Assembly (NCBI GenBank): GCA_022511225.1 | Contig: JAFLRZ010000014.1 | Span: 1 to 50,408 of the forward strand | Length of the DNA stretch: 50,408 bases | From: Eubacterium sp. | GTDB taxonomy: Bacteria > Bacillota > Clostridia > Oscillospirales > Acutalibacteraceae | Direction: 5' to 3' | Shown: piece by piece, positions 1 to 50,408 of the stretch | Layout: each line of letters begins with the position of its first letter | Position numbering within the stretch: the stretch's first letter is position 1 | Position numbers and translations under genes: made by a program | The notes under the pieces: model-generated | What the model saw: the letters and a program-made list of their open reading frames with translations, nothing else | Database searches by the model: none | What the model was told of the DNA's origin: nothing

Positions 1-704
1 AAGCAGGTGTTCATTTCGGACACCAGACAAGAAGATGGAACCCTAAAATGGCAGAGTACATCTTCACAGAGCGTAACGGCATCTACATCATCGACCTTCA
101 GAAGACAGTTAAGAAGCTTGATGAGGCTTATATGTTCGTTCGCGATTTAGCAGCAGATGGTGGTTCAATCATCTTCGTTGGTACAAAGAAGCAGGCTCAG
201 GATTCAGTTAAGGAGGAAGCAGCTCGTTGCGCAATGCCTTACGTAAACGCAAGATGGCTCGGCGGTATGCTTACAAACTTCAAGACTATCCGCGGCAGAG
301 TTGCTCGTCTTGCTCAGCTTAAGGCTATGAGAGAGGACGGCACTTTCGATATGCTTCCTAAGAAGGAAGTTGTAGGTCTCGAGCTTGAAATTGAAAAGCT
401 TGAGAAGTACCTCGGCGGTATCACAGAGATGAAGAAGATTCCTAATGCTATGTTCATCGTTGACCCACGCAAGGAGAGAATCGCAGTATCAGAGGCTATG
501 AAGCTCGGTCTTCCAATCGTTGCTATCGTTGATACAAACTGTGATCCTGACGAGATTGATTACGTAATTCCGGGTAACGACGATGCTATTCGTGCAGTAA
601 AGCTTATTGCAGGCGCAATGGCTGATGCTGTTATCGAGGGTCGTGACGGTAAGGATACAGCTGATGAGGCTCCTGCTGAGGAAGCTGAAGAGGCTGCTGA
701 ATAA
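1..704 (+). CDS. rpsB: 30S ribosomal protein S2, 5'-truncated by window edge
   Basis: Structural protein of the small ribosomal subunit. The reading frame is open from base 3 and begins [20 protein letters not shown], the usual S2 N-terminus a few residues after the start, so the ATG at position 48 is internal and only about ten residues are missing upstream. The body carries typical S2 stretches ([35 protein letters not shown]). The C-terminus is an acidic Ala/Glu tail. tsf follows after 37 bases, the conserved rpsB-tsf order of bacteria, probably co-transcribed because no terminator lies between them. Confidence 0.97.
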
Positions 705-741
705 TTCAGTATATATAATAATTTAACAGGAGGATAATGTA

Positions 742-1680
742 ATGGCATTTACAGCACAGGACGTAAAGGCTCTTCGTGAGAAGACCGGTGTTGGTATGAT
801 GGAATGTAAGAAGGCTCTTGTTGAGTCTGACGGTGATATGGAAAAGGCTATTGACTTTCTTCGTGAAAGAGGTCTTGCTGCAGCTGCTAAGAAAGCAACA
901 AGAATTGCTGCAGAGGGTGTAGTTCTCCCTTATTATGACAGCGCTGCAAAGAAGGGTGTTGTTGTAGAGGTTAACTCAGAAACAGACTTCGTTGCAAAGA
1001 ATGAGAAGTTTATGAACTTTGTTGAAGGCGTAGCTAAGACAATTCTTGCTACAGACCCTGCTGACGTTGAGGCACTTTGCGCTGAGAAGTTTGACGGCAC
1101 TGATGAAACTGTAACAGACGTTCTCAATCAGCTTGTTCTTTCAATCGGTGAGAATATGAAAATTCGCCGTTTCGAGAGAATGGACGGTATCGTTTCAACA
1201 TATATCCACGGCGGCGGAGCAGTTGGTGTTATGATCGGCTTTGACGTAGCTGACGAGGCTGTTGCTGATTCAGAAGCATTTGTTGCAATGGGCAAGAACG
1301 TTGCTATGCAGATTGCAGCTATGAATCCAAGCTATCTTGATCAGGCATCTGTTCCAGCAGATGTTGTTGAGCACGAAAAGGGCATCCTTGCTGCTCAGAT
1401 GAAGGAAGATCCTAAGATGGCTTCAAAGCCTGAGGCAGTTCTCGTTAAGATTGCTGAGGGTAAGATGAGCAAGTACTACAAGGAAAACTGCCTTGTAGAG
1501 CAGGAGTTCGTTCGCGGCGACTTGTTCCAGGGCTCAGTTAAGGGCTATATCGATTCAGTTGCTAAGGAGCTCGGCACAACAATCAAGGCTAACGGCTTCA
1601 TCCGTATGATGAAGGGCGACGGACTTGAAAAGAGAGAAGAAAACTTTGCAGAAGAAATCGCAAAGCAGATAAACGGTTAA
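742..1680 (+). CDS. tsf: Translation elongation factor Ts
   Basis: EF-Ts is the guanine nucleotide exchange factor that recharges EF-Tu with GTP during elongation. The 312-residue protein starts with a UBA-like helical domain (VKALREKTGVGMMECKKAL, residues about 8-26) containing the TGVGMMECKKAL signature. The VNSETDFVAKN motif of the core follows at about residues 79-89, then the second core half with the YIHGGGAVGVMI stretch. Length is slightly above the usual 290-300. An AGGAGG ribosome binding site lies eight bases before the ATG. It follows rpsB and is closed by a strong intrinsic terminator. Confidence 0.98.
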   Translation: MAFTAQDVKALREKTGVGMMECKKALVESDGDMEKAIDFLRERGLAAAAKKATRIAAEGVVLPYYDSAAKKGVVVEVNSETDFVAKNEKFMNFVEGVAKTILATDPADVEALCAEKFDGTDETVTDVLNQLVLSIGENMKIRRFERMDGIVSTYIHGGGAVGVMIGFDVADEAVADSEAFVAMGKNVAMQIAAMNPSYLDQASVPADVVEHEKGILAAQMKEDPKMASKPEAVLVKIAEGKMSKYYKENCLVEQEFVRGDLFQGSVKGYIDSVAKELGTTIKANGFIRMMKGDGLEKREENFAEEIAKQING

Positions 1681-1682
1681 TC

Positions 1683-1713
1683 AAAACGGCTGTCATTCGA
1701 CAGCCGTTTTTTT
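1683..1713 (+). terminator. Rho-independent terminator after tsf
   Basis: A 12-bp perfect stem (AAAACGGCTGTC pairing with GACAGCCGTTTT) closes a 4-base ATTC loop and runs into a T tract. It lies 3 bases after the tsf stop codon and 12 bases before the next gene. Confidence 0.93.
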
Positions 1714-1725
1714 ATAGGAGAAGTT

Positions 1726-2184
1726 ATGTGCGACATTTGCAATACTATTGAAAAGTCTTTAAACGGTGATAACCCCTATTTTGTAAAGGAAATGAAAGCA
1801 GGTATAGTCGTACTCGGTTGGAATCAGCATTTTTACGGCTACACACTATTTATTTGCAAGAGGCACGCAACTGAACTTTATGAACTAAGGGATGAATTTC
1901 AAGCTGAATATTTAAAGGAAATGGTTATCGTAGCTGAAGCTGTTTCAAAAGCATTCGGCGCTGACAAAATGAATTATGAATGTCTTGGTAATGGTGATAC
2001 CCACTTACATTTTCATTTGTTTCCGAGAAAAAACGGCGATTTAGGCGAGTATGGTAACAATGGCAAAGGTCCTGTATGGTGGCTTCCGCAGGATATAATG
2101 TGGTCTGATGATAATATACCCTCAGCTCGGGAGTTAGAAAAAATGAAATATATACTTAACTCTGAACTTGATAAATTATTATAA
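1726..2184 (+). CDS. HIT family nucleotide-binding hydrolase
   Basis: Small cytoplasmic protein of the histidine triad superfamily, whose members hydrolyse or transfer nucleoside monophosphates. The triad is visible as DTHLHFHLFPR, with His 93, 95 and 97 of 152 residues. The N-terminus has a CDIC pair that could hold a metal, as in many HIT proteins. An AGGAG site precedes the ATG. It follows the tsf terminator closely, so it either has its own weak promoter or depends on read-through. The exact substrate cannot be read from the sequence. Confidence 0.88.
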   Translation: MCDICNTIEKSLNGDNPYFVKEMKAGIVVLGWNQHFYGYTLFICKRHATELYELRDEFQAEYLKEMVIVAEAVSKAFGADKMNYECLGNGDTHLHFHLFPRKNGDLGEYGNNGKGPVWWLPQDIMWSDDNIPSARELEKMKYILNSELDKLL

Positions 2185-2259
2185 TATATTTGTTGATTGT
2201 TTTAATTTTGTGGTTTAACGCAAATGAGTATAGATGAAAGTCTAAAAGTAGGTGATATA

Positions 2260-2568
2260 ATGAGCTTATCAGATGATATATATAATGCAGTGAAAAAGAT
2301 ACCTGCAGGAAAGGTTGCAACATACGGTCAGATTGCAGTGATGTGCGGTAATCCGTATTATGCAAGAGCCGTAGGTAACGCACTGCATAAGAATCCGGAC
2401 CCTGCCAATATTCCTTGCTTCAGAATAGTAAACAGTAAGGGCGAGCTTGCAAAGTGCTTTGTGTTCGGCGGAATAAGCGTACAGGAAGAGCTATTAAAAG
2501 CAGATGGTGTTGAAGTCATTGACGGAAAGGTAGATTTAGAAAAATATCAATATAGAGGAAATGTATAA
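2260..2568 (+). CDS. MGMT-like (alkyltransferase-type) DNA-binding protein
   Basis: A 102-residue protein made only of the C-terminal domain of O6-alkylguanine-DNA alkyltransferases (IPAGKVATYGQIA, then the reactive-site region). The start at 2260 is preferred over an in-frame ATG at 2224 because AGGTGAT lies 4-5 bases upstream of it and because family proteins start near this point. The reactive Cys is kept (Cys53), but the motif reads PCFRIV where the methyltransferases have PCHRV, so the His that activates the Cys is Phe. This places it between true methyltransferases and the non-catalytic ATL proteins that flag alkylated bases for nucleotide excision repair. Which of these it does is open. 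Confidence 0.8.
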   Translation: MSLSDDIYNAVKKIPAGKVATYGQIAVMCGNPYYARAVGNALHKNPDPANIPCFRIVNSKGELAKCFVFGGISVQEELLKADGVEVIDGKVDLEKYQYRGNV

Positions 2569-2583
2569 AAATTAATCATATTC

Positions 2584-2612
2584 TTGAAAATATTTTGTGT
2601 ATGTGTTATAGT
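2584..2612 (+). promoter_or_regulatory. Sigma-A-type promoter of the leucine-rich surface protein
   Basis: TTGAAA (2584-2589), a 17-base spacer and TATAGT (2607-2612), with a TGT extended -10 element directly before it. It sits 34 bases before the start codon of the next gene, which has a GGGAGGGG ribosome binding site. Confidence 0.7.
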
Positions 2613-2645
2613 ATCTTTGTATAAATGTATTCGGGAGGGGATTTT

Positions 2646-5147
2646 ATGAAACGCAGGCTGATGTCAATGATTTTAGCTCTTGCCGTTACGGTTTCTGCTC
2701 TTTTTTGTTTTAGCATAGATATAGTTTTTGGCGCAACCAGCGGAAATTGCGGTGCCGGCAGCCTCTTACAAACAGGGAATAATGCTACCTTCAACTATAA
2801 TCAAACAACAAAAACTCTTACGATTTCAGGCACAGGTGCTACTAAGGATTATGGCGAAACGGGGCTTAACAGACCTCCGTGGTATGATTATAAGGCTGAG
2901 ATTACAACTATCGTTATCAATGAGGGTATCGAAGAAATAGGTATGCTGAATTTTTACAGTTGTACTGCTTTAACTTCTGTTACTCTTCCAAGCACCCTTA
3001 AGATTATTGCGGGAGGCACACTCGACTACGGTGCCTTTAAGAATTGTACTGCCCTTGAAAAGATTACCCTTCCGCAAAATCTTACAACAATTGAAGCAAT
3101 GGCTTTTAACGGTTGCACTGCGCTTAAAAGTATTACCTTCCCAAACTCTTTGACAACACTTGGAGATAATGCATTTAAAGGTTGCACAAGTCTTGAAACA
3201 GTTAAGTACGGCACAGGCTTAACGTCTACAGGTTCGTTTGCATTTTACAATGCCGGTGTAAAAAACGTTACGTTTTCATCAACAATAACAAAAATAGACT
3301 CCTATACGTTTTACGGCTGTAAAATGACAAGCATTGAAATTCCACAGGAGATTACAAGCATCGGCACACGTGCTTTTGCGAACTGTACCTTCTTAGCTAA
3401 CGTTACAGTTAATAATCCTAACACTACCTTTGAAGGTGTTGTTAGTGAAGATCCTTTTAGCGGCTCTAATCAGACAATATACTTCTACGGTCATAAGGGC
3501 TCTACTACCGAGACGTTTGTTGCTGACCATCCAAACAACGACTATGTATTCGTGTCAATGGATCCCTGCGACCACGAATTAACACACGATGAAATTACTA
3601 TTGAGCCGACCTGTACTGCAAAGGGAACTTTGTCAAAGATTTGTGATGAATGTGGCTTTGTAGTATCATCGAGTGATATTGCTCCAACGGGTCATAGCTG
3701 GGAGATAGTCGAATCATACGATGAAACCGAAAGTAACGGACATATTTTTAGTTCATACGTATGCACAAAATGCAGCGATACAAAAGAAGAAATAGAGCAT
3801 GTTGCGTTTGTTGAAGGCTTTTATGATTACAAAAACACTTCAACCTGCAAAGCTCCGGGATATGAAACCTATACCTGTTTGATTGAAGGCTGCGGAAAAG
3901 TAGAACGTAAGCTTGCACTGCGTCCGAGTCACACCGTTGAAGAATATAGGATTGTCCTTGAGCCTACCTGTACCGCAACCGGTCAGGAGGAAGGAGTATG
4001 CTCCTTATGCGGCGAAACAGATACAAAAGAAATTGCCGCATTGGGACATCAGAATGAGTATATAGCTTCTCTTGATAACACAGAAGAGGACGGACATAAC
4101 TATGATTTGTTCATATGCTCGGTATGCGAAGAGGAAACTATCACGTCACAGCACGTAGAATGGATTGACGGCTATTACGATTCAAGAGTTATTTTTGAAC
4201 CTCCTACCTGCATCATAGACGGTCAGCGAATTGATACCTGCACAATATGCTCGCAGACAAGACTTGCTGCTATTCCTGCTAACGGTGAGCACGATTGGTA
4301 TGAAACAACAAGGACTGCGCCTACTTGTACAGCGGTTGGAAATATATATTATGCCTGCACTAAATGTACTTTAACGAAGAGTGACAGAATTGATGCATTA
4401 GGTCACGATTACGTTCTGATTGAGGAAAGCACTGTTGCACCTACCTGTACCGAAGCAGGATATAATAGCTGGAAGTGCAACAGATGCAGTAATACTTCGC
4501 GAGATGTTGTAAATGCGACGGGTCATACAGCCGATGAGCTTAATTATCAAATTATTTATGACCCTGATTGCGTAAATGACGGCAAGGCTAAGTCTGTCTG
4601 CAAGGTATGCGAAAATGAATTTGACATTGCAATCTCGGCACTCGGACATAATTATGAGGATGTTTTAGTTCCCCTTGACAACAAGCCGGGTCACAGCTTG
4701 TCTACTCCGACATGCACACGCTGCAATGACAAAAAGAGCGCAACAACGCAACACCTTGAATGGATTGATGGTCAATATAAAACAACGATTGTCACAAAAG
4801 GTAGTTGTACAGTTGCAGAAGTATTGGTTGATACTTGTAATATTTGCGGTACTACCAGAACAAATACAACCCCTGCAGAGGGTCATAAATACGTCTATAC
4901 AGGCGTTGGCAACAGGGGAGTAATGAACTATACTTGTTCTGTCTGTGATGGCGTTACCTATATGCTTCCATCAGCAGCTTTGCGTCTGTGGCATGTAAGA
5001 TATATTAACACTAAACCTTGGGACACAACAACAGGTTATCTGTTTGAATTAACAGGTGATGAATTCATCAATGCTAAGGATTTCAGCGTTCTTGTAAGAC
5101 TTAACAAAGCAAGCGCAGAAGCTGATCCCGAAACTGAAACAGAATAA
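2646..5147 (+). CDS. Secreted BspA-like leucine-rich repeat protein with Cys-rich CxxC repeats
   Basis: Start chosen at 2646 because GGGAGGGG lies six bases upstream; an ATG at 2625 has no such site. Residues 1-30 form a Sec signal peptide. Residues about 90-305 are BspA-type leucine-rich repeats (AFKNCTALEKITLP, AFNGCTALKSITFP, AFKGCTSLETVKYG), a surface-exposed fold used for adhesion or substrate contact. Residues about 310-760 are eight copies of a module of form PTCTxxG..C..C....I.A.GH, with three copies of a shorter module ending in CxxC and H(V/L)EWIDGYYD-like sequence. Paired Cys and conserved His suggest metal binding or disulfides outside the cell; this is inference. The C-terminus ends in an acidic Glu/Thr tail without an LPxTG motif or dockerin, so how it is retained at the surface is unclear. 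Confidence 0.85.
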   Translation: MKRRLMSMILALAVTVSALFCFSIDIVFGATSGNCGAGSLLQTGNNATFNYNQTTKTLTISGTGATKDYGETGLNRPPWYDYKAEITTIVINEGIEEIGMLNFYSCTALTSVTLPSTLKIIAGGTLDYGAFKNCTALEKITLPQNLTTIEAMAFNGCTALKSITFPNSLTTLGDNAFKGCTSLETVKYGTGLTSTGSFAFYNAGVKNVTFSSTITKIDSYTFYGCKMTSIEIPQEITSIGTRAFANCTFLANVTVNNPNTTFEGVVSEDPFSGSNQTIYFYGHKGSTTETFVADHPNNDYVFVSMDPCDHELTHDEITIEPTCTAKGTLSKICDECGFVVSSSDIAPTGHSWEIVESYDETESNGHIFSSYVCTKCSDTKEEIEHVAFVEGFYDYKNTSTCKAPGYETYTCLIEGCGKVERKLALRPSHTVEEYRIVLEPTCTATGQEEGVCSLCGETDTKEIAALGHQNEYIASLDNTEEDGHNYDLFICSVCEEETITSQHVEWIDGYYDSRVIFEPPTCIIDGQRIDTCTICSQTRLAAIPANGEHDWYETTRTAPTCTAVGNIYYACTKCTLTKSDRIDALGHDYVLIEESTVAPTCTEAGYNSWKCNRCSNTSRDVVNATGHTADELNYQIIYDPDCVNDGKAKSVCKVCENEFDIAISALGHNYEDVLVPLDNKPGHSLSTPTCTRCNDKKSATTQHLEWIDGQYKTTIVTKGSCTVAEVLVDTCNICGTTRTNTTPAEGHKYVYTGVGNRGVMNYTCSVCDGVTYMLPSAALRLWHVRYINTKPWDTTTGYLFELTGDEFINAKDFSVLVRLNKASAEADPETETE

Positions 5148-5157
5148 TAATTAAGAC

Positions 5158-5206
5158 AAAAGAGCAACTGTTATAGTTGCTCTTAAACTGTTATAGTTGC
5201 TCTTTT
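5158..5206 (+). terminator. Terminator with tandemly duplicated 3' arm
   Basis: AAGAGCAAC (5160-5168) pairs with GTTGCTCTT (5176-5184) around a 7-base loop. The unit AACTGTTATAGTTGCTCTT is then repeated at 5186-5204 and ends in TTTT. The single left arm can pair with either right arm; only the second is followed by a T run. Confidence 0.75.
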
Positions 5207-5226
5207 AGCTAAATAAAAAGATTATA

Positions 5227-5862
5227 ATGAAAAAAGAACTTCAATATTTTAAGGTCGATAATGATTACGGCTTTGATCAGCAGAAATTTTCAAACTTAAT
5301 AATGAAAATAGGCGGATGTGCTGCTGTTACCGCTTGCGACAGCTTTATATATTTTAAAAAATATATGGGACTTGAAAAGCTTTATCAGGGCAATGAAAAG
5401 ACTGTGAGCAAAGAAGATTATATTGCCTTTTCAAACATTATAAAGCCTTATTTGCACCCCAGAATCAACGGCATAAATTCGCTCGATATTTATATTAAAG
5501 GTGTGAACAGTTATTTATCTGATGTCGGAGAAACAAGGCTTAAACTTGTCACTTTTTCAGGTAACGAAAACACCCAAAACGCTAAAGACTTCATAATTTC
5601 TCAGATTAATGACGGCTATCCGATTCCTTCGCTTATTTTAAGACACTCAAATTCTGCTATGAAAGATTTTGTGTGGCACTGGTTTCTAATCACTGGGTAC
5701 GAAATAATTGACGATGTAACTATGGTTAAGGTCGTTTCGTACGGCGAATATAAGTGGCTGAATTTAAATACTGTCTGGAATACAGGTTATTCACGTAAGG
5801 GCGGACTTATTAAATTCAAAATAAACAATTTTGTACGGAGCGATGACCACATCGCTCCGTAG
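5227..5862 (+). CDS. Peptidase C39/papain-like fold protein, cytoplasmic, function unknown
   Basis: A 211-residue protein without signal peptide or membrane segment. A GGCAAVTACD motif near residue 30 resembles the nucleophile Cys region of C39-like cysteine peptidases. A WHWFLITGYE stretch about 115 residues later fits the catalytic His (family members show HW or HF followed by a hydrophobic strand and GY), and YGEYKWLNLN may supply the third residue. The assignment rests on these motifs only. No good Shine-Dalgarno site is visible before the ATG. The last codons (SDDHIAP) and the stop codon fall inside a dispersed palindromic repeat, so the original C-terminus may have been different. Confidence 0.55.
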   Translation: MKKELQYFKVDNDYGFDQQKFSNLIMKIGGCAAVTACDSFIYFKKYMGLEKLYQGNEKTVSKEDYIAFSNIIKPYLHPRINGINSLDIYIKGVNSYLSDVGETRLKLVTFSGNENTQNAKDFIISQINDGYPIPSLILRHSNSAMKDFVWHWFLITGYEIIDDVTMVKVVSYGEYKWLNLNTVWNTGYSRKGGLIKFKINNFVRSDDHIAP

Positions 5863-5895
5863 ATAACCATATCGCTTCGTGTACGAAAAACCTAT
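5825..5895. repeat. Dispersed intergenic repeat, copy 1 (core CGATGACCACATCG)
   Basis: A 12-bp perfect inverted repeat (5834-5845 with 5850-5861, ACCA loop), core CGATGACCACATCG at 5841-5854, is followed by an ATCGCTTCGTGTACG stretch. Related copies occur near 10.37, 23.7 and 33.9 kb. This copy overlaps the last ten codons and stop of the preceding gene. Confidence 0.75.
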
Positions 5896-5925
5896 ATTTT
5901 TTAAAATCTGTTTGCATTTTGTTAA

Positions 5926-5954
5926 TTGATTTATTGGATAAAAAGCTGTATTCT
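5926..5954 (+). promoter_or_regulatory. Probable promoter of the Cthe_2159-like lipoprotein
   Basis: TTGATT (5926-5931), 17 bases, TATTCT (5949-5954), 20 bases before the start codon, with an AGGAGG ribosome binding site in between. The match is fair rather than strong. Confidence 0.45.
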
Positions 5955-5974
5955 TAACATCAGGAGGCAATAAA

Positions 5975-7807
5975 ATGAACAGTATAAAAAGATTTTCAAT
6001 ATTAATTTTATCAGTCCTTATTATTTCTGCTTTTGTCGGTTGCTCAGCAGGTAATAAGACAGAGATGCATGACGATAATTCTACTACTAAAGCACAAGCT
6101 CATACGAATATACCTGATGATTCTGATATGTTTACAGAGCGCGATAAGGATACAAATTACGACGAAACTAAGGCGATAAAGATAACTCTTGCAAAAAACA
6201 GCATTAAATGCAGTAAAGATAAAGTTAAAATTTCAGGTAATACAGCTACAATTCTTGGTGAGGGAACGTATATAATCAGCGGAAAACTGAACGACGGACA
6301 AATAGTTGTAGATGCTGATGACAGCGATAAGCTTCAGTTAGTACTTGACGGTGCAGAAATTAACTGCAATTCAAGTGCTCCGATATACGTCAAGCAGGCA
6401 GATAAGGTCTTTGTTACTCTTGCACCAAACTCAAAAAACACTCTTACAAACAACAAAGAATTTGTAGCAGACGGCGATACAAACGTTGATTCTGTAATTT
6501 TTTCTAAGGATGACATTACTTTAAACGGAAACGGCTCTCTTGAGATAAATACAACATGCGGTCACGGAATTGTATCAAAGGATGATTTGAAACTTACAAG
6601 CGGAACTTTTAATATTAATGCTTCAGGTCACGCCGTTAGAGCTAACGACAGCGTTAGAATTGCTGGCGGCGAGTATACGTTCACTTCGCAAAAGAACGGT
6701 ATTCACGCTGAAAACAGTAAAGATGCTTCCTTGGGCTTTGTCTATATCTCAGGAGGTAATATAAATATAAAGAGCGACAACGACGGAATAGACTCCTCAT
6801 CATACACTCAGATTAAAAACGGTAATATTAACATTATTGCAGGCGGCGGTGCTGAAAATGCCGAGGTTAAGCGCGATGAATTTGAAGGATTTCATAACGG
6901 AAATTACAGCGATAATGATGAGTCATCTGTAAGTGCTAAAGGGATTAAGGCAGACGCAGAGCTCACAGTTGACGGTGGAACAATAAATATTAATTCAGCA
7001 GATGATGCTATCCATTCTAATTCAGACGTCAGTGTAAACGGCGCTGAAATCACTATTTCAACAGGTGATGACGGTATTCACTCAGACAGTAACATAGTAA
7101 TTTATGACGGCACGATAAATATCTCTCAAAGCTATGAGGGCATTGAAGGCAACACAGTAGAGATTAAAGGCGGTACAATTAGCGTTAAAGCAAGTGATGA
7201 CGGACTGAACGCTTCAGGCGGAAAAGACAGCAGCGGCTTTGATGGCGGAATGAGAAAAGATGAATTTGCTGCTGATAGCTCAGCATCAATTACTATTTCA
7301 GGCGGAAAGCTAACTGTCAATGCCTTTGGCGACGGCATCGATTCAAACGGAAACTTGTATGTATCCGGCGGAGAAACGTATGTCTCTGGTCCTGAAAACG
7401 GCGGTAACGGAGCGCTTGACTATAATGGAGAAGCTAATATTACAGGCGGAATTTTTGTTGCAGCAGGTGATAGCGGTATGGCACAGAATTTTGGAGAAAA
7501 TTCTACTCAAGGCTCAATTCTCTATAACAGTACCAAGTATGGCAAAGAAAAGATAACGTTAAAAGATAAAAAGGGAAATGAAATTTTATCCTTTACCCCT
7601 GAAAACTCCTACAATTCTGTAGTAGTCAGCACCCCTGAAATTGAGAAGGGCGAAACGTACATCCTTGAAATGAACGGCGAAAGCTATTCAATCGAAATGA
7701 ACGATGTTATTTACGGCACCGCGAATGAAATGAAAGGTATGGGCGGAATGGGTCCGGGCAGAGGTGGAGGTATGGGCAGAAAGCCAAAAGGCGATTTCCC
7801 TCGATAA
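5975..7807 (+). CDS. Cthe_2159-like carbohydrate-binding lipoprotein
   Basis: A 610-residue extracytoplasmic lipoprotein: N-terminal hydrophobic segment and lipobox AFVGC with the lipidated Cys at residue 23. The mature part is a long run of short beta-strand repeats rich in Gly, Asp and Asn (DDGIDSS, DDAIHSN, DDGIHSD, DDGLNAS, GDGIDSN), the pattern of the parallel beta-helix family typified by Clostridium thermocellum Cthe_2159, which binds cellulose and acidic sugars. The Asp-rich turns would suit calcium binding. The C-terminus is a low-complexity Gly/Met/Arg tail. Preceded by AGGAGG. A role in holding uronate-rich polysaccharide would fit the uxaAB genes later in the window, but that link is inference. 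Confidence 0.82.
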   Translation: MNSIKRFSILILSVLIISAFVGCSAGNKTEMHDDNSTTKAQAHTNIPDDSDMFTERDKDTNYDETKAIKITLAKNSIKCSKDKVKISGNTATILGEGTYIISGKLNDGQIVVDADDSDKLQLVLDGAEINCNSSAPIYVKQADKVFVTLAPNSKNTLTNNKEFVADGDTNVDSVIFSKDDITLNGNGSLEINTTCGHGIVSKDDLKLTSGTFNINASGHAVRANDSVRIAGGEYTFTSQKNGIHAENSKDASLGFVYISGGNINIKSDNDGIDSSSYTQIKNGNINIIAGGGAENAEVKRDEFEGFHNGNYSDNDESSVSAKGIKADAELTVDGGTININSADDAIHSNSDVSVNGAEITISTGDDGIHSDSNIVIYDGTINISQSYEGIEGNTVEIKGGTISVKASDDGLNASGGKDSSGFDGGMRKDEFAADSSASITISGGKLTVNAFGDGIDSNGNLYVSGGETYVSGPENGGNGALDYNGEANITGGIFVAAGDSGMAQNFGENSTQGSILYNSTKYGKEKITLKDKKGNEILSFTPENSYNSVVVSTPEIEKGETYILEMNGESYSIEMNDVIYGTANEMKGMGGMGPGRGGGMGRKPKGDFPR

Positions 7808-7831
7808 TGTAAAAATAACCCCTATTAACCG

Positions 7832-7863
7832 AAAATCCGTAACAGTATGATGTTACGGATTTT
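7832..7863. terminator. Bidirectional terminator between convergent genes
   Basis: A 12-bp perfect stem AAAATCCGTAAC / GTTACGGATTTT with an 8-base loop lies between the stop codons of the convergent lipoprotein and flavoprotein genes. T runs on both strands come from the A/T ends of the stem. Confidence 0.85.
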
Positions 7864-7867
7864 GCCT

Positions 7868-9169
7868 TTATATATCTTTTTGTGCCGGATTATTCAAAAC
7901 CTCTCCGCTTTCATCAAAGCGTGAGCCGTGGCAAGGACAGTCCCAGCTATGCTCTGCCTTATTCCATTTAAGTGCGCAGCCGAGATGTGAACATCTTTTA
8001 GTAGTCGGTGTCAATAAATTTACAATAGATTCGACACTGTTTACTGCAAGCTGAGGCGTAATCATATTCCTTGACGGAGAAAAAAGCTCCTGATATTCGC
8101 TTTTTCCGTCAGTAATCAAATCTGCAATAATGCCGGCTGATACCATAGAAGATGTCATACCCCATTTATTAAAACCGCTTGAAACGTATAAATCAGGTGT
8201 CATTGCCGAATAATTACCCGAATACATAATGCCGTCAAGCGACATACAGTCCTGAGTTGCCCAGTAAAATTCTTCGCTTGATTCAGGGTAAATTCTTTTA
8301 GCCGTTTCCCTCAGCTCACTCCAACCACCGCCGCTCTTACCTGTACGGTGTGAGCCTCCGCCAAGGAGCAAATAATCATTATAGCCCCTGAAAGACAGCC
8401 CCTTCTCATCCTCATTGATGTACATTCCGTTAAGCTTTTGCGCATTTTTTAACGCAATTACGTAAGACCTGTCTTGGTATAATTTCATTGAGTAGTTTCC
8501 GTGTCTGTTTATAAATGGAAAATGTGTTGCAACCACAATTTTCTTTGCCTTAATAGTTGCTTTTTCAGTTATAATGCTATTGTTTTTAACATTAAGAGCG
8601 AATGTGTTTTCGTATATATTAAGACTTTCCGATAGGGGAGCAAGAAGCTTTAACGGATTAAACTGCGCCTGATTTGAAAACTTGATAGCTCCCAATACTT
8701 TTATTGGCAGCTCTGTTTTATCGGTAAAATCAAAAGGAATACCTGATTTATTGAGTGCCTCAGCTTCCTTATGAATTTTTGCTTCAAAGTCAGTAGTATA
8801 AACGTAATTATCCTTTATCTCAAAATCGCAATCTATCTCCTGAGCAAGAGCACGGTATTTTTCAATCGCTTCCTGATTTGCTTTATAATAAAGCTTTGCT
8901 GCCTCCGCACCCTTACTGCTGACAATTTTATTATAAATCAGTCCGTGTTGGGAAGTTATCTTCGCAGTCGTGTTACACGTAACACCTTGAAGAATTCGAT
9001 TTTTTTCAATAAGAGTACATTCAACACCTCTTTGACTTAATTCATAAGCTGTTAATATTCCGGCAATACCTCCTCCGATTATTAGTACGTCAGTTTTAGC
9101 ATCTGTATCTAAAGAAGGGAATTGTTTAATATTTATTTCATCATTCCATACTGAAATATGCTTACTCAT
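7868..9169 (-). CDS. FAD-dependent oxidoreductase with C-terminal Rieske [2Fe-2S] domain
   Basis: A 433-residue protein. Residues 27-37 (DVLIIGGGIAG) are the dinucleotide-binding fold of the DAO/glycine-oxidase flavoprotein family. Residues 393-414 are a Rieske centre: CSHLGC gives Cys393 and His395, and CPCHGSRF gives Cys411 and His414. Such fusions are known in Firmicutes and Bacteroidetes as FAD-dependent oxidoreductases of unknown substrate. The protein stops soon after the second Rieske motif and is shorter than many relatives (about 480-510), so part of the Rieske fold may be trimmed. GGGGTG precedes the ATG. Monocistronic; the 244-base divergent region upstream serves the next gene as well. 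Confidence 0.87.
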   Translation of the reverse strand: MSKHISVWNDEINIKQFPSLDTDAKTDVLIIGGGIAGILTAYELSQRGVECTLIEKNRILQGVTCNTTAKITSQHGLIYNKIVSSKGAEAAKLYYKANQEAIEKYRALAQEIDCDFEIKDNYVYTTDFEAKIHKEAEALNKSGIPFDFTDKTELPIKVLGAIKFSNQAQFNPLKLLAPLSESLNIYENTFALNVKNNSIITEKATIKAKKIVVATHFPFINRHGNYSMKLYQDRSYVIALKNAQKLNGMYINEDEKGLSFRGYNDYLLLGGGSHRTGKSGGGWSELRETAKRIYPESSEEFYWATQDCMSLDGIMYSGNYSAMTPDLYVSSGFNKWGMTSSMVSAGIIADLITDGKSEYQELFSPSRNMITPQLAVNSVESIVNLLTPTTKRCSHLGCALKWNKAEHSWDCPCHGSRFDESGEVLNNPAQKDI

Positions 9170-9355
9170 TTGTACACCCCATCCAATAATTATTTAGTTT
9201 TACTTTATGCATTTAATAATTTTTTATTCATAAAATACCATAAAATAACAACAGATAGTGGCTGTTTATAATGTTATATACTACTAAATATTTCGAAAAT
9301 GTTATAATGTTTACAATTTATTCATAAAAATAGTCGGTTTATGAAGAATTTGTTG

Positions 9356-9384
9356 TTGAAATTTTATAATGATGATGTTATACT
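9356..9384 (+). promoter_or_regulatory. Sigma-A-type promoter of the Lys-rich membrane protein
   Basis: TTGAAA (9356-9361), 17 bases, TATACT (9379-9384), with a TGT extended -10 element, the same design as the promoter at 2584. The rest of the 9170-9413 gap is very AT-rich and shows no further clear element; the opposing promoter for the flavoprotein gene was not identified. Confidence 0.68.
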
Positions 9385-9413
9385 ACTATTAGACTTATAA
9401 GGGGGTTAATGCC

Positions 9414-10289
9414 TTGAGTAAAGAAGAAAAAACTGCAAAGAAGCTTGCTAAAAAAGAAACTAAGCAAGCAAAGAAACAAGCTAAGTTTGATAAGGCTTCA
9501 GCTAAATATCAGGCTAAAGCTGCAAAAAAGCATCAGAAGGATTACGATAAATTCGTAAAAGAAACTGAAAAGAAAAATGCAAAACTTCAGCAAAAGGCAC
9601 AAAAAGACGGCAAAGAATTTGTTCCTATTGCAATTCCGGCAGCTGATGTTTATCAGACTAAGAGCGAAATTAAGGCTGCTAAAGCCGGCAAAAAAGCATA
9701 TGCTTCATATGTAAAGAAGCTCGAGAAGAAGAATGCAAAGGCTGAAAAGAAATCTGCCAAGAAGGGCAAGCCATTTGTTGCAACTCCTATTCCTACAGAA
9801 GAGGAATTTCTCGCAGGCAATGCAAATGTGCACAAGACTCGTAACATCATTCTTATGATAATTCTTCTGCTCCTCATTTGCTTCTTGATTTACTTTATCA
9901 TTATGTATATCAATTATGAGTATACACCACATCTTCCAGAGGAAACAACTGTTACTGAAGATGAAGAGGCTGTTCCTGCAGATTATCCTCCATATGAAAA
10001 CCCTCACGAGATTACTACTACACCAAACTACAGCATAGCTGATGCTAAGCTTTATCTCAAGCAGGCGTTAAATGATAACTGGGGTGACATTGGATTAAGC
10101 CATGATCCATCCGGAAGCGCAATTTCATATAACAACAGAATGGAAACTATTAACGGCGCAGAATGTTATATGTTCACTTGCGATGGAAATACATACGCAG
10201 TATCCATTAAGCTTTCAGCAGCTTACTTATGCAAAAATGGCGATTACATACCTGTAGGCTTTAATGATACAAACATTATCTTTGGATAA
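9414..10289 (+). CDS. Lys/Ala-rich single-pass membrane protein, function unknown
   Basis: The start is a TTG at 9414, eight bases after GGGGG. A tiny ATGCCTTGA overlaps it, so a ribosome starting at that ATG would stop on the TTGA. Residues 1-140 are highly basic, Lys/Ala-rich and probably coiled-coil. They contain an internal duplication: residues about 43-75 and 95-127 share the pattern VK..EKKNAK...K..GK.FV..PIP. Residues 144-166 are one transmembrane helix. The rest (about 125 residues, with two Thr/Glu/Pro-rich stretches first) would lie outside by the positive-inside rule. No known family recognised. The basic cytoplasmic arm could bind nucleic acid or acidic partners; this is inference. 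Confidence 0.8.
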   Translation: MSKEEKTAKKLAKKETKQAKKQAKFDKASAKYQAKAAKKHQKDYDKFVKETEKKNAKLQQKAQKDGKEFVPIAIPAADVYQTKSEIKAAKAGKKAYASYVKKLEKKNAKAEKKSAKKGKPFVATPIPTEEEFLAGNANVHKTRNIILMIILLLLICFLIYFIIMYINYEYTPHLPEETTVTEDEEAVPADYPPYENPHEITTTPNYSIADAKLYLKQALNDNWGDIGLSHDPSGSAISYNNRMETINGAECYMFTCDGNTYAVSIKLSAAYLCKNGDYIPVGFNDTNIIFG

Positions 10290-10294
10290 TTAAC

Positions 10295-10319
10295 AAAGAC
10301 CTCTCACTGAGAGGTCTTT
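10295..10319 (+). terminator. Terminator after the Lys-rich membrane protein
   Basis: Stem AAAGACCTCTC / GAGAGGTCTTT with a 3-base loop, five bases after the stop codon. The following T run is interrupted (AGATTTTT). Confidence 0.78.
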
Positions 10320-10332
10320 AGATTTTTAAAAT

Positions 10333-10410
10333 AACAAAATTGTATTAAGTAGAATTTCTTTAGGGAGCGATGACCGCATCGCTTCGCGTGCAAGCACCTA
10401 ATATAAAAGC
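10333..10410. repeat. Dispersed intergenic repeat, copy 2
   Basis: Starts AACAAAATTGTATT, identical to the start of the copy at 33855. It then carries TAGGGAG and the core CGATGACCGCATCG (10368-10381) and ends CGTGCAAGCACCT.ATATAAAAGC, nearly identical to the end of the copy at 23.7 kb. It lies between two terminators at a convergent gene junction. Confidence 0.8.
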
Positions 10411-10457
10411 AAAAAAGCAGAAACTTGGGACGATCTACATAGAGTTTCTGCTTTTTT
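10411..10457. terminator. Bidirectional terminator facing UPF0210 gene
   Basis: A 15-bp stem (AAAAAAGCAGAAACT with AGTTTCTGCTTTTTT) around a 17-base loop, with T tracts on both strands. It ends transcription of the minus-strand UPF0210/ACT operon. Confidence 0.85.
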
Positions 10458-10477
10458 AATTATTTTTGCATATATTA

Positions 10478-11833
10478 TTAATTCTTAAGACTATGAAGCG
10501 GTGCAGGGATTTTACCGCCCCTATTTATAAATTGAGCAGGGGATTTTGTGTTTACAGGCATTACGGGACCGCTGCCAAGGAGTCCGCCGAATTCAAGCTC
10601 GTCACCAATCTTTTTGCCTATTGCAGGAATTAGTCTTACCGCAGTCGTTTTGTTGTTTACCATACCGATTGCAGCCTCGTCAGCAATAATTCCGCTGATT
10701 ACCTCGGGAGAAGTATCTCCGGGAATTACAATCATATCAAGTCCTACCGAGCATACGGCTGTCATAGCCTCTAATTTTTCAATAGAAAGCGAACCTGATT
10801 TTGCAGCATCAATCATACCTGCATCCTCAGAAACGGGAATAAACGCACCCGAAAGTCCGCCAACACTTGACGATGCCATAACACCGCCTTTTTTAACGGC
10901 ATCATTGAGCATTGCAAGGCAAGCTGTAGTACCGGCAGCACCACACTGCTCGAGACCGATTTCCTCTAAGATGTGAGCAACAGAGTCGCCAACTGCAGGA
11001 GTAGGAGCAAGTGAGAGATCTACAATTCCAAACGGAATATTAAGCCTTCTTGATGCCTCCACACCAACAAGCTGACCCATACGAGTAACCTTAAATGCAG
11101 TTTTCTTTATAAGCTCTGCAATCTCATTAATTGAGTATTCAGGGTGCTTTGATACGGCACTTCTTACAACACCCGGTCCCGAAACTCCGACATTGATAAC
11201 ACAGTCAGGCTCAGAAACACCGTGAAACGCTCCTGCCATAAACGGATTATCCTCGGGTGCATTGCAAAATACTACAAGCTTACCTGCACCAATGCAGTCA
11301 TCATCCTTTGTAAGCTCAGCAGCCTCTTTAATCTTTTGACCCATAATTTTTACTGCATCAAGATTAATTCCCGCCTTCGTTGAGCCGATATTAACAGAAG
11401 AGCAGATGTGCTGAGTTCTTGCAAGAGCTTCGGGAATAGAATTAATAAGCTCTAAATCTCCTGCGGCAAAGCCCTTTTGAACAAGCGCACTGTAGCCGCC
11501 TATGAAGTTTACACCGATTGTCTGCGCTGCTTTTTCAAGCGTAAGAGCATATTTTACAGGGTCACCGCCGCTTATTCCTGCAAGCAGAGAAATGGGGGTA
11601 ACGCTTACTCTTTTATTAATAATTGGTATACCGTACTCAGCCTCAATATTTTCGCCTGTTTCAACAAGCTTTTCAGCCTTTGTGCATATTTTGTCATAGA
11701 CCTTGGTACAGGCTTTATCAATATCTGAATCAGCACAGCTTAATAATGATATGCCCATTGTAGTTGTGCGGATATCAAGACATTCATCCTGTATCATTCT
11801 TATTGTTTCAAGAATATCGTTTGTATTAATCAA
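10478..11833 (-). CDS. UPF0210 (PFL/DUF711) family protein
   Basis: A 451-residue protein of the widely conserved UPF0210 family, a relative of the glycyl-radical-enzyme fold with no proven activity. Family-typical stretches seen are [37 protein letters not shown] and [16 protein letters not shown]. Start is TTG at 11833, seven bases after GGAGG. The protein begins [17 protein letters not shown] as in relatives. It is encoded 11 bases after the ACT-domain gene, the pairing seen in many Firmicutes (for example pneumococcal SP_0238/SP_0239), which suggests that the ACT protein senses an amino-acid-like ligand for it. Confidence 0.92.
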
Positions 11834-11844
11834 GGATTTTCCTC

Positions 11845-12114
11845 CTAAATTCTATGCATTGAATTAAAAATATCTTCGTGCATTACGTGAATTGAAAGAT
11901 TGCTGTTCTTGCCGTATTCGCCCAGCTCCTGTGAAAACGTTGTGAATTCAACAGAGCTTTTTGAAATATCAGCCATCATAATCATACAAAACATATCCTC
12001 AAGAACTGATTGAGATACCTCTGTAATATTAACGTTGCATTTAGCACAGACGTCAGATACCTTTGCAAGAATACCGACACTGTCTTTGCCGACTACAGTT
12101 ATAACTGCTCTCAT
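11845..12114 (-). CDS. UPF0237 ACT-domain protein
   Basis: An 89-residue stand-alone ACT domain, the small ligand-binding fold that usually binds amino acids. [20 protein letters not shown] is the first strand and helix with the Gly/Ile/Leu ligand-loop pattern. The start is placed at 12114, not at the ATG 15 bases earlier: the earlier ATG overlaps the GGAGG that serves the 12114 start with eight bases of spacing, and 89 residues is the family's normal size. It leads the operon with the UPF0210 gene. Confidence 0.9.
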
Positions 12115-12144
12115 ATGATAGTCCTCCATAAATTGTTTGCTAAA

Positions 12145-12173
12145 ATTATAGCAGAGTGTAAAACTTTTTTCAA
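12145..12173 (-). promoter_or_regulatory. Sigma-A promoter of the ACT/UPF0210 operon
   Basis: On the minus strand TTGAAA (12173-12168), 17 bases, TATAAT (12150-12145), with an extended TGC before the -10 box. It is 31 bases upstream of the chosen ACT start. Confidence 0.82.
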
Positions 12174-12253
12174 CAAAGTATAGAAATATGTTTAATTTTT
12201 TTTCATAATGTGATACAATATACGATATAATTTTGAAAACAGAGAGGCTGACC

Positions 12254-13060
12254 TTGAAATATACTAATTTCTATGATATGCATACTCACAGCATTCATAG
12301 CTTTGACGGCAATGACAAGATAAGCGACTTGTTTGAAAGTGCCGTAAGGCAAAACGCAAAAGGAATTGCAATAACCGATCATTGCGACATTGACGGAGTG
12401 CCTGATTATCTTAAGCTTTGCAATGCTCAGAAGCAGGATTTCATTGACACAAGCAAGGAGTATGATAAAAAACTTAATACTATCCTCGGACTCGAGGTCG
12501 GGCAGGGTATATACAGAAAATCTCAAAGCGAGGATATATACCAAAATCTCGGATATGATTTTATTTTGGGTTCAATCCATAATCTTGAAAATATGGAGGA
12601 TTTCTATTTTCTCGATTACAAAAAATTTGATGTAAAAAAGCTTCTTGAAAAGTATTTTACTGATTTGCTTGAGCTTGCGCAGTGGGGATATTTTGACTCC
12701 CTTGCTCATATGACGTATCCTCTCAGATACATTGTCGCAAGAGAGCGTATAGACGTTGACATCAGCATATATCAGGAGCTTTTGGATGCAATTTTCGAAT
12801 CACTTATAAAAAATAAAAAGGCACTTGAAATTAATACTTCGGGACTTTTTATGGACATCAACTCAACGCTTCCCGATTATAATTTGATAAAAAGATACAG
12901 ACAGCTTGGCGGTGAGTATATCACAGTAGGCTCCGACTCCCATTATGCCGATAAGGTCTTTCAAGGCATAAATGAGGGAATGGATTTAGCACTTAAGGCA
13001 GGCTTTGAGAATATAACGATTTATGATAAGCACACACCTATTTTAATTCCTATAAAGTGA
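12254..13060 (+). CDS. PHP-domain histidinol-phosphatase-like protein (HisJ type)
   Basis: A 268-residue metal-dependent phosphoesterase of the PHP superfamily. Motifs in order are DMHTHSIHS, AITDHCD, LGLEVGQ, GSIHNLENM and GSDSHYADK, which give the His/Asp/Glu set for the trinuclear metal site. HisJ enzymes dephosphorylate histidinol phosphate in histidine synthesis. No other his genes are nearby, so another small phosphomonoester is possible. The start is taken as TTG 12254, six bases after GAGAGG. A further TTG at 12233 would directly follow a TATAAT element (12226-12231) and so probably lies upstream of the transcript. It opens a dense plus-strand gene run that ends at 18598. Confidence 0.82.
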   Translation: MKYTNFYDMHTHSIHSFDGNDKISDLFESAVRQNAKGIAITDHCDIDGVPDYLKLCNAQKQDFIDTSKEYDKKLNTILGLEVGQGIYRKSQSEDIYQNLGYDFILGSIHNLENMEDFYFLDYKKFDVKKLLEKYFTDLLELAQWGYFDSLAHMTYPLRYIVARERIDVDISIYQELLDAIFESLIKNKKALEINTSGLFMDINSTLPDYNLIKRYRQLGGEYITVGSDSHYADKVFQGINEGMDLALKAGFENITIYDKHTPILIPIK

Positions 13061-13069
13061 GGTAATATT

Positions 13070-13549
13070 ATGAAAAAAGTTCTTGAAATAATCGAAAAAA
13101 ATCCGAGACTTACAAATGCAGAAATAGCTGTTATGCTCGGTGTAAGTGAAGAAGATATCGAAAAAAAGCTGAAAGCACTCGAGGATGACGGCATTATCAA
13201 GGGCTACAGATCTATTATCGATAAGGATAAGGCTGATATTCAAAGCGTAACGGCACTTATCGAAATCAAGGTGCAGCCGAAGTTCGGTCACGGCTTTGAC
13301 GAGCTTGCAAAACGTATTTCTGAGCTTGAAGAGGTTGAAAGCGTGTACCTTATGAGCGGTGCGTATGATTTGTGCTGCCTTGTTTCCGATAAGACATTTC
13401 AGGAGGTTGCAATGTTCGTTGCTAACAGGCTTTCTCCTATGGATAGCGTCGTTTCAACTGCAACCCACTTTATTCTGAAGAAGTATAAGGAGCAGGGAAT
13501 ATTCTTTACTGAAGCACCAAAGGATGACAGGGGGTACATTTCACTTTGA
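13070..13549 (+). CDS. Lrp/AsnC family transcriptional regulator
   Basis: A 159-residue protein with an N-terminal winged helix (NPRLTNAEIAVMLGVSEEDIE, recognition around residues 12-45) and a C-terminal RAM/AsnC ligand-binding domain (ALIEIKVQP through VYLMSGAYDLCCLV). Lrp-type proteins form dimers to hexadecamers and respond to amino acids. Its stop overlaps the TTG start of the aminotransferase by four bases, so the two are translationally coupled and the regulator probably controls this operon in response to the aminotransferase's substrate or product. Confidence 0.93.
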   Translation: MKKVLEIIEKNPRLTNAEIAVMLGVSEEDIEKKLKALEDDGIIKGYRSIIDKDKADIQSVTALIEIKVQPKFGHGFDELAKRISELEEVESVYLMSGAYDLCCLVSDKTFQEVAMFVANRLSPMDSVVSTATHFILKKYKEQGIFFTEAPKDDRGYISL

Positions 13550-14733
13550 TTAACTATGATGAATTCCTTAATCCTGACTTAATGTCCATTAAACCGAGCG
13601 GTATAAGAAAATTCTTTTCTATTGCCGAGGAAATGGATAACGTTATATCTCTCGGTGTAGGTGAGCCTGACTTTCTTACACCGTGGCATATAAGGCAAAC
13701 GGGCATTGATGCTCTTGAAAAAGGCATTACAAGGTATACTGCCAATGCAGGTCTTATTCAGCTTCGCCGTGAAATTGCAGAATTTTATGAGAGAAAATAC
13801 AATGTTGCTTACGATCCAAAGACGGATATAATCGTCACTGTCGGAGGTTCTGAGGGTATTGATATGTGTATTCGCTCGGTTATATGTTCGGGTGACGAGG
13901 TGCTTGTCGTTGAGCCGTCATTCGTATGCTACAAGCCTATTGTAGAAATCTGTGGCGGAGTTGCTGTACCAATTGTAACGACTGATGAAAATAGCTTTCG
14001 TCTTACTCCTGAAGCGCTTGAAAACGCAATTACAGACAAGACAAAGCTTCTTATTCTCCCTTATCCTAATAATCCAACAGGTGCGGTTATGCGCAAAGAG
14101 GATCTGGCGGCAATTGCCAAGGTAATCAAAAAGCATAATCTTTTAGTCCTTTCTGACGAAATCTACAGCGAGCTTACATACGGTGATCAGCCTCACGTTT
14201 CAATAGCATCAATTTCAGGTATGAAAGAAAGAACTATCGTAATCAACGGCTTTTCAAAAACTTATTCAATGACAGGCTGGCGCCTCGGCTACGCTCTCGG
14301 TCCCGAGCCTATAATAACGCAGATGACAAAGCTCCATCAGTTTGCCATTATGTCTGCACCGACTAACTCGCAGTATGCTGCTATTGAGGCACTGAGAAAC
14401 GGCGACAATGATATCGAAAAGATGCGTGATGACTATGATATGCGTCGTCGTTTTACAGTAAATGCATTCAGGAGTATAGGACTTGATTGCTTCGAGCCTG
14501 AAGGAGCTTTCTATATTTTTCCTTGTATTAAGTCAACAGGACTTTCATCAGAGGAATTTTGCGAAAGGCTTATTTTAAGCAAGCGTGTTGCGGTCGTTCC
14601 CGGCAATGCCTTTGGCGATTCAGGTGAAGGGTATATACGTGTTTCATATTGCTATTCAATTGATAATATTAAGCAAGCAGTTAAAAGAATTGAAGAATTT
14701 ATAAACGAGCTTGGAGAAAATAATGGAAATTAA
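13546..14733 (+). CDS. Pyridoxal-phosphate aminotransferase, class I/II
   Basis: A 395-residue fold-type I enzyme. Landmarks are GxGEPDF (residues 37-43), the cofactor-binding Asn in NNPTGA (175-180), Asp204 in SDEIYS and the Schiff-base Lys238 in GFSKTYSMTGWR, followed by the usual Arg. The sequence resembles the aspartate/aromatic aminotransferase PatA-AspC branch; the donor acid is not certain. TTG start at 13546 overlaps the regulator's stop; GGGGG lies 11 bases upstream and no alternative in-frame ATG exists nearby. ispE begins inside its last codons. Confidence 0.92.
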   Translation: MINYDEFLNPDLMSIKPSGIRKFFSIAEEMDNVISLGVGEPDFLTPWHIRQTGIDALEKGITRYTANAGLIQLRREIAEFYERKYNVAYDPKTDIIVTVGGSEGIDMCIRSVICSGDEVLVVEPSFVCYKPIVEICGGVAVPIVTTDENSFRLTPEALENAITDKTKLLILPYPNNPTGAVMRKEDLAAIAKVIKKHNLLVLSDEIYSELTYGDQPHVSIASISGMKERTIVINGFSKTYSMTGWRLGYALGPEPIITQMTKLHQFAIMSAPTNSQYAAIEALRNGDNDIEKMRDDYDMRRRFTVNAFRSIGLDCFEPEGAFYIFPCIKSTGLSSEEFCERLILSKRVAVVPGNAFGDSGEGYIRVSYCYSIDNIKQAVKRIEEFINELGENNGN

Positions 14734-15598
14734 AGTTAAGGCATATGCAAAAATTAATCTGCTTCTCGACATAGTTGCAAAAAGGAATGACGGCTATCAC
14801 GATTTATTTATGATAATGCAGAGCATAGGTCTTTATGACACCGTCACTGTAACACAGAATAAAAGCAAAAAAATTTCAATTACCTGCAATATTGACGATA
14901 TTCCGCTTGACGAAAGCAATATTGCCCACAAGGCAGCAGCAGCTTTCTTTAAGAGTACAAAAATCAAAAACAGCGGAATTAATATTGATATTCAAAAAAG
15001 AATACCACACGCAGCAGGTCTTGCAGGCGGCAGTGCTGACGGCGCAGGTGTGCTTGTTGCACTCAATAAACTTTTTGATGCAAAGCTTTCAGATGATGAG
15101 CTGTGCGCTATCGGTGTAAAAATAGGCGCAGACGTTCCGTTTTGCATTAAGGGCGGTACTCTTCTTGCTCAGGGAATAGGTGACGTTCTGAACAAGGTTA
15201 AGCCGCTTAGAAGATGCTATATTCTGATTGCAAAGCCGGACTGCTCTGTAAATACAGGATATGCATATAAGCAGTTTGACGAATGCGGAAAGGTGCATAC
15301 TCCTGATAAATTCGGTATGCTTTGCGCAATGCAGGGCAGAGATCTTGCTGATATTGCAGGAAGAATGGAAAACGTTTTTGAGCAGTTTATATTAGTAGAA
15401 AATAAGGTTGAAATTAAAAATATTATGCGTGAAAACGGTGCTCTCGGTGTCTGTATGAGCGGAAGCGGACCGACAGTCTTTGCAATATATGACGACAAGT
15501 CAAAGGCTGAAAAGACAGCGAAAGAGCTTAAGCCGTTTGCAAAGGATATAGCTGTTACAACCCCTGTATCAAAAGGTTGTAAAATTATAGGTGAATAG
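14723..15598 (+). CDS. ispE: 4-diphosphocytidyl-2-C-methyl-D-erythritol kinase
   Basis: GHMP-family kinase of the non-mevalonate (MEP) isoprenoid pathway, phosphorylating CDP-methylerythritol. The N-terminus KAYAKINLLLDIVAKRNDGY is diagnostic for IspE. The ATP-binding motif PHAAGLAGGSADGAG is at residues 95-109, GADVPFC follows, and the C-terminal GSGPTVFA motif is intact. The start is ATG 14723 with GGAGA seven bases before; a TTG at 14711 in frame contains that site and is unlikely. It overlaps the aminotransferase by 11 bases and is 291 residues, normal size. Confidence 0.96.
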   Translation: MEIKVKAYAKINLLLDIVAKRNDGYHDLFMIMQSIGLYDTVTVTQNKSKKISITCNIDDIPLDESNIAHKAAAAFFKSTKIKNSGINIDIQKRIPHAAGLAGGSADGAGVLVALNKLFDAKLSDDELCAIGVKIGADVPFCIKGGTLLAQGIGDVLNKVKPLRRCYILIAKPDCSVNTGYAYKQFDECGKVHTPDKFGMLCAMQGRDLADIAGRMENVFEQFILVENKVEIKNIMRENGALGVCMSGSGPTVFAIYDDKSKAEKTAKELKPFAKDIAVTTPVSKGCKIIGE

Positions 15599-15599
15599 A

Positions 15600-16619
15600 A
15601 TGAATTATAACAACTTAAAATTCATTGAAGAGTTTAAGACTAAAATTACCAATATCAATCCCACAAAAATTTTATTTGTATGCAGTAGCGAATACGATAG
15701 ATACGGATACAGAAAGGCACTTGATGAGCTTGATATAGAATCTGTATCCTTTACTGATTTCGACCCATGCCCCGAGGTTTCATCTGTTCAAATGGGTATT
15801 GAGCTTATGAACAAGAACTGCTGTGATTTTATAGTAGCAGTCGGTGGCGGAAGTGCTATTGACGTTGCTAAGGGAATTAAGTATTATTCCAAAAAGGAAA
15901 TCGAAATTCTTGCAGTTCCCACTACTGCCGGTACGGGTGCGGAGGTTACAAGGTTTTCCGTGCTTTACAGAAATGCGGATAAAGAATCTGTCAGAAGCTA
16001 CGATATAATTCCTGAATATCAAATTTTTGATTATACTACTCTTAAATCACTGCCTTATGAGCAAAAGGTCGTAACAGGACTTGATGCGTTTGTTCACGCA
16101 GTAGAGGCATACTGGTCTGATGACGCTACTGATGAAAGCCGTGGATATTCTCGTGAAGCGCTCAGGCTTTTCAAAAAAAATTACTGCTCTTTTATAAATA
16201 ATGATGAGCTTTCATATGAGCCTATGATGAAGTGCAGTGAGCTTGCAGGCAGAGCAATTAATATTGCACAGACTACTGCCGCTCACGCTTTCAGCTACAA
16301 GCTTCATAAGCTTAAGAATTATTGGCACGGCCACGCTGTTGCAATCTGTCTTGTGTATATCTGGCAGTATATGAACGATAACGGCAGTGATAAGCTTAAG
16401 TCTAAACTTCGTGACGTAGAAGAAGCATCAGGATTCACACCTGATTCGCTCAAAGCACTGCTTAAAAAAGTCGGTCGTGCGACAGAGCTTACAATGAGTG
16501 AAGAAGAGTTTGATGAAACAGTAAACGGTGTAAATGTTGACAGGCTTAATAATCATCCTATGAAATTCACGTCAGAAGATATTAAGAATATCTATAAATT
16601 ATTTATAACTGTTTCATAG
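15600..16619 (+). CDS. Iron-containing alcohol dehydrogenase family protein
   Basis: A 339-residue group III (Fe-dependent) dehydrogenase. The NAD-binding GGGSAID lies at residues 82-88 and PTTAGTGAE at 107-115. Metal ligands are Asp162, His166, His229 and His243 (with the family's 14-residue spacing), within GLDAFVHAVEAYWS and the YWHGHAVAIC stretch. It is shorter than the usual 380-400 residues and its C-terminal half resembles phosphonoacetaldehyde-reductase-like members more than butanol dehydrogenases; that comparison is from memory and tentative. The start ATG 15600 is five bases after GGTGA and directly follows the ispE stop. Confidence 0.85.
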   Translation: MNYNNLKFIEEFKTKITNINPTKILFVCSSEYDRYGYRKALDELDIESVSFTDFDPCPEVSSVQMGIELMNKNCCDFIVAVGGGSAIDVAKGIKYYSKKEIEILAVPTTAGTGAEVTRFSVLYRNADKESVRSYDIIPEYQIFDYTTLKSLPYEQKVVTGLDAFVHAVEAYWSDDATDESRGYSREALRLFKKNYCSFINNDELSYEPMMKCSELAGRAINIAQTTAAHAFSYKLHKLKNYWHGHAVAICLVYIWQYMNDNGSDKLKSKLRDVEEASGFTPDSLKALLKKVGRATELTMSEEEFDETVNGVNVDRLNNHPMKFTSEDIKNIYKLFITVS

Positions 16620-16641
16620 TGTGCTCATAGAGGTAGAATAT

Positions 16642-17481
16642 ATGGCGAGAGAATTAACGTTTGAGCAGCAGGTTGAAAGAAGTATAATCAAAACGTACAG
16701 AAATGATATATGGAATCCCTTTGTTGAAGCTTGTAAATGCTATAAGCTGATTGAAGCAGGGGATAAGATTGCAGTTTGCATAAGCGGCGGCAAGGATTCT
16801 GTTTTGCTTGCTATGTGCATGAAGCATCTGCATAAATATTCCGACGTACCCTTTGAGCTCGAATTTATATGTATGGATCCCGGTTATAACGAAGCAAACA
16901 GAAAGCAGATTGAGTATAACTGCAAAATTTTAAATATACCTATAAAAATATTTAATACTAATATATTTGACGTAACTACATCAGTCGGAGGCTCACCTTG
17001 CTATCTCTGTGCCAGAATGAGAAGAGGTCATCTCTATGCTAAGGCTAAAGAGCTTGGATGCAATAAGATTGCACTCGGCCATCATCTCAGCGACGTTATA
17101 GAAACTACTGTAATGGGTATGTTCTACGGAGCACAGCTTCAGGCAATGCTCCCTAAGCTCAAAAGCACTAATTTCGAGGGAATGGAGCTTATCAGACCTC
17201 TTTACTGCGTTAATGAAGAAAGTGTCATAAAATGGCGCAATTATAATGATTTGACGTTTATCCAGTGCGCCTGCCGTTTTGTCGATGAATACAGTAAAAG
17301 CGAGGACGGAATCGGCACGTCAAAAAGGCAGGAAATTAAAAAGCTGATTGCTCACTTAAAACAAATCAATCCCGATATCGAGCATAACATATTCAAATCT
17401 ATTCATAACGTTAAGCTTGACACGTTTTTAGGTTATAAGCAGAAAGGCACTGAGCACAGCTTTCTTGAGCAGTGGGATTAA
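16642..17481 (+). CDS. TtcA-like PP-loop tRNA thiolation protein
   Basis: A 279-residue N-type ATP pyrophosphatase. PP-loop SGGKDS at residues 48-53; CYLC (Cys120, Cys123) and a further CAC near residue 206 match the three Cys that hold the [4Fe-4S] cluster in TtcA, the enzyme for 2-thiocytidine 32 in tRNA. Clostridia carry several TtcA-like paralogues, so the exact modified base is not certain. The start is ATG 16642 after an AGAGG site; the in-frame GTG at 16621 has none. mnmA, another tRNA thiolase, follows 55 bases later, which supports a tRNA-modification role. Confidence 0.85.
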   Translation: MARELTFEQQVERSIIKTYRNDIWNPFVEACKCYKLIEAGDKIAVCISGGKDSVLLAMCMKHLHKYSDVPFELEFICMDPGYNEANRKQIEYNCKILNIPIKIFNTNIFDVTTSVGGSPCYLCARMRRGHLYAKAKELGCNKIALGHHLSDVIETTVMGMFYGAQLQAMLPKLKSTNFEGMELIRPLYCVNEESVIKWRNYNDLTFIQCACRFVDEYSKSEDGIGTSKRQEIKKLIAHLKQINPDIEHNIFKSIHNVKLDTFLGYKQKGTEHSFLEQWD

Positions 17482-17536
17482 TAAACTATAAGAATATGTC
17501 AGTGCAAATGCATTGATAATAATTAGGTTGGAGTAA

Positions 17537-18598
17537 ATGAAAAAAGCAATTATCGCAATGAGCGGTGGAGTAGATTCCAGCGTTGCCGCTTATTTGATGA
17601 AGAAGAACGGCTTTGATTGTATCGGTGCTACAATGAAGCTTTACGATAACGATGATATAAATATCAGCAGAGAAAAGACCTGTTGCTCTCTTGACGATAT
17701 TGAAGATGCGAGGGCAGTTGCACTAAGACTTTCAATGCCTTACTATGTCTTTAATTTCAAAGAGGAGTTTAAGGAAAAGGTTATAGATAAGTTTATAAGA
17801 ACTTATGAATGCGGCGGAACACCAAATCCGTGTATTGACTGCAACAGTCAGCTAAAATTCAAAAAGCTTTTCCAAAGAATGAAAGAGCTTGAATTTGATT
17901 ACGTTATAACAGGCCACTATGCAAGAATAGAGGAAAATAACGGTTGGTTTTATCTCAAAAAGGGTAAGGATATTACCAAGGATCAAAGCTACGTTCTCTA
18001 CTCACTTACTCAGAATCAGCTTGCCCACATACTTTTTCCTCTCGGTGATTTTTCTAAAACGGAAATCAGAGAAATTGCACAGGAGCAGGGCTTTGTAAAT
18101 GCTAAAAAAAGAGATAGTCAGGATATTTGTTTTGTACCTGACGGCGACTACACCTCGTTTATTGAAAGCTACACAGGCAAAAAATATCCTCACGGCAATT
18201 TTGTAGACACAAACGGCAACGTGCTCGGCACGCACAAAGGTATAATAAGGTACACTAACGGACAGAGAAAGGGTCTTGGTATAGCGCTCGGCAAGCCTGC
18301 ATACGTTGTCGGCAAGAATATCGAAGAAAACACTGTTGTTTTAGGCTCAAATGATGATTTGTTTTCAAATGAGCTTACAGCTGATGATTTTAACTGGATA
18401 ATTCCGGATGTCAGCCGTGAGATTAAGTGTAAAGCAAAGGTCAGATACAATATGAAAGAGCAGAACACTACGGCATTTGTTAATGACGACGGCACTGTAA
18501 AGGTTGTCTTTGACGAGCTGCAAAGAGCAATCACCAAAGGTCAGGCTGTTGTTTTATATGACGGCGATACAGTTCTCGGCGGAGGAACAATTATATAA
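17537..18598 (+). CDS. mnmA: tRNA-specific 2-thiouridylase MnmA
   Basis: Makes 2-thiouridine at wobble position 34 of tRNAs for Lys, Glu and Gln. A 353-residue protein with PP-loop SGGVDSS (residues 9-15), NPCIDCN (first catalytic Cys), KKRDSQDICFV (second catalytic Cys in DICFV), and the central and C-terminal beta-barrel domains ending in LGGGTII, the normal end of the family. GGAG lies 5 bases before the ATG. Last gene of the plus-strand run starting at 12254. Confidence 0.97.
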   Translation: MKKAIIAMSGGVDSSVAAYLMKKNGFDCIGATMKLYDNDDINISREKTCCSLDDIEDARAVALRLSMPYYVFNFKEEFKEKVIDKFIRTYECGGTPNPCIDCNSQLKFKKLFQRMKELEFDYVITGHYARIEENNGWFYLKKGKDITKDQSYVLYSLTQNQLAHILFPLGDFSKTEIREIAQEQGFVNAKKRDSQDICFVPDGDYTSFIESYTGKKYPHGNFVDTNGNVLGTHKGIIRYTNGQRKGLGIALGKPAYVVGKNIEENTVVLGSNDDLFSNELTADDFNWIIPDVSREIKCKAKVRYNMKEQNTTAFVNDDGTVKVVFDELQRAITKGQAVVLYDGDTVLGGGTII

Positions 18599-18640
18599 AT
18601 ATAAACGCATAAATGCATTTTCATTATTATCTTTTACTTT

Positions 18641-18665
18641 TGTAGGGGAGGATATTATCCTCCCG
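18641..18665. repeat. Short palindromic intergenic element (TGTAGGGGAGG type)
   Basis: GGGAGGATA and TATCCTCCC form a 9-bp inverted repeat around one base, preceded by TGTAG. It resembles the short TGTAGGGG...CCCG palindromes scattered between genes of Oscillospiraceae and lies just before a terminator. It shares TAGGG with the longer repeats here but not the CGATGACC core. Confidence 0.5.
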
Positions 18666-18678
18666 TTCAATAAATCAA

Positions 18679-18705
18679 AAGCCACGAACTAAACGTTCGT
18701 GGCTT
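18679..18705. terminator. Bidirectional terminator between mnmA and the MocA-type gene
   Basis: An 11-bp stem AAGCCACGAAC / GTTCGTGGCTT with a 5-base loop, A-rich before and T-rich after, at a convergent junction. Confidence 0.88.
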
Positions 18706-18727
18706 CTTTCGTTTTCTATAATAAATT

Positions 18728-20038
18728 TTATAACTCAACCTTAATCGGCACTCCACCCTTTTCTCTTGACTCATCAGCAAGGTAAACGCAAAGATGCCCC
18801 GCAACAGAATCAAATATAGACGTACACGCAAGGCTTGGTGCTTCGCCTCTGATGAACTTTACAAAGTCGGCAGTAAGTCTTTCGTCACCGCCTCCGTGTC
18901 CACCGTAAGCGCCTACCATATCTCCTGTAACGTTGAGGTTAACCTCTTCAATATCACATTCGCCGTTATTTGCTTCAGGTGACGGATTGATTTTAGAAAC
19001 ATAGAACTTTGATTCCTCAAAATTACCGTAAATTTCACCGAGTGTACCGATAATATGTATCTTACGAAGTGAGCGTGATGAACCACCAACCATATTGTGT
19101 GTGCCCGTTGCGCCGCTTGCGAAGTTAACGAGAACCGACTGATGGTCAACAACGTTGTTGTCACACTTGTACATACATCTCGCATAAGGGCTGTCACTCT
19201 TCATAAGAGCGATTTTATCCTCAATAGTAGGATTATCAATATGCTCAAGCGCATCCCATACATAAAATGCCCACCTGTCAGGATGATCAATATAAAGTCG
19301 TTTTGTCGAGAAATTACAGGTGTCAACAAGAGGGCAGTCCTTCATACAAATAGTGCCTGCACCCTCAGGAGCATTTTCAGGCTTAAACTGATATTTACTT
19401 CCAAAAGAGCAGATTTGCACAGGCTTTGTCTCACTCATAAACCACATCATAAGGTCAATATCATGACAGCATTTTGCAAGGAGCATAGATGTGTGGCACT
19501 TATCGGAATTTCCCCACTTACCGCGCACGTATGAGGTAGAAAGGTGATGATAAGAAACGTGCTCAGTTGTCTGAATATTTATAATATCACCAATTTCACC
19601 GCGTGCAATTCTTTCCTTAATACCGTAATAAAACGGTGTATAGCGAAGCACGTGGCAAATCATTACCTTTGAATTATTCTTCCTTGCACATTCTACAAGC
19701 TCTCTCATCTCTGCTTCGTTTACGGCAAAGGGTTTTTCAAGGAGCATATCGTATCCTGCATTAAAAAGCGGAATTGACGTTTCAATATGAGCCTCATCCA
19801 TTGTACCGTTAATAATTGTATCGGCAAGTCTGCCTTTTTCAGCAAGCTCTTCAGCAGACTCAAAGCACATACTTTCATCAAAGCCGAAGTATTCCATACA
19901 GTGCTTTCTTCTTACAGGATTAGGATCAGCAACGCCGACAATTTTAAGCATTTCAGGATTCGTTTTTGCAAGCTCACTGTATACTAATGCTCTGTGACCT
20001 GCACCAACGATTATGGCGGTAATAGGCTTTTGTTCCAT
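18728..20038 (-). CDS. Gfo/Idh/MocA family NAD(P)-dependent oxidoreductase
   Basis: A 436-residue sugar or sugar-like dehydrogenase. Nucleotide fold VGAGHRA at residues 11-17; EKPFAV at 101-106 with the catalytic Lys; the CCHDID stretch at 190-195 gives the His and Asp that act on the substrate hydroxyl. Cys231, Cys235 and Cys241 (CMKDCPLVDTC) form a small Cys cluster inside the C-terminal sheet domain; such clusters occur in one MocA branch and may bind metal. Substrate unknown. It has its own promoter and stands alone. Confidence 0.88.
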   Translation of the reverse strand: MEQKPITAIIVGAGHRALVYSELAKTNPEMLKIVGVADPNPVRRKHCMEYFGFDESMCFESAEELAEKGRLADTIINGTMDEAHIETSIPLFNAGYDMLLEKPFAVNEAEMRELVECARKNNSKVMICHVLRYTPFYYGIKERIARGEIGDIINIQTTEHVSYHHLSTSYVRGKWGNSDKCHTSMLLAKCCHDIDLMMWFMSETKPVQICSFGSKYQFKPENAPEGAGTICMKDCPLVDTCNFSTKRLYIDHPDRWAFYVWDALEHIDNPTIEDKIALMKSDSPYARCMYKCDNNVVDHQSVLVNFASGATGTHNMVGGSSRSLRKIHIIGTLGEIYGNFEESKFYVSKINPSPEANNGECDIEEVNLNVTGDMVGAYGGHGGGDERLTADFVKFIRGEAPSLACTSIFDSVAGHLCVYLADESREKGGVPIKVEL

Positions 20039-20072
20039 TTGTATTAACCTCTCAGTTATGTTAGTTAAACAT

Positions 20073-20100
20073 ATTATATACTATAAAAAATAATTTTCAA
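20073..20100 (-). promoter_or_regulatory. Promoter of the Gfo/Idh/MocA gene
   Basis: On the minus strand TTGAAA (20100-20095), 16 bases, TATAAT (20078-20073), 34 bases before the start codon. Confidence 0.72.
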
Positions 20101-20127
20101 CTGTAATATTCTATTTTTATAAATTTA

Positions 20128-20156
20128 TTGACAGTAATTAATAATAAATCTATAAT
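20128..20156 (+). promoter_or_regulatory. Consensus sigma-A promoter of the ABC exporter operon
   Basis: A perfect TTGACA (20128-20133), 17-base spacer and TATAAT (20151-20156), the strongest promoter seen in the window, 31 bases before the TTG start of the exporter gene. Confidence 0.88.
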
Positions 20157-20187
20157 ATTTTCATAATATGCAGAAAGGTATACTAAA

Positions 20188-21903
20188 TTGAAGAGTTTAT
20201 TAATATATCTAAAAAAATATACGCTCCAATCAATACTTGCGCCGCTCTTTAAATTACTTGAAGCAAGCTTTGAGCTTATAGTACCGCTCGTAATTGCGGC
20301 AATAATTGATATGGGCATAAAAACCGGTGATAAGTCATACATCCTTTCACGCTGTGGTGTGCTTGTTGTTCTTGCACTTGTCGGTATGACTGCGGCAATT
20401 TCTGCACAGTATTTTGCGGCTAAAGCGGCAATAGGCTTCGGCAAGGATTTAAGGCATTCGCTTTTTGAAAAAATACAGTCCCTCTCGTTTAATGAAATTG
20501 ATAAAATCAGCACGTCAACGCTTATTACAAGAATGACAAATGACGTAAATCAGCTTCAAAACGGTGTGAATCTCGTCCTCCGTCTGTTTTTGCGCTCTCC
20601 GTTTATTGTTATCGGCGCAATGGTAATGGCATTTTTTATTGACGTAAAATGTGCAATTATTTTTCTTGCAGCAATTATTCTTTTATCTGTAGTTGTTTTT
20701 GGCATTATGGCATATACGATTCCACGATATAAAAACGTTCAGTCGGCAGTTGATAATATTACACTTCTTACAAGAGAAAATCTCTCGGGCGCAAGAGTAA
20801 TAAGAGCTTTTACAAATGAGGAAAATGAAACACAAAGCTTTAACAAAAAGAACAATTTTCTTTTGTCACTTCAAAAGGGCGTAGGCAGAATATCTGCTCT
20901 TATGAATCCCGTAACGTACGTTATAATAAATATCGCAATCGTTGTTCTTGTATATTCAGGCGCAGTTCAGGTAGAAAACAATATACTTAGTCAAGGGCAG
21001 GTAGTCGCACTTTATAACTATATGAGCCAGATTCTTGTTGAACTTATAAAACTTGCGAATTTGATTGTAACTGTTACAAAGGCTCTTGCCTCTGCCGACA
21101 GAATCAGTAACGTCTTTGAGCAGGAGAATACTCTTGAATCGGTTGATGACACGTCTGAGAGCAGTGAATACATCAGCTTTAATGACGTTTCACTTAAGTA
21201 CAAAAACGCTTCTAATTATTCTCTTGAAAATATCAGCTTCTCTGCAAATAAGGGCGATGTAATAGGCGTAATCGGAGGAACAGGCTCAGGCAAATCGTCA
21301 CTCGTATCCCTTATTGCGCATTTCTATGATGCGACTAAGGGTATAGTTTACGTAGACAACATTAACGTCAAATCTCAAAATACAGAGAATCTCAGGGCAA
21401 AAATAGGCTTCGTTCATCAAAAGGCAGTACTCTTTAAGGGTACCGTGCGTGACAATATGAAATGGGGCAAGAAAGATGCTACCGATGAAGAAATAATTAC
21501 TGCATTAACACAGGCACAGATTTACGATACGATTGAGAGCAAGGGCGGACTTGACTATTTTATCGAGCAGAACGGCTCCAATCTTTCAGGTGGTCAGAAG
21601 CAAAGGCTTGCTGTTGCAAGAGCACTTGTAAGAAAGCCTGAAATCCTTGTGCTTGACGATTCCTCCTCTGCACTTGATTTTGCAACCGAAGCAAGACTTC
21701 GCGAAGCAATTTATAATCTTGATTATCCTGTTACAGTATTTATTGTATCACAGCGTGCTTCATCAGTAATGAGCGCAGATAATATCCTTGTTCTTGATGA
21801 CGGCAAATGTGTAGGGCAGGGAACACACAGTCAGTTACTTCAAAACTGCAATGTTTATCAGGAAATATATTCCTCTCAGTTCGGAAAGGAGGAATGTGTA
21901 TGA
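20188..21903 (+). CDS. ABC exporter subunit A (membrane plus ATPase, degenerate site)
   Basis: A 571-residue half-transporter: six transmembrane helices (residues about 15-300), then an ATPase domain with Walker A GGTGSGKSS, signature LSGGQKQR and Walker B VLDDSSSALD. The usual catalytic Glu after the Walker B Asp is Asp, and the H-loop His is Gln (SQR instead of AHR). These changes mark the non-hydrolysing half of heterodimeric exporters such as TM287/288 or BmrCD. The start is TTG 20188, nine bases after GAAAGG. Its stop overlaps the next gene by four bases. Likely exports drugs or peptides; cargo unknown. Confidence 0.9.
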   Translation: MKSLLIYLKKYTLQSILAPLFKLLEASFELIVPLVIAAIIDMGIKTGDKSYILSRCGVLVVLALVGMTAAISAQYFAAKAAIGFGKDLRHSLFEKIQSLSFNEIDKISTSTLITRMTNDVNQLQNGVNLVLRLFLRSPFIVIGAMVMAFFIDVKCAIIFLAAIILLSVVVFGIMAYTIPRYKNVQSAVDNITLLTRENLSGARVIRAFTNEENETQSFNKKNNFLLSLQKGVGRISALMNPVTYVIINIAIVVLVYSGAVQVENNILSQGQVVALYNYMSQILVELIKLANLIVTVTKALASADRISNVFEQENTLESVDDTSESSEYISFNDVSLKYKNASNYSLENISFSANKGDVIGVIGGTGSGKSSLVSLIAHFYDATKGIVYVDNINVKSQNTENLRAKIGFVHQKAVLFKGTVRDNMKWGKKDATDEEIITALTQAQIYDTIESKGGLDYFIEQNGSNLSGGQKQRLAVARALVRKPEILVLDDSSSALDFATEARLREAIYNLDYPVTVFIVSQRASSVMSADNILVLDDGKCVGQGTHSQLLQNCNVYQEIYSSQFGKEECV

Positions 21904-23654
21904 GCAATAAAGAAGCCTTCAAAAAGGTTTTGCACTATATCGACAGATATAAGTATTATCTGTTTTTATCAATGCTTCTTGCAGTTTTAAGCGTATCATT
22001 AGTGCTTTATGCACCGATACTTGTCGGTAACGCAATCGACTGCATTGTTGCCCCCGGAAATGTTGATTTTACCAAAATCGCAAAGATACTTTTAAGATTA
22101 GGTATTATAATCGGCATAACGGCTCTTTTGCAGTGGATAATGAATGTCTGCAACAACAAAATCACGTATAACGTATCGCGTGATATGAGAAAGCGTGCAT
22201 TCGAAAAAATTGAAAAACTCCCATTTTCATATATTGATACACATTCAAACGGTGACATTGTCAGCAGAGTTATAACAGACGTTGATCAGCTTTCCGACGG
22301 ACTGCTTATGGGCTTTACGCAGTTTTTCACAGGAATAGTTACTATCATCGGAACGCTTTGCTTTATGTTTTCAATAAACGTATGGATAACGATAGTCGTG
22401 CTTGTTGTAACACCGTTATCATTTTTTATTGCACAGTTTATTGCAAAAAAGACGTTTAATATGTTCTCGCTTCAGTCAAAGACAAGAGGCGAGCAGACAG
22501 CCTTTATTGACGAAATGATAACTAATCAGAAGGTTGCAGACGCATATGGAATGAACGGAGAAAACCTTAAGCGATTTGATGAGATAAATTCAAGGCTTTC
22601 CGAATATTCACTTAAAGCCACTTTCTTTTCATCTATCACCAATCCGGCAACAAGATTTGTTAATAGTATCGTCTATGCCTCGGTAGCCTTGTTTGGCGCA
22701 CTCTTAGCAATTCGGGGCGATGGCACAAGCGGTATTACCGTCGGTATCCTTTCGTGTTTTCTTTCATATGCTAATCAGTATACAAAGCCGTTTAATGAAA
22801 TTAGCAGCGTTGTTACTGAGCTTCAAAACGCACTTGCTTGTGCAGCAAGAGTGTTTGAACTGATTGAGGAAGAGAGTGTTCCTGATGACAAAGAGAATGC
22901 CGTAGTTCTCAACAATCCAAAAGGCAATATAGATATCAGCAATGTTTCCTTCTCTTATTCAAGGGATAAAAAGCTGATTGAAAATCTTAATCTTAATGTT
23001 AAATCAGGAATGGTTGTAGCCATCGTGGGTCCGACAGGCTGCGGAAAAACAACTCTTATTAACCTATTGATGCGATTCTACGATGCAGACGTCGGAAGTA
23101 TAAATATTGACGGCATAAATTCTCTTGACATTACCCGAAAATCATTACGTCAAAGCTTCGGTATGGTTCTTCAGGATACTTGGCTTAAGTCTGCAAGCAT
23201 CAAGGATAATATTAAGCTTGCCAATCCCGATGCAACAGATGAGGAAGTTGTCAAGGCGGCTAAGCTTGCTCACTCCCATTCATTTATCAAACGCTTATCA
23301 AACGGATACGATACAGTGATAGGGGAGGACGGCGGCTCTCTTTCTCAAGGGCAAAGACAGCTTCTTTGTATTACTCGACTTATGCTCTCACCACCGCCTA
23401 TGCTCATACTTGATGAAGCAACCTCATCAATTGATACAAGAACAGAAATAAAAATTCAAAGTGCATTCAATAAGCTTATGCAAGGCAGAACAACGTTCAT
23501 TGTCGCTCACAGGCTTTCAACAATCAAAAATGCAGACGTAATTCTCGTAATGAATGACGGGCATATAATAGAGCAGGGTAGTCATAAAGAGCTCTACGCA
23601 CAAAAAGGCTTCTACTATAATCTCTATAACTCACAGTTCCCTAACAACGTGTAA
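21900..23654 (+). CDS. ABC exporter subunit B (membrane plus ATPase, catalytic)
   Basis: The partner half-transporter, 584 residues from ATG 21900 (AGGAGG seven bases upstream). The ATG overlaps the first subunit's TGA as ATGA; an earlier in-frame ATG at 21894 is too close to the site. Six membrane helices, then Walker A GPTGCGKTT, Walker B LILDEATSSID with the catalytic Glu, and AHR H-loop. Its signature reads LSQGQRQ instead of LSGGQ, as expected for the half that completes the degenerate site of its partner. Together the two form one heterodimeric exporter with one active ATP site. Confidence 0.92.
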   Translation: MSNKEAFKKVLHYIDRYKYYLFLSMLLAVLSVSLVLYAPILVGNAIDCIVAPGNVDFTKIAKILLRLGIIIGITALLQWIMNVCNNKITYNVSRDMRKRAFEKIEKLPFSYIDTHSNGDIVSRVITDVDQLSDGLLMGFTQFFTGIVTIIGTLCFMFSINVWITIVVLVVTPLSFFIAQFIAKKTFNMFSLQSKTRGEQTAFIDEMITNQKVADAYGMNGENLKRFDEINSRLSEYSLKATFFSSITNPATRFVNSIVYASVALFGALLAIRGDGTSGITVGILSCFLSYANQYTKPFNEISSVVTELQNALACAARVFELIEEESVPDDKENAVVLNNPKGNIDISNVSFSYSRDKKLIENLNLNVKSGMVVAIVGPTGCGKTTLINLLMRFYDADVGSINIDGINSLDITRKSLRQSFGMVLQDTWLKSASIKDNIKLANPDATDEEVVKAAKLAHSHSFIKRLSNGYDTVIGEDGGSLSQGQRQLLCITRLMLSPPPMLILDEATSSIDTRTEIKIQSAFNKLMQGRTTFIVAHRLSTIKNADVILVMNDGHIIEQGSHKELYAQKGFYYNLYNSQFPNNV

Positions 23655-23673
23655 TTATTAAAATCAAACATTA

Positions 23674-23747
23674 ATTGTATTGAATGAAACTTCTGTAGGG
23701 GCGATGACCACATCGCCTTGCGTGCGAAGCACCTTATATAAAAGCAA
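23674..23747. repeat. Dispersed intergenic repeat, copy 3
   Basis: ATTGTATTGAATGAA, TTCTGTAGGGG, core CGATGACCACATCG (23702-23715), then GCGTGCGAAGCACCTTATATAAAAGC. The first part matches the copy at 33.9 kb and the last part the copy at 10.4 kb. It lies directly before a terminator at a convergent junction. Confidence 0.82.
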
Positions 23748-23780
23748 AAATGCGAGAACAAATTGTTCTCGCATTTCTCT
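23748..23780. terminator. Bidirectional terminator after the ABC exporter
   Basis: A 13-bp stem AAATGCGAGAACA / TGTTCTCGCATTT with a 3-base loop, A-rich upstream and T-rich downstream, between convergent genes. Confidence 0.87.
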
Positions 23781-23797
23781 TTTTATATTAAATAACA

Positions 23798-25330
23798 TTA
23801 ATCGTTATTTGCAGATTCCTTTGCGTTCTGCTCTGCAAGTCTGTTTGCACGCTTGTCAGCAAGCTCAACGATCATCTGCTGCTTGAGATCACCATGGATG
23901 TTATAAAGAATGAATGATACACCAAACATACCTCTGGCAATAGCAGGAAGGATGCAGAATACTGCCCAGATACCGTTTAAGATTTTAGGGTCAGTCTGCG
24001 GAATTGCATTGCCGAGTGAATCGGTAAGAGGAATGTAATTAATCCATGTAAGCACCATACCTGAAAGCCAGCTTGTAACCGATGTAGCAAGCTTTGAGAA
24101 ATAACCCTGTACGGTTGTAACGAGTGCTTCGTTTCTAAGACCGTGCTTCCACTCCATATAGTCAAGAGCTTCTGCATTAAGAATAGGAATACAAACCTGA
24201 AGTATTTTATTAGGAAGACCGCAAATAGTCAGCGCGAAGATAACCCACACTAAGTTGAGTATGTAATTATCGCGGAACGTCTGACCAAACGGATGATAAC
24301 CAATGAAGAAGGTTGCCATATAAGCGAAGAAGCCGAATAAGCCGGCAGCAATAGCTGTAAGTCTTGCGCCGAATTTCTTAACCATTTTAGCAGCAACCGG
24401 AATCATAACATAGTTTGGAATACCGGTAAACAGTCCGCATACAGTACCGTGGATAAGAGAGCCGGTATTATTAAGCCAGAAAATCTGCTCTGAAGAACCG
24501 CCTACAGACTTGAAGGAATTAAAGAAGTCTGCAAAGATAATTGCGAAGAGCGGTCTGTTTGTAAAGATGTTCTTTATAGATGAAAGAATAGAAGTTTCCT
24601 TCATTTCCTCACGGCTCATAAGTGGTACACGTTCTCGTAAATTAAAGAAACCAAATACAGCAAAGCCCGCTGATAAAATGAGCATAAAGAATGCAAATCC
24701 TGTGTAAACTCCGCCCATTGTGAATTTAGTGCTGATTTTAGGAAGCACTGTTACAAGAATAGGAACAAGTGACGGGAGCCATACACCAAACAGCTCAAAG
24801 AACTTCGTTGTGGTAATAAGGTTGTTACGCTCATCGGTGTTAGGAGTAACATTGTATATCATAAGTCCCCAAGCACCGAAGTAGCTCATACCGAGACCGT
24901 AAACAATTGTTGCAACAAGAGCCCATATAGCCTTTTGAGTTGATGTGTGTATAGCTGAAGGTGCCATAAACATCATCGCTCCGCCGATTAACCATAACGG
25001 CAGAGGTAAAATAAAGAATGGTCTGATTCTGCCCCAACGTGTTCTTGTACGGTCAATGATAAGACCTGAAATCGTATCATCAAGCGCATCGTAGATTGAT
25101 GCAAAAAGGTTTATGTTTGCATATATTGTCGTGTTTATCTTCAGGAACTGAATCATGAAGAATTCTTTGTAAGCACTTACAAACTGACTTAAATTCTTCT
25201 GACCGAAGTTGACAAGTACGTAAGCTGCAATCTCTTTAGGCGAAAGATAACGCTTATGAGTATAGGCAAGCTTGTCAAGTTCTTCTACTTCTGCTTGAGT
25301 CAAATCTTCAGTAATAATTTCGTCTGCCAA
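23798..25330 (-). CDS. GPH-family sugar:cation symporter (MelB-like MFS)
   Basis: A 510-residue membrane protein with about twelve helices of the glycoside-pentoside-hexuronide:cation symporter family. The DDTISGLIIDRTRTRWGRIRP stretch near residues 86-106 is the family loop motif D(x)3G(x)3DRTxxRWGRxRP. N-terminal 30 residues are acidic and cytoplasmic. It stands alone, so the sugar is not shown by its neighbours; a second GPH member lies at 47284. A weak promoter (TTGATT, 17, TAATAT on the minus strand) may lie in the 25331-25463 gap. Confidence 0.9.
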   Translation of the reverse strand: MADEIITEDLTQAEVEELDKLAYTHKRYLSPKEIAAYVLVNFGQKNLSQFVSAYKEFFMIQFLKINTTIYANINLFASIYDALDDTISGLIIDRTRTRWGRIRPFFILPLPLWLIGGAMMFMAPSAIHTSTQKAIWALVATIVYGLGMSYFGAWGLMIYNVTPNTDERNNLITTTKFFELFGVWLPSLVPILVTVLPKISTKFTMGGVYTGFAFFMLILSAGFAVFGFFNLRERVPLMSREEMKETSILSSIKNIFTNRPLFAIIFADFFNSFKSVGGSSEQIFWLNNTGSLIHGTVCGLFTGIPNYVMIPVAAKMVKKFGARLTAIAAGLFGFFAYMATFFIGYHPFGQTFRDNYILNLVWVIFALTICGLPNKILQVCIPILNAEALDYMEWKHGLRNEALVTTVQGYFSKLATSVTSWLSGMVLTWINYIPLTDSLGNAIPQTDPKILNGIWAVFCILPAIARGMFGVSFILYNIHGDLKQQMIVELADKRANRLAEQNAKESANND

Positions 25331-25463
25331 AATATCCCCTCATTTCTTAGGCATAGTAACAAAAGTATATTATCACATTATCAGTTATAAATCAATACTT
25401 TTACTTTAATCTTACAAAAGAAATTATTTCTATCCAATACAACCATAATATTTTCAATATGTA

Positions 25464-25492
25464 TTGACAATCGACAAAAATAATTATAAAAT
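25464..25492 (+). promoter_or_regulatory. Promoter of the zinc-ribbon membrane protein
   Basis: TTGACA (25464-25469), 17 bases, TAAAAT (25487-25492), 35 bases before the ATG. Confidence 0.7.
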
Positions 25493-25527
25493 ACTTTAGT
25501 AAGTAACTATACGAAAGGGGTACCACT

Positions 25528-26445
25528 ATGGCAAGTACCTGTCCAAATTGCGGAAAGAAATTACACATTTGGGACGTTAAAGCTGAGTGCTCAAGCTGTG
25601 GAGTTTCAATTCCCAATTATAATTGGCAAGAAAGATTAGAAGAAGATAATATCAACGCAGAAAAGAAGTTTGCTGTATTTAATAAAAGCATCAACAGAAT
25701 AGCATACTCAATCTGGGGTACAAAGCTCAGAATTGCAAGGCTTATACTTACTTTCTTACCTGCAATCGGATTTATTCTTCCATGGGCAGCTCTTAAGAGT
25801 GAAGGCACATCTTTTGAATTAGCAATTATATCGCTCTCCGGCAAAAAGGCGTTGATTGAATTTTTCACCAGCTTTTTTGGAAATCTCAATCTCTATATTA
25901 CAAATATGAAGCTTGAAGGTTTCAGCGGACCTGTTACATTCGGAGTAGTTGGTTTTATACTCTTTGTTCTCAGTGCTCTGCTTATTGTAATTGCATTCTT
26001 TATGAATATCATAATGTGCAAGCGACCTAAGACAAAGGTAACAGTTGTATTTGACGTGCTGTCTATTGCAGCAGCTATTGCTTCAGTTGTTGTATACGTT
26101 CTCGGCGGTAAGCTCGCAGCTCAGGCAGTTGCATTTAATTTCGGTAATTTTCCTGTAATCAACGGCGCTGCTTCAATCTCTTGGGGCTTTTTTGTAGCTA
26201 TTGCACTCCTCCTTGTAGCCATGGGCATTAATATTGCAGTTGCAGCTGCTCCTGCAAAGAGTGATGAAACCCTTGAAGAGGAAAGACTTGCTCGTAAGGC
26301 TGCTAAAGAAGAAGCAGAGCGCAAAAAGGAAATTGAAAGAGAAAAGGCAAGAGCTGAAGCTGAAAAGAAGGCAGCCGAGGAAAATGCAAGAATAGTAGAG
26401 GAAGCAAGGGCAAAGCTTGCTGAAAGTAAAAAGAAAAAGAAGTAA
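25528..26445 (+). CDS. Zinc-ribbon membrane protein with coiled-coil tail, function unknown
   Basis: A 305-residue protein. Cys5, Cys8, Cys21 and Cys24 (CPNCG and CSSCG) form an N-terminal zinc ribbon. Four probable transmembrane helices follow (about 70-90, 130-160, 172-195 and 213-240). The last 55 residues are Glu/Lys/Ala-rich and probably coiled-coil (EEERLARKAAKEEAERKKE pattern). AAAGGGG site before the ATG. Such zinc-ribbon membrane proteins are common in Oscillospiraceae and uncharacterised. It is followed by a terminator and then two genes of similar style. Confidence 0.8.
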   Translation: MASTCPNCGKKLHIWDVKAECSSCGVSIPNYNWQERLEEDNINAEKKFAVFNKSINRIAYSIWGTKLRIARLILTFLPAIGFILPWAALKSEGTSFELAIISLSGKKALIEFFTSFFGNLNLYITNMKLEGFSGPVTFGVVGFILFVLSALLIVIAFFMNIIMCKRPKTKVTVVFDVLSIAAAIASVVVYVLGGKLAAQAVAFNFGNFPVINGAASISWGFFVAIALLLVAMGINIAVAAAPAKSDETLEEERLARKAAKEEAERKKEIEREKARAEAEKKAAEENARIVEEARAKLAESKKKKK

Positions 26446-26460
26446 ATTTGTTTTATAATA

Positions 26461-26488
26461 AAAAGGAGTAGATTAATCTGCTCCTTTT
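26461..26488 (+). terminator. Terminator after the zinc-ribbon protein
   Basis: AAAAGGAGTAGATT pairs with AATCTGCTCCTTTT (one G-T pair) and ends in a T run, 15 bases after the stop codon. Confidence 0.82.
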
Positions 26489-26519
26489 TCTTAAAAAATT
26501 ATTGTTTGGAGTAGTTAAA

Positions 26520-27059
26520 ATGAATGACGATATCAAAAATCCAATAAAAATCAGCAAAAAAGGAATTACTGCAATAGTTGTCGCTGTAGTTCTTCTTGCA
26601 GCAATAATAACAACGTCAATTTTTGTTTCGGTTTATAAGGTTAAGTTGTATGCAGATATTGTCTATATATTTATGGACAAGGAAAAGCGTGCTGAAGATG
26701 AAACAAACAGATTATATCATATCAGAAAAAATGCAAATTTTGATCCAAAGGACAAAGATGCAACCATCTTAGATGCATTTGAGATATATTTTGAAGACGA
26801 AAACGGCGAGATGTGTTACTATAGTGCAGATGATAAATTTACTTATGACGGTAGTGATGAAGCAACAGCCGGTCTGGTAATTTTAATTTTTATTACATCC
26901 GGAATTGCCCCTCTTAAGAAAGTTGGCACTGCAGTAGCAATTATAGTACCAATTGTTATTGTTATAGGACTGATAGTCCTTTGGTACAAGCTTTGGTCTA
27001 AAAAAGAAGACGAGGAAAGAGCAAAGCGAATTGCTAAATACAACAAAAAGAAAAAATAA
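26520..27059 (+). CDS. Small membrane protein, function unknown
   Basis: A 179-residue protein with a first transmembrane helix at about 15-38, an extracytoplasmic acidic segment of about 75 residues, one or two further hydrophobic stretches (about 118-165) and a basic Lys-rich C-terminus. The start is ATG 26520 with GGAG eight bases upstream; the TTG at 26502 has no site. No family recognised. The FRG-domain gene starts 19 bases after its stop, so the two are probably one transcript. Confidence 0.72.
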   Translation: MNDDIKNPIKISKKGITAIVVAVVLLAAIITTSIFVSVYKVKLYADIVYIFMDKEKRAEDETNRLYHIRKNANFDPKDKDATILDAFEIYFEDENGEMCYYSADDKFTYDGSDEATAGLVILIFITSGIAPLKKVGTAVAIIVPIVIVIGLIVLWYKLWSKKEDEERAKRIAKYNKKKK

Positions 27060-27078
27060 TTTATTGAATGGTGAAAAT

Positions 27079-28038
27079 ATGTTTTCAGCAAGAGATCATT
27101 TGAAAGAAAAGCTTGATGCACTTAATGCGAAGGTTACGAATGACCTTGATTTTGATTTCAGTACAGTTGCTAAAAGAATTGACACGTTTGATGAATTTCA
27201 GGAGCACATAGTTGATGGCTTCAATTCTGAGAGAAAGCTTTTTTACCGCGGAGAACGCATTAATTCTCCAAAAAGGCGTCTTTTGCCGACAATGCTGCGA
27301 AAGCCCGAAGAAATACTCAGGTATAGCGATTTAGGAATCGTTCATATAGATAGTGACTTTTTAGTTAACTATTATAACAGTCTTGGCAGCTTTGCAACGG
27401 TTTTTAAGAATACTATGGGTCAGTTTGATAAAGAGCACCTCTATGAGCTTTGTGCCTTCGCACAGCATTACTGCGAGTTTTCACCGCTTATCGACTTTAC
27501 AAAAAGCATATATCCTGCACTCTCATTTGCAATTAAGAACAGAACTGTATTTGATGAAGACATTATTCTTTTTGTGCTCGAAATTAATGATGCCCGTGAT
27601 TATACTGATGATATTCACCGTGCTGATGAATGGCTCAAATCAATTAATGTTTATTTCTCCTGCTTTGATGAATTTGATATCAGAAATGCAGTTAAAGAAA
27701 TTACGTCAAATAAGCAGCTTGATATGACCGCTGAGTTCAAAAAGCATATGCAGAGAATAAGTACCAAACCTGTTCCGACTGCAAAGCTTATTGATGTCCC
27801 TACCAATACGAGGATGAAATTTCAGCAGGGAGTATTCCTGTTCCTTAATAATTTTCAGCTTTATAACAAGAGTTATTTGACAAAGCAAATCAGAGAGGAC
27901 TTCACAATTACTAAATACATTATCAGTAAGGATATATGCCCCGCAATAAAAGAATACATAAACAAGAATGCGCCTTGGTATGCGTATGAGTATTTAACAG
28001 ATATACAATCAGCCTTCAAAATTGCAGTTGAAGAATAA
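27079..28038 (+). CDS. FRG-domain protein
   Basis: A 319-residue soluble protein. The FRG signature is at residues 50-73 (KLFYRGERINSPKRRLLPT, with the YRG core at 56-58), and the downstream AQHYCEFSPLIDFTKSIYPAL stretch matches the family's QHYGxxTxLLDWT pattern in degenerate form. FRG domains have no proven biochemical activity and recur in proteins near defence and mobile genes. The start is ATG 27079, five bases after GGTG; the upstream in-frame ATG at 27031 lies inside the previous gene. The function here is not known. Confidence 0.78.
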   Translation: MFSARDHLKEKLDALNAKVTNDLDFDFSTVAKRIDTFDEFQEHIVDGFNSERKLFYRGERINSPKRRLLPTMLRKPEEILRYSDLGIVHIDSDFLVNYYNSLGSFATVFKNTMGQFDKEHLYELCAFAQHYCEFSPLIDFTKSIYPALSFAIKNRTVFDEDIILFVLEINDARDYTDDIHRADEWLKSINVYFSCFDEFDIRNAVKEITSNKQLDMTAEFKKHMQRISTKPVPTAKLIDVPTNTRMKFQQGVFLFLNNFQLYNKSYLTKQIREDFTITKYIISKDICPAIKEYINKNAPWYAYEYLTDIQSAFKIAVEE

Positions 28039-28039
28039 A

Positions 28040-28076
28040 AAACAACCATTAAGTCCGTGTGGATTTAATGGTTGTT
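28040..28076. terminator. Bidirectional terminator between FRG gene and uxaA
   Basis: A 17-bp stem (AAACAACCATTAAGTCC with GGATTTAATGGTTGTTT, one G-T pair) and a 4-base loop at a convergent junction. Confidence 0.88.
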
Positions 28077-28085
28077 TCTGTTATA

Positions 28086-29462
28086 TTAAAAAATTACGCC
28101 GTCCTTAAAAATTGAAATTTCTCTGTAACCATAGATTTCATTTTTTGTTTGCTTGCCGTTTGCAGTTTCGATAATAAAATTCATCAGCCTATCAGCCTTA
28201 TCGCCGTCATGGCAGTCAGCCTGAGCATCAAAATCAATCCAGTGAGGCTTCTGTAAAGATAAAGCAGTGTTTGAAGAAATTTTAATCGTCGGTATCGGCG
28301 CACCAAGCGGAGTACCTCTGCCTGTAGTAAATAGAATAATGTGGCATCCGGCAGCAGTGAGATTTGTAATTGCTACAACATCATTTCCGGGCCCGTTGAG
28401 AAGAGCTAAGCCTGCTTTTTCTACAGTGTCACCGTAATCAAGAATATCTGTAACAATTGCTTTACCGCCCTTTTGAATACAACCGAGTGACTTTTCTTCA
28501 AGCGTTGTAATTCCTCCGTCTTTGTTGCCGGGAGAAGGATTTTCACTAATCGGTTGTCCGTTAGAAATAAAGTATTTCTTAAAATTATTAATTAGATTAA
28601 CTGCCTTGCCGAAAACCTCCTCATCTACACATCGATTAAAGAGGATATGCTCTGCGCCGAACATTTCAGGCACTTCTGTCAGCACCGCACTTCCGCCCGA
28701 AGAAGTAATTTTCTCAGTAATTTTTCCTACAAGCGGATTAGCAGTAATGCCCGAAAGTCCGTCACTTCCACCGCATTTCATACCAATCTTAAGCTTTGAA
28801 ATAGGAACTGAGGTACGCTTGTCACTTTCGGCAAGAGCCTTTAATTCACTTATAATGCCCGATGCTTCTTCAAGCTCGTTCTCACAGTTCTGTATGTTTA
28901 AAAAACGGATTCTTTCAGCGTCATAGCTTCCAAGGAATTTTTTTATAACACCTATATTCGTGTTTTCGCAACCGAGACCGAGAACAAGCACTCCGCCCGC
29001 ATTGGGATGCTTTATAAGACCGCAAAGTATTTTTGCTGTCCTTTCAAAATCTTCACCACTCTGACTGCATCCATATGGGTGAGGAAATGCAAATACGCCA
29101 TTTTCAGTTGCTATTTTTTCTGCAACATTATTTATACATCCAACAGTGTTAATTACCCATATGTCATTTCTTATACCTATATTTCCGTTTTTCCGCACAT
29201 ACGCATTTATGTGAGTATTCGCGTTTTCATTGAACTCGTTAAAAGCAGGGGAGTAGGTATACTCATTAATACCCGAAAGTTGAGTTTTTAAATTATGAGA
29301 GTGAACGTGCTCGCCTTTTTTAATATCAGCCGTTGCAACGCCGATAGGATAGCCGTATTTGATTATTTCTTCTCCATTTTTTATATCACGTCGTGCATAC
29401 TTGTGTGCGTCTTCTAAATTTACCGATACGTTGTCATCCTCGTGTATAGTTACAAGATGCAA
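28086..29462 (-). CDS. uxaA: Altronate dehydratase
   Basis: Converts D-altronate to 2-keto-3-deoxygluconate in galacturonate breakdown. A 458-residue protein with an N-terminal SAF domain (residues about 1-75, VSVNLEDA through KKGEHVHSHNL) and the large UxaA catalytic domain with GLGCENTN, KCGGSDGLSGITANP and RGTPLGAPIPTIKIS. The start is TTG 29462, seven bases after GGGAGG, and overlaps the end of uxaB by 13 bases, so the pair is coupled. The usual length is about 490; the protein is slightly compact but all blocks are present. Confidence 0.92.
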   Translation of the reverse strand: MHLVTIHEDDNVSVNLEDAHKYARRDIKNGEEIIKYGYPIGVATADIKKGEHVHSHNLKTQLSGINEYTYSPAFNEFNENANTHINAYVRKNGNIGIRNDIWVINTVGCINNVAEKIATENGVFAFPHPYGCSQSGEDFERTAKILCGLIKHPNAGGVLVLGLGCENTNIGVIKKFLGSYDAERIRFLNIQNCENELEEASGIISELKALAESDKRTSVPISKLKIGMKCGGSDGLSGITANPLVGKITEKITSSGGSAVLTEVPEMFGAEHILFNRCVDEEVFGKAVNLINNFKKYFISNGQPISENPSPGNKDGGITTLEEKSLGCIQKGGKAIVTDILDYGDTVEKAGLALLNGPGNDVVAITNLTAAGCHIILFTTGRGTPLGAPIPTIKISSNTALSLQKPHWIDFDAQADCHDGDKADRLMNFIIETANGKQTKNEIYGYREISIFKDGVIF

Positions 29463-30772
29463 TTCAAAGCCTCCCTTATGCCTTTTTCTGAAATACTGTT
29501 ATAGTTTTCAGCAACAATATTCTTAAGCTCTGATAAGTCAGCGCCCCATAATTCAGCGCTTTCTAAAATTTCGTTTATTGTAGCATTTTTCATAAATTCT
29601 TCTGTATCTTCGCTATCATTCGGCGTATCGTTTTTATAGAAATAAATTAATGCCGAGAGTGAAAATATAAGATGGGGAGGGTATTCGCCAAATTTATCTT
29701 TGTGCTCAATTATACTCGGAAGAACTCTTACTGCAAATTTGCTGACGCAGTTAAGAACGATTGCACGAAGCTGATGTCTGATGTATGGATTTCTGAATCT
29801 GTCCAGTATGTCAATTGCAAATTTTCTGTTTTCATCGTTGTCACCGAGCACAGGGAGAATTTCATCATAAATACACTTGTGAATGAAATCAAAAATTTCT
29901 TCATCCTCCATACATTCGCCTACAGTTTCAATTCCTTCAAGAAGTGCAGAGCACACCATAGATGTATGTGCACCGTTAAGAAGCCTTACCTTACGCTTTT
30001 TATATGGGGTTACGTCATCGGTCCAAATCACGTTAAATCCGCCATCAACAAGCGGAAGCTCGGCTTCAAAATCATTATCAATTACCCAAAGATGATATAT
30101 TTCTGCCGTGTTAAGAAGCTTGTCCTCATATCCAATTTCATTCCAAAGCGAAGCAATCTCATCCTTAGGAAATCCGGTAACTATCCTGTCAACAAGTGTG
30201 TTGCAAAATGTATTTTCTGTGTCTATCCACTTTATGAAATCCTCACCAAGTCCCCATAGCTCAGCGTACTTAATCACGCAATTCTTAAGCTCATCACCGT
30301 TATTGTCAATAAGCTCACATGGCAGAAGAACAAAACCCGAAAGATTATTTTCAAAGCGTCTGTTAAGCAGAAGTGTCAATTTTGCAGGAAAAGATGACGG
30401 TGGAGTGTCAGTCATTTTACAGCTTTCATCAAAGACAATTCCTGCCTCAGTCGTATTAGAAATTATGAAACGAAAATCAGGATTTTCAGCCAAAGCGAGG
30501 TATTCGTTAAAATTTTCGTACGGACTTAAAATGCGAGAAACAGACGTTATCTTTGTATGCTCGCAAACTTCTTTTTCTTTTTCGATTCCGCGAAGATATA
30601 AATTATATTCACAGCGTTGCTCTATAAATTTATCATAGTTGCCTCTATCAGTAGGCTTTACAATAACTATTCTTCCGTCATACAAATTTTGTTCATTTAA
30701 TTTATGGATAAAATAGTCAACAAATCCTCTTAAAAAATTACCTTCGCCAAACTGAATAATTGTCTCTTTCAT
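29450..30772 (-). CDS. uxaB: Tagaturonate reductase (altronate oxidoreductase)
   Basis: NAD-dependent reduction of D-tagaturonate to D-altronate, the step before uxaA. A 440-residue protein of the mannitol dehydrogenase superfamily: N-terminal QFGEGNFLRGFVDYF nucleotide fold, ISNTTEAGI, PCELIDNNG and the KVRLLNGAHT active-site helix with the catalytic Lys. About 40 residues shorter than E. coli UxaB. First gene of the uxaBA operon; uxaC, kdgK and a GntR-type regulator are not in the window. Confidence 0.92.
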   Translation of the reverse strand: MKETIIQFGEGNFLRGFVDYFIHKLNEQNLYDGRIVIVKPTDRGNYDKFIEQRCEYNLYLRGIEKEKEVCEHTKITSVSRILSPYENFNEYLALAENPDFRFIISNTTEAGIVFDESCKMTDTPPSSFPAKLTLLLNRRFENNLSGFVLLPCELIDNNGDELKNCVIKYAELWGLGEDFIKWIDTENTFCNTLVDRIVTGFPKDEIASLWNEIGYEDKLLNTAEIYHLWVIDNDFEAELPLVDGGFNVIWTDDVTPYKKRKVRLLNGAHTSMVCSALLEGIETVGECMEDEEIFDFIHKCIYDEILPVLGDNDENRKFAIDILDRFRNPYIRHQLRAIVLNCVSKFAVRVLPSIIEHKDKFGEYPPHLIFSLSALIYFYKNDTPNDSEDTEEFMKNATINEILESAELWGADLSELKNIVAENYNSISEKGIREALNCIL

Positions 30773-30798
30773 TTTATAATCCTCACATAATAATCTTA

Positions 30799-30828
30799 CT
30801 TATAATTATATATAAAAGCATAAGTCAA
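30799..30828 (-). promoter_or_regulatory. Possible promoter of uxaBA
   Basis: On the minus strand TTGACT (30828-30823), 18 bases, TATAAG (30804-30799), 26 bases before the uxaB ATG. The spacer is one base longer than ideal and the area is very AT-rich. Confidence 0.5.
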
Positions 30829-30837
30829 TGCAAGAAA

Positions 30838-30861
30838 AAACTCCCTGAAATCAGGGAGTTT
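30838..30861 (-). terminator. Terminator of the Crp-ABC importer operon
   Basis: Stem AAACTCCCTGA / TCAGGGAGTTT with a 2-base centre. On the minus strand it is followed by a T run (complement of 30835-30840), six bases after the ATPase stop. Confidence 0.88.
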
Positions 30862-30866
30862 AATAG

Positions 30867-31418
30867 TTATATTTCAATAATTGTGCAACCCATTTTTTCT
30901 GCATCTGCTCTGTCGTGGGTTATAAGGATTACTGCTTTATCTTTCGTTATTTCATTAATAAGCTCGATTGCTCTGTCGGTATTGTAGCTGTCGAGAGATG
31001 AAAATGGCTCGTCAAAAATATAAGTATCTGCATCTACGCTTAGTGCCCTTGCTATCGCAACCCGCCTTGCCATACCTCCGCTAAGCTCAGACGGATATTT
31101 GTCCTTGCTTTCAGATATTCCAAGCCCTTCAAGGATATAATCAAGGCGGTCACTATTTGAAAACATAACTAAATTTTCATATACCGTCTTAAACGGAAGA
31201 AGTCTGTCTTCCTGAAATACTGCAGATATAACAGAGTTTATAGTCAGCTCACCGGAATAATTCTTTTCAAGCCCCAAAACAAGCCTTGTAATAGTAGTTT
31301 TGCCGATTCCTGATCTGCCGAAAAGACAAACCCTGTCCTTATCATTAATCATAATATTAAAGTTGTTGAGAATCTTTTTCTCACCGTATGAAAAGGACAC
31401 ATTCTTAAATTCAATCAT
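30867..31418 (-). CDS. ABC importer ATPase (nitrate/sulfonate/taurine type)
   Basis: A 183-residue ATPase of the SsuB/TauB family, compact at the C-terminus (usual length 240-260). Walker A GRSGIGKTT at residues 34-42, signature LSGGMARR, Walker B YIFDEPFSSLD and an H-loop THDRADAE are intact. The start is ATG 31418, which overlaps the permease stop as ATGA and has AAGGAG eight bases upstream; the ATG at 31436 is the permease's own sequence and has no site. Last gene of the operon. Confidence 0.9.
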   Translation of the reverse strand: MIEFKNVSFSYGEKKILNNFNIMINDKDRVCLFGRSGIGKTTITRLVLGLEKNYSGELTINSVISAVFQEDRLLPFKTVYENLVMFSNSDRLDYILEGLGISESKDKYPSELSGGMARRVAIARALSVDADTYIFDEPFSSLDSYNTDRAIELINEITKDKAVILITHDRADAEKMGCTIIEI

Positions 31419-32179
31419 TTTTTCTGCTCCTTCCATATCAGCTTTAATATGTTTTCTACAAAGTAGCTAAGCAAAACGATTGCAAGCGTTACGGCAAAAA
31501 CCTCGCTGTAATCAATTGATACCTTTGCAGATGAGAGCATTGCACCGAGAGTTCCTGACGGACTTGCAATAACCTGTGCAGCAACACCTGACTTCCACGC
31601 AATTCCGACAGCAGTTAAACAGCCGTTTCTTATGCTCGGTGAAATCATAGGAAGCTTGATTTTAAGCGCAATATCTTTTTCACTCATTCCAAACACTTTT
31701 GCCATTTCAACAAGCTTGTAATCAACGGAATTAAGTCCCGTAACAGTATGACTCCACACAATCGGAAGTACCATAAGAAACGATATAAAAGAGGGGAGTG
31801 CGTATGACGGAATCCACAGCCAAGCAACTATAATAAGTGCCGCAACAGGAACAGTCCTCACCAAATGAAGTGCAGGAGCAGTGAAAATCCGAAATGCATT
31901 GAATTTCCCTGACAACATTCCGAGCACGGTGCCAAGAAATGCACCTATGACAAAGCCGACTAAAATCTGAAAAAGTGATACAAAAACTATTTTCCAAAAG
32001 TCAGCTTCGCCTAAGCAATTGATAAATGATTTAACAGCTTCAATGGGATAGGGTATTTTTATAATCAGCCTCTTGTTTGCAAGGTATGCTCCTATTTGCC
32101 AAAAGAGTATCCAGAAAATTACCGATCCTGTCGTTAAAGCTGTCTTTTTTATCTTACTTTGCATACCAGAAATTGTCAT
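31415..32179 (-). CDS. ABC importer permease (SsuC/TauC type)
   Basis: A 254-residue inner-membrane permease with about six helices. The ATPase-contact (EAA) region is seen as VEMAKVFGMSEKDIALKIKLPMISPSI. The start at 32179 lies inside the end of the binding-protein gene (26-base overlap) with GGAG nine bases upstream; an in-frame ATG at 32164 is the alternative and has no clear site. It works with the adjacent binding protein and ATPase. Confidence 0.88.
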   Translation of the reverse strand: MTISGMQSKIKKTALTTGSVIFWILFWQIGAYLANKRLIIKIPYPIEAVKSFINCLGEADFWKIVFVSLFQILVGFVIGAFLGTVLGMLSGKFNAFRIFTAPALHLVRTVPVAALIIVAWLWIPSYALPSFISFLMVLPIVWSHTVTGLNSVDYKLVEMAKVFGMSEKDIALKIKLPMISPSIRNGCLTAVGIAWKSGVAAQVIASPSGTLGAMLSSAKVSIDYSEVFAVTLAIVLLSYFVENILKLIWKEQKK

Positions 32180-33146
32180 CTGGCATTGCTCCGCCTATCG
32201 AAGTCGGATCAGCATTATAGAGCACCTGTAAATAACCTGTAAGCTTTTCTTTCATTTCATTACCCTTGATGAAACATATGTTGCAGTTAGGGATAGCAGC
32301 CTTTGCAATAGGTGCTTTCGCTACAATGCCATACTCCTCGCAAAGAGTTGCAGTTGTTTCAATATCAGCACTTACGGCTTTGATTGATGCTTCGTAGTCA
32401 GTGAGAAATGCCTCTACGGCTTCCGGATTAGAATTTAAGAATTCATTTCTTACTATCACGCAGCCCATCATAAGCTCAGATTCAGGGTTAACCTTATTCC
32501 ATTCATCAGTCAAGTCAATAGCAATTTTTGAACCTTCATACTTAAGTTTGATTGAAGTTGCTACAGGCTGAGGAGCAATAATAACAGCCTCAGGATCAGT
32601 TGCCCATACAGGAACTAAGTCTGTACCGTCTGCCTTGAATTCAATCTTCACGTCTTTCTCAGGATTAATGCCGTTTTCGGTGAGAAGATAATCGATTATA
32701 TACTCAGGATTTGCTCCCTGACCTGTAGTGTAAATAGTTCTGCCCTTAAGATCCTTAAGTGAAGTAATATCTTCACCCTTGAAGTTAAGCACGTTAAGAA
32801 CACCAAGAGTATTAACTGCAATAATCTTTATGCCGCCGTTTGTTACCTTGTAAAGCTTTGCAGCAAGATTAGTAGCAACTGCTGCAATGTCTGCCTCGCC
32901 GTTAGAAATCTTCGATACTATTTCATCAGGGGCAGCAACAACGTTGAATTTATAATTTTCAAGACCTTCACCGTTTTCTGCGGCTTTCATCATATTAACT
33001 GCACCAATTCCTGTAGGACCGCTGAGTACGTATGCATTAACGTTTACCTTTTCTTTTGGTGCCTCTGGTTGATTTTTTTCTGTAGAACAAGCAGCAAATG
33101 CAAAAATCATAATTACTGCGAGTGCTAAACTGATAACTTTTTTCAT
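32154..33146 (-). CDS. ABC importer substrate-binding lipoprotein (NMT1/SsuA-like)
   Basis: A 330-residue lipoprotein: signal peptide with lipobox AFAAC, lipidated Cys20. The mature domain has the two-lobe NMT1/SsuA pattern (YVLSGPTGIGAVNMM, NGEADIAAVATNLAAKLY, LKDLKGRTIYTTGQG). Family members bind sulfonates, nitrate, pyrimidine precursors or other small anions; the residues do not tell which. It starts 11 bases after the Crp/Fnr regulator's stop, so the regulator and importer share one transcript. Confidence 0.88.
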   Translation of the reverse strand: MKKVISLALAVIMIFAFAACSTEKNQPEAPKEKVNVNAYVLSGPTGIGAVNMMKAAENGEGLENYKFNVVAAPDEIVSKISNGEADIAAVATNLAAKLYKVTNGGIKIIAVNTLGVLNVLNFKGEDITSLKDLKGRTIYTTGQGANPEYIIDYLLTENGINPEKDVKIEFKADGTDLVPVWATDPEAVIIAPQPVATSIKLKYEGSKIAIDLTDEWNKVNPESELMMGCVIVRNEFLNSNPEAVEAFLTDYEASIKAVSADIETTATLCEEYGIVAKAPIAKAAIPNCNICFIKGNEMKEKLTGYLQVLYNADPTSIGGAMPDDNFWYAK

Positions 33147-33157
33147 AATTTTTCTCC

Positions 33158-33766
33158 TTATTTGACTATAATTGTTGTACCGCTTTTCTCAATCATTCCG
33201 GCTTCTGTAAGCTCGTCAATTGCTCTGTAAAGGCTTGTTCTGCCTATTGAAGTAAGAGCGGCAAGCTTTGACATATTAGCGCCCGTATAGGTATTGTTCT
33301 CGTCAGCGTTTTCTGTTAAGAACTGATAAAGCTTTGCAGAAGCAGTTTTTTGAGAATAAAGATTAATTCTCTTATTAAGAAAACGTACTTTCTGTGAAAG
33401 AAATTCTATATAGTTTACAGCAGTTTCAGGATATCTCTTGAACAAGTCTTCAAGTATATCCTCGCTGATAAACTGAATTTCAGTGTCGCTTTTAGCAACG
33501 ATTTTGCTGATATAGCTTTCCTCGTTGCCAAAAAGAGCGGCAGCACCGAAAACGTCACCCTTAACAAAAGACCTTTTGAGAAGTGCTCCATCAATAGCTT
33601 CGGCTTTTCCTGAAAGAATAATACCTATTGCTTTGTTGAATTTGCGATGATTATAAATTTCCTCACCCTTGATAAATTTTTGAGGCTTAGGAAGAACAGT
33701 GATAATCATAGCAATTTCTTCATTGCTTAAGCCCTTAAACAGAAATAGATTTTCTATACCTTGCAA
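33158..33766 (-). CDS. Crp/Fnr family transcriptional regulator
   Basis: A 202-residue protein: cyclic-nucleotide-binding-like beta-roll (residues about 10-115, IYNHRKFNKAIGIILSGKAE), dimer helix (116-145) and a winged HTH (LAALTSIGRTSLYRAIDEL, about 165-185). No four-Cys Fe-S set as in Fnr and no canonical cAMP-contact Arg/Thr pair, so the effector is unknown. The start is TTG 33766 preceded by GGTGGTGA. It leads the importer operon, and its own promoter carries a near-perfect palindrome, so autoregulation is likely. Confidence 0.9.
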   Translation of the reverse strand: MQGIENLFLFKGLSNEEIAMIITVLPKPQKFIKGEEIYNHRKFNKAIGIILSGKAEAIDGALLKRSFVKGDVFGAAALFGNEESYISKIVAKSDTEIQFISEDILEDLFKRYPETAVNYIEFLSQKVRFLNKRINLYSQKTASAKLYQFLTENADENNTYTGANMSKLAALTSIGRTSLYRAIDELTEAGMIEKSGTTIIVK

Positions 33767-33780
33767 TATGTCACCACCTA

Positions 33781-33810
33781 AATAAAGTGTTCCAAATGGT
33801 ACACTTTATT
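33781..33810. promoter_or_regulatory. Probable Crp/Fnr operator
   Basis: AATAAAGTGTTCC and GGTACACTTTATT form 13-bp arms with one mismatch around AAAT. The 30-bp site overlaps the last bases of the -10 box and the start of transcription of the Crp-importer operon, where binding would block RNA polymerase. Confidence 0.72.
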
Positions 33811-33836
33811 CTATTACAAACATTATAATTTGTCAA
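33808..33836 (-). promoter_or_regulatory. Sigma-A promoter of the Crp-ABC importer operon
   Basis: On the minus strand a perfect TTGACA (33836-33831), 17 bases, TAGAAT (33813-33808). The -10 box overlaps the palindromic operator. Confidence 0.8.
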
Positions 33837-33854
33837 GAAAAAATGCATAACCGC

Positions 33855-33940
33855 AACAAAATTGTATTGAATGAATATTCTATAGGGAACGATGACCACA
33901 TCGTTCCGTGGACTACCATATTATTTGCGTGCAAATCACC
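33855..33940. repeat. Dispersed intergenic repeat, copy 4
   Basis: AACAAAATTGTATTGAATGAA, TATAGGGAA, core CGATGACCACATCG (33890-33903), GTTCCGTGG, an ACCATATTATTTGCGTGC stretch and AAATCACC. The start matches copies 2 and 3; the ACCATAT part matches copy 1. It lies between the Crp promoter and the hydrogenase-operon terminator. Confidence 0.82.
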
Positions 33941-33952
33941 CTCAACACGCAA

Positions 33953-33980
33953 AAAAAGGATGACTTTCGTCATCCTTTTT
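33953..33980 (-). terminator. Terminator of the hydrogenase operon
   Basis: Stem AAAAAGGATGAC / GTCATCCTTTTT with TTTC loop. The minus strand continues into a T run, 15 bases after the hydA stop. Confidence 0.9.
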
Positions 33981-33995
33981 ATAAGTTTATCAGGT

Positions 33996-35744
33996 TTAAT
34001 TCTTATACTTTTCACGAGGAGTATAAGAAGTGTGAAGATCATGGTGAGCCTTGTGACCTCCAAAGCCGTCATACCACTCTTCATAAATCTTCTTAATCAT
34101 TGGTGATTCGTGTGACATACGAAGCTCCATAGCCTTATCCTGATCATAAAGAGCCTTTGCACGAATTGCCTTAAGATCAACAGTATCGCGAACATACTGT
34201 GGCTGAATCGGCTGACCGCCGCCGTTTACACAACCACCGGGGCAACCCATAATCTCAATAAATGTCCATCCGTCAGGATTTCCTGCCTTGAGCTTATCCA
34301 TTACAACCTTTGCAGCAGCAGCGCCTGATGCAACTGCAACCTTAATATCTGTACCGCCGAGATTTACAGTAGCCTGCTTAAGACCCATTGTACCTCTTAC
34401 TTCATTAAGCTCAAGAGGCTCTGTAGCACCGTTAAGCCAAGCATTTGCAGTTCTTACTGCAGCCTCCATAACACCGCCTGTAGCACCGAAGATAACTGCA
34501 GCACCGGTGTCATCGCCAAGAGGATTGTCAAATTCCTCTTCAGGAAGTGAAGCAAAGTTAAGTCCAAGTCTGTCAAACATCTTTGCAGCCTCTCTTGTTG
34601 TAAGAGCAATATCAACGTCAGGAACACCTGCGGCTGACTGATCATCTCTGCCAATTTCAAACTTCTTAGCAGTACAAGGCATAATTGATACAACAACGAT
34701 GTTCTTAGGATCAAGACCCATCTTTTCAGCATAATATGTCTTTATAACAGCACCTGTCATCTGCTGAGGTGACTTACAGCTTGAAAGGTGAGCAAGAAGC
34801 TCAGGATAATAGAACTCACAGAACTTAACCCAACCCGGTGAGCATGAAGTAATCATCGGAAGAGTACCGTTATTCTTAATTCTCTCAACAAGCTCGTTTG
34901 CTTCCTCAATGATTGTAAGGTCAGCACCGAAGTCTGTGTCAAATACCTTGTCAAAGCCGATTCTGCGAAGAGCAGCAACCATTTTGCCCTCAACGTTTGT
35001 GCCGATAGGCATACCAAAGCATTCACCGATTGTTGCACGGATTGATGGTGCAGTCTGAACTACAACGTACTTGTCAGGGTCAGCAATAGCATCCCATACT
35101 TTCTGAGTATCGTCACGCTCTGTAAGTGCACCGGTAGGGCAAACTACTGTACACTGACCGCAGGAAATACAAGGAGTGCTGTTGAGCGGAAGGTTGAACG
35201 GCTGACCGATAGAAGTATCCATACCTCTGTCATTTGCGCCGATAACACTTACGTACTGATTTTCGCAAGTAGCAACACATCTTCTGCAAAGAATACATTT
35301 GTTGTTATCTCTTACAAGGTGAGGGGTGCTTAAGTCTTTCTCATAAACCGGCTTTTCACCCTCAAACTGTGAATCATCAACACCGTAGTCACGGCAAAGT
35401 TTCTGAAGCTCGCAGTTTGTTGAACGAGGACATGAAAGACATTTTTTATCGTGAACAGAAAGTATAAGTTCAAGAGTAGTCTTTCTGTATTTCTGGATTT
35501 TCTCAGTGTTAGTAAGAACCTCCATACCCTCAGATACAGGATATACACAAGACGTTACAATTCTGAAGCCTCTGCCTTCATTTGCCTCAACTATACAAAT
35601 ACGGCAGGCACCAATCTCGTTAATATCCTTCATAAAGCATAATGTAGGAATTTCAATACCTGTTTTTCTGGCAGCATCTAAAATAGTAGAGCCTTTTTCA
35701 ACAGTAACAGGAATGCCGTTAATTTTAAGATTTACCATTTCCAT
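33996..35744 (-). CDS. hydA: [FeFe]-hydrogenase catalytic subunit, group A (HydA of HydABC)
   Basis: Catalytic subunit of the NADH-linked, probably electron-bifurcating [FeFe]-hydrogenase. 582 residues. N-terminal [2Fe-2S] domain with Cys36, 47, 50 and 66. His98/Cys102/Cys105/Cys111 hold a [4Fe-4S] cluster. Two further [4Fe-4S] sites are CILCRRCVATC (150-160) and CISCGQCTVVC (192-202). H-cluster motifs are TSCSPGW (299-305), MPCTAKK (355-361) and GCPGGCVNGGGQP (near 500). The small-subunit domain is fused at the C-terminus. ATG 35744 has AGGAG ten bases upstream. It is the last gene of the operon, after hydB. Maturases HydEFG are not in the window. Confidence 0.96.
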   Translation of the reverse strand: MEMVNLKINGIPVTVEKGSTILDAARKTGIEIPTLCFMKDINEIGACRICIVEANEGRGFRIVTSCVYPVSEGMEVLTNTEKIQKYRKTTLELILSVHDKKCLSCPRSTNCELQKLCRDYGVDDSQFEGEKPVYEKDLSTPHLVRDNNKCILCRRCVATCENQYVSVIGANDRGMDTSIGQPFNLPLNSTPCISCGQCTVVCPTGALTERDDTQKVWDAIADPDKYVVVQTAPSIRATIGECFGMPIGTNVEGKMVAALRRIGFDKVFDTDFGADLTIIEEANELVERIKNNGTLPMITSCSPGWVKFCEFYYPELLAHLSSCKSPQQMTGAVIKTYYAEKMGLDPKNIVVVSIMPCTAKKFEIGRDDQSAAGVPDVDIALTTREAAKMFDRLGLNFASLPEEEFDNPLGDDTGAAVIFGATGGVMEAAVRTANAWLNGATEPLELNEVRGTMGLKQATVNLGGTDIKVAVASGAAAAKVVMDKLKAGNPDGWTFIEIMGCPGGCVNGGGQPIQPQYVRDTVDLKAIRAKALYDQDKAMELRMSHESPMIKKIYEEWYDGFGGHKAHHDLHTSYTPREKYKN

Positions 35745-35762
35745 TTTTTTCAGGCTCCTTTC

Positions 35763-37586
35763 TTATTGTTTTGAAATTGCTTTGAACTTACAATTTGTCA
35801 TACAAGCACCGCACTTAACGCACTTGTCAGGGATAATTTCGTATGACGGAAGCTTGTGACCGGGTGCAGTGTAATCTGTTTTAACGATTGTATCTACAGG
35901 GCAGTTTCTTGCGCACATACCGCAACCGATACATTTTTCCTTGTCAATAGTATATGTAAGAAGGTCTTTACATACACCTGCAGGGCATTTTTTATCCTTT
36001 ACGTGTGCAATATACTCGTCCTTAAAGAACTTGAGAGTTGCAAGAACAGGGTTCGGTGCAGTCTGACCAAGACCGCAAGCTGAATTTGACTTGATGTAGT
36101 AGCAAAGCTCTTCAAGCTTGTCAAGGTCTTCCATTGTTGCCTTACCTGATGTAATTTTATCAAGCATTTCAAGAAGTCTCTTTGTACCAACACGGCATGG
36201 TGTACATTTACCGCAGGATTCATCAACTGTAAAATCAAGGAAGAACTTAGCAATATCAACCATACAGGTGTCTTCGTCCATAACGATAAGACCACCTGAA
36301 CCCATCATACAGCCAATTGCTGTAAGGTTGTCATAGTCAATCTCTGTATCAATAAGAGAAGCAGGAATACATCCGCCTGAAGGTCCACCTGTTTGAGCAG
36401 CCTTGAACTTCTTTCCGTTTGGAATGCCTCCGCCGATATCATAGATGATTTCTCTGAGTGTTGTTCCCATAGGAACCTCAACAAGTCCTGTATGCTCGAT
36501 CTTACCGCCGAGAGCAAATACCTTTGTACCCTTAGATCTTTCAGTGCCCATTGATGCAAACCAGTCTGCACCCTTAAGAAGTATCTGAGGAATGTTAGCA
36601 AATGTTTCAACATTGTTTTCAACAGTTGGCTTGCCGAAAAGTCCTTTAACAGCAGGGAATGGCGGACGTGGACGAGGCTCACCTCTGTTACCCTCGATTG
36701 AGGTCATAAGAGCTGTTTCCTCACCGCAAACGAATGCACCTGCACCAAGACGGATTTCAAGATCGAAGTCAAATCCTGAACCAAAAATATCTTTGCCAAG
36801 AAGACCGTATTCACGAGCTTGATCGATAGCTTTCTGAAGTCTTGCAACAGCAATTGGATATTCAGCACGAACGTATACAAAACCCTTTGTTGCGCCGACA
36901 GCATATCCGCAGATAGCCATAGCTTCAATAACGCAGTGCGGATCACCTTCAAGAACCGAACGATCCATAAATGCACCTGGGTCGCCCTCGTCGGCATTAC
37001 ATACAACGTATTTCTGATCTGCCTTATTAGGTGCGCAAAGTGACCATTTAAATCCTGTCGGGAAACCACCGCCGCCGCGGCCTCTGAGTCCTGAGTCAGT
37101 TACGCATTTGATAACATCTTCAGGTGTCATTTCGGTAAGAACCTTACCAAGTGCCTCATAACCGTCAACAGCAATGTATTCATCAATGTTTTCAGGGTCA
37201 ATAACACCGCAGTTACGAAGTGCTACACGGTGCTGAGCCCTGTAGAAGTCTGTATCATTAAGTGAAACCTTGCCGTCAACAAGCTGCTCCTTTGGTGCGC
37301 TTGACTCATCATAAACAAGGCGTTCAACGATACGACCCTTAAGAAGATGCTCTTCAACAATCTCCTTTACATCCTCCGGCTGTACCTGACTGTAAAATGT
37401 TCCCTCAGGATAAACGATTACAACAGGACCAAGTGCGCAAAGACCGAAACAACCTGTCTGAACAAGCTTAATTTCATTTGCAAGTCCGTATGCATCAATG
37501 TGCTCTTTAAAAGCTTCCTGAATAGCTTTACTTCCTGAAGAAGTACAGCCTGTACCGCCACAGATAAGAACTTGTGAACGAATCAT
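35763..37586 (-). CDS. hydB: Hydrogenase NADH-oxidising subunit HydB (NuoF-like)
   Basis: Flavin subunit that takes electrons from or to NADH in HydABC. 607 residues in four parts: thioredoxin-like [2Fe-2S] domain (1-90, CGGTGCTSSGS, QTGCFGLC); NuoF core with GRGGGGFPTGFKW (FMN and NADH) and CGEETALMTSIEG; the SCGKCTPCRVGTKR [4Fe-4S] site; and a C-terminal two-cluster ferredoxin domain (CIGCGMCARNC, CVKCGACMTNC). This is the layout of bifurcating HydB proteins. GGAGG seven bases before ATG; 18 bases from hydA. Confidence 0.96.
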   Translation of the reverse strand: MIRSQVLICGGTGCTSSGSKAIQEAFKEHIDAYGLANEIKLVQTGCFGLCALGPVVIVYPEGTFYSQVQPEDVKEIVEEHLLKGRIVERLVYDESSAPKEQLVDGKVSLNDTDFYRAQHRVALRNCGVIDPENIDEYIAVDGYEALGKVLTEMTPEDVIKCVTDSGLRGRGGGGFPTGFKWSLCAPNKADQKYVVCNADEGDPGAFMDRSVLEGDPHCVIEAMAICGYAVGATKGFVYVRAEYPIAVARLQKAIDQAREYGLLGKDIFGSGFDFDLEIRLGAGAFVCGEETALMTSIEGNRGEPRPRPPFPAVKGLFGKPTVENNVETFANIPQILLKGADWFASMGTERSKGTKVFALGGKIEHTGLVEVPMGTTLREIIYDIGGGIPNGKKFKAAQTGGPSGGCIPASLIDTEIDYDNLTAIGCMMGSGGLIVMDEDTCMVDIAKFFLDFTVDESCGKCTPCRVGTKRLLEMLDKITSGKATMEDLDKLEELCYYIKSNSACGLGQTAPNPVLATLKFFKDEYIAHVKDKKCPAGVCKDLLTYTIDKEKCIGCGMCARNCPVDTIVKTDYTAPGHKLPSYEIIPDKCVKCGACMTNCKFKAISKQ

Positions 37587-37604
37587 AACTTTACCTCCAT
37601 ATTA

Positions 37605-37976
37605 TTATAACTCATCAGTTGAAACTGTATACTCTGTAAGAACCTTGCCCCCCTGGAGGTGGCTTTCAGCTACCTCTCTTGCCTTTTCGGCAGTCATCTT
37701 AACGTAAGTAACCTTTTCTTTGCCTGCCTCGAAAACTTCAACAACGGGCTCATACTGGCAGATTCCAATGCAACCGGTCTGTGAAACAGTAACCTTCTCT
37801 GAAAGACCAAGGTTATTAACCTCTTCAACAAATGCATTGAGAACGGGACGAGCACCTGCCGCAATTCCGCATGTTGCCATACCGACTACAACACGAATGT
37901 CGCCCGAGCCTTCGCGAAGAATAACTCTGTCCTTCATTTTTTCCTTGATTGCTTGGAGTTCAGCTAATGATTTCAT
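37605..37976 (-). CDS. Thioredoxin-like [2Fe-2S] ferredoxin of hydrogenase operon
   Basis: A 123-residue protein made of one thioredoxin-like [2Fe-2S] domain: Cys near residue 36 (MATCGIAAG) and TGCIGICQYEP near 69-73 keep part of the four-Cys ligand set. It resembles the N-terminal domain of HydB next door and the C-terminal part of NuoE. Small ferredoxins of this kind are common in clostridial hyd operons; they may shuttle electrons to HydB. The first half has one Cys fewer than the canonical CxxxxC pair, so cluster binding should be tested. Confidence 0.82.
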   Translation of the reverse strand: MKSLAELQAIKEKMKDRVILREGSGDIRVVVGMATCGIAAGARPVLNAFVEEVNNLGLSEKVTVSQTGCIGICQYEPVVEVFEAGKEKVTYVKMTAEKAREVAESHLQGGKVLTEYTVSTDEL

Positions 37977-38015
37977 AACTTCTCTTCCTTCCTAATTTTC
38001 TATAAAAAATATTAT

Positions 38016-38570
38016 TTATAAACTGAAAATTTCATATTGCTCAAGCAAATATTCCTCAGTCCATTTTATAACCTCATAGCTGTTAAGCGGAACATCACCG
38101 AGAACTTCTCTGAGCTGCCTTGTATCAAGCTCTACCTTAGCATCTTCATTATTGTGGCAGAAATAAAAGTCTGTATCGGGATGACCCTGAATTAATGTTG
38201 TTATAGAAGAAACAACGTCACCTAACGGTGTGAAATCAAGATGATTTTTGAAAAAAACTGCCGTAACACGTGTGCCGTGAGAGTCAGGGGATTCTTCAGC
38301 TGTTTTCGACTCAACGCTAAGACTTCCTCCCGTTTGCTCTGCCGCAAGCTTCAAAAGGGGAACACCAAGACCGACCTTTCTTGTCGTTCTCGTTGTGTAA
38401 AACGGATCTGTTACCGCATTAACAACCTCCTGTGTCATACCACATCCGTCATCCTTTATTGTAAGAGTAAGGTTATCTCCCTTTTCATCAATAAGAATTT
38501 CGGTTAAGCTTGCACCTGCTTTAACTGAATTTTCTGCAACGTCAAGAATGTTGAGCGACAGTTCTTTCAT
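38016..38570 (-). CDS. GHKL ATPase (histidine-kinase-like) in hydrogenase operon
   Basis: A 184-residue protein with a HATPase_c domain and no sensor or dimerisation histidine domain. N-box LDVAENSVKAGA (residues 9-20), G1 box DDGCGM (39-44) and a G2 loop VGLGVPLLK (67-75) are intact. The C-terminal 75 residues match no domain known to me. It may bind ATP as an anti-sigma-like switch or a kinase for a partner. Placed between the PHP gene and the [2Fe-2S] ferredoxin, with an AAGGTG site. Confidence 0.82.
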   Translation of the reverse strand: MKELSLNILDVAENSVKAGASLTEILIDEKGDNLTLTIKDDGCGMTQEVVNAVTDPFYTTRTTRKVGLGVPLLKLAAEQTGGSLSVESKTAEESPDSHGTRVTAVFFKNHLDFTPLGDVVSSITTLIQGHPDTDFYFCHNNEDAKVELDTRQLREVLGDVPLNSYEVIKWTEEYLLEQYEIFSL

Positions 38571-38591
38571 TTATATTCACCTTAATACAGT

Positions 38592-39317
38592 TCACCTTAA
38601 CAGTTTAAACAAATTACTTCTGACAAGAGCACTGCTGTACGGCTCATCGTCAATATCAAAATAGTTTTCTTTATCACGCATATCCGTAAGATAATGCGCA
38701 TCGGAGCTTATTATAACTTTCTTATCCTCCAAGTGATACTTTTTAACGTATTCATCTACCTTTTCCTTTTGGTTGATTTCTATAACATCAAAGCTTGGAG
38801 TTTCAGGAAAAGTTCCGAGAACGGAAATAATTCCGTTTGACTGACGGTCAATATGCGCCGGATAGGATATGCCACCAAAGCTTTTCACAAGCTCGGGCAC
38901 TTCTTCAAGCGAAACAGTTGTCGCATTTGGAAGAAGATATTTTTCCTCCCCGATTATATTGTCCTCACCGTCAAGAATATATTGATTACCGAAAATATCA
39001 GTTCGGTTTTCAATTTTTATTCGCCTTTTATCAATTTCACTGTCAAACGCCATAGCATTTTCAAGCTCTTCAAACAGGCAGACGACGTGTATATCTTCCG
39101 CCGTTGTAAGCTCCATACCTGCAATGGGTATTATGCCGTAGCGTCTTGCTGCTTCGTAAAAAGCAGGGCAGTTTTTGCAGGTGTTATGGTCAGTAAGAGC
39201 AATAATATTCAGCCCGCAAAGTGATGCCATTCCTGCAATATTATTCGGCGTATTGTCATCATCACCACATGGCGAAAGACAAGAGTGAAGATGAAAATCG
39301 TAGTAATATCTGTTCAT
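38592..39317 (-). CDS. PHP-domain metal-dependent phosphoesterase in hydrogenase operon
   Basis: A 241-residue PHP protein: FHLHSCLSPCG (residues 8-18), ALTDHNT, GMELTT, YPAHIDR and SSDAHY give the full set of metal ligands. PHP enzymes cleave phosphoesters of nucleotides and small molecules. Its ATG overlaps the stop of the DRTGG gene by one base (TGATG), so expression is coupled. The constant linkage to hydrogenase signalling genes suggests a nucleotide or phosphoprotein substrate in redox signalling; that is inference. Confidence 0.87.
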   Translation of the reverse strand: MNRYYYDFHLHSCLSPCGDDDNTPNNIAGMASLCGLNIIALTDHNTCKNCPAFYEAARRYGIIPIAGMELTTAEDIHVVCLFEELENAMAFDSEIDKRRIKIENRTDIFGNQYILDGEDNIIGEEKYLLPNATTVSLEEVPELVKSFGGISYPAHIDRQSNGIISVLGTFPETPSFDVIEINQKEKVDEYVKKYHLEDKKVIISSDAHYLTDMRDKENYFDIDDEPYSSALVRSNLFKLLR

Positions 39318-39643
39318 CAGACTTTACCGATAAGCAGGCTTGCCGTTTCATAAGAGGGGAGCTTTGAGGAAAGAACGTTTATTCCTTTTTGAATAGCCGT
39401 GTTTTTAAGCTCTTCATCAAGGCTTACTCCCTCGGCAAGAATAACACACGCAACGTCAGAGAGGGAAGCCACGGCAATAACGTTTACGTTTGACATAATC
39501 GTTATCCACGCATTATCAGCGTTTGCTCTACCCATAACCCAGCTAAGCAAATCTCCGATGTATGCACCGCTTACCTCGTGCTCTCCGTCAGGAATACAGA
39601 TTTCTTCAAAACCACAGGAGCTGCACAATTCATTAACTGTCAT
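39317..39643 (-). CDS. DRTGG-domain protein 2 of hydrogenase operon
   Basis: A 108-residue stand-alone DRTGG domain (GAYIGDLLSWVMG, ITIMSNVNVIAVASLSDVACVILAEG). DRTGG domains also occur in phosphotransacetylases and next to CBS domains and probably bind a small ligand. The start is taken at 39643, where AAAGGAG lies seven bases upstream; an ATG at 39673 would place that site inside the gene. It overlaps the sensory hydrogenase gene by 11 bases. A paralogue is at 41337. Confidence 0.82.
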   Translation of the reverse strand: MTVNELCSSCGFEEICIPDGEHEVSGAYIGDLLSWVMGRANADNAWITIMSNVNVIAVASLSDVACVILAEGVSLDEELKNTAIQKGINVLSSKLPSYETASLLIGKV

Positions 39644-40904
39644 TGTCAGTCTCCTTTCTTCTTGACCTCTCATTCATAATAAGACAGCCGTCAAAATTTA
39701 ATTTATTCTTAACGATATCTTCTGCATAGGCTCTGCAGCTCGGAGCACCGCAGGCACCGCAATCGATACCGGGAAGATTGTTCTTAATTTTTTGGATATC
39801 AGCCATCATTCTCATTGACTGCGCCATACTGTCGCTGAGCCGCGTTATAGGTTGATATTCAGGAAGCTCGTTAAACAGATAAGATTCCGGAATGTAGTTA
39901 TCATTACCAATGAAATTCTGTGAAACCGGAAGATATCGTCTTAGCGATTGTAATCGAGCCTTTGCAACAAACGGATTTTCCATAGCCATAACACCGCCAA
40001 CGCAACCGCCGGGGCAGGCATTAAGCTCTATGAATTCAAGCTGAGGTATATTTCCGTTTTCAATTTGATCAAGAACACGGATAATATTGTCAATACCGTC
40101 TGCAGCAAGATAGTTTTCATTGAATATGGCTGTTGCTTCTCCGCCAGAGCTTGCCCAGCCGATACCGATAATACCTGATTCGCAAAGTGCCTTAATATCA
40201 TTGTCCTGCGACATTTCGCTTATAAGCATAAAGTATATGTCGCTTATCGAAACAACCTCGTCAACCTCGCTTTTGTAATCAGCAAAGCCGTTTTTAACGT
40301 AGCTTACTTTAGCAGGGCAGGGGGATATAAAGCAAATTCCTATATCCTCAGCTTTTAGCTCAGGATTCTCTTTAAGTGCCTTTTCTCTTGCAAGCCTTGC
40401 CGCAACCTCCATTGGAGGAAGCATATGCAAAATGTTGTCGTTAAGTGACGGGAAACGTAACCCTATAAGCCTTACAACAACAGGACAAGCTGAACTTATT
40501 ATCGGCTTTTTTATTCCATCGGTTTTAAGATAAAGTCTTGTGTATGCGGAAACAAGCTCTGCAGCCTTTGAGACCTCAAATACTTCATCAAAGCCGATTC
40601 TGATAAGTCCGTCAAGAACGTAATCAACGTCGTCAAGATTATCAAACTGACCGTAAAGTGTCGGTGCAGGAAGCGCAATCTTATACTTAAAACGCTTCAT
40701 ATTTTCAAGCTTTGAGAAAACTGCTTTCTTTGCATTGTGAGGGCAAAGACGTATGCACTCTCCGCAGTCGATACATCTCGTCTGGTTAATTGCCGCGTGA
40801 CCGTCTTTAATTCTGATTGCTTCAGTGGGGCAGTGCTTCAGGCAGGTTGTGCAGCCTGTGCATTTGCTCGCATCAAGCAAAACGGAATGTTCATATGTAT
40901 GCAT
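39633..40904 (-). CDS. Atypical, probably sensory [FeFe]-hydrogenase (HydS-like, group D style)
   Basis: A 423-residue protein. N-terminal two-cluster ferredoxin domain (CTGCTTCLKHC, CIDCGECIRLC, residues 15-54), H-cluster domain, and a C-terminal FeS domain (Cys382, 385, 390, 407; CGACGAPSC). The three H-cluster motifs differ from catalytic enzymes: SSACPVV (137-143) instead of TSC(C/S)PGW, SPCPAKV (194-200) instead of MPCTAKK, and ACPGGCVGGVM instead of GCPGGCVNGGGQP. In studied HydS proteins the proton-transfer Cys is likewise replaced by Ala and activity is low, fitting an H2 or redox sensor. No PAS domain. It sits amid GHKL and DRTGG genes. Confidence 0.85.
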   Translation of the reverse strand: MHTYEHSVLLDASKCTGCTTCLKHCPTEAIRIKDGHAAINQTRCIDCGECIRLCPHNAKKAVFSKLENMKRFKYKIALPAPTLYGQFDNLDDVDYVLDGLIRIGFDEVFEVSKAAELVSAYTRLYLKTDGIKKPIISSACPVVVRLIGLRFPSLNDNILHMLPPMEVAARLAREKALKENPELKAEDIGICFISPCPAKVSYVKNGFADYKSEVDEVVSISDIYFMLISEMSQDNDIKALCESGIIGIGWASSGGEATAIFNENYLAADGIDNIIRVLDQIENGNIPQLEFIELNACPGGCVGGVMAMENPFVAKARLQSLRRYLPVSQNFIGNDNYIPESYLFNELPEYQPITRLSDSMAQSMRMMADIQKIKNNLPGIDCGACGAPSCRAYAEDIVKNKLNFDGCLIMNERSRRKETDNDS

Positions 40905-40917
40905 ATTATCACACTAC

Positions 40918-41340
40918 TTAAATGTTAACTCTCATTGTCACCGTTGTTCCTACCCCTACGGTAGAATCAATTTTCATTGAATCGGTGTAGCGTTTCATAT
41001 TTGGCAAACCCATTCCTGCGCCGAAGCCCAGTGAACGCGTATCGTCAGAAGCGGTAGAATAACCCTCCTGCATTGCCTGCTCAATATTTTTGATACCGGG
41101 ACCGCTGTCTGCAAGAATCATTTCTATATAATCTTCACAAACCTTCACGTCAACAGTTCCTCCGTTAGCGTGAATTACCATATTAATTTCTCCCTCATAC
41201 ATAGCGATTGAAACGCGTCTGATTATTTCAGGGGAAATACCAAGTTGCCGTAAATCCTTTTTGATTTGTACTGATGCCTGACCTGCCGAGGTGAAGTCCT
41301 CGCCGTCAACATCAAAATGAAAAATAAGTTCTTCGCTCAA
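40918..41340 (-). CDS. RsbW/RsbT-like anti-sigma-type ATPase in hydrogenase operon
   Basis: A 140-residue GHKL ATPase without other domains: YEGEINMVIHANGG (N-box), LADSGPGI (G1) and GFGAGMGLPNMKRYTDS (G2). This is the size and layout of serine-kinase/anti-sigma proteins such as RsbT and RsbW. TTG start at 41340 overlaps the DRTGG stop (TTGA) after AGGTGA. Together with the neighbouring DRTGG protein and sensory hydrogenase it could pass on a redox signal by binding a partner. Confidence 0.84.
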   Translation of the reverse strand: MSEELIFHFDVDGEDFTSAGQASVQIKKDLRQLGISPEIIRRVSIAMYEGEINMVIHANGGTVDVKVCEDYIEMILADSGPGIKNIEQAMQEGYSTASDDTRSLGFGAGMGLPNMKRYTDSMKIDSTVGVGTTVTMRVNI

Positions 41341-41690
41341 GATTTCACCTTATTACCTGCAAGGCCGTTTGAATAAATTATACCGCAAGCCTCATAAAGA
41401 CGCTTGTCAGTGCACATAACAACAATTCCGTTGTCCCTTGCAAGAGTAACCATTTCCTCTGTCGGAGTTTTTGAGCGAACAAAAACAACACAAACCATAT
41501 CCATCATTACGGCAGTTCGGATAACTTGTGGATTTATGAGTCCGGTAAGCAGTACAGCCTGATCCTTAACGTATGCTAAAACGTCGCTCATCAAATCGCA
41601 GCCGCAAGCAGAGTAAACCTCACGACCGAGATTTTCTTCGCAACATACTATGTTAGCATCAAGCAATTCCTTCATCTCGTTGATTTTCAT
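41337..41690 (-). CDS. DRTGG-domain protein 1 of hydrogenase operon
   Basis: A 117-residue stand-alone DRTGG domain: GCDLMSDVLAYVKDQAVLLTG and VIRTAVMMDMVCVVFVRS match the fold's first helix and core strands. The sequence differs clearly from the paralogue at 39317, so the two probably bind different partners or form a heterodimer. AAAGGAC before the ATG. Its end overlaps the RsbW-like gene. Confidence 0.82.
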   Translation of the reverse strand: MKINEMKELLDANIVCCEENLGREVYSACGCDLMSDVLAYVKDQAVLLTGLINPQVIRTAVMMDMVCVVFVRSKTPTEEMVTLARDNGIVVMCTDKRLYEACGIIYSNGLAGNKVKS

Positions 41691-41734
41691 AAAAATAAGT
41701 CCTTTGTGAATTTAAGTTGGCGATAGCTGAAAAA

Positions 41735-42232
41735 TCAATCGTTGTATTTAGCAAGAATACCGGGAATATCATCGGCTGTAAGCTTGCCGTACACTTCATC
41801 ATTAACGGTTAAAACAGGACCAAGACCGCAAGCACCTATGCAGCGGCATGCTTCCAGTGAGAATTTTCCGTCAGGAGTGCATTCATCAATTCCAATACCC
41901 AATTTTTCTGAAAGAGCGTCTAAAAGACTCTGGGAGCCCTTTACGTAGCAGGCAGTACCCATACATACAGATATATTATACTTTCCTTTTGGTGTTAATG
42001 AAAATTGAGCATAAAAGGTAGCAACTCCGTAAATCTTTTCAAGCGGAACGTTCATACCTTCAGCAATCATTTTCTGCACTTCAATCGGAAGATAACCGTA
42101 AATATCCTGAGCCTCCTGCATAACTGCCATAACACGGCTCTTATCGTGCTTGTTAGCATCAATGATTTCCTTCAACTTCTGCTCCTGTTCGGGCGTACCG
42201 TTAAAAGGTAAACTGCTGATTTTTTTCTTCAT
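41735..42232 (-). CDS. hydC: Hydrogenase [2Fe-2S] subunit HydC (NuoE-like)
   Basis: The NuoE-type subunit of HydABC, joining HydA and HydB. 165 residues: N-terminal helical bundle (AQDIYGYLPIEVQK, GVATFYAQF) and thioredoxin-like [2Fe-2S] domain with Cys90, Cys95, Cys131 and Cys135 (CMGTACYVKG, CRCIGACGLGP). The start at 42232 has GAGAGGAG eight bases upstream; an in-frame ATG at 42280 is not supported by a site and adds only a repeated MIIKL sequence that comes from the promoter region. First gene of the operon, while hydB and hydA are last, with six genes of signalling type between. Confidence 0.95.
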   Translation of the reverse strand: MKKKISSLPFNGTPEQEQKLKEIIDANKHDKSRVMAVMQEAQDIYGYLPIEVQKMIAEGMNVPLEKIYGVATFYAQFSLTPKGKYNISVCMGTACYVKGSQSLLDALSEKLGIGIDECTPDGKFSLEACRCIGACGLGPVLTVNDEVYGKLTADDIPGILAKYND

Positions 42233-42311
42233 AGAAAAAACTCCTCTCGTAAGTTTAATTATCATTAGTTTAATAATCAACTTATATTAACACATTTGCT
42301 TTTAAATGTGA
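42233..42311 (-). promoter_or_regulatory. Promoter/operator region of the hydrogenase operon
   Basis: Read on the minus strand it holds a possible promoter TTGATT-17-TAAACT, which is embedded in a 15-base tandem repeat (TGATTATTAAACTAA then TGATAATTAAACTTA). An inverted repeat CACATTT-GCTTTT-AAATGTG lies upstream (42291-42310). The palindrome and tandem repeat are likely binding sites for a redox regulator; neither is a clean Rex or Fnr consensus. Confidence 0.5.
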
Positions 42312-42341
42312 ATACCCAATTTTATGAAATTTGACATTTTT

Positions 42342-43118
42342 TTAACAATTTTTTTTGAATATATCAAGCATATGAATAGAAAGGCCGACTAACTCCTCTC
42401 GTTCGCATATTTCCTCAATAAATTTCATATATAAATCAAACTCTTTTTTGCTCAGTCTGTCAAATTTATTGTTAAAAATATATGAAAGCATATCAACACC
42501 AACAAAATGTAATCTCGTAACGTCATAGCGTTTCATCAACTCGTCGATATCTGATTTTGTGTAAAGCTCGAATATCATATCAGGTATTGATTTTGCATGA
42601 AAATGCTCGTCTATAAATCCTTTTTCATAATAATCGAGTATACGATGCTTATAAAACATTTTGTACATACAGGTGTAATTGTTGCAATATGCTGAATAAA
42701 TAATACCGTTCTTCTTTGCAACTCTTATTGCCTCACTCAGTGCTTTGTGCTTATCAGTATCGTTATGCAGATGATACATAGGTCCGAGCAGCAGTACTAT
42801 ATCATAGCTTTCGCTCTCGATAAATGACAGGTCGCAGGCGTTACCGTTGATAATATTAATTTTATGCTTTGCCTTTACTTTCTTCTTCATAATTTCGATA
42901 TTGTGCTCTACAAGCTCAACTGCCGTTACGTCATATCCCTTTTCAGCGAGAGCAATAGAATATCTGCCTGTACCTGCACCTATTTCAAGTATTTTTGCAT
43001 TTGATGTTAAGTACTTTTCAATGAATCTCATTGTTGTCAGATATTCTGATTTTCGGCTTTTTCTTGTAAGTCTTTTGTCCTCGTTATAGTTGTTATAATA
43101 ATCTTCTACAAAACTCAT
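42342..43118 (-). CDS. Class I SAM-dependent methyltransferase
   Basis: A 258-residue soluble enzyme with the Rossmann motif ILEIGAGTGRYS (about residues 44-55), the acidic end of strand 2 in VTAVELVEHN, and GNACDLSFI and VLLLGPMYHL as motifs II-III. The substrate is not shown; the family includes small-molecule and antibiotic-modifying enzymes. Its ATG overlaps the stop of the GNAT gene by one base (TAATG), so the two are co-translated and probably serve one purpose, under the attenuator upstream of the GNAT gene. Confidence 0.88.
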   Translation of the reverse strand: MSFVEDYYNNYNEDKRLTRKSRKSEYLTTMRFIEKYLTSNAKILEIGAGTGRYSIALAEKGYDVTAVELVEHNIEIMKKKVKAKHKINIINGNACDLSFIESESYDIVLLLGPMYHLHNDTDKHKALSEAIRVAKKNGIIYSAYCNNYTCMYKMFYKHRILDYYEKGFIDEHFHAKSIPDMIFELYTKSDIDELMKRYDVTRLHFVGVDMLSYIFNNKFDRLSKKEFDLYMKFIEEICEREELVGLSIHMLDIFKKNC

Positions 43119-43588
43119 TATTTAATCTCCTTTTCGTAATTGATAATAGTCATTCGTTTGTTAATGATTTTTTCACTGCCTGTTTGCTTATATCCTGATT
43201 TTTCATACAGATGGCAGTTGTTTTTTTCTTGCTTAATTGTATCAAGACACCATCGCTGTCGGTCAGAAAAAATCTCTTCTGCCAGCTTAATAGCCTTCGT
43301 CGCAATGCCTTGATTCTGATGTTCTTTCAATACAAACAGTCTTGCAAGTCTGCCGGAATCTTCCTTAATATATATCCATATTTGTCCGACCTCAATTGAA
43401 TCGCAAATAATGAAGTACATAAACATATTTTCGTGATTATAATACTGCTTAATTTTTATATAGTTTTGGAATACGGGATTGTAAAACCAATCTCTATATT
43501 TGAGAAATGTGGGCATAAACCCTTTTCTGTGCATTTTGTATGCCTTTTTAAGCTCGTGTTTTTTAATTCTTTTTAACTCAATTTCCAT
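43118..43588 (-). CDS. GNAT family N-acetyltransferase
   Basis: A 156-residue acetyltransferase with the acetyl-CoA-binding pattern LFVLKEHQNQGIATKAIKL (Q/RxxGxA, about residues 89-107) and the late YEKSGYKQTG motif. The substrate is unknown; GNAT enzymes include aminoglycoside, streptothricin and other antibiotic acetyltransferases. GGAGG eight bases before the ATG. It lies just after a leader ORF plus terminator, the layout of drug-inducible resistance genes, and is followed without gap by a methyltransferase. Confidence 0.88.
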   Translation of the reverse strand: MEIELKRIKKHELKKAYKMHRKGFMPTFLKYRDWFYNPVFQNYIKIKQYYNHENMFMYFIICDSIEVGQIWIYIKEDSGRLARLFVLKEHQNQGIATKAIKLAEEIFSDRQRWCLDTIKQEKNNCHLYEKSGYKQTGSEKIINKRMTIINYEKEIK

Positions 43589-43604
43589 TTAAATTTCCTC
43601 CGAA

Positions 43605-43647
43605 ATATAAAAAACCACTGATAAACTTTGTGTTCATCAGTGGTTTT
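43605..43647 (-). terminator. Attenuator-type terminator before the GNAT gene
   Basis: AAAACCACTGAT pairs with ATCAGTGGTTTT; on the minus strand it is followed by TTATATTT. The U-rich tract ends 16 bases before the GNAT start, after the leader ORF. It may also end transcripts of the aldo/keto reductase gene. Confidence 0.8.
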
Positions 43648-43676
43648 ATGTTAATACAATACTCAAATCATAATAC

Positions 43677-43763
43677 CTACCGCCGAACACAACGCAAATA
43701 AGCCCATGCATAATACATAGGCTGCTGTGGTGCAGTATAAAGATTTGATACCATTATATTCAT
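43677..43763 (-). CDS. Putative 28-residue leader peptide (attenuation uORF)
   Basis: ATG 43763, GAGG eight bases upstream, stop TAG at 43677; the peptide is MNIMVSNLYTAPQQPMYYAW followed by AYLRCVRR. A strong promoter starts the transcript about 15 bases before it, and a terminator lies between it and the GNAT gene. Inside the ORF, AGCCTATG and CATGGGCT can form a hairpin (43701-43723 on the plus strand). The Arg-rich end and aromatic middle resemble regulatory leader peptides that stall ribosomes. No protein family is claimed; coding function is inferred from the site, promoter and layout. Confidence 0.68.
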   Translation of the reverse strand: MNIMVSNLYTAPQQPMYYAWAYLRCVRR

Positions 43764-43784
43764 AACTTTTACCTCGTTAAATGA

Positions 43785-43813
43785 ATAATATCATTTGCAG
43801 AGCAGTTTGTCAA
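43785..43813 (-). promoter_or_regulatory. Strong sigma-A promoter of the leader-GNAT-methyltransferase unit
   Basis: On the minus strand a perfect TTGACA (43813-43808), 17 bases, TATTAT (43790-43785), with an extended TGA before the -10 box. It begins 14 bases after the stop codon of the aldo/keto reductase gene. Confidence 0.85.
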
Positions 43814-43826
43814 TTTATATTTTGTT

Positions 43827-44939
43827 TCAAATTTTGGCTATATTTTCAAGATGCTTTCTTATTTCTAATTTCTGCGGGCAGACGTGTTCACACTTTCCGC
43901 ACTTAATGCAATCATTTGCCTTGCCGTTTGCAGATGTTACAGCTTCATATTCGCTTGAAAAATCAAAATCATCTTGAGTTACACTCTTGTTATATGCAGA
44001 AAAGATTTTCGGTATAACAATGTTTTTAGGGCAGTCATTTACGCAGTATTCGCAGGCAGTGCAGGGGATAATGCTTTGGTTGCGGAGTATTTTCGTAACC
44101 TCTTTTACTGCACTTAGCTCTTCTTCGCTTAATGGCTTAAAGTCCTTCATAAGCTCAATATTTTCTTTCATCTGCTCGGTGTCGTTCATACCCGAAAGCA
44201 CCATTTTAACATTTTCAAAGCCTGCGGCAAATCTTATTGCAATTCCTGCATTATTAGAGCTTCCAAGCTTATCATATATTTCCTGAGCTACAGAGGGGAG
44301 GTTTACAAGGCTTCCGCCCTTAACAGGCTCCATAACTATAACGGGCTTGTTATGCTTAACGCAGACCTCGTAGCACTTTCTGCTTTCAACTCTTTCGTCG
44401 TCATAATCAAGGTAATTGAATTGAAGTTGTACAACCTCAATTTCAGGTCTTTCGGTTAAAATCATATCGAGTACCTGAGCATTGTCGTGAAAAGAAATAC
44501 CCATATGCTTAACCTTACCTTGCTCTTTCAGCTTCAGTACAGTTTCATATGCGTGAAGCCTTTGGTACTTTTCAAAATAGTCTTTATTCTGTGCGTGCAT
44601 AAGGTAGTAGTCAAAATAATCAACTCCGCAGGCTGCAAGCTGGCTTTCAAATAGGGGAATAATCTCCTCCTCGGTATTAAAAAAGCCTTCTGACAGCTTG
44701 TTAGTCAGAATGTAGCTTTCCCTCGGATAACGCTTAACAAGGCACTCTCTTATAGCAATTTCACTTTTGTAATTTATGTAGCCGTGAGCAGTGTCAAAGT
44801 AGTTAAAACCGTTTTCCATAAAACAGTCAATCATCGCCTTGAAATTATCGTAATCTATCTCACCGTCTTTTAAAAGATTCAACCTCATACATCCAAAGCC
44901 AAAATTCTTTTTTACTCCGTTAAATGTATCTTCAAACAT
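43827..44939 (-). CDS. Aldo/keto reductase with C-terminal ferredoxin domain
   Basis: A 370-residue protein. The first 290 residues are an aldo/keto reductase TIM barrel with the catalytic tetrad region FDTAHGY (Asp and Tyr), the Lys in ILTNKL and the His in YYLMHAQ. The last 70 residues carry two [4Fe-4S] sites, CTACEYCVNDC and CIKCGKCEHVC. Fusions of this kind are common in Clostridia and presumably use ferredoxin-type electrons. Substrate unknown. Own promoter at 44984; ATG after GAGGAG. Confidence 0.92.
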   Translation of the reverse strand: MFEDTFNGVKKNFGFGCMRLNLLKDGEIDYDNFKAMIDCFMENGFNYFDTAHGYINYKSEIAIRECLVKRYPRESYILTNKLSEGFFNTEEEIIPLFESQLAACGVDYFDYYLMHAQNKDYFEKYQRLHAYETVLKLKEQGKVKHMGISFHDNAQVLDMILTERPEIEVVQLQFNYLDYDDERVESRKCYEVCVKHNKPVIVMEPVKGGSLVNLPSVAQEIYDKLGSSNNAGIAIRFAAGFENVKMVLSGMNDTEQMKENIELMKDFKPLSEEELSAVKEVTKILRNQSIIPCTACEYCVNDCPKNIVIPKIFSAYNKSVTQDDFDFSSEYEAVTSANGKANDCIKCGKCEHVCPQKLEIRKHLENIAKI

Positions 44940-44983
44940 ACATATTACTCCTCATACTGTTTGTTATTAAGTACGTCTTGTTG

Positions 44984-45012
44984 GTTATACCATATTTATT
45001 AGAAAATTTCAA
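44984..45012 (-). promoter_or_regulatory. Sigma-A promoter of the aldo/keto reductase gene
   Basis: On the minus strand TTGAAA (45012-45007), 17 bases, TATAAC (44989-44984), with an extended TGG before the -10 box. Confidence 0.78.
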
Positions 45013-45058
45013 AATAAAATGGTACAGATAAAGGCAAATCGATTAATTAAAAATGCAA

Positions 45059-47281
45059 TCATTTAGGCTTTTTTACTTTGTTCAAAATTTCATTAATTTC
45101 TAATATCTGCTCTTTGGTAAACATACCGCTTGCCATTGATAAAGCCCTTTTTACGGTAAATCCTTTGCCCATTTCAATCATTGTTTTACCAACAGGCATA
45201 CCCATTACTGAAATGCCTTTACTCTTTTTGCCTGATTTTTTCTTCTTAGGCTCACTTTTTTTGTCCTTATCCGTGTTTAATGCTGACAGTGCCTTCTTCG
45301 CAATGATTAATGCTGCAATTTTACCTCTAAAGGTAGAAAGAATATCACCGATTTTATCATTAACAGAGTAGTATCCAACAGGTGTATTTATCTCAAACCA
45401 GTTGATTACTTCGCCTTCGTCTTTCATTACATAGCTAACGTTGAATGTATCTACCTTATTTATTCTGCTCTCGTCGGTTAAATCTCCTGCCTTTGCAGTA
45501 ATAACGGTTTCGCCCTCATTCTTAACGTCAAAATAGAAGAACGGATATTTGCCCTTTTTTTGCTTGCCTATGCTTTCCCCGTTAGCATAAAGCTCAACCT
45601 CGTCCTGATTTGAATAGACAGTAACCTTCGTTACGTCCTCAACTCTGTCAACGTATCTCTTACCGCAGATGTGGAGCATAGGATTTTTCGACAGCCAAGC
45701 CTGATAAGCGTAAAAGCTGTCCTTTTTATACTTTCTGTCAAATGTAACAAGACCTTTGTGATTCATACCGTTCTCGCCGCCCTCAGCTCTTGCATCAGCA
45801 GCAAAATCAAACATATTCCAAACGTGTGTAGCCCAAAGATACGGTCTGTCGATAATCTGCTTTATTACCTCTTCGTGGTAATATGCCTGATACTCCTCAG
45901 TATAATCACCCTGTTCAGGCTCTGATGTATGCCAGTTAAGAGCCTCACAACCGTATTCACTTAGACCTATAGCTTTGTTCGGATATTTTTTGTGGAAATC
46001 GTCAAACCACCCACCATACATATTTACGTTTCCGCCGTACCAGCCAAAATAATGATTATAAGAAACAACGTCACTTATGTGTACGTATTCATCTTTGGTA
46101 CTGCACATTGATATAACGGCAATTGTGGTAGGTCTTGTTTTATCAAGCTTATGTGCTAATTCATTAAGCATTTTATGATTTTTTATCAAATCGGAATTAG
46201 AGCCTGCCATAGTAATTTCGTTAGATAGTCCCCATACGATAATGCTCGGATGATTATAATTCTGGCAGATGAGCTCTGTCATTTGCGATTTCGTGTTGTC
46301 GAATCCGTTTGGAAGATGCTTCGAAATATACGGAATTTCAGCCCAGACAACAAGTCCCTTTTCATCACATAAATCATAAAAATACTGAGAATGTTGATAG
46401 TGAGCAAGACGGATTGTATTTGCACCCATTTCGCATATAAGCTCTATGTCCTCTTCGTGATGCTCAGGAAGGAGAGCATTACCGATTTCCGGTCTGTCCT
46501 GATGGCGGGAAACACCTCTCAGAGGATATTCTTTTCCGTTGAGTATAAAGCCTTTCTGCGGGTTAATTTCAAAGCTTCGAATACCAAAGCGTGCCGACAC
46601 TTCATCAACGGCTTCACCGTTAACAATTAATTCAGCCGTTGCCGTATAGAGATATGGGTCTGCCGTACCGTTCCACAGATGCGGATTTTCAATTTCAAAC
46701 GTTACGTCACTGCCTGTTAATTCTTTACCGTCAACAGTAACCTTTACCTCTCCGTCGCCCTTAATAAAAGTCTTTACGTTGACCTCAGCCATATTTCCTT
46801 TAAGCTCAGGCGTTACCATAATGCCCGGAGCACCAAAGTAATCGAGATCAAAATGATTTTTGTCAACTCCTATAAGCGAAACGTCACGGTAAATACCGCC
46901 GTAAAAGGTGAAATCTGCTTGCTGAGGATAAACGAAATCATTTGGACTGTTATCAACCTCAACCCTGATAATATTATTATCCTGAATATTTTTAAGTTCT
47001 GCCCTGAAGGTTGAATACCCACCGTTGTGGACAGCTATTTCCTTATCATTGAAATAAACCTTTGAGCTTGAATTTACACCCTCAAACTGAATATATACTT
47101 CATCACCATTAGGCATATCAGCTTTAGTCAATTCCTTTTCGTAGGTGCAGATGCCTCTGTAATAATCATTTCCTCCGTCCTGACCGTCAATTCCATTCCA
47201 TGTATGAGGCAAATCAACTGTATTTCTTTCATTTTCCTTAATAAAGTTCCAGCTCTTATTGATATTAATTATATTTCTCAT
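45059..47281 (-). CDS. Glycoside hydrolase family 2 protein with unusual basic tail
   Basis: A 740-residue cytoplasmic beta-glycosidase (no signal peptide): beta-sandwich sugar-binding domain (residues 10-150), immunoglobulin-like domain (about 155-240) and TIM barrel (about 245-560). GLSNEI gives acid/base Glu355 and GLSEYGCEA gives nucleophile Glu442; the HQDRPEIGNALLPE and RLAHYQHS stretches are typical of beta-galactosidases of this branch. After about residue 650 there is a tail with KKSEPKKKKSGKKSKG and a C-terminal helical segment not found in most GH2 enzymes. It starts two bases after the symporter stop, so the pair imports and cleaves one oligosaccharide. Confidence 0.92.
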   Translation of the reverse strand: MRNIININKSWNFIKENERNTVDLPHTWNGIDGQDGGNDYYRGICTYEKELTKADMPNGDEVYIQFEGVNSSSKVYFNDKEIAVHNGGYSTFRAELKNIQDNNIIRVEVDNSPNDFVYPQQADFTFYGGIYRDVSLIGVDKNHFDLDYFGAPGIMVTPELKGNMAEVNVKTFIKGDGEVKVTVDGKELTGSDVTFEIENPHLWNGTADPYLYTATAELIVNGEAVDEVSARFGIRSFEINPQKGFILNGKEYPLRGVSRHQDRPEIGNALLPEHHEEDIELICEMGANTIRLAHYQHSQYFYDLCDEKGLVVWAEIPYISKHLPNGFDNTKSQMTELICQNYNHPSIIVWGLSNEITMAGSNSDLIKNHKMLNELAHKLDKTRPTTIAVISMCSTKDEYVHISDVVSYNHYFGWYGGNVNMYGGWFDDFHKKYPNKAIGLSEYGCEALNWHTSEPEQGDYTEEYQAYYHEEVIKQIIDRPYLWATHVWNMFDFAADARAEGGENGMNHKGLVTFDRKYKKDSFYAYQAWLSKNPMLHICGKRYVDRVEDVTKVTVYSNQDEVELYANGESIGKQKKGKYPFFYFDVKNEGETVITAKAGDLTDESRINKVDTFNVSYVMKDEGEVINWFEINTPVGYYSVNDKIGDILSTFRGKIAALIIAKKALSALNTDKDKKSEPKKKKSGKKSKGISVMGMPVGKTMIEMGKGFTVKRALSMASGMFTKEQILEINEILNKVKKPK

Positions 47282-47283
47282 AA

Positions 47284-48639
47284 TTACTCCTCATTAAAAT
47301 TACGTTCTTCATTAAATCCTATATTGTAAATGAATTTCATCGACACAACCATTATTGAAAGACCCACAACCAAAAGAATTATGTAAAGATTTTTTATGTT
47401 TTTTGAAGCCTCAGCAGTCTGAACGGTAGCGCTTTCAATATAACCAACTGAGCTAAGCGCAAGAGCAACGAGTGCAGAACCGATACCTTGTGCTAACTTG
47501 CGAAAGAATGAATAAAGGGCGTAAAGAGAGCCTTCCTCACGAATACCTTTCTTTCTGTAGCTGTTCTCGATACAATCAGCAACAATTGCCCATACGATAA
47601 TCTGGAACACACAACAGCCTATATTTACAATCATCAGACCGCAAACGTATATTATTATACCCTTCATATCAGGAGTAATTGGTAAAAACAGCATTACTAC
47701 TCCGGCAATAGCACTTACAAGACCCGAAGCAGTCAGCAATTTCTTTTTACCGATTTTAGCGACGATGCTTGATGCAAACGGCATAAATGCCACAAGAGGA
47801 ATATACGATGCAATCATTGCAAGAGTTGATTTTCCTGCATCATTAAAATAAAACTGAAAAACAAGATTGTTTACAGACATAGATGAATTGTAAAAAACGA
47901 CTACAGCAACCGTAGCAATCGTTATACCAACCATTGCACGGTTTGTAAAGAATGATTTTATGGTAGAAATATAGCTTACCTTTTCTACCTTATTTTCACG
48001 AACAACTCTTTCGGTAACCATTTTGCGCATAGCAAAAAATACAATATATGCAGCAACAGAAAATACAATAGATACTATAAATAATCTGTTTGCAGAAAGA
48101 ACATTATTTTCGTAAACAATTTTTGGTAGAATCATAACTAAGACGGCAGGCAGGGCAGCACCTATACTTCTGAAGGTTGAAAGTGTTGTGCGCTGCTTAG
48201 GATCATCAGTGATAACAGAATGAAGAGAGCCGTAAGGAACGTTAATCATTGTATACGCAACCGACCATAAGCAATAGGAGAGCAAGCACCAAAGGATTTT
48301 ACCTATTTCAGAAAAACTGCCGACAGGGGTAAACAGCATAATCGAAAACGCAACGAGTATTACCGAGCCTATGCTGATCCACGGCATAAACTTGCTCTTT
48401 TTTCCAATTTGTGTTCTGTCAACCATATTGCCGATAATTATATCGTTTATTGCATCCCACACCTTTGATACAACGATTATCCATGCCCAGTGCTTTGCAC
48501 TCAGACCGATACATTGTGTGTAAAACAGATACATATATGACGTTACAAGCTGAAACGAGAAATTACATCCCATATCACCGAACGCATATCCGATTTTGTC
48601 ACTCATACCAAAGGGTTTAAGTCTTTTTTGATTATCCAT
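47284..48639 (-). CDS. GPH-family sugar:cation symporter (MelB-like), GH2 partner
   Basis: A 451-residue membrane protein with about twelve helices. The NDIIIGNMVDRTQIGKKSKF loop (residues about 65-84) is the GPH family motif with Asp and Arg for cation binding and gating. It precedes the GH2 gene by two bases and shares its promoter, so it very likely imports a beta-galactoside or related disaccharide that GH2 splits. Confidence 0.92.
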   Translation of the reverse strand: MDNQKRLKPFGMSDKIGYAFGDMGCNFSFQLVTSYMYLFYTQCIGLSAKHWAWIIVVSKVWDAINDIIIGNMVDRTQIGKKSKFMPWISIGSVILVAFSIMLFTPVGSFSEIGKILWCLLSYCLWSVAYTMINVPYGSLHSVITDDPKQRTTLSTFRSIGAALPAVLVMILPKIVYENNVLSANRLFIVSIVFSVAAYIVFFAMRKMVTERVVRENKVEKVSYISTIKSFFTNRAMVGITIATVAVVVFYNSSMSVNNLVFQFYFNDAGKSTLAMIASYIPLVAFMPFASSIVAKIGKKKLLTASGLVSAIAGVVMLFLPITPDMKGIIIYVCGLMIVNIGCCVFQIIVWAIVADCIENSYRKKGIREEGSLYALYSFFRKLAQGIGSALVALALSSVGYIESATVQTAEASKNIKNLYIILLVVGLSIMVVSMKFIYNIGFNEERNFNEE

Positions 48640-48683
48640 AGCAGTTTTTCCTTTAATTAATTTTTTTGAGCCTTGTTTACTTG

Positions 48684-48712
48684 ATTATACAATAATATTT
48701 TAATTTTTTCAA
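48684..48712 (-). promoter_or_regulatory. Sigma-A promoter of the symporter-GH2 operon
   Basis: On the minus strand TTGAAA (48712-48707), 17 bases, TATAAT (48689-48684). The ATG of the symporter lies 44 bases downstream. No operator palindrome was noticed. Confidence 0.85.
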
Positions 48713-48725
48713 TAAAAGCAAAAAA

Positions 48726-48753
48726 AGAGGACTTGTCATCTGACAAGTCCTCT
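48726..48753 (-). terminator. Terminator after the anti-sigma gene
   Basis: A 13-bp stem AGAGGACTTGTCA / TGACAAGTCCTCT with a 2-base centre, followed on the minus strand by a T run. Confidence 0.9.
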
Positions 48754-48762
48754 CGATTTATA

Positions 48763-49704
48763 TTATTCAAAGTGCATATATCCGTCACTGTCAAAATATA
48801 GATTTAAGCTTGCTGACCTAACTGTACCGTCATTAAACTCAACCGTAAATGTAATTGTATCTTTTATCTGCGATAAATCAAAATTCAGATTATCTCCGAC
48901 TGCACGAGCCAATTCGTCAGACGGATACCAATTAAGACTATATCCGAAATTAAAAGGTTCTTTATATCCTCCGGCATATAAGTTAGCTTCCTGACTTCTG
49001 CGAAGCTCATCACCCGTTAACTTGAATTTATGACCTATACCATAAAGATTTCGTGTTTCTTCATCAGTTAAATCCTTATTTTCGTGTTTGGACATTTCAA
49101 ACAACTTTTCATACTGAGCAAGATATTCAAAATCAATATATCCATATTCAGACTTGTTTTCAACCTGAAAAGTTTTTACGTCAGTATAATCTTGTAAATC
49201 CAAAGCAATGTTACCACCAGCGACACCGCGAAGCATTGCTGTTTCATTATTGTCTTTGTCATAGCAAAATTCAGAACCGCCTCCCACTGAAGTCCCGTAG
49301 CCTTCCTGCCCTAATTTTTCAGCCTGATCTCTGATTTTGTTATAATCCTCATAATATTTTTTTCGTACTTCTTTTGCCTTTTCTTTATCATTTTCAGGTA
49401 TAACATATAAAGAATAAAACAAATCCTGCCTGCTTTGAGAACCTATTTTGTAATATTCTCCTGTGGAAGCATAGGCGACAAGTACGCTGAAATCATTTGA
49501 ATTATTTTTTTTCACAGCACTGTTTACGCCAAATCCACCGCCAATTAATATTGCGAGAACCAATGCGGCAGAGGCAAGCCTTTTTAGCAACAAGCCATGA
49601 TTATTCTTTTTCTTATCTACTGTCATATCAAAAATCCTTTCAACTGCATCATCCGAGTGACGGACTCCTGACATAGCAGCCTTATATAAATCTCTATTAT
49701 TCAT
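48763..49704 (-). CDS. Probable membrane anti-sigma factor (partner of ECF sigma)
   Basis: A 313-residue protein with a short cytoplasmic N-terminus (about 40 residues, RDLYKAAMSGVRHSDDAVE), one transmembrane helix (43-63) and a large extracytoplasmic domain without recognisable family. It overlaps the sigma gene by eight bases. This topology (small cytosolic sigma-binding part, one helix, external sensor) is that of ECF anti-sigma factors in Firmicutes; the assignment rests on topology and context. Confidence 0.78.
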   Translation of the reverse strand: MNNRDLYKAAMSGVRHSDDAVERIFDMTVDKKKNNHGLLLKRLASAALVLAILIGGGFGVNSAVKKNNSNDFSVLVAYASTGEYYKIGSQSRQDLFYSLYVIPENDKEKAKEVRKKYYEDYNKIRDQAEKLGQEGYGTSVGGGSEFCYDKDNNETAMLRGVAGGNIALDLQDYTDVKTFQVENKSEYGYIDFEYLAQYEKLFEMSKHENKDLTDEETRNLYGIGHKFKLTGDELRRSQEANLYAGGYKEPFNFGYSLNWYPSDELARAVGDNLNFDLSQIKDTITFTVEFNDGTVRSASLNLYFDSDGYMHFE

Positions 49705-50179
49705 TTATCCAATCATCTCCTAAAATTGATTTTAAGTGAGTTCTCGCCCTGTAGAGTCTTGTTTTTACTGCTGAAGGATTACTCTTAATTATTTGTGCAA
49801 TTTCATTAATCTGCAAATCCTCGTAGTAGAACAAGTGTACAACCAAGCGTTCTTTTTTCGGTAATGACATAATCGCATTAAATACGTCGAAGTTCTTAAT
49901 CGTATCAAAGGTATACAATTCCTTTGCCTCGTCTAATGCGACGTTGTTTTTGAAAAATAATGATTTAAAACGATCTTTACAATTATTAATACAAGTAATA
50001 GTTAACCATTTATCCATATGTTCATCATCATTGAAAGCCTTATTTGTTTTCCATAGCTTTAATAGTACGTCCTGCATAACATCTTCTGCTTCGTGATGAT
50101 TTTGTAAATACGAAAGTGCAATCAAATATAATCTGTTGCTGTTTCGTTTTACGGCATCTATGTATTCATCATCTCTCAT
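49697..50179 (-). CDS. ECF-type RNA polymerase sigma factor
   Basis: A 160-residue sigma-70 family member with region 2 (RLYLIALSYLQNHHEAEDVM, then QDVLLKLW) and region 4 (LPKKERLVVHLFYYEDLQIN, then EIAQIIKSNPSAVKTRLYRA) and no region 3, the ECF layout. It is followed by a membrane anti-sigma candidate in an 8-base overlap. A TGTAACC-16-CGCTAT promoter ahead of it is of ECF type, so it probably drives its own operon. The trigger is unknown; cell-envelope stress is a usual cue. Confidence 0.92.
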   Translation of the reverse strand: MRDDEYIDAVKRNSNRLYLIALSYLQNHHEAEDVMQDVLLKLWKTNKAFNDDEHMDKWLTITCINNCKDRFKSLFFKNNVALDEAKELYTFDTIKNFDVFNAIMSLPKKERLVVHLFYYEDLQINEIAQIIKSNPSAVKTRLYRARTHLKSILGDDWINE

Positions 50180-50215
50180 TTTTTCACCACCTTATTGAAA
50201 GGGCCTTTCACCTAT

Positions 50216-50244
50216 ATAGCGATTGAAAGAGTTAAAAGGTTACA
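50216..50244 (-). promoter_or_regulatory. ECF-type promoter, probably autoregulated
   Basis: On the minus strand TGTAACC (50244-50238), 16 bases, CGCTAT (50221-50216), 36 bases before the sigma start codon. The TGTAAC/GTAACC -35 and CG-starting -10 resemble promoters read by ECF sigma factors of Firmicutes. A palindrome TGAAAGGGCCTTTCA lies downstream in the leader (50196-50210). Confidence 0.6.
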
Positions 50245-50309
50245 TTTGATTTTATTTTTTTAAAATTAGGACACTTTCTCCGACACAGGTTCAAATCCTA
50301 ATAGAACGT

Positions 50310-50346
50310 AAAAAAGCATCAGCCACAAAAATGACCGATGCTTTTT
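50310..50346. terminator. Terminator after tRNA-Leu
   Basis: AAAAAAGCATC pairs with GATGCTTTTTT around a partly paired 16-base middle, directly after the encoded CCA end. The stem's T runs on both ends make it bidirectional. Confidence 0.85.
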
Positions 50347-50408
50347 TGGTGCAGGTAACAGGACTTGAACCTGCACGGTTTCCCACTAGATCCTAAATCT
50401 AGCGTGTC
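50347..50408 (-). tRNA. tRNA-Leu (anticodon UAG), 5' part beyond window edge
   Basis: On the minus strand the anticodon arm CTAGA-TTTAGGA-TCTAG has loop position 34-36 UAG, which reads leucine CUA codons. A long variable arm, a T arm with TTCAAGT loop and the acceptor strand TACCTGC, then A plus an encoded CCA (50347-50349 plus strand TGG), follow. The long variable arm fits a class II tRNA such as Leu. The 5' half including the D arm lies outside the window. Confidence 0.93.

Follow-up and report, generated by a model that had tools for sequence, protein, structure and literature searches.

The genes for a GNAT-family N-acetyltransferase and a methyltransferase of Eubacterium sp. stand behind a promoter, a short leader ORF and an intrinsic terminator. 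We consider it quite probable that they are controlled by ribosome-mediated transcription attenuation, in which the general position of the ribosome on the leader is the sensor; both the switching in the cell and the inducer are what we infer from these features. The window is the whole stretch of 50,408 nucleotides that was analysed. The features within it are as follows.

43785..43813, minus strand: promoter, TTGACA-17-TATTAT with an extended -10 (TG), read directly and by motif scan
43677..43763, minus strand: leader ORF of 28 codons, MNIMVSNLYTAPQQPMYYAWAYLRCVRR, starting at ATG 43763, with a GAGG ribosome site on its 5' side
43724..43737, minus strand: region 1, candidate 5' arm of an anti-antiterminator, UACUGCACCACAGC, from the minimum-energy fold
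43701..43723, minus strand: hairpin 1 (AGCCTATG/CATGGGCT) within the leader ORF, arms 43723-43716 and 43708-43701
43674..43692, minus strand: region 2, the antiterminator strand, TTGTGTTCGGCGGTAGGTA, comprising the last leader codons and the stop codon
43611..43647, minus strand: regions 3 and 4, the intrinsic terminator hairpin, 16 pairs, stem -20.9 kcal/mol
43603..43610, minus strand: U-rich terminator tail, TTATATTT, read directly
43118..43588, minus strand: GNAT-family N-acetyltransferase, 156 aa, Pfam Acetyltransf_10 (3.6e-11), GGAGG on the 5' side of ATG 43588
42342..43118, minus strand: class I SAM-dependent methyltransferase, 258 aa, Pfam Methyltransf_25 (5.9e-18)

A preliminary description, made from the window alone, had named the promoter, the 28-codon ORF with its GAGG, the internal hairpin and the terminator with its U-rich tract. 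All of these were read on the minus strand. The GNAT gene with its GGAGG and the gapless methyltransferase gene behind it were confirmed as well: the methyltransferase ATG overlaps the GNAT stop codon (TAATG, 43118). The TTGACA box lies at 43813-43808 and, after the 17-base spacer, the -10 box, preceded by TG, ends at 43785. With 11 of 12 matches, this promoter scored highest of the 27 promoter-like sites in a scan of 40000-46000. U-rich RNA follows hairpin 1 on the 3' side, and hairpin 1 is likely to be an RNA polymerase pause hairpin. The predicted folding energy of the leader RNA is -57.7 kcal/mol, compared with -32.4 for shuffled sequences (z -7.1). A loose search for the layout gave a match before 3 of the 46 candidate genes in the window; by simple start and ribosome-site patterns, only this locus among the three has both a leader that begins with ATG and a strong antiterminator around the leader's stop codon. 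Judged from these comparisons and from the relatives described below, the layout at 43827-43588 is not a chance arrangement and is conserved.

The GNAT was found in 17 of 80 genus genomes (E 1e-8), and promoter, leader and terminator stand upstream in 15 of these 17 loci, being absent in L047 and L049. The L049 GNAT, which is without a leader, matches in two pieces (the other is L048; genome G270) and resembles a decaying copy. The methyltransferase was found in 32 of the 80 genomes (E 1e-25). The element is present at 22 of 30 genus methyltransferase loci, directly or before a preceding gene; at the other eight, the leader is different (L076, L077), the upstream region is cut by the contig end (L054, L061, L078) or the gene follows other genes (L055, L062, L065). 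Most of these loci that keep the genes keep the leader as well; a lack of such conservation would have spoken against the preliminary description. The consensus fold of 27 aligned leaders consists of hairpin 1 and the terminator, whose stem is present in all 27. Eleven of its 20 consensus pairs are kept despite two-sided changes in at least one sequence, and each of the six pairs of hairpin 1 is retained in some sequence where one or both of its bases differ. By a loose scripted motif, a promoter (mainly TTGAC and TGnTA) was found on the 5' side of 50 of the 51 leaders collected.

A first covariance model matched in 14 of 398 family genomes. Five matches were from the genus, three from other genera with true-looking leaders (L084, L086, L087), and six (L088-L093, E 9e-4 to 7e-3) were excluded because of their resemblance to plain terminators. 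With 30 leaders as its basis, a second model yielded 41 matches, spread over 24 of the 41 genus genomes and numbering up to four per genome; among 391 class genomes, the own genome alone was matched. Because stricter filters above 40 genomes lose weak matches, the covariance counts over more than 40 genomes are lower bounds. The window's genome holds two copies of the switch. The second (L095, contig C19:22593-22753) precedes the genes for a further GNAT and for a methyltransferase that shares 61% identity with that of the window. A DNA pattern matched 22 stretches in genome_contigs. Nineteen were leader loci, many from the same genus genomes, and three (L110, L116, L121) were chance matches. 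The titles of the 19 records are of the Clostridia metagenome type (Eubacterium sp., Clostridium sp., Oscillospiraceae, Ruminococcaceae and others), with one Bacteroides sp., and some name a goat or deer source. The one DNA pattern tried had no match in viral_contigs. A leader-peptide search in 200 family genomes gave 30 loci, of which the own locus, L003 and L005 (both from the same genus) are related; most of the others were set aside as chance-like frames, where minus-strand matches had been read unturned. In Rfam, no family reached the gathering score for the leader, and only sub-threshold matches were obtained.

In the window, the terminator 5' arm pairs best with the last part of the ORF, at 43692-43674 (the duplex has -17.4 kcal/mol and z -3.6 versus shuffles). 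The preliminary description had proposed that ACCAC in the leader could compete with the terminator arm for GTGGT. This pairing was not supported; in the minimum-energy fold of the leader itself, ACCAC belongs to the 5' part. Each of the 27 aligned leaders has its strongest pairing with the terminator arm at a site that overlaps this same ORF-end element (mean z -2.8); the duplex differed from shuffles at p <=0.04 in 21 of the 27 and had p >0.04 in six. Cognate duplexes are more stable than swapped ones, both in 30 leaders (-15.1 versus -13.0) and in 41 non-redundant leaders (-14.7 versus -12.3 kcal/mol, p 5e-5, uncorrected for relatedness). Column-wise covariation is weak because the core antiterminator pairs are nearly invariant: one of eight pairs stands out (p 0.007, with four leaders without an anchor left out).

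We modelled the effect of the ribosome on this pairing by a scan in which the RNA ends at region 3 and the chance that the terminator 5' arm is held by upstream RNA is calculated. The mean chance was about 0.8 with the leading edge of the ribosome at nt 45-72 and 0.05 with the ribosome at the stop codon. For the window, the values were 0.84 at nt 72 and 0.19 at the stop codon. The predicted ribosome-position switch passes in 50 of the 51 leaders. This modelled switch and the conserved layout agree with the attenuator class to which the preliminary description had assigned the locus. The P site lies about 15 bases from the leading edge of the ribosome; with this distance, a ribosome at the critical leading edge would have its P site near codon 20. 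At equilibrium, the complete window RNA favours the terminator (0.94-0.97) for every ribosome edge from nt 0 to 72. The switch can therefore work only kinetically, through earlier formation of the antiterminator. By prediction, antiterminator and terminator are mutually exclusive and the ribosome position decides between them in this kinetic sense only. In the minimum-energy fold of the untranslated window RNA, region 1 pairs with GUUGUG and GCGGUA of region 2. The co-transcriptional model pairs region 2 with region 3 and is ambiguous about the pairing of region 1. As long as region 3 has yet to be transcribed, the model shows region 2 mostly in upstream pairs in 44 of the 51 leaders (three of the 51 with a misplaced start), and the antiterminator still competes.

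The preliminary description had suggested a check for codon-level conservation of the leader in relatives. One half of this expectation, the frame, was borne out. Frame 0 is open in 27 of 27 aligned leaders, against two and seven in the other frames, a count that is partly circular as the rows were picked as ORFs. Distances from the ATG to the antiterminator fall into phases of 37/7/0, and those from the antiterminator to the terminator into 15/15/14; this count covers 44 of the 51 leaders, which are related rows, and omits four without an anchor and three whose stored start is not ATG. The stop codon ends 8-30 nt past the start of region 2 in all 44 anchored leaders, and a ribosome site pattern is found in 26 of the 27 aligned ones. 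The leader is probably translated. These elements, their conservation, the maintained frame and the matched pairing are all legible in the sequence itself. They bear on a reading in which the RNA binds a protein or a metabolite and the ORF is incidental. The strong fold (z -7.1) and the recurrence of the RNA elements while the peptide drifts would fit such a switch. However, the phase is kept on the 5' side of the antiterminator and random on its 3' side, the ribosome site recurs, no Rfam family applies and the consensus fold holds hairpin 1 and the terminator only. We regard this reading as having almost no probability.

The other half of the expectation, conservation of the amino acids, did not hold, since these drift. 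The pN/pS value is 0.97 for the ORF, 0.92 for its first half and 1.40 for the hairpin and YAWAY columns; where RNA pairing also constrains synonymous sites, the ratio is confounded, and the last value is raised in this way. The CATGG arm of the hairpin is read in three frames, as W-A, M-G or H-G, according to the subtype. Leaders of the third subtype end in LYSFSE or similar, and matching changes in the terminator were seen by eye in L174 and L176. No amino acid is common to the sensor regions of all 27 leaders (the regex for the sensor-region anchor matched an earlier site in 4 of the 27 rows). W occurs in 26 of the 27 leaders, and W, Y, P and A recur in most.

Two explanations that keep the attenuator and change the signal can be weighed on these data. 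In the first, the leader is a specific arrest peptide of the ErmC type, which stalls at YAWAY with one drug class. In its favour are the W shared by 26 of the 27 leaders, the P-x-Y-x-A-W-A-Y-like motif of most leaders in subtype 1, and the modelled position of the W codon, close to where a stalled ribosome just frees region 2. In contrast, purifying selection on the motif, expected of such a peptide, was not found (pN/pS near 1 overall and 1.4 over the motif columns, a value partly due to RNA pairing holding synonymous sites), the other subtypes retain the RNA hairpin while reading it in other frames with other residues, and L044 has E instead of W. We judge this explanation to be unlikely, and the drug-sensing peptide conserved at codon level that the preliminary description implied finds no confirmation in these values, confounded as they are by RNA pairing. 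In the second, the leader senses charged tRNA (Tyr, Trp or Cys), as in trp-type attenuators of amino-acid starvation. The layout is similar, and the sensor region holds a cluster of Tyr and Trp codons. However, regulatory codons for a single amino acid were not found in every sensor region of the 27 leaders (L058 is without Tyr, L044 without Trp), and the downstream genes examined are not for amino-acid biosynthesis. This explanation is very improbable. On account of the missing shared sensor amino acid, the kept phase and the absence of an Rfam family, the starvation and riboswitch readings were rejected.

Because the frame, the start and the stop position are kept while the amino acids drift, the sensor appears to be ribosome position in general. 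Thus, the signal is most likely the position of the ribosome, that is, broad inhibition of translation, and not one drug-bound nascent peptide. Since W is present in 26 of the 27 leaders, some constraint on the peptide may remain, and the leader peptide may have a residual role.

We propose that attenuation by general ribosome position would operate as follows. The strong promoter would constantly make a short leader RNA, and a ribosome would trail the polymerase, translating the 28-codon leader. A probable pause of the polymerase at hairpin 1 would give the ribosome time to close the gap. When the ribosome reaches the stop codon, it would cover the last codons, and with them region 2; region 3 would then pair with region 4, and the terminator would end the RNA upstream of the GNAT gene. 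A ribosome that slows down or halts no further than about codon 20 would leave region 2 free to pair first with region 3. By this pairing, transcription would continue into the GNAT and methyltransferase genes.

The sequences of the two enzymes are less specific about their function. At least 76 GNAT homologues are among the matches listed, and the named ones are called GNAT or hypothetical only. The GNAT reached no curated NCBIfam cut-off among the models for resistance acetyltransferases, and none of the best 25 of 46 NCBIfam models reached its cut-off for the methyltransferase, which among these models thus matches no known rRNA methyltransferase. Among solved structures, the closest in sequence are those of spermidine acetyltransferases and of a methyltransferase annotated as ubiquinone/menaquinone biosynthesis-related. 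PADLOC gave weak or generic methyltransferase matches only. Plasmid records contain one methyltransferase match and four GNAT matches, all below 60% identity. No terminator is listed between the methyltransferase gene and the next, NuoE-like gene of a hydrogenase-type cluster (window 42342-42231), so that read-through could reach the latter.

The switch extends further than the preliminary description saw, for by sequence it precedes other genes too. By a simple script (open frames by simple start and ribosome-site patterns), 45 of the 51 leaders have a gene within 170 bases downstream, and in 40 of these the first gene encodes a methyltransferase or an acetyltransferase. The clusters of these first genes are methyltransferase (17), GNAT of the window type (15), two other acetyltransferase clusters (8), P-loop protein (2) and S51 peptidase (2), with one gene outside any cluster. 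Later downstream genes include a MATE efflux pump (L107, TIGR00797 above the cut-off) and a HIT protein; besides the MATE model, none of the NCBIfam models shown reached its cut-off for the downstream proteins tested. The P-loop protein recurs behind leaders (L112:1705-2250 and relatives; motif GNAAVGKMTVGQELTKITDLRLFHNH in the L112 copy). At the thresholds applied, neither Pfam nor NCBIfam gave a match for it, and it may be an undescribed kinase. As far as the script shows, one upstream gene is common to six loci and the other loci differ upstream; therefore, promoter and switch look like a portable unit.

A resistance role for the GNAT and methyltransferase is a fair guess, in which we infer that the two would neutralise a translation inhibitor. 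It is nearly an even question whether they are instead enzymes of general stress or metabolite repair behind the same attenuator, a reading that is compatible with the proposed mechanism. The resistance-family cut-offs that were not reached and the diversity of the downstream genes (GNATs, methyltransferases, P-loop proteins and S51 peptidases) argue for this. In contrast, the MATE efflux gene above the TIGR00797 cut-off further along L107, and the weak similarity of other downstream acetyltransferases to enzymes that acetylate streptothricin, aminoglycosides and bleomycin, argue against it.

Relatives of the methyltransferase occur in 40 of 197 order genomes (E 1e-35). By simple patterns, at least 9 of 29 such loci have a leader ORF, a terminator and an antiterminator of other sequences, so that the methyltransferase family seems to have come repeatedly under such control. 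L128 and L150, which were missed by the script that counted these nine, resemble attenuators by eye. In other families of the order, attenuators of unlike sequence stand on the 5' side of the methyltransferase gene at L127, L129, L132, L136, L137, L139, L140 and L141, with terminator arms CGGTGTAAGC or CGGTATAAGC, ACGGTGCAAGTC, or GCAGTGCAGGC. Sequence comparison thus suggests different attenuators with the same logic in these families.

Among the closest known systems, compared by layout, is bmrB, upstream of Bacillus subtilis bmrCD, in which a translated leader, a terminator and a less stable antiterminator allow read-through with a ribosome-targeting drug (PMC4191407). The locus described here likewise has a leader ORF and a terminator with a weaker antiterminator, its translation being predicted; in bmrB, as the source describes it, the terminator is located inside the ORF of the leader, and an ABC transporter is controlled (PMC4191407). 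B. subtilis vmlR and Clostridioides difficile cplR are similar in their uORF, overlapping antiterminator and intrinsic terminator, and the pause hairpin of vmlR is comparable to hairpin 1 (PMC9226507, PMC10201436). However, their uORFs are described as having three codons, probably sensing at the start codon, with ABC-F targets (PMC9226507, PMC10201436), whereas here the ORF has 28 codons and the switch is at its end. The Escherichia coli toiL uORF is reported to respond to ribosome-targeting drugs of several classes through stalling at differing positions; it acts on the ribosome site and Rho at one locus, in contrast to the intrinsic terminator here (PMC12121999). The whiB7 uORF, a translation-stress leader that feeds a set of resistance genes, is the likeness we propose for the repeated loci, although in that account a single leader serves a transcription factor (PMC12121999), whereas the present leader recurs in front of distinct loci. 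A survey of structured RNAs in 26 genomes reports uORF motifs, and its main text is without the words acetyltransferase and methyltransferase (PMC8632094). No description of this element was found among the open-access matches listed, as judged by their titles and the opening lines of their abstracts. The suggestion that the unit is undescribed therefore stands within Rfam and these matches. By its feature set, the element is a predicted ribosome-mediated transcription attenuator of a family that is new relative to Rfam and the open-access matches listed. As a variant, on the sequences compared, it is set apart by its near-confinement to one genus, its GNAT and methyltransferase targets instead of an ABC transporter or ABC-F protein, its repetition before several loci and the apparent freedom of its peptide.

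The geometry of the RNA and the length of the ORF are maintained as the peptide changes, which points to the ribosome, not the peptide, as the receptor. We tentatively suggest, at somewhat less than even probability, that one genus has placed a portable promoter-leader-terminator unit before many unrelated genes for modifying enzymes as a distributed sensor of translation inhibition. If so, this would be a translation-stress regulon dispersed in cis, with a logic comparable to that of T-boxes, and the switch would be a guide to unknown resistance enzymes. If the mechanism proposed here works, the switch would mark genes that are induced when translation is attacked. It would then offer a route to undescribed resistance enzymes in commensals for which knowledge of the substrate is not needed, and a natural test of whether many inhibitors can be sensed through ribosome position alone.
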